Positions 1 to 23,461 of a stretch of 23,461 nucleotides of DNA are shown one piece after another. How positions within the stretch are numbered: the stretch's first letter is position 1; each line of letters begins with the position of its first letter. The notes below the pieces were generated by a model that searched no databases, was not told where the DNA came from, and was given only the letters and a program-made list of their open reading frames with translations. A program made the position numbers and the translations under genes. Source of the stretch: a virus; IMG/VR virus record IMGVR_UViG_3300042884_000135, positions 1 to 23,461 of that record; one strand, 5' to 3'.

Positions 1-1091
1 TAAAGCGCTGATAATGTAGGATAACCTGTTTCACCAGTCTCATCCTCAATCTCAACATACTCAATCACTCGTCTTGGTTCTATGATACCATAATTTCCAG
101 ATATAGATACAACGTCACCTAAATTATAGTCTGTTCGGTATGCGTACGATGTTCTTTTAGAAAGATCGACATTACTAATATTTATAACATTTTGATTAGA
201 TAATGCCTCATATCCTCGTACTTGTAGCGCATTTAATATGTCTGTTAACTCAGTCCCTTCTGGAACATAAACTAAAGATTTATCGATATCACTTGCATCT
301 ACAAGCATAACTCTTTTACCGTAAGGATCTTCTGGTAAACTATTATCATAAACAACAGCTTCTGTATACGTCCCCTGAACTAAGGCTACATTTCTATATG
401 CTTTGTTACTTAGTAAGTAGCTAGCACTTTCTAGTTCACCAGACTCCCATGAAAATATAACACTATCTGTAAGATCGTTTCCGGTATAAATATAGATCAA
501 ACTTTTAGTGGACGATAAAGCATCTACAGCGCCCAAATAGTTTTTTCTAACAATACGAATACCTAAGTTCTCCAAAGATAAAAGTTCTAATACAGCTTGA
601 TAAACACTTTGACGCTTTACGATTCTAGCATCTTGTGGGAGTGTTAACGCCTGAGCCGTGCAAATAATATATCCTTCCAAAGTGCCAATTTCACTATTGA
701 TAAGTGTTGCTATTTGATCTTGAAGATCGTTAGCGGCTAATTCATATTGTGTTGGCGGAATTGTTGGAGTTTCCGCTTCAGCAAGACTCAAACCAACAAT
801 CCTATAATCGAAATAACTAATTAATCCTCGTCCAGAAATTTTAACAGTTGGATCCATATCGGAAGATTCGCTAATTTCAACATTTTCAACAATACAAGCT
901 TCATATGTTTTTGTATGCGATATTATGGTGCCTAGTGGTAAAAACCCAACTAACCCAGAACTTAACTTAGCTGTTATTTCGAATTCACCAGCTTTAGAAT
1001 ATCGTTCTATCCACATTATACTGTCATAGTTATTAATCGGTTCACCATATATAAGGTTAATATTTCCGTCTTGAAACTTAAAGAGGTCCAT
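1..1091 (-). CDS. Siphovirus ReqiPepy6 Gp37-like tail protein (3' end cut by window edge)
   Basis: A 363-codon open frame runs from ATG at 1091 off the left edge; I translated it by hand because it is open at the end. The N-terminus reads MDLFKFQDGNINLIYGEP, then a W-I-E-R-Y-x-K-A-G-E-F-E-I segment and a V-K-I-S-G-R-G-L-I-S-Y-F motif. This is the pattern of the Gp37-like siphovirus tail family, placed at the tail tip downstream of Dit. The start lies two bases after the Dit stop, with a GGGG-containing leader about ten bases upstream. Family members act as baseplate hub or minor tail proteins; the precise role here is inferred from position and family. The last two visible bases are TA in frame, so the gene could end at the edge or continue. 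Confidence 0.8.
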   Translation of the reverse strand, partial: MDLFKFQDGNINLIYGEPINNYDSIMWIERYSKAGEFEITAKLSSGLVGFLPLGTIISHTKTYEACIVENVEISESSDMDPTVKISGRGLISYFDYRIVGLSLAEAETPTIPPTQYELAANDLQDQIATLINSEIGTLEGYIICTAQALTLPQDARIVKRQSVYQAVLELLSLENLGIRIVRKNYLGAVDALSSTKSLIYIYTGNDLTDSVIFSWESGELESASYLLSNKAYRNVALVQGTYTEAVVYDNSLPEDPYGKRVMLVDASDIDKSLVYVPEGTELTDILNALQVRGYEALSNQNVINISNVDLSKRTSYAYRTDYNLGDVVSISGNYGIIEPRRVIEYVEIEDETGETGYPTLSAL

Positions 1092-1093
1092 AA

Positions 1094-1939
1094 TTATAAA
1101 CCCCAATAAGCTGGATAGTATGAAATGTAGGACCAACTGAATTTAGTTTTATCATAGACATCAAACTCATTTGAGCCTGGGAATATAATAGGCCATGTTG
1201 ATGTTGGAGAAATTCTATCCATTAAAGGAATAGTTGTCACCCCTCGAACTAAATAAACGTTTCTTGTTTTGTATTCGCTCGATATGACAAGATTATCTCC
1301 AGATAAAAAGCCACCAGTTGGTGTTACTTTAAACTCCCATGATGGATCTAATGCATCATCGGTTATCTTAAAGTAACTTGATGTGTTAGTGTAATCAATG
1401 TTTAATGTTACCCCATGCGGAGCTGTCGATATACTATCGGAAACATAAATATGGCTACCTGTCCCCAATGTTGCAGCTTCTAGTTCTACCGGATTATAGC
1501 CTCTAAGCATAAAGTCATCACAGTTTAATGTCATTTGGATTTCTGGCGTGTTTGAAAAGTATGGAACTTCAAACTTTGTGAAGTATCCAGATATCTGAGC
1601 TACCACCGCGCCTCCGGATCTAAATAATACATTAATAAGTCCGGTTCGGCTCGATGATATGCTTCTATAAATGTCGTCTCTAATGTCTGAAAAGTCTTCA
1701 TTTATTGAATAGTTTGGATTCAGTACAATACGGAACGTTAGTTCTCGCTTCTTCATACTGAAATTATAAAATTTAGCGTTTGAATTGGCCGCAAACGAGT
1801 AAAACTTTCGAATTACTTCGTCTGCGTCCAATCCAATAATAGTTTTTACCAAATACTTGTCGGTTGACAAAACGTCACCCATTCCAAAGCTAATAACATT
1901 AGCGTTATCAGAAGATAGCTCTACTCCAGTTACTTTCAT
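1094..1939 (-). CDS. Distal tail protein (Dit-like)
   Basis: This 281-residue protein belongs by pattern to the siphovirus tail-component/Dit family. The N-terminal half is an all-beta domain with an S-M-K-K-R-E-L-T-F core, a V-V-A-Q-I-S-G-Y-F-T-K-F-E-V-P-Y-F stretch and L-N-C-D-D-F-M-L-R-G-Y, where the first domain usually ends. A galectin-like C-terminal half follows (about residues 155-281). Dit forms the hexameric hub joining the tail tube to the tip. Its ATG overlaps the tape-measure TGA (ATGA, 1936-1939), giving translational coupling, and it is followed at once by the Gp37-like gene, the usual tape measure, Dit, hub order. The length is normal for the family. I see no receptor-binding insertion. 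Confidence 0.85.
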   Translation of the reverse strand: MKVTGVELSSDNANVISFGMGDVLSTDKYLVKTIIGLDADEVIRKFYSFAANSNAKFYNFSMKKRELTFRIVLNPNYSINEDFSDIRDDIYRSISSSRTGLINVLFRSGGAVVAQISGYFTKFEVPYFSNTPEIQMTLNCDDFMLRGYNPVELEAATLGTGSHIYVSDSISTAPHGVTLNIDYTNTSSYFKITDDALDPSWEFKVTPTGGFLSGDNLVISSEYKTRNVYLVRGVTTIPLMDRISPTSTWPIIFPGSNEFDVYDKTKFSWSYISYYPAYWGL

Positions 1940-4900
1940 AAGATACTTAACTCCTCTTTTGCCATTGTTATTTGATTTCGTGTTTGACGATAGATGTCTG
2001 ATACTGACAATTGCGTTGGTGCATAAATGTTCTGCTCGAATCGTAACTCGTTACTACCATTTTGACTGGTCGGGATCGAATCAGTATTCAACTCAGTTAC
2101 AGCAATAGTTTGAGCCTGTCCAGTTGAAACGGTGGCGTTAATACCATCGGTTGAACTAATCAACCCGCTGATTTCCCTAGCGCCGACTCTAACATTAGTC
2201 AGGTCTAGCACTGGGGTTATGGTTGGATTGAACTCGGTAGCAACACTTAAGTCATTAGATAATCGACTTAATGTACCCTGCATAGTATTAATCGTTGCGG
2301 CGGCTAAATTCTCTGCGCTGTCTATGGCTGGATCGTTATTATTTAGTCCAACGACTAATCCAGCTACGACGTTACTACCAATGTCCATAAAGACCCTTGA
2401 CGGGGACCAGATTTTGAATACGTCTAGTGCCCCGCCAATGACTGATTTACCAAGGTCGATAGCACCGCCGACTACATCTTTCACGCCACCGGCTAATCCA
2501 AGGGTCATACCATTAACTATGTTCCAGGCAATGGATCGTCCAGCGGATGTGAACCTGTCGACATTGGCTTCAATAGCCTTATCAATCTCTTCAACAAAGT
2601 TTACAATTGTTTCAATTGCAGCAACTGCTATCTCTGTTGCGCTATCGCCAAGTCCTTCAATGAATTGAACAATCGCATCTGTACCAGCTCTTATTATTCT
2701 TTTACTTTGGTTACTAACAGTATCAATAAATTTAGTGATGACGTCGCCTACTGCTTGACCGACTTTCCATATATTATCGCCAATTCCACCTAAGAAGTCA
2801 ACTAATGCATCTGCACCAGCTTGAGCAATCTTTGTCGCTGAGTTTCCTATTTCTGTTATAAACGTTGTTACAACTTCAGTTACTGCGTCGATAACTTTAG
2901 TAAGGTTATCTTTAACACCACTTAAGAATTGAACTAACAAGTCGACGCCGGCTTGAATAATGATCATGTATTGTAATGCAACTGCTTCTATGAAAGCCGC
3001 TATTAACTGCCCGACCATCGTTGCTATTTCTACAATATTATCTATAAGACCACTAATAAATGACCTTAGTAGATTCATACCAGCTTCAACAATTTGTCCT
3101 AGATTTTCAGCTAATGAATTTATGAAAGCGGCAATCAATCCTACAACAGCAGTGACAAATTCGTCAATGTTGTCTGTTAAACCTTTAATAAGATTTATCA
3201 AGAACCGATATCCAACCATAATAATATCTACAGCTTTTTCATCAATAATAGTAATTATACTATCGATCAATGCGATAATAAATTCTTCTAGTTTTGGTAG
3301 CAGCTCAATCAGCGTATCTATAAGTTGCGCTATAATAATACCGAGCTGTTCAAGTATAACCGGTAGTGCCTCTAACAATATATCAACAATAGCAAGTAAT
3401 GCAATCGCAAGACCTTTAGCTAATATTGGTATTCGCTCAATCAATTTATCTAATAAAGCAATTATCCAGTCGACAGCTTCTGTACCTATAGCTACAACCT
3501 GTTGCAAACCTCTCGCCAGAGCATTAATACCCAGACCAAATGCAGCAACAGCAATACCTATAATTAATAAAGCAGCTCCAAGTGCTAATATAGATCCTAT
3601 AGCTGGTTGTATTAACACAGCAGATATAGCAATTAAAGCAAACACAGCGGCAAGACCAATTAGACCTTTTATTATTTCACTCATCTTTAATTGACCAACT
3701 GTAGCTAATGCATCAGATATCACAAGCAAGGCAACAGCCATAACCGTCATCGCAAAAGCACCAGCTAAAGCTCCACTCATAGCATGAGCAGCTATTGTTA
3801 ATATCAATAAAGCGCCAGCAATACCGACTAGTCCTTTAATAATGTCATTCCAAGTAAGTGTAGCTATTTGTTTAAGAGCTTCAGCAATGACTAATAAAGA
3901 AAGACTAACGAGCATCAAACCGGCTGCTGTAACTATCATATTTGTTGGCATTAAATGCATAGCAAGTGCTATAATTGTTAAACCTAAAGCAACTGAACCA
4001 AAGCCCTTAGCCATCTCATTCCAAGACATTGTTGCAAATATCTTAACCGCAATAGCTAGAACAGTTAAAGCTCCAGCCACTAACATCAAACCAGCAGCCT
4101 TAGCAAAGGTATCCGCTGGCATAGCATTAAGAGCACCAGAAATAACAATAAGACCAATGGTAACACCTAAAAGACCTTGACCCATTGTTAGTAGGTCCAT
4201 ACTTCCAAATAAGAATACAGCTCCAGCTAGAATATTTAGAGCAATGGCAATACCAATTAGTCCAATACCTGCCCTCACCAAACCTTTAGAGTTTGCTGAA
4301 AGTTGTTGCGCAATTCCTTGTAACACATTTACTAAAAGTTGAATTGCTATTAAACCTTTTGCTAGGTCAAGAATGCTTAACCCACTTAAAGTCTTAACTG
4401 CAAATGCTAATATTAACAAAGCAGCAGACAAAGCTATTAATCCTGTAGAAACTATAGTGAATACAGATGCACTTTTAACATTCATAGTAGTAGACATTGC
4501 GTTTAATGAGCCCATTAATATAGCAAGACCAGCTGCAGTTGCGACCAGCGCTTTAGTAAGCGAGGCCGAGTCTACAGAAGCTAACAACAATACCGATACA
4601 GCTAAAATACCAATAGCTATACCTATCTTCATTATTGCGTTTGCTTTTAGATCCATCTGCATTCCCTTAAGAACGCCCGTGGCCTCGCTTAGTGTTCTCT
4701 TCAAACCACCAAATATCCCACCAAAGTCTAGGTTAACGCCCTTTGTTAAGAACGCTAACATACCGCCAATACTGGCCACAATACCTAAGTTAACAGCGTC
4801 CAGAACCTTACTAAAGTCTCCAGGGGCTGCTGCGCCTTTCATTTTACCAGCTAGTTCTTTAAACCAATTTACAATATACCCGCCAAATTTTTCTAAGGCA

Positions 4901-6726
4901 GCAATAACAGGAGCTAAAGCACTACTGATAGATCCGACTGTATCTTTGAAACCCTCAAATCGATCGGAAAGACGTTCGATATTAATACCAGGTAATGAGA
5001 TGCCAATTAATGCATCTCTTACTCGATTTAAAAAGTCCACAAATCCGCTCGGTAAATTTCCTAAATTTTCAGATCCTGTAGTCAGAACTCCAAATATTTC
5101 TAGAGCAATATCTTTTAATCTCTTTAATTCTCCGACTGGATCCCGTGCAAATCTAAGAATGGAGTCGGTAACAGCGTCAAACGCTTTTGCTATTCCGCCA
5201 TCGGTGACTAAAAATTCGTTTAAACTCCTTAAGTCGTTAGCTAGGCGTCTAATAAAATCTAAAACAACCGAAGCTCCTTCAGACTTACCTAAAGCCTTAA
5301 ACAGATCAACAAACGATCTGGCTAATTCTTTAACAACAGTATAACCAATCTCTATAACGCCAAACAACGCCCCTGATACCTTGAATATATCGTTAAGAGT
5401 ATCGGATGACGGTGTTAGTTTCTTTGTAAAGTCTTCAAAAGCAAACGAAAGCTTTGTTAGTTGTATGCCAGTTATTGGTGGAAATATACGGGAAAATCCT
5501 CGTTTAACAGCATTTATAACCTCGCCTAGAGCTTTTGCGGCGTTTGTTAGACCATTTATTACTGCTTCTCGTCCACCGATACCTGCCCATTGACTAAGAA
5601 GAGCATTTCGAGAATCAGCTGATTCTCCTGCAATTTTACCAAACGCCTGACTTATACCTGTAAATAACTCTGTAGCTTGATTAAAGTCACCAAGAATAAT
5701 TCGAAATGATTGCGAGAATCCAGATCCAACTGTTTCTCTAGCTGTAGTCATTAACTGACTAAATGTTCTAACTTTAGTGGCAGCCTCAACACCGGTTACA
5801 CCAAGTTCAATAATTGATTTGGCTTGTTCTTGCGTGTAGCCAATGGCTAATAGTTGCGCTTCAGTTAATTCTCCAGCAATTCCTTGTAGTGTCGTTGTTA
5901 AAACGTCAGAAGTAAGCCAACCTTTTTCAAGAGTTCCTCTAAATGTATTTCCTGCGTCTGTCCACTGTTCAAATGTTGTACCAATTGGCGCATCTTTAAT
6001 TTTACCTAAAGCCACACCTGTATTGAACAATGCTTCTTGGAAAACCTTACCACCCATACCAGCATTAGTAACTGAGTTCCAGTCCATTAACTTTACTGAA
6101 CCGGCGGAAATAGCCTGTGATAGCTGATACATCGCTGTTGAGGCTTGCTCTGAGCTTGATCCTGAGATTGCGGCTAAGTTGGCAATACCTTTAATAGACT
6201 GTACTGAAGTATCTAGGTCAACACCCGCTGCGGTGAATGTACCAATATTTTTGGCCATTTGACCAAAGTTATAAATAGTTTTGTCTGAGTATTCGTTTAG
6301 TTTATCTAATGCACTATTAACGTCATTTAAGTTAGTACCTTGAGACTTAGTGTTTGCCAAAACCGTTTGAATGGCATTCATATTAGTTTCGTACTCTCGG
6401 AAACCGCTCATTACCTGGTCAATAGATAGGGATTTACCTATTGAAATACCCGCATCTACTGCCTTATTGGTTATATTTGTTAGAGCAGTGATTCCCATAA
6501 TTGATAACGACGAAAATTTTCCTACTAATGAATCAATACCTGAAGTTAATGGATTAAATGAAACATTTTGTGCGGCCGTGTTTACGTCAGTAAAACCCTT
6601 ACCAGCACTTGGTAATTTAAGACTAGCTTCTAGTTTATCTAGACTTGCAATAGTCGATGCAATCTTCGTTTCAAATGCAGCATTATCAAACTTCATTTCA
6701 ACTACTCTATTATCGATACTAGCCAT
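1936..6726 (-). CDS. Tail tape measure protein
   Basis: At 1596 residues this is the longest gene here. The ATG follows a strong AAAGAGGTG ribosome site. Residues 1-40 form a short coiled coil. Residues about 110-240 match the tape-measure N-terminal domain (NIGTFTAAGVDLDTSVQSIK, then a W-N-S-V-T-N-A-G-M-G-G-K-V-F-Q-E-A motif). Residues about 699-1056 are very hydrophobic, with repeats of about 57 residues that look like pairs of membrane helices. Residues 1168-1387 are five exact 44-residue repeats. The C-terminus holds the conserved I-W-S-P-S-R-V-F-M-D-I-G motif. Tape-measure proteins set tail length and are ejected with the DNA; at about 1.5 angstrom per residue this predicts a tail near 240 nm. 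Large antisense open frames inside the hydrophobic part are shadows of its repeated codons. Confidence 0.95.
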   Translation of the reverse strand: MASIDNRVVEMKFDNAAFETKIASTIASLDKLEASLKLPSAGKGFTDVNTAAQNVSFNPLTSGIDSLVGKFSSLSIMGITALTNITNKAVDAGISIGKSLSIDQVMSGFREYETNMNAIQTVLANTKSQGTNLNDVNSALDKLNEYSDKTIYNFGQMAKNIGTFTAAGVDLDTSVQSIKGIANLAAISGSSSEQASTAMYQLSQAISAGSVKLMDWNSVTNAGMGGKVFQEALFNTGVALGKIKDAPIGTTFEQWTDAGNTFRGTLEKGWLTSDVLTTTLQGIAGELTEAQLLAIGYTQEQAKSIIELGVTGVEAATKVRTFSQLMTTARETVGSGFSQSFRIILGDFNQATELFTGISQAFGKIAGESADSRNALLSQWAGIGGREAVINGLTNAAKALGEVINAVKRGFSRIFPPITGIQLTKLSFAFEDFTKKLTPSSDTLNDIFKVSGALFGVIEIGYTVVKELARSFVDLFKALGKSEGASVVLDFIRRLANDLRSLNEFLVTDGGIAKAFDAVTDSILRFARDPVGELKRLKDIALEIFGVLTTGSENLGNLPSGFVDFLNRVRDALIGISLPGINIERLSDRFEGFKDTVGSISSALAPVIAALEKFGGYIVNWFKELAGKMKGAAAPGDFSKVLDAVNLGIVASIGGMLAFLTKGVNLDFGGIFGGLKRTLSEATGVLKGMQMDLKANAIMKIGIAIGILAVSVLLLASVDSASLTKALVATAAGLAILMGSLNAMSTTMNVKSASVFTIVSTGLIALSAALLILAFAVKTLSGLSILDLAKGLIAIQLLVNVLQGIAQQLSANSKGLVRAGIGLIGIAIALNILAGAVFLFGSMDLLTMGQGLLGVTIGLIVISGALNAMPADTFAKAAGLMLVAGALTVLAIAVKIFATMSWNEMAKGFGSVALGLTIIALAMHLMPTNMIVTAAGLMLVSLSLLVIAEALKQIATLTWNDIIKGLVGIAGALLILTIAAHAMSGALAGAFAMTVMAVALLVISDALATVGQLKMSEIIKGLIGLAAVFALIAISAVLIQPAIGSILALGAALLIIGIAVAAFGLGINALARGLQQVVAIGTEAVDWIIALLDKLIERIPILAKGLAIALLAIVDILLEALPVILEQLGIIIAQLIDTLIELLPKLEEFIIALIDSIITIIDEKAVDIIMVGYRFLINLIKGLTDNIDEFVTAVVGLIAAFINSLAENLGQIVEAGMNLLRSFISGLIDNIVEIATMVGQLIAAFIEAVALQYMIIIQAGVDLLVQFLSGVKDNLTKVIDAVTEVVTTFITEIGNSATKIAQAGADALVDFLGGIGDNIWKVGQAVGDVITKFIDTVSNQSKRIIRAGTDAIVQFIEGLGDSATEIAVAAIETIVNFVEEIDKAIEANVDRFTSAGRSIAWNIVNGMTLGLAGGVKDVVGGAIDLGKSVIGGALDVFKIWSPSRVFMDIGSNVVAGLVVGLNNNDPAIDSAENLAAATINTMQGTLSRLSNDLSVATEFNPTITPVLDLTNVRVGAREISGLISSTDGINATVSTGQAQTIAVTELNTDSIPTSQNGSNELRFEQNIYAPTQLSVSDIYRQTRNQITMAKEELSIL
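2566..3225 (-). repeat. Five 44-residue repeats in the tape measure
   Basis: Five consecutive units of exactly 44 codons lie at 3094-3225, 2962-3093, 2830-2961, 2698-2829 and 2566-2697 (residues 1168-1387). The shared pattern is I-[IVA]-x-[AV]-G-x-x-x-[LI]-[VIR]-x-F-[IL]-x-G-[LVI]-x-D-[NS], with a later [FA]-[IV]-x-x-[IV]. The repeats are recognisable in protein but diverged in DNA, so they are old. Forty-four residues equal four hendecads, a periodicity compatible with long helical bundles. The unit count and edges were checked by codon position. Confidence 0.8.
3559..4632 (-). repeat. About six hydrophobic repeats of about 57 residues in the tape measure
   Basis: This is tape-measure residues about 699-1056. 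Consecutive units start near G822, G879 and G936, each 57 residues apart, and share G-L-[MI]-[LG]-x-x-x-x-L-x-[IV]-L-A, then a charged loop of the W-N-[ED] type with K-G, then a second hydrophobic helix. Earlier and later units are looser, 56-62 residues. Each unit resembles a helical hairpin long enough to span a membrane. Outer limits are approximate. Confidence 0.6.
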
Positions 6727-6738
6727 AATTCACCTCTT

Positions 6739-7122
6739 TCATTTTCTTGTTATGTTTGTCCAAACTGCAGTATTAATCTGATCGAATACCGGACGGATAG
6801 CTGGATTTATATAATCGTATCCAGATACATATCCGCCGGTACCCGTAGCGTGGCCATATTGAAGCAATATCGCTATATTAGCGCCATCGTTTACATTTTT
6901 ATTAATCCACGTAATCGTGGTTGTTTTTTTTTCTAAAGTAATTTTATACGACCAGGAATTTGCTGTCTTACTCGTATCTACTGGTGTAGCAGCACTTAAT
7001 GCTCTAACTCCAGCTTCAGCAAACGGTTTCAGTTGTGCGTATATTTCACTATCTCGATTTTGAAGTCGCTTTAGAAACCCAGCCAAATATGACCAGTCAC
7101 CTCGTTGTGTAACTTTTATCAT
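6739..7122 (-). CDS. HK97 gp10-like neck or tail-completion protein
   Basis: This 127-residue protein begins MIKVTQRGDW and carries the hallmarks of the Gram-positive phage gp10-like family: a mid-protein E-A-G-V-R-A-L-S-A-A-T-P-V-D-T-S segment, W-S-Y-K-I, and a C-terminal L-L-Q-Y-G-H-A-T-G-T-G-G-Y-V motif followed by D-Y-I-N-P-A-I-R-P. I prefer ATG at 7122 because relatives start at the same point; a GTG at 7131 that overlaps the holin stop would add three residues. The family normally acts at the head-tail joint. Here it sits between holin and tape measure, far from the other neck genes (11924-12542). Identification is firm; the exact role at this position is inferred. Confidence 0.75.
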   Translation of the reverse strand: MIKVTQRGDWSYLAGFLKRLQNRDSEIYAQLKPFAEAGVRALSAATPVDTSKTANSWSYKITLEKKTTTITWINKNVNDGANIAILLQYGHATGTGGYVSGYDYINPAIRPVFDQINTAVWTNITRK

Positions 7123-7127
7123 AAATA

Positions 7128-7388
7128 TCACTCATTGTCTTTTGTCTTGGGTGGGTCCTTGAGTCCATTAGCTGAAAGAAGTCCAGTAAGAGATCCTGTC
7201 AAAAATAGCATCATCGGCTTTAATAGGTCCCACGCACTTGTGTCATTTGGTGACACCTCTAACGGTTGCGTGACAAATAAAAGTCCGTACAACAATGTCG
7301 CCGTACTAATAACAAAGGTGAGTGCTAAACAAGACCCGACAATTAGTATAAGACGAGCTTTAATTTCTGAGTTTGTGAAGCGTTTCAT
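7128..7388 (-). CDS. Holin-like protein with two membrane segments
   Basis: This 86-residue protein has a short basic N-terminus (MKRFTNSEIK), a hydrophobic helix at about 12-40, a polar loop, a second hydrophobic helix at about 57-74 and a charged tail (K-D-P-P-K-T-K-D-N-E). Size, topology and position next to the endolysin fit a class II-type holin, which opens the cytoplasmic membrane to release the endolysin. I chose ATG at 7388 over GTG at 7397 because this ATG shares one base with the stop of the 41-residue gene upstream (TAATG), implying reinitiation. No family signature beyond topology is visible, so an antiholin or accessory membrane protein remains possible. Confidence 0.65.
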   Translation of the reverse strand: MKRFTNSEIKARLILIVGSCLALTFVISTATLLYGLLFVTQPLEVSPNDTSAWDLLKPMMLFLTGSLTGLLSANGLKDPPKTKDNE

Positions 7389-7513
7389 TACGGACACTTA
7401 ACACTTGTCGGACTTTGTTCGCAATTATTCCTTGTTCGGTCGCTGCATGATGAAAGGATTACAAAAAAAGATAGGCCTAGAATTATTGCAAATGCTAGAA
7501 ATAATTTTTTCAT
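7388..7513 (-). CDS. 41-residue lipoprotein in the lysis cassette
   Basis: This small gene was found by hand reading. Its ATG (7513) overlaps the endolysin TGA as ATGA, and its TAA (7388-7390) shares a base with the holin ATG. The product starts MKKLFLAF, continues with a hydrophobic core to about residue 20, then a lipobox L-S-S-C with the modifiable Cys at position 23. Only about 19 polar residues (CSDRTRNNCEQSPTSVKCP) would remain after signal peptidase II, with two further cysteines. The layout resembles a small phage lysis lipoprotein (Rz1-like size), but no i-spanin partner is visible and a Gram-positive host would not need a spanin. It may instead tune lysis or block superinfection. 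The coding call is strong; the function is open. Confidence 0.8.
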   Translation of the reverse strand: MKKLFLAFAIILGLSFFVILSSCSDRTRNNCEQSPTSVKCP

Positions 7514-8085
7514 TTAGCATCTACTGTCGGAAAAGCTTTAACTGCATCTATAACAGCTTGCGGCAACTTATCTCCGCAAACATATCGAATGTGCCAAGCT
7601 TCGGCGTTTGCTCCGTCTTTAACTTCCCATGAGAAGCCAAACTTTAAAGCATTACTAGTTGCAAAACCATCCCCTAAAAGCCAGTCAAGACGCTTTCCTG
7701 ATGCGTTAGCTACGTCAATAGCCAATCCCCAACCATGATTAGACGTTCCCGGTGTTCCAGCTGGTGCAACTCCCTTTTTAAGGTACCAAGTCTTACCTTG
7801 ATAGGTTCGAGTTACTTGTGGCGTACGTCCTGTTGGAGAAGCTGCGTATCGCTCGTTAAACATAGCTACTTGGCGGTCTAGCGGACGATAAGCACCAACG
7901 TGTTTTAGTTCTACACCATCAAAATATGCTGCTAATTGCATAGCATTCCACGCAGTTGCAGCAAGTCGATGCATTTTACCATTGGGTGCTTTAACATCAC
8001 GCAATAATGCTGGATTAAGCTCTCCATTTTTTTGACCAGCGAGATCGCTTGGCATAATAATTGGGAGTACTGTGTATGTAGTCAT
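7510..8085 (-). CDS. Endolysin, M15 (VanY-type) zinc peptidase
   Basis: This 191-residue protein shows the M15 D-Ala-D-Ala/L,D-type carboxypeptidase signature. S115-N-H117-G-W-G-L-A-I-D124 gives the S-x-H-x-x-G-x-A-x-D zinc motif, and E162-A-W-H165 gives the catalytic Glu and third zinc ligand. G-A-Y-R-P-L is the usual substrate-side motif near residues 64-69. The protein is a single catalytic domain with no clear wall-binding domain; the N-terminal 30 residues and last 20 are linkers. No signal peptide is seen, so export would need the holin. ATG follows AGGATAACAA. It begins the lysis cassette after a 65-base gap, the largest in the window, in which I see no hairpin or convincing promoter. 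Confidence 0.9.
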   Translation of the reverse strand: MTTYTVLPIIMPSDLAGQKNGELNPALLRDVKAPNGKMHRLAATAWNAMQLAAYFDGVELKHVGAYRPLDRQVAMFNERYAASPTGRTPQVTRTYQGKTWYLKKGVAPAGTPGTSNHGWGLAIDVANASGKRLDWLLGDGFATSNALKFGFSWEVKDGANAEAWHIRYVCGDKLPQAVIDAVKAFPTVDAK

Positions 8086-8150
8086 TTGTTATCCTATCTA
8101 TTGTTCAAAATTCGTTAATAATTACTACCATTTTGACGGTACAGCTATAA

Positions 8151-9131
8151 TTAGTTGTAAGTCAAAGTTATAACTCCACCAGCATTGAATGCTCCAGAGT
8201 TAGCTGGGTATAATTGACGATAAGTGTTGCTAACTCCAGCCGTTATCAAAGCTATACTACCAACATTTCCAGATGAAAGCTGGGTAGAAAAGTTTATAAT
8301 CGGTATATTAACGCCCTCATTTGTATTGTTAAAGATTGGGCTATTGGTCTCAATGGTATCATATACGTTTACACTCGGAGCTCCTCCAGGGACTGTTCCA
8401 TCAGAGCATGGAGCAAACCTATATGTTCCACTATAGCCTAATGCGCCTTTTCGTTGGGCAAACATTATGGCATTATCTGGTTCGTGAGTCTTGCACGTAT
8501 CTTCTAACTTACTACCGTAGAAGAATAATCCGGTATAACCTCCGGTACCACCAGCTCTAACATCGTATGGGTCTGTAAAGTCGGTTGGGAACCATCTTGG
8601 TGTTACACTATCATACGACCTGGACGAATTAGGGGTTACTGTAAATGTTCCATAAGGACGCGTGTACCTATTAGTTGAAGCGGATCCTTGACTCGAGTTA
8701 CCAGCATAATCTGTAGCTATAATATAGTAAGCAACAATCCATGTTTCGCCGCCTGTATTTCGTCTATTAGTTGGTGTAGAAAATGTTGTTTGATCTCCGC
8801 TAAAACTTCCAGATGGGATACTATAACTAGATCCAGCTACAAAACCACTAGTTGTTCCATAGAACAACTGATACAGAGTGGCGGATGCTACTCCAGATTC
8901 ACTATCAGTTATTGAGTCCCAAGATACAGTCCAACTCGATCCATTTGCCGATGCTGTTGGCGTTGGAACACTAGGTACTGTATTATCATACTGATAAACA
9001 GGCTGCCATACCCCAGACACTTTAGTGTAGGCGTTTGTCATACCTTGCCACGCTCCACTAACTTTAGCATATGGACGATTTGCGCCAGTTATTTCTTTCC
9101 AAGTTCCTGATTCTTTAATATATATACTCAT
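8151..9131 (-). CDS. Fibronectin III-like minor tail or surface protein
   Basis: This 326-residue protein starts at the ATG overlapping the previous stop (ATGA, 9128-9131); an upstream in-frame start is less likely. Residues 1-50 carry three short copies of a K-x-S-G-x-W-[KQ] unit (K-E-S-G-T-W-K, K-V-S-G-A-W-Q, K-V-S-G-V-W-Q), often seen at the start of phage fibre proteins. A single Fn3-like beta domain follows (about 53-155: V-P-T-P-T-A, W-T-V-S-W-D, Y-Y-I-I-A-T-D-Y-A-G-N-S). The remaining 170 residues are Gly/Ser/Thr-rich with no match I recognise. The protein probably decorates the tail or binds surface sugars. It is coupled to the preceding decad-repeat protein, so the two may work as a pair. 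Confidence 0.65.
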   Translation of the reverse strand: MSIYIKESGTWKEITGANRPYAKVSGAWQGMTNAYTKVSGVWQPVYQYDNTVPSVPTPTASANGSSWTVSWDSITDSESGVASATLYQLFYGTTSGFVAGSSYSIPSGSFSGDQTTFSTPTNRRNTGGETWIVAYYIIATDYAGNSSQGSASTNRYTRPYGTFTVTPNSSRSYDSVTPRWFPTDFTDPYDVRAGGTGGYTGLFFYGSKLEDTCKTHEPDNAIMFAQRKGALGYSGTYRFAPCSDGTVPGGAPSVNVYDTIETNSPIFNNTNEGVNIPIINFSTQLSSGNVGSIALITAGVSNTYRQLYPANSGAFNAGGVITLTYN

Positions 9132-9643
9132 GCTGTATACTTCAACCAAATGTCACCATTTACCCCATCACCAGAAACAGGTGCTTCAGTTGATGTCCAA
9201 ATTGTGTTATTGGTTGTTGCTCCAGATCGAACATAAACGCCTGCAAGTTTACTAGCCGCAATAGCAGCAGTAGATGCAACTTTGGCGTTGGTTACAGCAC
9301 TAGACGCGAGTTTTGCTTCCGTTATGTTACCGTCAAGAACTTTAACGGTTGTTACAGCTCCGGTTCCAATTTTGATTGCTGTTACTGATCCTGTTGCTAA
9401 CTGTGTTTCAGTTATTGCGCCAGCGGCATGAGCGGCTGCAATTGCAGCATTTAGTTCTACTTCTGTAACTTCACCGACTGGTCCTTGAGGTCCTTGAGGT
9501 CCTGTTACATCACCAGCATCTAACGTTGTGCCATCGTGTTTTGTTAGAATCAAATGACCTGAGCCATTTATTGTTCCACTAACAACAGATGAGCCTTCTA
9601 TGGCTTCCATTCTTGCTGCGGTAAATACTGTTACTGTTGCCAT
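9128..9643 (-). CDS. Short fibre protein with collagen-like patch and decad repeats
   Basis: This is 171 residues. Residues 1-47 begin MATVTVFTAARMEAIEGSSV, a start seen in minor tail proteins of Gram-positive phages. A short collagen-like G-P-Q-G-P-Q-G-P patch follows at 48-55, then a helical Ala-rich linker. Residues 75-134 are six 10-residue repeats of the G-[AS]-[VI]-T-x-x-x-[LIV]-x-[TSD] type, compatible with a beta-helix or trimeric shaft. The C-terminus has a G-D-G-V-N-G-D-I-W-L-K-Y strand, like the G-V-D-G-D-F-Y-I spacer in the large fibre at 21204-23381. AGGAGG precedes the ATG, which shares a base with the upstream stop (TAATG). It is probably a trimeric tail fibre or appendage. Confidence 0.65.
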   Translation of the reverse strand: MATVTVFTAARMEAIEGSSVVSGTINGSGHLILTKHDGTTLDAGDVTGPQGPQGPVGEVTEVELNAAIAAAHAAGAITETQLATGSVTAIKIGTGAVTTVKVLDGNITEAKLASSAVTNAKVASTAAIAASKLAGVYVRSGATTNNTIWTSTEAPVSGDGVNGDIWLKYTA

Positions 9644-10461
9644 TAGATATCCTCCTCGTTTTTATTTGAACTACTGATTGTATATGTTTCTGTATCTATA
9701 ACAGTTACGTTATCAGCTATAATATCGTACTCAGTTGGATCAATACCGTCTTGTACGATTATACCGTCTCTTGCTGATATAGCGGTCCATGTTCCATTAC
9801 CATTATCTTGAACAATGAGTCTATCCCATTTACGAATAAACGTTGTTAAACTTTTCATTGTTGGCAATAATGGTTCTCGTGTTGCATCACCGTATAAAAT
9901 ATCTTCTAAGTCTAATAGTAACCATGGATCTATTTTTCGACTATCTATAATTAAATGTGAAGACGGACGGTGACCCTCAATGACTTCAGGAATGCTAGTG
10001 ATATCCCATGAAAAATCATCAGGTTCTAAATCTAAAGCTAAAGTTTTTCTTACTTTGTTAGCTGGGGTGGCGGTAAGGTTATACAAAATATGTAATTTAT
10101 AACCACTACTAAAGTTGTTATCATCTTCGCCTATTAGTGTTCTATAGCATAAGCCGAATCGTTTGATCGGCTGCTCTGTTAAATATACACCATCTTGATC
10201 TTCGATAACGCCTTCGCATTCCAAAAACTCATCTGGATAGGTGTATGCAGACATGCTTCCTGAGTAATTACCTAACGTAACTAAATCGTTAAATTTAGTA
10301 GCGTTAAAGTATAGTGGTTCTACTTTAGTATCGTTCTCTTCGGATACTCTAATTAAGCCGTTCCAAGGAACACCACTTTTACCTTCAACATAAAGAACTG
10401 CACGATCTAAACCAGCTTCATAAAATTTTGATCCTAATTCATGCCAATTAATAACAGTCAT
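9643..10461 (-). CDS. Second major tail protein paralogue
   Basis: This 272-residue protein is plainly homologous to the protein at 11044-11910 along its first 190 residues. Shared landmarks in order are W-x-[EQ]-L-G-x-[KR]-F-[YF]-E-[AT]-G-[LV]-D, [VA]-[PA]-W-N-G-L, A-Y-T-[YF]-P-D-E-F, R-F/K-F-G-L-[CS]-Y-R-T, G-Y-K-L-H and L-[ED]-D-[IF]-L-Y-G. The C-terminus differs: in place of the Ig-like domain it has N-G-N-G-T-W-T-A-I and T-E-T-Y-T-I-S-S-S, another tail-tube appendage type. ATG at 10461 is preceded by AAAGGAGG; the longer GTG start lacks this. Codons here are AT-rich, unlike the GC-rich first copy, suggesting lower expression. It could be a minor tube subunit, a tube-end cap, or a redundant duplicate. 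Confidence 0.8.
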   Translation of the reverse strand: MTVINWHELGSKFYEAGLDRAVLYVEGKSGVPWNGLIRVSEENDTKVEPLYFNATKFNDLVTLGNYSGSMSAYTYPDEFLECEGVIEDQDGVYLTEQPIKRFGLCYRTLIGEDDNNFSSGYKLHILYNLTATPANKVRKTLALDLEPDDFSWDITSIPEVIEGHRPSSHLIIDSRKIDPWLLLDLEDILYGDATREPLLPTMKSLTTFIRKWDRLIVQDNGNGTWTAISARDGIIVQDGIDPTEYDIIADNVTVIDTETYTISSSNKNEEDI

Positions 10462-10465
10462 AAGA

Positions 10466-10473
10466 CCTCCTTT
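10466..10473 (-). promoter_or_regulatory. Shine-Dalgarno site fixing the second tail-protein start
   Basis: AAAGGAGG lies four bases upstream of ATG 10461 and overlaps the last codons of the chaperone gene. It decides the start as MTVINWHELG rather than the GTG at 10479, and it is the longest ribosome-site match I noticed in the window. Confidence 0.75.
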
Positions 10474-11011
10474 ATCCACTTGTTTTTAGTTCTGCTTTTC
10501 GTTTTGCGTTTAATTCGCGATTTCGCATAGCGATCTCATTCTTAGACATCTTCTTTGGATTAGCATTCTTTAAGTTACATATTCTAATCAAAGCAAAAAG
10601 TCTATTAAGATGCCATGTCTCACACTCAAATGGAATATTAAAAGTAATCAGCCAAAAATAAATCAATTCAGATGTTACAATTTCGCCTCTTCCACGTTTT
10701 TCAGGCATAGTACCAAAAGTAGTAGCTGATCTTTTAGATTCAATATATGAGTTTATTTGTTGAATATTTTTATCAGAAAGCTTTGAAAATATGTCATCTG
10801 GATATTCATTGAGTATCATAGCTTTTATATAACCATAAATTTCTTCAGGTGTTTTTTTAGAATCACCTAAAAATGGCTTTTCAAACTCCGATTCCCACTT
10901 TGACAGTGAGATCAGAGAATGCTCAAGATTTAAAACAATGTCGCCATGTGATTCAAACTCTTCTGTTTCTTCGTTAAAGAATTCGTTTCCACTAACAATA
11001 ATTGTAAGCAT
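10472..11011 (-). CDS. Tail assembly chaperone-like protein
   Basis: This 179-residue protein starts MLTIIVSGNEFFNEETEEF and has the diagnostic L-E-H-S-L-I-S-L-S-K-W-E-S-E-F-E-K-P-F-L block at about 30-49. The middle holds K-T-P-E-E-I-Y-G-Y-I and a later E-L-I-Y-F-W-L motif; the last 30 residues are Lys/Arg-rich. This family lies just after the major tail protein in many Gram-positive phages and chaperones the tape measure during tail assembly. It begins after AGGAGATCAGAG and ends inside the ribosome site of the next gene. I found no canonical slippery heptamer near its end and no out-of-frame extension, so no G/GT-type frameshift is claimed. Its tape measure partner is unusually far away. 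Confidence 0.75.
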   Translation of the reverse strand: MLTIIVSGNEFFNEETEEFESHGDIVLNLEHSLISLSKWESEFEKPFLGDSKKTPEEIYGYIKAMILNEYPDDIFSKLSDKNIQQINSYIESKRSATTFGTMPEKRGRGEIVTSELIYFWLITFNIPFECETWHLNRLFALIRICNLKNANPKKMSKNEIAMRNRELNAKRKAELKTSG

Positions 11012-11043
11012 TCTCTGATCTCCTATGTCTTTAATTTAAACTA

Positions 11044-11910
11044 TCAGTCCCAGATGTACAACCAGTCGTCGTCAACGTTAGCTGGGAAGTAGTATCCAGC
11101 GTTAGGACGAGCGGTGATGATTGTATTCTCCGTGATGGTGTATGCGCCACTAGAAAGAGCCGTTAGGCCATCATAGTAGGTTACTCCAGCTTGGGATGGG
11201 ATTGTGATGATAGTGCTACCGTTGAATGACGGTACTTGCGGGGTAACGCTTGAGGTCTCTCCAGAGAACAATGCGATTACAGCATCGGGCAGCGGGAGGC
11301 TGGGGTCTGTTCCAGCAGTACCATAAAGGAAATCTTCCAAGGTACCGAGTGCTGAGGAGTTAACCTTAGTCGAATCAATCGTCAAGATTGAAGTCGGCTT
11401 AAGCATTCCAACAGAAACAGGCGTTGTTGCGATTGACCAGCTGAAAGTAATAGCCTCTGGCGAATCGTTAACTGTGTTGTAGGCGCGTTCCGAAGGACTT
11501 GCCTGGCAACCGTAAATAAGGTGAAGCTTATATCCTAGTTCATCGCCAGAAATATCGTTACCCATACGAGTACGATATGAAAGGCCGAACTTACTACGTG
11601 TCTGCTGTCCAACAGTAACACCACTCGTAGGAGTGGCCATACCGTCGAATTGAGCAAATTCGTCGGGGAAAGTGTAAGCTTCAATGGTTGCGCTAAATTC
11701 TTCAACAGAATACATGTTGAGGTACTTAACGTTGTCTGCGTACATTGGAGTTGGTTCTGCTCCGGATGGTGACTCAGTAACACTGGTCAGACCATTCCAA
11801 GCAACACCATCAGTGTAAACGCCATTTACGTTTGGTAGGTAGAGGACACCTTTGTCGACTCCGGTTTCAAAGAAACGTTCGCCGAGCTGGTCCCAATAAA
11901 GAATTGACAT
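11044..11910 (-). CDS. Major tail protein with C-terminal Ig-like domain
   Basis: This 288-residue tail-tube protein follows AAAGGAGATCAATT and begins MSILYWDQLGERFFETG. Residues 1-205 form the tube domain (V-A-W-N-G-L, A-Y-T-F-P-D-E-F, F-G-L-S-Y-R-T, S-I-L-T-I-D-S, L-E-D-F-L-Y-G). Residues 223-288 are a separate beta domain (T-I-I-T-I-P, G-V-T-Y, N-A-G-Y-Y-F-P, D-D-D-W) homologous to the end of the capsid protein. Codon use is clearly richer in G and C than in the flanking neck genes, as expected for a protein needed in hundreds of copies. This, rather than the paralogue at 9643-10461, is likely the main tube subunit. The tail terminator lies directly upstream and the chaperone directly downstream, the standard order. 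Confidence 0.88.
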   Translation of the reverse strand: MSILYWDQLGERFFETGVDKGVLYLPNVNGVYTDGVAWNGLTSVTESPSGAEPTPMYADNVKYLNMYSVEEFSATIEAYTFPDEFAQFDGMATPTSGVTVGQQTRSKFGLSYRTRMGNDISGDELGYKLHLIYGCQASPSERAYNTVNDSPEAITFSWSIATTPVSVGMLKPTSILTIDSTKVNSSALGTLEDFLYGTAGTDPSLPLPDAVIALFSGETSSVTPQVPSFNGSTIITIPSQAGVTYYDGLTALSSGAYTITENTIITARPNAGYYFPANVDDDWLYIWD

Positions 11911-11923
11911 AATTGATCTCCTT

Positions 11924-12229
11924 TTAGAAGAATAGTTTGTAGACGTCGTGGTTTAAATTATCAGCTGTGTAAAACCGATCAAATATACACATAGGAAGTG
12001 CAGCAACTTTTGATGGTATTTCGCTATCTGGATTTCTATCTATTACAGTAACTAAATATCGAGTTCGCTGCATGTAAGGTAAATCGTCAGCATGGTTAAC
12101 TATGGTATCGTCACGTTTATATATAATACATGGATACTGTAGTTGAACCGATGCTGGCGGTTGAAAATATACATTATTTGACCCTAGAATTGCAACTAGC
12201 ACTGCTTGTAAATCAAGTCGTTGGGCCAT
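11924..12229 (-). CDS. Tail terminator-like neck protein
   Basis: This is 101 residues from ATG 12229, preceded by GGAAG at eight bases; a GTG at 12238 would add three residues without a good ribosome site. Recognisable family features are Q-Y-P-C-I-I-Y-K-R-D-D, H-A-D-D-L-P-Y, R-Y-L-V-T-V-I-D-R-N-P-D-S and a C-terminal aromatic D-V-Y-K-L-F-F. This pattern is common in the tail-terminator gene located just before the major tail protein in Gram-positive siphophages. Such proteins cap the growing tail tube and bind the head neck. The start lies 17 bases inside the previous gene. The name rests on pattern and position. Confidence 0.7.
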   Translation of the reverse strand: MAQRLDLQAVLVAILGSNNVYFQPPASVQLQYPCIIYKRDDTIVNHADDLPYMQRTRYLVTVIDRNPDSEIPSKVAALPMCIFDRFYTADNLNHDVYKLFF

Positions 12230-12542
12230 TATACACACTTCCTATTGATAAGATTAGGCGGGGGTGTTGAACTTCTACACTTGTAACAGTCCAAAGAACC
12301 CCCGCCCAACTTACGTATTTAATCTTAAAAAAATGATCGATGGCATACTGGTCAGCAATAACACTTATTGAGTTGCCCACAGAGATATCATTGTTTATTT
12401 TTTCACCCTTATCAAACTTTGCTGTATTTCGAACAACATCGCCGAAATAAGAAATTTCAGTAATATCGTCTATCCATATACCAGAGTCTGCGGGATCTTC
12501 AATTGCATCTCCATAGCCAATTATTCCGTAAAATTTAGCCAT
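12213..12542 (-). CDS. Head closure / head-tail connector protein
   Basis: This is 109 residues, beginning MAKFYGIIGYGDAIEDP after AAGGAAAACCG. It is a small beta-rich protein with Y-F-G-D-V-V-R-N, I-S-V-x-N-S-I-S-V-I-A-D and V-S-W-A-G-V-L-W-T-V-T-S-V-E-V-x-H-P-R-L-I-L-S-I-G-x-V-Y-N-G, a signature I associate with neck proteins lying between capsid and tail terminator in Gram-positive phages. It probably seals the portal-adaptor ring and gives the surface to which the tail docks. It follows the capsid gene by 15 bases and overlaps the terminator gene. The HK97 gp6-like and gp10-like partners usually found beside it are elsewhere in this genome. Confidence 0.7.
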   Translation of the reverse strand: MAKFYGIIGYGDAIEDPADSGIWIDDITEISYFGDVVRNTAKFDKGEKINNDISVGNSISVIADQYAIDHFFKIKYVSWAGVLWTVTSVEVQHPRLILSIGSVYNGPTT

Positions 12543-12557
12543 CGGTTTTCCTTAAAA

Positions 12558-14627
12558 TCAGGCGGTGTACTTAAAGGTCCAGCTATCGTCTTCGCTAGTT
12601 GCGAAGTAATATCCGGCAGATGCTGGGTAAGCAACGATAGTCGCGTCTGCTGTAATTACAACAGTTCCGGTCTTAACGGTCGTTCCCTGCTTGTACGTTA
12701 CACCAGTAACTGTAGGAATGGTGATCGTGTTGGTGGCGCTGACAAAGGTCGGTGCAACTGGAGTAACAAGAGCTGCGTTAGCCGCAACCTTCTTAACAAC
12801 AATGGCTGCCTTCATCTTAATGAGTGCTCCACACAAACGAGTCTCGATGAGGTACTTGTGCTGGTTGTAGTCGATGTCGAAGTCGTCGAACATTGAGATT
12901 GCTCCGCCCTTGTCAGCACCGAGGACATAGTCCTGCGGGTTAACGAGGATAGCAACGAGTTCTGCTTCTTCTTCCATAACTTCAACCGGAACAATGTCCA
13001 GAACACGCAGTTCCGAAGCCAATTCACCAAGATCACGATAGATTCGACGACCAAGTGTGTCCTTGAGTAGCAAGAACTGTGAGATATAGGTTTCGGTGGT
13101 GTACATGGTTGGTGTACCGGTACCCTTGAAGTGCTTGCGGTTTTTGATGATCGCATCAATAACTTCCTGCACTGATGAGTTTGCGTCATCCAAGTTAACG
13201 TTAACAACGGTGGTGTACAACTCGTGATCCTTAGCGATCGGGCGAATGTTACCTTCGTTGATCTTGTCTTCGTGCGAAACGTCACGACCGTCACCGATCA
13301 AGATTGCGCGAGCAATTTCTTCATCGAGCATCATGCGCATTTCAGCCTTCAACCAGGTAACGACATCAAAGTCGGTAATGTCGATCATGTCATCACGGTC
13401 AAGCTTCTGCTTCTTGTAGATGGTAGTAGGAGTCGTGATGCGCTTTGACACGCCGAAGTACTCTTCCTTCTTCAAGTCGCCAGTTACATAACCCTTAGCA
13501 CGGGCATCATCAAGCGTGATGTCGGCATGCATGGTCTTAATGCGGCTGAACGGGCTCTTACGGGTGTCGCCAAGCAACTTAGTGACCCATTCCGTACGAC
13601 GCTTAAGCCATTCTGGAACAGCATCAAGTGCAGTAGCTTCTGGGAATAGCTGATCAACATCGGTAATACCGTGTGACAATGCATATGACTCAATTGCATC
13701 TTTAAGCGATCCGCCCTTTGAGGCATCAGCAACGATACCCTGCAAATCAGCGTGAGAAATAGCAGCCTGTGCCTTATTGTTGTTGTTTTCAAAAATGTTA
13801 TTTGACATTTCCATACCTTTCGTGTTTGCGTGATTAATTTCTTCTTGTGCATCTTCAAAGAGTGCATTAAAGAGCTCTTGTTGTTGTTCGTTTAGTGATT
13901 CATAAACTTCTTGTGCACTAGCATCATCGTCTAATCCACTTTGAGCCATTACTGCTTCGTCTTGACTATCTTCTACGGCTTGACCAATTAAGTAATATAC
14001 TACTTGCTTTTGTTCATCACTTAGTGTATCAAATACGTCTTGAACAGTCATATCTGAACCAGCTGCGGCTTCTGTCTTGTTAGGCATATCTGCCATGTTA
14101 GCATCTCCTGATTTGTGTGTTAATACTGCTTCTTCAACAATATCAATTTCTTTTTTATTAACTGAGTGAAAGAGTTCAATACCCGTATAAATAATAGCTT
14201 CATCTTCAAGCTGAGTCTCAAAACCATCTGAGTGACGAATAGTTACACTTTCAATAATTGCCCCTGGATTAGCTCCAGAAAGAACTAGACTTACTTCTCG
14301 AATTGCACCGTGAAGTACGCGACCAGCTTTTTCAATTAATTCATTTGCCCAGATTGACAGCATATTAATATCACCATGTTCAAGTAAACCTTTAGCATGC
14401 GAAGCTTTTACTGAGCTATTAAAATATCCATATGCGTAAACACCGTCTTCTCGATTTTCAAGAATAGCGTGTCCAAGCACATTTTCTGGATCATTATGGC
14501 CGTGTTGCCATACTAATGGGACTTTCATTTGATCCTGATGTTTAAAAGCACCAGGCATAATTGTCCTACCATCGGTACAACGCAGCCCTGCTTTAGTAGC
14601 GTAACCACTAAAATCATAGTTTGCCAT
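12558..14627 (-). CDS. Prohead protease - scaffold linker - major capsid protein fusion
   Basis: This is 689 residues from ATG 14627, preceded by AAAGGA; ATG 14645, in ATGA overlap with the upstream stop, would add six. Residues 1-150 are an HK97-family (S78-type) prohead protease with the catalytic His in V-W-Q-H42-G-H and Ser in R-E-V-S113-L-V-L-S-G-A-N-P-G-A. Residues about 180-270 are acidic and helical with two related repeats, resembling a scaffold or delta domain. Residues 274-620 are an HK97-fold capsid protein (R-T-E-W-V, K-R-I-T-T-P-T-T-I, D-F-D-V-V-T-W-L-K-A-E-M-R, A-I-L-I-G-D-G-R). Residues 622-689 are an Ig-like domain. GC rises sharply at about 13,808: 35 of 60 bases at 12901-12960 against 22 of 60 at 14161-14220. 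No stop or frameshift separates the parts. Confidence 0.9.
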   Translation of the reverse strand: MANYDFSGYATKAGLRCTDGRTIMPGAFKHQDQMKVPLVWQHGHNDPENVLGHAILENREDGVYAYGYFNSSVKASHAKGLLEHGDINMLSIWANELIEKAGRVLHGAIREVSLVLSGANPGAIIESVTIRHSDGFETQLEDEAIIYTGIELFHSVNKKEIDIVEEAVLTHKSGDANMADMPNKTEAAAGSDMTVQDVFDTLSDEQKQVVYYLIGQAVEDSQDEAVMAQSGLDDDASAQEVYESLNEQQQELFNALFEDAQEEINHANTKGMEMSNNIFENNNNKAQAAISHADLQGIVADASKGGSLKDAIESYALSHGITDVDQLFPEATALDAVPEWLKRRTEWVTKLLGDTRKSPFSRIKTMHADITLDDARAKGYVTGDLKKEEYFGVSKRITTPTTIYKKQKLDRDDMIDITDFDVVTWLKAEMRMMLDEEIARAILIGDGRDVSHEDKINEGNIRPIAKDHELYTTVVNVNLDDANSSVQEVIDAIIKNRKHFKGTGTPTMYTTETYISQFLLLKDTLGRRIYRDLGELASELRVLDIVPVEVMEEEAELVAILVNPQDYVLGADKGGAISMFDDFDIDYNQHKYLIETRLCGALIKMKAAIVVKKVAANAALVTPVAPTFVSATNTITIPTVTGVTYKQGTTVKTGTVVITADATIVAYPASAGYYFATSEDDSWTFKYTA
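13806..13820 (-). promoter_or_regulatory. Internal ribosome site and start for stand-alone capsid protein
   Basis: Inside the fusion ORF, AAAGG (13816-13820) lies seven bases before an in-frame ATG (13808). Starting there gives MSNNIFENNNNK and a 416-residue capsid protein with its Ig-like domain, a normal stand-alone length. The site falls where base composition changes. It is inferred from sequence; the competing ATG at 13814 is too close to the ribosome site. Confidence 0.6.
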
Positions 14628-14641
14628 TGTTTTTATTCCTT

Positions 14642-14938
14642 TCATAGAGATGTCTTTTGTTTAAAAATCTGTTGTATTTTTGTTACTTCTGGTTCTTCAA
14701 CGAGATTTATTATTTTTTGAACCATTGCATTTGGTATGTGTAAAATGGAGTCTAGACAATCAACTTCGCTAAGCGACTGTGCTATCGAGGTGTGTTTTTT
14801 TTTACCATATTTTTTAGCATCAATTAAATATCCAACAGATTTAACAACATAGTCACCATCGTCTTCTAAATCATTTAAATATTCCCATGAACCAGAACCA
14901 GCATGCGCATCATGCCAAATAACAAGAACTAGTTTCAT
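14642..14938 (-). CDS. Conserved small phage protein of unknown function
   Basis: This 98-residue protein lies between portal and protease genes, coupled to both by ATGA overlaps (14935-14938; 14642-14645 if the next gene uses ATG 14645). It begins MKLVLVIWHDAHAGSGSW, then has acidic D-L-E-D-D-G-D-Y, V-K-S-V-G-Y-L-I-D, S-I-A-Q-S-L, and I-L-H-I-P-N-A-M-V near residue 70. The W-x-D-A, S-V-G-x-L and H-I-P-x-x-x-V order resembles a family of small phage proteins of unknown role that I have seen near head genes. A run of nine A residues in the coding strand (near 14795-14803) lies in the K-K-K-H stretch. No enzyme motif is visible. Confidence 0.6.
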   Translation of the reverse strand: MKLVLVIWHDAHAGSGSWEYLNDLEDDGDYVVKSVGYLIDAKKYGKKKHTSIAQSLSEVDCLDSILHIPNAMVQKIINLVEEPEVTKIQQIFKQKTSL

Positions 14939-16290
14939 AAGTCCCCTAATAATTCAGCACCTAGACTATATGTATTTTTAACTCCACCGCCAGATGATTC
15001 TAGGTCTCCTAATAATTCAGCTCCTAGACTATATACATCTTGAACTCCGGACGATGTGGGTTGTAGCATAGCTGGGTCCTGCATAGCTGGGTCCTGCATA
15101 GCTGGGTCCTGCATAGCTGGGTCAAATGGTTGCGGCATGTTTGGGTTACTTAACGTATCCGCTTTTGGTTCGGATGACGGTGGTATTCCTAAATAACCAC
15201 GAATTTCATTAGACGTTAAAATTTCATTACGAGTAAAAGTATCGGCTATTTGAGCAATCTCAGTTAGCGGAACTAATCTAAATGGGTCTCTGAAATATTT
15301 GATACTCTCTGTTTTTTTACTAATAAAAGTTCGTTCAAGTGATTCAATGATTGATTCAAGAATTGGTTCTATTGTTCTATTAAAGTAGTTAAGCATTGCT
15401 TTTTCATCAGCAGTACCGTTCATAATAGACTCAGTAATACCAAGTTGACCGTATAGCATTTGTGTTAGGTACTCTACTTGCTTTAATAAATTATTCTCAG
15501 CTGGTCTATTCAACTGTGTTATTTTTTCAGTTCCGTCCGTATATGCTATACCGTATTTACTACCCTTAAGTTGAAATTCAATATCTTCTCGACGTTGTTC
15601 TGCTTGTTGTTTTCGAGCTTCTGTCTTGATAGTGTATGGTAGCTGAATAATTAAGTCTAACTTACCAGAACTCGACTGTTCATCAACGGTGTCTAATAGT
15701 GTTAATTTTCGCAAAAGTCGCTGTAATGTTGAGTTAGGCTCATTCATAACTGCGTATAACGGGTTTTCAACAATAGCAATATTTCTTTTAGGTAAGGTTA
15801 TTTCTTCCTTAAGACCTTTAGCTTCATTGTAAACATTAACTCTAACATGCTTTGGGTACCATTGAACCACTTCTCCAACACGCATTGAGTAAATGTCGTA
15901 ATTTTCATTAGTGTTAGGATTTGAGCCTGTTTCTACTGGAACAATAACAGCAACGCCTTTATCAAATAAAGTCATTACTAAATCTTGTCTAAAGGCTCTT
16001 GGTGACTGATCTATATTTGGTTCGAGCGTTAAACATTCGTTTAAGGAACTTTCTTTATCTTTTGAGTATCTACCGACTTTATCGACAACCACATGCTTAT
16101 ATTTTACACTTGCGACATCAATAGCTATGCGAGTATATATGGCTGTAATGATTGATCTATCGTTATAAAATAAATGCCTAGTTCTATCTGGACGATACGT
16201 ACTAGTTGGACCTATGTTATAATCGAAACTCTCCTGTTCATAATTTTGAAAGGCATTCCATGCTTTTTTAAATTTATCTAAAATGGCCAA
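14935..16290 (-). CDS. Portal protein, HK97 type
   Basis: This is 451 residues. The start is TTG at 16290: AGGAGG lies nine bases upstream, two in-frame TGA codons lie immediately before it, and no near ATG is in frame. Body features fit phage portals: D-R-S-I-I-T-A-I-Y-T-R-I-A-I-D-V-A near 44-60, the clip/stem region rich in charged helix (R-K-Q-Q-A-E-Q-R-R-E-D-I), and G-Q-L-G-I-T-E-S-I-M-N-G-T-A-D-E then a long helix with F-N-R-T-I-E-P-I-L. The dodecameric portal is the DNA channel and the terminase docking ring. The C-terminal 62 residues are unusual: four D-P-A-M units (390-408), then two exact copies of YSLGAELLGDL (420-430 and 441-451), the second ending the protein. Confidence 0.88.
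   Translation of the reverse strand: MAILDKFKKAWNAFQNYEQESFDYNIGPTSTYRPDRTRHLFYNDRSIITAIYTRIAIDVASVKYKHVVVDKVGRYSKDKESSLNECLTLEPNIDQSPRAFRQDLVMTLFDKGVAVIVPVETGSNPNTNENYDIYSMRVGEVVQWYPKHVRVNVYNEAKGLKEEITLPKRNIAIVENPLYAVMNEPNSTLQRLLRKLTLLDTVDEQSSSGKLDLIIQLPYTIKTEARKQQAEQRREDIEFQLKGSKYGIAYTDGTEKITQLNRPAENNLLKQVEYLTQMLYGQLGITESIMNGTADEKAMLNYFNRTIEPILESIIESLERTFISKKTESIKYFRDPFRLVPLTEIAQIADTFTRNEILTSNEIRGYLGIPPSSEPKADTLSNPNMPQPFDPAMQDPAMQDPAMQDPAMLQPTSSGVQDVYSLGAELLGDLESSGGGVKNTYSLGAELLGDL
14938..15033 (-). repeat. Duplicated 11-residue motif at the portal C-terminus
   Basis: Two copies encode YSLGAELLGDL, at 15001-15033 and 14938-14970, separated by a Ser/Gly-rich linker. The protein copies are identical; the DNA copies differ at a few mainly silent positions, so the peptide rather than the DNA seems to be conserved. 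Confidence 0.8.
15066..15123 (-). repeat. 15-base tandem repeat in the portal gene, about 3.9 copies
   Basis: The unit on the plus strand is gcatagctgggtcct, repeated without mismatch at 15066-15080, 15081-15095, 15096-15110 and partly at 15111-15123. It encodes D-P-A-M-Q copies. Perfect identity implies recent expansion; copy number may vary between relatives. Confidence 0.9.
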
Positions 16291-16325
16291 GTATCATCAC
16301 CTCCTAATTTTTAATTTATGTTATC

Positions 16326-16748
16326 TTATGCTTTATAGTTCAAATCAGTAACTCTAACATTAGATCCAAACTTTAATATAGCGGTTCGTACTTTAGCTTC
16401 TCCAGCATTAGATTTTTTTTGAAATGCTGCGCCTTTATCTACTTTTCTTTGTGCGGCTTTTTTTAGACTCCCTTTAGCCCGAGCAAGGGCGATTGGTGAT
16501 ATACCAGATGCAAATCTTAGTTTATCAAGTTTACCTGATTTTCCGCTTGCCACTCTTTTATTTAAATCTATATTTTTTTGAAGTCTAACGGTGGTACCGC
16601 TTACACGTTGTCCACTTTTATTTTTATAACCACTAAGAATTCCGGCTTTACTAAATCCAGCAGTAGTAACATTTTTCTTTTGACCCCATTTCATACCTTT
16701 AACACCTGCGTGTTCTAAATATGATTCTAAACTACTAAAGTTGTTCAT
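16326..16748 (-). CDS. KGMxWG-tag basic head-associated protein (third copy)
   Basis: This 140-residue protein begins MNNFSSLESY, and residues 10-22 are Y-L-E-H-A-G-V-K-G-M-K-W-G, aligning position for position with the gene upstream. The rest is strongly basic (many Lys/Arg, few acidic residues) with short helical stretches and no membrane segment. The motif is widespread in phage genomes next to head genes (often as H-x-G-I-K-G-x-K-W-G), and its role is, to my knowledge, unsettled. Position between terminase and portal suggests an internal head protein or packaging factor, with the basic body contacting DNA. ATG follows AGGAAAAAA. I do not recognise the C-terminal region. Confidence 0.7.
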   Translation of the reverse strand: MNNFSSLESYLEHAGVKGMKWGQKKNVTTAGFSKAGILSGYKNKSGQRVSGTTVRLQKNIDLNKRVASGKSGKLDKLRFASGISPIALARAKGSLKKAAQRKVDKGAAFQKKSNAGEAKVRTAILKFGSNVRVTDLNYKA

Positions 16749-16760
16749 TTTTTTTCCTAT

Positions 16761-17162
16761 TCAGCTCTGTGTTGCGTTATATATAGTTGAGGCAAGAGTT
16801 GCCGCAGCAGTTCCTAAGAACAGAGCAGCTACAGCTTTTTCTCCTCGCGTTGACTTATTTGCTAGTTTGTAGTCTGTATCGTTTGCAAGTTCTTTGTATT
16901 TTTTTTCAGCTGCTTTTTTATAATAGTCAAATTCTTTTTTATTTTTTGCAACTACAGCACTATCTTCTAAAAGTTGAGCCTCACGAGCTTTAATTAAAGT
17001 ATTCATTCGCGCTTGCTGAATCGCCTTAGTTTTTGCTCTACCTTTAAGTTTTGGTTCTGCTTTTGGTTCCGAGGAAGAGTTAGAGGCGCTTTTTTTACCC
17101 CATCGCATTCCCTTTTTACCAAAGTGTTCAAGATAATTATCTACGTTATCAAAATTGTGCAT
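16761..17162 (-). CDS. KGMxWG-tag protein with coiled coil and C-terminal hydrophobic helix (second copy)
   Basis: This is 133 residues, starting MHNFDNVDNY after AGGAGACTGAA. Residues 10-22 are Y-L-E-H-F-G-K-K-G-M-R-W-G. A Ser/Lys/Pro-rich linker follows, then a long charged coiled coil at about 45-100 (A-R-E-A-Q-L-L-E-D to K-K-Y-K-E-L-A). The C-terminus has an Ala-rich hydrophobic helix (A-V-A-A-L-F-L-G-T-A-A-A-T-L-A-S). This is the same plan as the second half of the protein at 18927-19634. It sits directly after the large terminase. Likely a virion-internal or capsid-associated protein; the hydrophobic end could contact membrane on ejection or pack in the head. Function unproven. Confidence 0.7.
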   Translation of the reverse strand: MHNFDNVDNYLEHFGKKGMRWGKKSASNSSSEPKAEPKLKGRAKTKAIQQARMNTLIKAREAQLLEDSAVVAKNKKEFDYYKKAAEKKYKELANDTDYKLANKSTRGEKAVAALFLGTAAATLASTIYNATQS

Positions 17163-17171
17163 TTCAGTCTC

Positions 17172-18917
17172 CTATTCGAATGCTTCTTTATGCGATTTGT
17201 ATGCTACGTAAGCGTCTAACAATGCGGAAACATTGTCGATTTTTTCTTCGCTTCTTTTTTTCAAAAGTTTTCTGTTACCATTAGTATCTTCTAATGTTAC
17301 AGCGTTACCCATAGCAAATGACATTAACTCTTGGTCAAATATTAGTTTTCGTTCCTCAGATAGAATTTTTAACTCTCCTAATGGAACTGATTCTGTTTTT
17401 GCACCTTGAATAACTTTTTGAATACCATACGGGCCGTTTTCAGATTCCCATCTAGTTATAAATTCTTTTGCGTTGTACGGGTCAAATCCTATACATCTAA
17501 CATCATAATTATTAGCCATAATTAATTGATCTAAGTCGTCATATACTTCCATCATATCCAAAACTGTTCCTTCTAAAACATGAAGACTTCCTTCGCTTAT
17601 GAATTGTTCATATTTGTGGCGCATTGCCCCTGGAAGTTTCATAAGAGTTAAAGACGTAATATAGCTAACGGTTTTAATTCCAAAAGAATAATTCGAAAAC
17701 GGGAATAAAAATGTGAATGCACAGAAGTCATCGCCTTGTGAAAGGTCGACGCCTAGAGAGCAAGGCATTTGCCAAAAGTCTCGTTGTTGGTGAGTTAGTG
17801 TTTCTTCATATGTAAAGAAATATGTATAACCCTCCATAGGAATACCAAACCTTTTAGCTAGTATGTCATTTCTAGATGCTGGAGCCTTTTCAGCTCTTTC
17901 AACATCTAAATGATATACATCATAGGTTACGGTTCTTCCCAAATTTGGATTGGCTTTAATCCACATGGCTGGATCACTAACTTCTTCGATAGAGTCTAGT
18001 TTGTAATACCAAATAGAAACGTGTGGCGCTAAATACTCGCCTTTTAAAATATTAGACAATTCCATTTTAATTGTGTCGCCAGAACCATTTCTAACTGTTC
18101 CTTCAGAACTAATTGCTAGAATTAGGTAGTCATCTAACTTCGATGCTCCTTGTTCAATAGCGCCAACAACGTCTTCTCTAATGTCTCCAGATAACCATTC
18201 GTCAACAGTAGCAACTTTTGGTCTTAGACCCTGCAACTTGTTGATTGACATCGGTCGAATCTCAAGTATAGATCCAGTAAGAAAGTTTTCAATACCTTTT
18301 TTAGTAGAGGCTAATTTTACTCTGTGGGCTCTAGAGCCCGTAGTATTTTGAATCGATCCCTCTGTAAGAAACTTAAAAAGAGGACCTCTAGCTCTTGTGA
18401 TCGCGGTTCTTAATGGTGACATTACTTCTTCAGCTTGTTTCATTGTTGGCGATGTTGTAATTTGATGAGTAGTAGAGGTGTCAACATTTAAAAAGTATGA
18501 TTGTATACACGAAGCATACATTGACTTAGCCGCACCTCTAGCTACTATCAAATATTGTTTTGTTGTTAAACGTTTTTTAACAGTCTTTAAAACAAAACCA
18601 CCTTTACCACTATTTGCTTTTGGGTCGTAAATATTTCTATCAACGAAGTAATACCATCCAAAAATTTGTTCAGCCCATACTTTAAAAGTATCTAATAGGT
18701 GAAGATCAGTACCATCAGTTAATGTTAACTCTTTTTCGCAATAGTCAATGAAGCCATTTACAGCTTCATCATCATAATACATATCTGGATTTTCTATTAA
18801 AGAATCAATTCTATTCATCTCCATTGAGATTTCTTTATTAACTAAAGTTTTTCCTGAAATAACTGAATCTCTAAATTCTCCATAATAAATAGGAGTTTTT
18901 GTATTTGATAGTACCAA
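17172..18917 (-). CDS. terL: Terminase large subunit
   Basis: At 581 residues this is the DNA-packaging motor. The ATPase domain has a variant Walker A V-A-R-G-A-A-K131-S (125-132) and Walker B V-A-T-V-D239-E240, with the coupling region near S269 in A-I-S-S-E-G. The nuclease domain has an acidic cluster beginning G-V-D391-L-S-Q-G-D-D, then I-G-F-D-P-Y-N-A and a C-terminal D-N-V-S-A-L-L-D-A-Y. Length and order fit the Terminase_1 family. The start is TTG at 18917, six bases after AGGAGATAAAA; the first ATG would remove about 30 residues. It lies between two tag-bearing genes with 9-base gaps, so all are likely translated together. Confidence 0.93.
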   Translation of the reverse strand: MVLSNTKTPIYYGEFRDSVISGKTLVNKEISMEMNRIDSLIENPDMYYDDEAVNGFIDYCEKELTLTDGTDLHLLDTFKVWAEQIFGWYYFVDRNIYDPKANSGKGGFVLKTVKKRLTTKQYLIVARGAAKSMYASCIQSYFLNVDTSTTHQITTSPTMKQAEEVMSPLRTAITRARGPLFKFLTEGSIQNTTGSRAHRVKLASTKKGIENFLTGSILEIRPMSINKLQGLRPKVATVDEWLSGDIREDVVGAIEQGASKLDDYLILAISSEGTVRNGSGDTIKMELSNILKGEYLAPHVSIWYYKLDSIEEVSDPAMWIKANPNLGRTVTYDVYHLDVERAEKAPASRNDILAKRFGIPMEGYTYFFTYEETLTHQQRDFWQMPCSLGVDLSQGDDFCAFTFLFPFSNYSFGIKTVSYITSLTLMKLPGAMRHKYEQFISEGSLHVLEGTVLDMMEVYDDLDQLIMANNYDVRCIGFDPYNAKEFITRWESENGPYGIQKVIQGAKTESVPLGELKILSEERKLIFDQELMSFAMGNAVTLEDTNGNRKLLKKRSEEKIDNVSALLDAYVAYKSHKEAFE

Positions 18918-18926
18918 TTTTATCTC

Positions 18927-19634
18927 CTAAGACTTAGCTTTATCCATTGCGGCTTTAATCGCAAGACCCGTAGCAGCAGTAGCAACAGCACTAACAGCAA
19001 CGGTTCCGGCTTGTCCGAGTAATTTACTAGCTGCTTTTTTACCTGTAGTAGACGGTCTAGTAGCTTTATTCAATTCTATGTATTTTTTCTCAGTTTCTAA
19101 ACGCTTAACTCTACGTTGAAGTTCAGCATCAGATAATTTCGTTGGTGGCTTTTTATACGTTGTTCTTTTTGCTACTTTTTTAGATGCTTTACTTGAACTA
19201 CGACCACCACTACGAGTACCCCAACGCATACCTTTTTTGCCGTAATGAGCTAAGTGATTTTCTAAACTTATAGATTGGCTGACTGAATCAGACCTTTTTT
19301 CAATTTCTTCATTGATTAAATTTTTCATATATTGTTCACCTCGACTTCCTACTGCTAGCCATTTGACTTGCGCGATAACTCCCGCAATTCTAAAATCATT
19401 GTAATGTCTTGCGTTCCATGCTTCTCTTAGCTTTAGAGCATCAATTTCAATCTGCGAATTTGGAACACCATTTCGTTTTGTTATTGGATACAGTTTTCGG
19501 TATTGATCATTACCTCTAATGTTTCCGCCGAGCTTCCAAATATCAGGATGCTCTGTGCGGATCATTTCAGCAAAGTCAGGATCAAACCGTTTCCACTTAC
19601 TTGTCCTAAAGGATATGGTTTCTTCAGTAGCCAT
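18927..19634 (-). CDS. Two-domain head protein with internal KGMxWG tag (first copy)
   Basis: This is 235 residues. Residues 1-115 form a separate domain (K-W-K-R-F-D-P-D-F-A-E, P-D-I-W-K-L-G-G-N-I-R-G-N, E-A-W-N-A-R-H, D-F-R-I-A-G-V-I-A-Q-V-K-W, V-G-S-R-G-E-Q-Y-M) of a type I have seen near phage head genes; its function is unknown to me. Residues 127-139 are H-L-A-H-Y-G-K-K-G-M-R-W-G. Then come a basic linker, L-S-D-A-E-L-Q-R-R-V-K-R-L-E-T-E-K-K-Y-I (a coiled coil frequent in tagged phage proteins), and an Ala/Gly-rich hydrophobic C-terminus. The second half mirrors the gene at 16761-17162, so this looks like a domain fused to the tagged protein type. It begins six bases after the adaptor gene. 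Confidence 0.7.
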   Translation of the reverse strand: MATEETISFRTSKWKRFDPDFAEMIRTEHPDIWKLGGNIRGNDQYRKLYPITKRNGVPNSQIEIDALKLREAWNARHYNDFRIAGVIAQVKWLAVGSRGEQYMKNLINEEIEKRSDSVSQSISLENHLAHYGKKGMRWGTRSGGRSSSKASKKVAKRTTYKKPPTKLSDAELQRRVKRLETEKKYIELNKATRPSTTGKKAASKLLGQAGTVAVSAVATAATGLAIKAAMDKAKS

Positions 19635-19640
19635 AACTAA

Positions 19641-19991
19641 TCACAACAAACTTGTTTCGTATTCTTTTAACGTCATAATGCGCCACTCAAACTCTTCTGC
19701 TTGTTTTTGGTACGCTGACAATAAGAACGAAGTTGTCGGCGGGTCAAACAATACTCGAACCTTCACATAAATATAGCTCTTAACCATACCAAGCATTGGT
19801 AGCGACAAATTTAACTCACTCCAAGTGTCAGTAGCATCGACTACAGAAAATCCAGCATTAGGTAATACACCGATTTGTGTTAGTGTTCCTAACGCGGAGT
19901 TGATACATATCAAAATATCTTGATCAAACGGTGTGTATGTGGCATCTAGTCCTAGGCTTTTCTTTGTACTTTTTAAAATACTTGTTTCCAT
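19641..19991 (-). CDS. Head-tail adaptor, gp6-like
   Basis: This 116-residue protein is mostly helical. It includes D-Q-D-I-L-I-C-I-N-S-A-L-G-T-L-T-Q-I-G-V, D-A-T-D-T-W-S-E-L, G-M-V-K-S-Y-I-Y-V-K-V-R-V-L-F-D-P-P and a C-terminal E-E-F-E-W-R-I-M helix. The [IL]-N-x-x-L-x-x-L-x-Q-I-G-V plus L-x-F-D-P-P-x-x-S pattern is that of the small adaptor proteins which form the ring below the portal in HK97-like and Gram-positive siphophages. It is normally located after the capsid gene; here it is upstream of the large terminase, so part of the neck set has moved. Start ATG 19991 has only a weak AGAAG ribosome site. Confidence 0.7.
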   Translation of the reverse strand: METSILKSTKKSLGLDATYTPFDQDILICINSALGTLTQIGVLPNAGFSVVDATDTWSELNLSLPMLGMVKSYIYVKVRVLFDPPTTSFLLSAYQKQAEEFEWRIMTLKEYETSLL

Positions 19992-20000
19992 AGTTCGCTT

Positions 20001-20315
20001 CTACTTTGTTACTAGGCCGGGATAGATTGCTGCTAGTCTACAATATCCACCCTGTTCGATTTTAACTTTAACGATGTGACATTCTTTAGTTTCACTTTCG
20101 TAAAAATAACAATTGACACAAGCTACACCACGCTTCAAGTTTTCGTTTTGACTGGCCCTAACATAGCCGACCCAAATACCGTTCTCATCATAGTCTGATA
20201 ATTTACCGTACTTGTCAGCTATGCTAGTTAAGGCATCAGCATACTCTTGCTCAGCTGGAGCAAGCTTCAAACCCCTAGCAGAGGCTTTTAGATTTTCAAT
20301 TCCTGACATTACCAT
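20001..20315 (-). CDS. Small four-cysteine protein (C-x2-C-x9-C-x12-C)
   Basis: This is 104 residues from ATG 20315, preceded by AAAGGA. The first 55 residues are polar and helical. The second half contains C66-V-N-C69-Y-F-Y, C79-H-I-V and G-G-Y-C92-R-L. This spacing resembles small phage-head domains sometimes described as HiPIP-like or metal-binding, where C-x2-C-x-[FY]-[YW] leads and G-[WY]-C closes. The cysteines could hold a metal ion or an iron-sulfur cluster; this is inference from spacing only. It overlaps the HNH gene by seven bases and precedes the adaptor gene, so a head-maturation or packaging role is plausible. No enzymatic motif is seen. Confidence 0.6.
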   Translation of the reverse strand: MVMSGIENLKASARGLKLAPAEQEYADALTSIADKYGKLSDYDENGIWVGYVRASQNENLKRGVACVNCYFYESETKECHIVKVKIEQGGYCRLAAIYPGLVTK

Positions 20316-20719
20316 AGTTTTGTATCCTTTGCTGATCGTGGTGTAAACTTAATGTTTAATAAGCTAGCATCGCCGTAATGTATTGCGTTGTGTGTTCTAT
20401 CTGTGACACAAATCAAATACTCCGGGTCAAATATCCAACTTTCTCCGTGAACAATGTCATCAGAAGTCATTGGATTCATGTGGTGAACAACTAAGCCATG
20501 ATTAATCTCATAGCCGTACATTCCTAAGTCACATGAATTATCTCTAATTATAACAGTGCGTCGAGCTCTCTTCCATTCGGCTGACTGATAGAAATTTTGA
20601 TTCAAATATCTATCGAATCCAAATGTGGATCGCCCAACTTCACCGTTTAATTTTAAATATTCAAATCTTTCCTCGAATGTTTCTAAGTCTAATAGTTCTG
20701 AAAACTTTCTAATCTTCAT
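20309..20719 (-). CDS. HNH endonuclease of the packaging module
   Basis: This is 136 residues from ATG 20719, inside the end of the small-terminase-like gene (11-base overlap). A longer start is possible, but relatives begin at this point with a short E-L-x-x-L-x-T-F-E-E-R-F-x-Y-L-x-L head. Residues 33-45 are F-G-F-D-R-Y-L-N-Q-N-F-Y. The HNH core is R-D-N-S-C-D-L-G, V-V-H79-H80-M-N-P, then L-I-C-V-T-D-R-T-H110-N-A-I-H114-Y-G. HNH proteins beside terminase genes in HK97-like phages assist genome cutting during packaging with TerL and TerS. The order TerS-like, HNH, several small genes, TerL fits that role. It is not a homing nuclease by context, since no intron is visible. Confidence 0.88.
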   Translation of the reverse strand: MKIRKFSELLDLETFEERFEYLKLNGEVGRSTFGFDRYLNQNFYQSAEWKRARRTVIIRDNSCDLGMYGYEINHGLVVHHMNPMTSDDIVHGESWIFDPEYLICVTDRTHNAIHYGDASLLNIKFTPRSAKDTKLW

Positions 20720-21044
20720 AATCAAACTCATCATCGTCGGTAGTTGAATATTTACCCGAGTAATTGCGCATTGCATTTAGTGCTGCTTCGTAAAGCTCTT
20801 CAATTCGTTTCGATGACGCCATTGCTTCCACTTTGGCCCTCAAAACTTCATTTTCATTAGCTAAACGTTCTTGCTCTAGTCTTTCTCGCGTGGATCCAAG
20901 CTTCAAATAATGTGTAATTACTTGAGCAGCGGCAGTTCCATCTTGAATTTGCTTTTCAGCTAGGTCAATCGCAGAGGAAATTAACTGGTTTTCTCTAGCT
21001 TCTGGTGACGTCGCTGGACGCCTTTTTCTTTTACTAGTTGCCAT
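20709..21044 (-). CDS. Putative terminase small subunit-like protein
   Basis: This is 111 residues after AAAGGAAATTAA. A basic N-terminus (S-K-R-K-R-R-P-A-T-S-P-E-A-R-E-N-Q-L) leads into I-D-L-A-E-K-Q-I-Q-D-G-T-A-A-A-Q-V-I-T-H-Y-L-K-L-G-S-T-R-E-R-L-E-Q-E-R-L, then a long coiled coil to residue 90, and a very acidic end (D-D-D-E-F-D-Y-E-D). This gene type is widespread directly upstream of HNH and TerL genes in Gram-positive phages and is annotated either as hypothetical or as small terminase. The predicted DNA-contacting head plus oligomerising coiled coil fits a small terminase, but no clear helix-turn-helix is visible. The name rests on position and resemblance. Confidence 0.55.
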   Translation of the reverse strand: MATSKRKRRPATSPEARENQLISSAIDLAEKQIQDGTAAAQVITHYLKLGSTRERLEQERLANENEVLRAKVEAMASSKRIEELYEAALNAMRNYSGKYSTTDDDEFDYED

Positions 21045-21069
21045 TTAATTTCCTTTCTAAACTAGATAA

Positions 21070-21203
21070 TTATTGAGTATTTTCTTGAGGTTCTTTTGTG
21101 GTTGACGCAATATAAGCTTCTAACATAGCAACTTTTTGAGCATATTCCGAAACCTGTCGTAGTAATGATTCAATAACCTTATTTGCATCTAGCTGTTGAT
21201 CAT

Positions 21204-21207
<4 letters not shown>
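21070..21207 (-). CDS. 45-residue helical protein coupled to the fibre gene
   Basis: This gene was found by hand reading of the gap between fibre and small-terminase genes. ATG 21207 overlaps the fibre TGA as ATGA, and the frame ends at TAA 21070-21072, 25 bases before the next start. The product begins [18 protein letters not shown], continues with [15 protein letters not shown] as one amphipathic helix or short coiled coil, and ends in a polar tail. Overlap, good coding character and a clean end support expression. Position after an S74 fibre suggests a fibre-assembly helper or a small regulator. I do not recognise a named family. Confidence 0.65.
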
Positions 21208-23381
<2,174 letters not shown>

Positions 23382-23390
23382 ATGGTCTCC

Positions 23391-23461
23391 TTAGTTGTTA
23401 TTGTTAGAGTTTGCTACATACCATCCGCTAATATCAAAGTTATCAACTATCTGTAGTACTA
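23391..23461 (-). CDS. C-terminal end of an unknown upstream gene
   Basis: An open frame enters from the right edge and ends at TAA 23391-23393, nine bases before the fibre ATG. The visible 22 residues include D-N-F-D-I-S-G-W-Y-V-A-N-S followed by Asn repeats. The other two minus frames are stopped. The frame has coding character and its stop sits beside the fibre ribosome site as expected for a coupled operon gene. The fragment is too short to assign a family. Confidence 0.5.
   Translation of the reverse strand, partial: VLQIVDNFDISGWYVANSNNNN

Follow-up and report, generated by a model that had tools for sequence, protein, structure and literature searches.

A Conserved In-Frame Start Codon in Phage Protease-Capsid Fusion Genes Probably Yields a Stand-Alone Capsid Protein

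A protease, a linker, and a capsid protein in one frame

The window analyzed here is the whole 23,461-nucleotide stretch of viral DNA. Its minus strand carries an open reading frame that joins a prohead-protease-like domain, an acidic linker, and a major capsid protein without an intervening stop, as the original prediction had described, leaving the strand unstated. Shine-Dalgarno (SD) strength is given throughout as the duplex energy (kcal/mol) with the 16S tail, with cut-offs of -5, -7, and -8. The features of the locus are the following.

14637-14642, minus: AAAGGA, the upstream (protease) SD, serving the ATG at 14627-14625; duplex energy -9.6
12558-14627, minus: protease-linker-capsid ORF of 689 codons, stop at 12558-12560; phrog_3270 match
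14097-14627, minus: prohead-protease-like domain, with invariant H42, H44, and S113 and a fold model
14105-14109, minus: AGGAG before a second internal start, the ATG at 14096-14094 with which the linker begins; duplex energy -7.4
13809-14096, minus: acidic, hypervariable, scaffold-like linker of 96 residues (23 D/E, 3 K/R)
13816-13820, minus: AAAGG, SD core of the capsid start, ending seven bases before the ATG; conserved in relatives
13806-13808, minus: internal ATG, the putative capsid start
12561-13808, minus: major capsid protein with an HK97 fold (PF05065; AlphaFold2 model)
12561-12752, minus: C-terminal, beta-rich, Ig-like domain of the capsid protein, with strands in the model

The profile of phrog_3270 (603 positions), a family called head maturation protease, covers residues 7-654 of the window protein (E = 2e-234), and this match identifies the protein as a full-length protease-capsid fusion of that family, of which about 250 members were found in the phage collection searched. 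No stop separates the two halves, either in the window or in full-length relatives, and the fused frame is open in every relative but one stand-alone copy. The ATG at 14627 is most likely the start of the ORF; an alternative ATG at 14645, which would add six codons, has a duplex energy of -1.5 as compared to -9.6.

An alignment of 40 protease halves retains H42, H44, and S113, with S113 situated within a IREVSLVLAGANPGA motif that is presumably of the prohead-protease type. For this half, the AlphaFold2 model (pLDDT 82) has its best PDB fold matches among the herpesvirus assembly proteases, where the top probability is 0.99 but with an E-value of 0.02 and a TM score of about 0.4. Taken together, the profile, the invariant His and Ser motif, and the weak-E fold matches indicate that the N-terminal half is prohead-protease-like. 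In the other half, PF05065 (Phage_capsid) matches residues 418-618 above cut-off, and the model of the 416-residue internal product (pLDDT 79) adopts the HK97 fold; the best Foldseek match is the capsid of Gordonia phage Cozz (E = 5e-9), with the HK97 proheads just behind. Sequence searches of the PDB with the window protein or with profiles gave no useful match.

The Ig-like C-terminal domain is missing from the capsid proteins of many relatives. In the window, it shares 42% identity with the C-terminal end of the major tail protein (11056-11274), which points to the same add-on domain on head and tail proteins. The window also encodes two related major-tail-like proteins (9643-10479 and 11044-11910) with an N-terminal WHELG/WDQLG..FYEAG/FFETG motif, and in ReqiPepy6 a pair of this kind carries the annotation of head proteins.

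An internal start codon kept as nucleotides

Between the prohead-protease-like domain and the HK97-fold capsid lies the in-frame ATG at 13808, with AAAGG (13820-13816) seven bases before it, exactly where the original prediction had placed both. Initiation at this codon would give a product of 416 residues (46.1 kDa), the length that had been foreseen. Our comparison of the site took in 292 distinct relatives from environmental and lactococcal phages, cultured actinophages, and gut prophages, which form 49 clusters at 60% capsid identity. All 292 have a start codon at the homologous position (269 ATG, 18 GTG, and 5 TTG), preceded by an SD of -5 or stronger in 290/292 and of -7 or stronger in 278/292. 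Loss of the internal site in homologues had been named as the observation that would count against dual initiation; the site is instead kept, even in distant Firmicute prophages. The relatives share ancestry and are not independent, so that these counts overstate the number of events. However, the linker around the site is hypervariable, and the region is thus otherwise free to change.

The site also stands apart from the rest of the gene. Mean SD energy is -8.2 at the internal site and -2.0 at other in-frame start codons of the same ORFs, and just two alignment columns have both a start codon in >90% of members and a mean SD energy below -8: the internal start and the start of the ORF itself. 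Each of the first 76 distinct relatives has a start codon directly ahead of the conserved capsid N terminus, N(V/I)FE, and an SD-like sequence upstream. A held-out set of 115 distant relatives from viral contigs, unused in defining the site, has a start codon at the predicted place in 115/115 (108 ATG, 4 GTG, 3 TTG) and an SD of -7 or stronger in 112/115, as compared to 4.1% of 2,062 control windows. A start codon is likewise present at the site in all 76 fused, prophage-like loci taken from bacterial genomes, and 22 more viral loci concur. Four apparent exceptions among the bacterial loci (L309, L326, L333, and L336) proved to be cases of a misplaced site, for which reading the sequence gives SD energies of -11.5 to -12.7; a fifth (L370), counted among the 22 loci, was settled in the same way by inspection.

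The pattern of variation bears on whether the site acts in the RNA or in the protein. If only the full-length fusion were translated and its own protease freed the capsid by cutting the linker, the site would be a cleavage or hinge motif at the protein level. Such a scheme accords with the presence of a protease-like domain, with the self-cleavage of prohead components that is normal in HK97-like phages, and with the acidic, variable character that the linker has in common with cleaved linkers. A protein motif, however, would not be expected to vary as this one does. The residues upstream of the start vary freely (EGS, KGN, EED, NGG, YGG, KED) while GGAGG or AAGG is kept, and the SD core is read in any of the three phases, as EG, KG, EED, GG, KE, or MED; it is therefore the nucleotides that are conserved and not the amino acids. 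The residue at the site is only ever Met, Val, or Leu, and these are encoded only as ATG, GTG, and TTG, even though, in these ORFs, GTG accounts for about 15% of the codons for Val and TTG for about 7% of those for Leu. Synonymous choice just upstream is equally skewed: Glu before Gly is GAA in 49 cases and GAG in none, and Lys before Gly is AAA in 17 and AAG in none, as compared to 2,234 GAG and 1,454 GAA, and 2,399 AAG and 467 AAA, elsewhere in the same ORFs. Cleavage would also not produce the switch in codon use at the site that is described below. We consider release by cleavage alone to be very improbable.

Intragenic SD-like sequences have been proposed to slow ribosomes, and such a brake could act here as a translational pause during which the protease folds before the capsid is made, with no initiation taking place. 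A pause has no need of a start codon at a fixed spacing, yet the distance from SD to start codon is mostly 6-11 bases. The RNA at the site is less structured than the rest of the gene in 70/70 sampled members (mean -4.3 vs -8.5 kcal/mol), and this openness, the exclusive use of GTG and TTG, the codon-use switch, and the existence of a stand-alone capsid gene would all be left unexplained. We consider a pause without initiation to be extremely improbable.

We therefore favor in-frame internal translation initiation, by which one gene would give at least two proteins, a protease-linker-capsid fusion and a stand-alone capsid protein of 416 residues. On the comparative sequence evidence, we place the probability of this reading at roughly 0.93.

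Codon use and the nested products

The original prediction had coupled the internal start to a break in base composition. Its counts are exact (22/60 G+C at 14161-14220 and 35/60 at 12901-12960), and its placement of the break at 13808 holds for the family: in the relatives, the change point in GC3 falls at the start codon with a median offset of +6 codons, and GC3 relative to the ORF mean rises from -0.098 (codons -20 to -1) to +0.044 (codons 0 to 19). The placement does not hold for the main break in the window itself, where the strongest change point (GC3 0.23 to 0.57, log-likelihood gain 42) lies 66 codons into the capsid, near 13610, and a weaker step (0.20 to 0.34, gain 3) precedes the start by 8 codons, near 13832.

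The break, as distinct from the start, could be a recombination scar that joins genes of different origin and has nothing to do with expression. Phage head genes are mosaic, and the sharpest break in the window, 66 codons past the start, would suit a junction of this kind. A scar would not readily account for a shift that runs in one direction in nearly all relatives over a wide GC range: the capsid half has the higher GC3 in 199/206 and the higher share of C-ending two-fold codons in 199/205. Nor would it account for the like shift of the major tail protein, which exceeds the portal in 130/148 relatives. We regard a scar as rather unlikely. Instead, the break matches expression class. The share of C-ending codons among two-fold codons in the window is 0.66 in the capsid half and 0.68 in the major tail protein, as compared to 0.24 in the protease half, 0.37 in both portal and terminase, and 0.36 in the linker. 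More frequent translation of the capsid half than of the protease half would be expected to leave this pattern, which points, indirectly, to such a difference. Together with the start codon and SD kept in the relatives, the family-wide break lends support to the two products that the original prediction had proposed.

An internal SD stronger than that of the protease is ruled out: the protease start is as strong or stronger, both in the window (-9.6 vs -7.6 at the capsid start) and in the family mean (-9.6 vs -9.0). A rare fusion and an abundant capsid are thus not explained by SD strength alone. A promoter scan returned fewer promoter-like sites than in shuffled sequences, which leaves a separate capsid transcript without support.

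We envisage that initiation at 14627 would produce the protease-linker-capsid fusion and that initiation at 13808 would produce the capsid alone (416 aa). The fusion, which we infer to be the minor product, may co-assemble with the capsid protein through its own capsid domain and in this way bring the protease into the prohead, where the protease could excise itself together with the linker.

A scaffold role is probable for the linker, which contains one conserved helix-like motif (TVQDVFDTLSDEQK in the window). Two loci (L037 and L078) carry two tandem copies of the linker motif TVQDVYDSM-EQQ, which suggests that the scaffold-like part has grown by repeat expansion. A second internal start, absent from the original prediction, is found at 14096, where CAGGAG is followed after 8 bases by ATG; in the window phage and about 40% of relatives, such a start may direct synthesis of a linker-capsid protein. 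Equivalents of this site reach -7 or stronger in 73/178 relatives vs 19/352 control stretches, and -8 or stronger in only 62/178 relatives vs 5/352 control stretches. Linker starts are seen in Faecalibacterium phage oengus, in Lactococcus phage CHPC971 (as GTG), and in Arthrobacter phages Mudcat and Gordon. A scaffold start in all members is ruled out, as many high-GC relatives have no start codon there, and the linker start is accordingly a lineage feature. If used, it would imply a 57 kDa linker-capsid protein and hence three nested products of 76, 57, and 46 kDa.

Parallels, origin, and consequences

Nested in-frame products are known from other protease genes. The C/Nu3 gene of phage lambda is a protease-scaffold gene with an in-frame internal start, and herpesvirus UL26/UL26.5 pairs a protease-scaffold fusion with a nested, shorter in-frame product. 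The herpesvirus arrangement resembles that of the window in its nested shorter product, and the window protease fold resembles the herpesvirus proteases; it differs in that the short product is a scaffold made from its own transcript and that the capsid protein has a separate gene. In Mu-like phages, the protease-scaffold gene contains an internal in-frame Val codon with an SD and a 9-nt spacer (PMC4378225). Both lambda C/Nu3 and Mu I/Z thus share with the window a protease gene whose 3' part has an in-frame internal start. In those phages, however, internal initiation yields the scaffold, and the capsid has a gene of its own, whereas in the window family the main internal product would be the capsid itself, with an additional scaffold-like start in some members. 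A scaffold domain fused ahead of the capsid is standard for HK97-type capsids (PMC10275583). HK97 has the same capsid fold as the window, but its protease is a separate gene and its delta domain is present on all capsid subunits.

Protease-capsid fusions were already known, as the original prediction had stated. Those of Arthrobacter and Microbacterium phages are called apparent or unusual in the portions of the two reports consulted (PMC5513430, PMC7302621), and the same portions make no mention of an internal capsid start. The papers on Samy (PMC11302927) and Patience (PMC10635136) hold nothing informative on internal initiation, and we found no description of internal initiation in protease-capsid fusions in the open-access literature. 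The phrog_3270 fusions have the same fused ORF as the window, and the annotated records examined give a single product. What appears to be new is the internal capsid start; the fusion itself and internal starts in protease-scaffold genes are known already.

Several further cases bear on the origin of the fused gene. The stand-alone capsid gene of the family (L354, a locus 81 bases from a contig end) has as its first codon a GTG, placed after AAGGAGG at exactly the homologous position, with a stop just upstream. The Tybeckvirinae contain fused and unfused forms inside one subfamily: protease and capsid are encoded apart in Lactobacillus phage 8014-B2 (TTGGAGGTCTAATTAATGAAGACAAAAAAG) and form one protease-scaffold-capsid ORF in SA-C12, where TTGGAGG and ATGAAGACAAAAAAG are kept in frame. 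SA-C12 is like the window in retaining the capsid SD and ATG inside a fused ORF; the pair was found via an unrelated fusion, that of the Microbacterium cluster EE phages, in which an internal ATG with an SD is conserved at the protease boundary. In view of these parallels, the simplest route is loss of a stop codon with retention of the ribosome-binding site, and this seems to have happened more than once. Another unrelated fusion, in Gordonia phage EricDab, has no strong start between protease and capsid.

More broadly, we lean toward the idea that the fusions in several unrelated lineages are former gene clusters that lost their stops and kept their ribosome-binding sites. Their nested starts would yield protease-scaffold-capsid, scaffold-capsid, and capsid proteins and so dose the protease and scaffold of the prohead, and the N terminus of the main capsid protein would be misannotated in hundreds of phage genomes.

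If dual initiation is correct, current annotation places the start of this family's major capsid protein about 250 codons too early, with consequences for virion proteomics, for structural work on capsids, and for annotation pipelines. Dual initiation would also explain how protease and capsid can be fused in a phage without every subunit bearing a protease. Stop loss with a retained ribosome-binding site is, in addition, a simple evolutionary route that is testable in cultured actinophages.

Several minor observations were made alongside. In 8014-B2 and SA-C12 (L275 2941-4044 and L274 3049-5238), an internal TTG follows AAGGAGG in the protease part and is likely a nested scaffold start. EricDab gp9 (L273 2515-4401) begins with an N-terminal membrane (holin-like) segment, followed by an internal ATG with an SD, and possibly reflects a wrong start or a triple fusion. 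Near the terminase and portal in the window, three otherwise different proteins (16326-16748, 16761-17162, and 18927-19634) have a common LEHxGxKGMxWG motif, with DUF7211 in one of them. Lastly, a long collagen-like (GPTGPTG), tail-fibre-like protein is encoded at 21204-23381 of the window.

Follow-up and report, generated by a model that had tools for sequence, protein, structure and literature searches.

A short tag on basic phage proteins is coupled to the 1706-type head and is a candidate procapsid-loading signal

A short motif carried by three proteins around the large terminase gene of a virus was found to be near-exclusive to viruses with one type of head, that of Lactococcus phage 1706, in which protease, scaffold and HK97-fold capsid are encoded in one gene (phrog_3270). 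Based on this computational analysis we propose, with a probability of roughly 0.7, that the motif is a short portable procapsid-loading signal, acting in the manner of the T4 CTS and without sequence kinship to it, which would bring effector proteins in together with the DNA. The window analysed covers positions 1-23,461 of the record IMGVR_UViG_3300042884_000135 (23,461 nt), and all of its features described below are on the minus strand.

The three tags of the window lie around the gene for the large terminase subunit TerL (17172..18917; Pfam and PHROG profile matches), at the positions given in the first-pass annotation, which had also described the protein bodies correctly. Tagged protein 1 (16326..16748; 140 aa, pI 10.8) carries its tag at residues 10-22 (16683-16721; 36.1 bits against the Pfam family DUF7211), tagged protein 2 (16761..17162; 133 aa, pI 9.8) also at residues 10-22 (17097-17135; 32.8 bits), and tagged protein 3 (18927..19634; 235 aa, pI 10.2) internally at residues 127-139 (19218-19256; 28.2 bits). 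All three were identified from the list of open reading frames and exceed the curated 27-bit cut-off of the DUF7211 profile in Pfam; a search of all frames of the window gave no fourth copy. Proteins 2 and 3 each have a helical stretch and a hydrophobic C-terminus, both absent from protein 1, and all three are basic. In protein 3 the hydrophobic C-terminal segment, read from the sequence, covers residues 200-230 (18945..19037) and the conserved core helix KLSDAELQRRVKRLETEKKYIEL, a family motif, residues 167-189 (19068..19136), while its N-terminal domain (about residues 3-119; 19278..19628) is present in just four further loci. Among 33,203 ORFs searched, all 23 relatives of protein 1 and all 18 relatives of protein 2 were tagged. 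Protein 3 belongs to the core tagged family, with about one member per locus (159 ORFs in 156 loci), which includes gp07 of phage 1706.

The motif, with the consensus L-x-H-[YHF]-G-[VI]-K-G-M-[KR]-W-G-x-[RK]-[RK], is itself the Pfam family DUF7211 (PF23847), a family of 25 residues. Its earlier description as lacking an established function holds in that no function is assigned to the family, although the family name already exists; neither DUF7211 nor the string GVKGMKWG was mentioned in the literature searched. What is added here to DUF7211 is its coupling to one head lineage and to basic cargo. The occurrence of the motif is far beyond chance, because with an HMM built from 278 instances the reversed ORFs of 247 sequences reached at most 9.2 bits, while 485 real ORFs scored at least 15 bits. 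The first tag has a median position of residue 13 (295 ORFs) and is thus mostly N-terminal, on otherwise unrelated bodies; in fusions it is internal or present in two copies. The motif had been regarded as common in phages, but it is rare, with about 200-225 matches in 50,697 phage records, and its confinement to one head lineage rules out a generic phage motif.

This confinement is seen at several levels. Tagged phage records were distributed over Arthrobacter (95), Gordonia (55), Streptomyces (54), Curtobacterium (7) and Rhodococcus (4), and records with the fused capsid gave identical numbers for these genera; for Lactococcus, 13 records carried the tag and 13 the fused capsid. All 38 viral fused-capsid loci whose capsid gene had 5 kb or more of upstream sequence were tagged. 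Conversely, phrog_3270 was present in 36 of the 37 tag-derived viral records with a length of 15 kb or more, and the fused capsid in 30 of 33 bacterial genomes found through the tag. Three of 291 evenly drawn clostridial genomes had the tag, and the same three had the fused capsid. Ten of ten phages reached via capsid, repeat or terminase similarity were tagged, and no tag was found in Javan347, in which protease and capsid are separate. A tag equally frequent outside head modules, named in the first-pass annotation as evidence against a head address, was not observed: 145 of 150 tags are on the strand of a fused capsid and no more than 15 kb upstream of it. The tag does not follow TerL, relatives of which occur in 1,764 records, whereas tag and capsid occur in about 225-247.

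The window has a head module of the 1706 type, as judged from its protease-capsid fusion of phrog_3270 and its gene order. The fused gene (12558..14645; 695 aa), encoding head-maturation protease, acidic scaffold linker and HK97-fold capsid, was assigned from phrog_3270, Phage_capsid and fold matches, and its presence tracks the tag; it matches phrog_3270 with E=2e-234 over residues 7-654 and is of the 1706 gp10 type. Direct sequence relatives were not found in the PDB, and a fold search matched HK97-type capsids, encapsulins and KSHV protease, with the HK97-type and herpesvirus-protease matches reaching E values above 1e-3 only. The portal gene (14935..16290; Phage_portal match) and a connector gene of phrog_4247 (19641..19991), equivalent by order to 1706 gp06, complete an order identical to that of 1706, namely HNH, connector, tagged protein, TerL, portal and protease-capsid; in the window, two additional tagged genes separate TerL from portal, and one small ORF separates portal from capsid.

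The tagged proteins are strongly basic. Their median pI was 10.05 (412 ORFs), with 97% above 9, or 95% after removal of the tag; for untagged neighbours on the same strand the median was 5.27 (n=1,637), with 13.6% above 9. Within one enzyme class, tagged GNATs had pI values of 9.35-9.81, whereas three untagged GNATs of related phages had 5.4-6.1. The bodies, classed by iterative HMMs, are mutually unrelated and include ART/NADase-like proteins, papain-fold deamidases, GNATs and small helical proteins. A Pfam scan of 148 tagged proteins matched 17 families, with 8 matches to papain-fold deamidases, 7 to GNATs, others to 2H-phosphoesterases and one to an ADP-ribosyltransferase. No function is assigned to most bodies, and many are small, basic and helical without enzyme domains. 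For one cargo family (family B; 40 members, absent from the window), which had no credible sequence relative in the PDB, the structural model resembles ART/NADase folds: nearly all top fold matches were of this class, including MbcT (Z 7.6), the diphtheria catalytic domain (7.2) and Tse6 (6.4), all below Z 8. The doubly tagged gp07 (orf7) of 1706 was labelled 'structural protein' by its authors, a label that concerns this one tagged protein. The 2008 paper on 1706 reportedly derived it by mass spectrometry. No virion proteomics was found in the accessible portions of the papers on Arthrobacter and Rhodococcus phages.

The earlier suggestion that the motif is a prohead address label has strong indirect support in the lineage coupling, the head-module position, the basicity, the effector-type enzyme bodies and the label of gp07; for loading itself, we infer the following course. 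In phages of the 1706 type, protease, acidic scaffold linker and capsid are made as one polyprotein, and the tag would recruit late, strongly basic proteins to the assembling procapsid. Enclosed at shell closure, with any cleavage of the tag, these proteins would stay in the head with the DNA, as internal proteins, until ejection. The core family of protein 3 and 1706 gp07, at about one per phage, probably belongs to the regular minor components of the head, and the remaining families would be interchangeable cargo. By analogy with T4 Alt, the cargo with enzyme domains is probably injected with the DNA and may act as early host-modifying or counter-defence effectors.

In T4, the prohead core receives its IP proteins through N-terminal targeting propeptides (PMC9026906). 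Like the T4 CTS, the tag is short, is usually found at the N-terminus and is carried by late, basic proteins that are mutually unrelated, and the predicted loading would parallel the entry of the T4 internal proteins, together with the ADP-ribosyltransferase Alt, into the procapsid (PMC9026906). In contrast, it belongs to another phage lineage with a capsid-protease-scaffold polyprotein, and is longer, invariant and sometimes internal or duplicated. The head genes of the window are of the types phrog_3270, phrog_12 and phrog_9, and none of the T4-like set gp21-gp24 was found; the tag may therefore act in the way of the CTS without being counted in that system. Another predicted delivery route is that of polyvalent proteins and ARTs, described by Iyer, Aravind and co-workers as effectors encoded beside terminase and portal, for which packaging and injection were predicted (PMC5512222, PMC9503650). 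In the accessible text of these two papers a tag of DUF7211 type is not described, and delivery is predicted there from domain fusion, as against a common peptide here.

The docking site of the tag is most likely the acidic linker (residues 141-300; 13746..14225), which has a net charge of -28 in the window and a median pI of 4.05 in the family. It contains a repeat of 26 residues seen only in phages of the 1706-type fused-head lineage; in the window, repeat 1, TVQDVFDTLSDEQKQVVYYLIGQAVED (residues 200-226; 13968..14048), is a candidate tag-docking site, and a degenerate repeat 2 (residues 243-269; 13839..13919) was counted by the repeat HMM, both being helix hairpins in the model. A cohesin-dockerin-like arrangement, in which each of 1-5 linker repeats would bind one GMKWG tag and the injected arsenal would grow with repeats and tagged effectors, is a tentative refinement. 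Repeat number tracks tag number weakly (Spearman 0.43), with 15 contrasts in agreement and 9 opposed, and Scap1 and D_HF5_2C are tagged without a recognisable linker repeat; the correlation is real but modest and is therefore used as support only. A rather unlikely alternative is docking on the portal ring as for SPP1 gp7 (MuF), by which tagged proteins would enter at the portal vertex in small numbers. Relatives of the portal occur in 266 records of the same genera, a range nearly identical to that of the tag (fused capsid, 247), and the stretch from TerL to portal holds the majority of tagged genes; since portal and capsid are co-inherited, however, phyletic data cannot choose between these partners. 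Portal docking alone leaves unexplained both the pairing of basic tagged proteins with a very acidic linker and the lineage-specific linker repeat. Tagged proteins also resemble MuF polymorphic toxins of the SPP1 gp7/EFV toxin type, head-associated proteins with swappable effector domains, among them ART and RelA-like ones (PMC5576092), to the extent that their own predicted link with the head holds. The carrier in MuF toxins is a folded domain, whereas the tagged proteins use a peptide some 25 residues long. Membership was ruled out by the lack of a MuF domain among the 17 Pfam families of the 148 tagged proteins and in the window proteins.

Encapsulin cargo-loading peptides are short, usually C-terminal, and address unrelated enzymes into an HK97-fold shell. 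A comparable binding of the tag to the shell interior, persisting past maturation, would fit the lineage-specific coupling to a capsid gene whose fold is in the HK97/encapsulin class, but we consider it improbable: the tag is usually N-terminal, unlike the encapsulin peptide. Encapsulins, which share the shell class with the tagged phages, contain no virus DNA, and their peptide docks on the shell itself. Slightly less probable still are scaffold-like assembly factors that would shape the procapsid and be destroyed by the prohead protease without delivery. The protease domain within the same polyprotein and the many small helical bodies speak for such factors, but 1706 gp07 is labelled structural, and no scaffold role is evident for the ART-like, papain-fold and GNAT enzymes. 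A conserved remnant of one duplicated family with diverged bodies and no targeting role is very improbable. Several tagged genes adjoin and some bodies do form families; the same tag, however, stands on unrelated folds, is internal or doubled in fusions, and keeps its core columns H, G, G, W and G near-invariant across 148 proteins with a mean column identity of 5%.

If the tag is a procapsid-loading signal, DUF7211 would become a sequence-only marker of head cargo proteins in a widespread siphophage lineage, which ranges over phages of Actinobacteria, Bacillota and Bacteroidota and metagenomic phages. A list of candidate injected effectors would follow, many without known domains, together with a simple route to test siphophage protein delivery in laboratory strains. 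Peptide-directed loading of proteins into heads, established for T4, would then have arisen independently in another lineage.

The window is a virus record of 23,461 bases whose minus strand is arranged like Lactococcus phage 1706, with genes in the order HNH endonuclease, connector, tagged protein (protein 3, 18927..19634), large terminase, portal and a single gene for fused protease, scaffold and capsid (phrog_3270; 12558..14645). The terminase-portal interval holds two further tagged genes, for protein 1 (16326..16748) and protein 2 (16761..17162). The three copies of the H-x-G-x-K-G-M-[RK]-W-G tag located by the first-pass annotation at 16683-16721, 17097-17135 and 19218-19256 were borne out, and in the profile search all exceeded the Pfam cut-off for DUF7211 (PF23847), a 25-residue family for which we know of no function. 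With the tag HMM, reversed ORFs reached at most 9.2 bits while 485 real ORFs scored at least 15 bits, indicating that the three window tags are not due to chance.

A 98-aa ORF without clear family (14642-14938) separates portal from fused capsid; in related phages this gap holds a larger unknown gene, labelled 'scaffolding protein' in Microbacterium phage DizzyRudy. By eye, the product of 21204-23381 is a likely tail fibre, combining long, collagen-like repeats (GPTGPTG) with a C-terminal part that resembles an S74-type intramolecular chaperone. The Ig-like segment at the capsid C-terminus (12558-12770; GVTYKQGTTV...GYYFATSEDDSWTF) is similar to the C-terminus of a likely tail protein at 11044-11910 (GVTYYDGLTAL...GYYFPANVDDDWLY). 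Relatives have, about 1.5 kb downstream, another ORF (about 300 aa) that is also hit by positions 561-602, the end of the capsid profile.

The median start of the first tag is residue 13 in 295 tagged ORFs; all tagged ORFs of any one locus share one strand, and 28 of the 295 carry two or three tags. In 148 tagged proteins, for which mean column identity is 5%, the H, G, G, W and G of the core hardly vary; acidic or polar residues lie upstream of the motif and basic ones downstream. AlphaFold2 modelling of one tagged protein gave low confidence for residues 1-60, which comprise the tag and linker, and a well-predicted body, as expected for a linear motif.

The tag is coupled to the fused capsid. 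In the phage collection it was detected in Arthrobacter (95 records), Gordonia (55), Streptomyces (54), Curtobacterium (7) and Rhodococcus (4) phages and, with one of two queries, in 13 Lactococcus phage records; the fused capsid of the window gave the same genera and record numbers, compared as totals and not record by record. When the capsid was the starting point, all 38 viral loci that offered 5 kb or more of upstream sequence proved to be tagged; when the tag was the starting point, the fused capsid family turned up in 36 of 37 viral records (15 kb or longer) and in 30 of 33 bacterial genomes. Of 291 evenly drawn clostridial genomes, tag and capsid occurred in the same three, one being the centre of the draw, and among 296 Actinomycetota a full-length tag or fused capsid was present only in the draw's centre. 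All ten phages reached by capsid, scaffold-repeat or terminase similarity were tagged; no tag was found in Streptococcus phage Javan347, in which protease and capsid are separate genes. Since terminase relatives are far commoner (1,764 records), it is the portal-capsid part of the module that the tag tracks. Of the 150 tags listed for 43 whole records, 145 are on the strand of the fused capsid and no more than 15 kb upstream of it, and four of the other five belong to one unusual phage.

Caudovirus D_HF5_2C (loci L259/L263) carries most of its tags downstream of the capsid and ahead of the tape-measure gene, unlike all other phages checked, and one tag lies 23 kb away. In many prophages among the L129-L167 genomes (for example G014, G017 and G033) the fusion may have been split into two genes with the tag retained, because one stop codon breaks the protease-capsid frame. 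Tags also occur on contigs binned as a Thermoplasmata archaeon (L157), a bin that has the fused capsid too, and a Parachlamydiaceae bacterium (L145), representing either misbinned phage contigs or unusual hosts.

The tagged bodies are diverse. Among 476 distinct tagged ORFs, a core family including protein 3 and gp07 of 1706 accounts for 159 ORFs in 156 loci, roughly one per locus; its conserved helix, LSxxELQxxVxRxNLEQQYxxL, precedes a hydrophobic C-terminus. In a search of 33,203 ORFs, every member of the protein 1 (23/23) and protein 2 (18/18) body families was tagged. The remaining bodies vary, the Pfam matches among 148 tagged proteins including papain-fold glutamine-deamidase toxin (8), GNAT (7), 2H-phosphoesterase (7) and ADP-ribosyltransferase (1). 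For a 40-member family, a Pfam search of one member gave no match; nearly all top fold matches of its model (mean pLDDT 82) were ART/NADase folds (best Z 7.6), including MbcT, the diphtheria catalytic domain, Tse6, Tne2, NatT and pertussis S1, and a cyanophage pre-ejectosome protein was also matched. Two-tag proteins combine a domain of such kind with a second tagged unit. The N-terminal domain of protein 3 (19278-19628) recurs in four other tagged loci and shows 32% identity to a hypothetical protein in 183 Salinibacter phage records. By eye, three tagged proteins appear zincin-like (HETAH; L107:6163-6858), RelA/SpoT-like (L057:2390-3079) and SLOG-like nucleotide-binding (L022:6973-7692), each without a confident Pfam match.

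Tagged ORFs are strongly basic (median pI 10.05; 97% above 9), and 95% remain above pI 9 after removal of the tag sequence, whereas same-strand untagged neighbours have a median of 5.27 (13.6% above 9); the p-values overstate independence because the sequences are related, but the difference itself is very large. Tagged and untagged members of one enzyme family also differ: pI is 9.35-9.81 for four GNATs that carry the tag and 5.4-6.1 for three from related phages that lack it. The protease-capsid linker is oppositely charged (family median pI 4.05, about -22 charges per 100 residues). Strong basicity is also known for the internal head proteins of T4 (PMC9026906).

Of 166 full-length fused capsids, 163 have a 26-residue repeat in the acidic linker, present 1-5 times, and tblastn matches of this repeat were confined to tag-carrying genera. 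There are two copies in the window linker, and the model shows them as a pair of helix hairpins. Higher copy number goes with more tagged ORFs (Spearman 0.43, n=71; r=0.43 by independent contrasts; p=0.002 by tip shuffling, overstating independence among related sequences), but the sign agrees in only 15 of 24 informative contrasts, and two phages are tagged without a recognisable repeat. The repeat is a candidate tag receptor, a lead and not proof.

The simplest account is that the tag is a procapsid-loading address. The analysis shows the motif itself, its coupling to one head lineage and its location, as well as the charge and diversity of the tagged proteins; from these we infer that such proteins are loaded and docked, and likewise their cleavage, ejection and action as effectors. 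Basic late proteins would be drawn by the tag into the head as it assembles, with the acidic linker as the most likely route, and the loaded proteins would exit together with the DNA. Virion localisation is supported by the authors' record for 1706, which labels orf7 a 'structural protein'; LC-MS/MS was reportedly used in the 1706 paper. The proposed mechanism resembles the capsid-targeting sequence of T4 (PMC9026906), but operates in another head lineage with another peptide. Effector delivery is not new, since head-packaged ARTs (PMC5512222, PMC9503650) and MuF-linked effectors (PMC5576092) are known. What appears novel, judged against openly licensed papers, is a common tag that predicts effector delivery.
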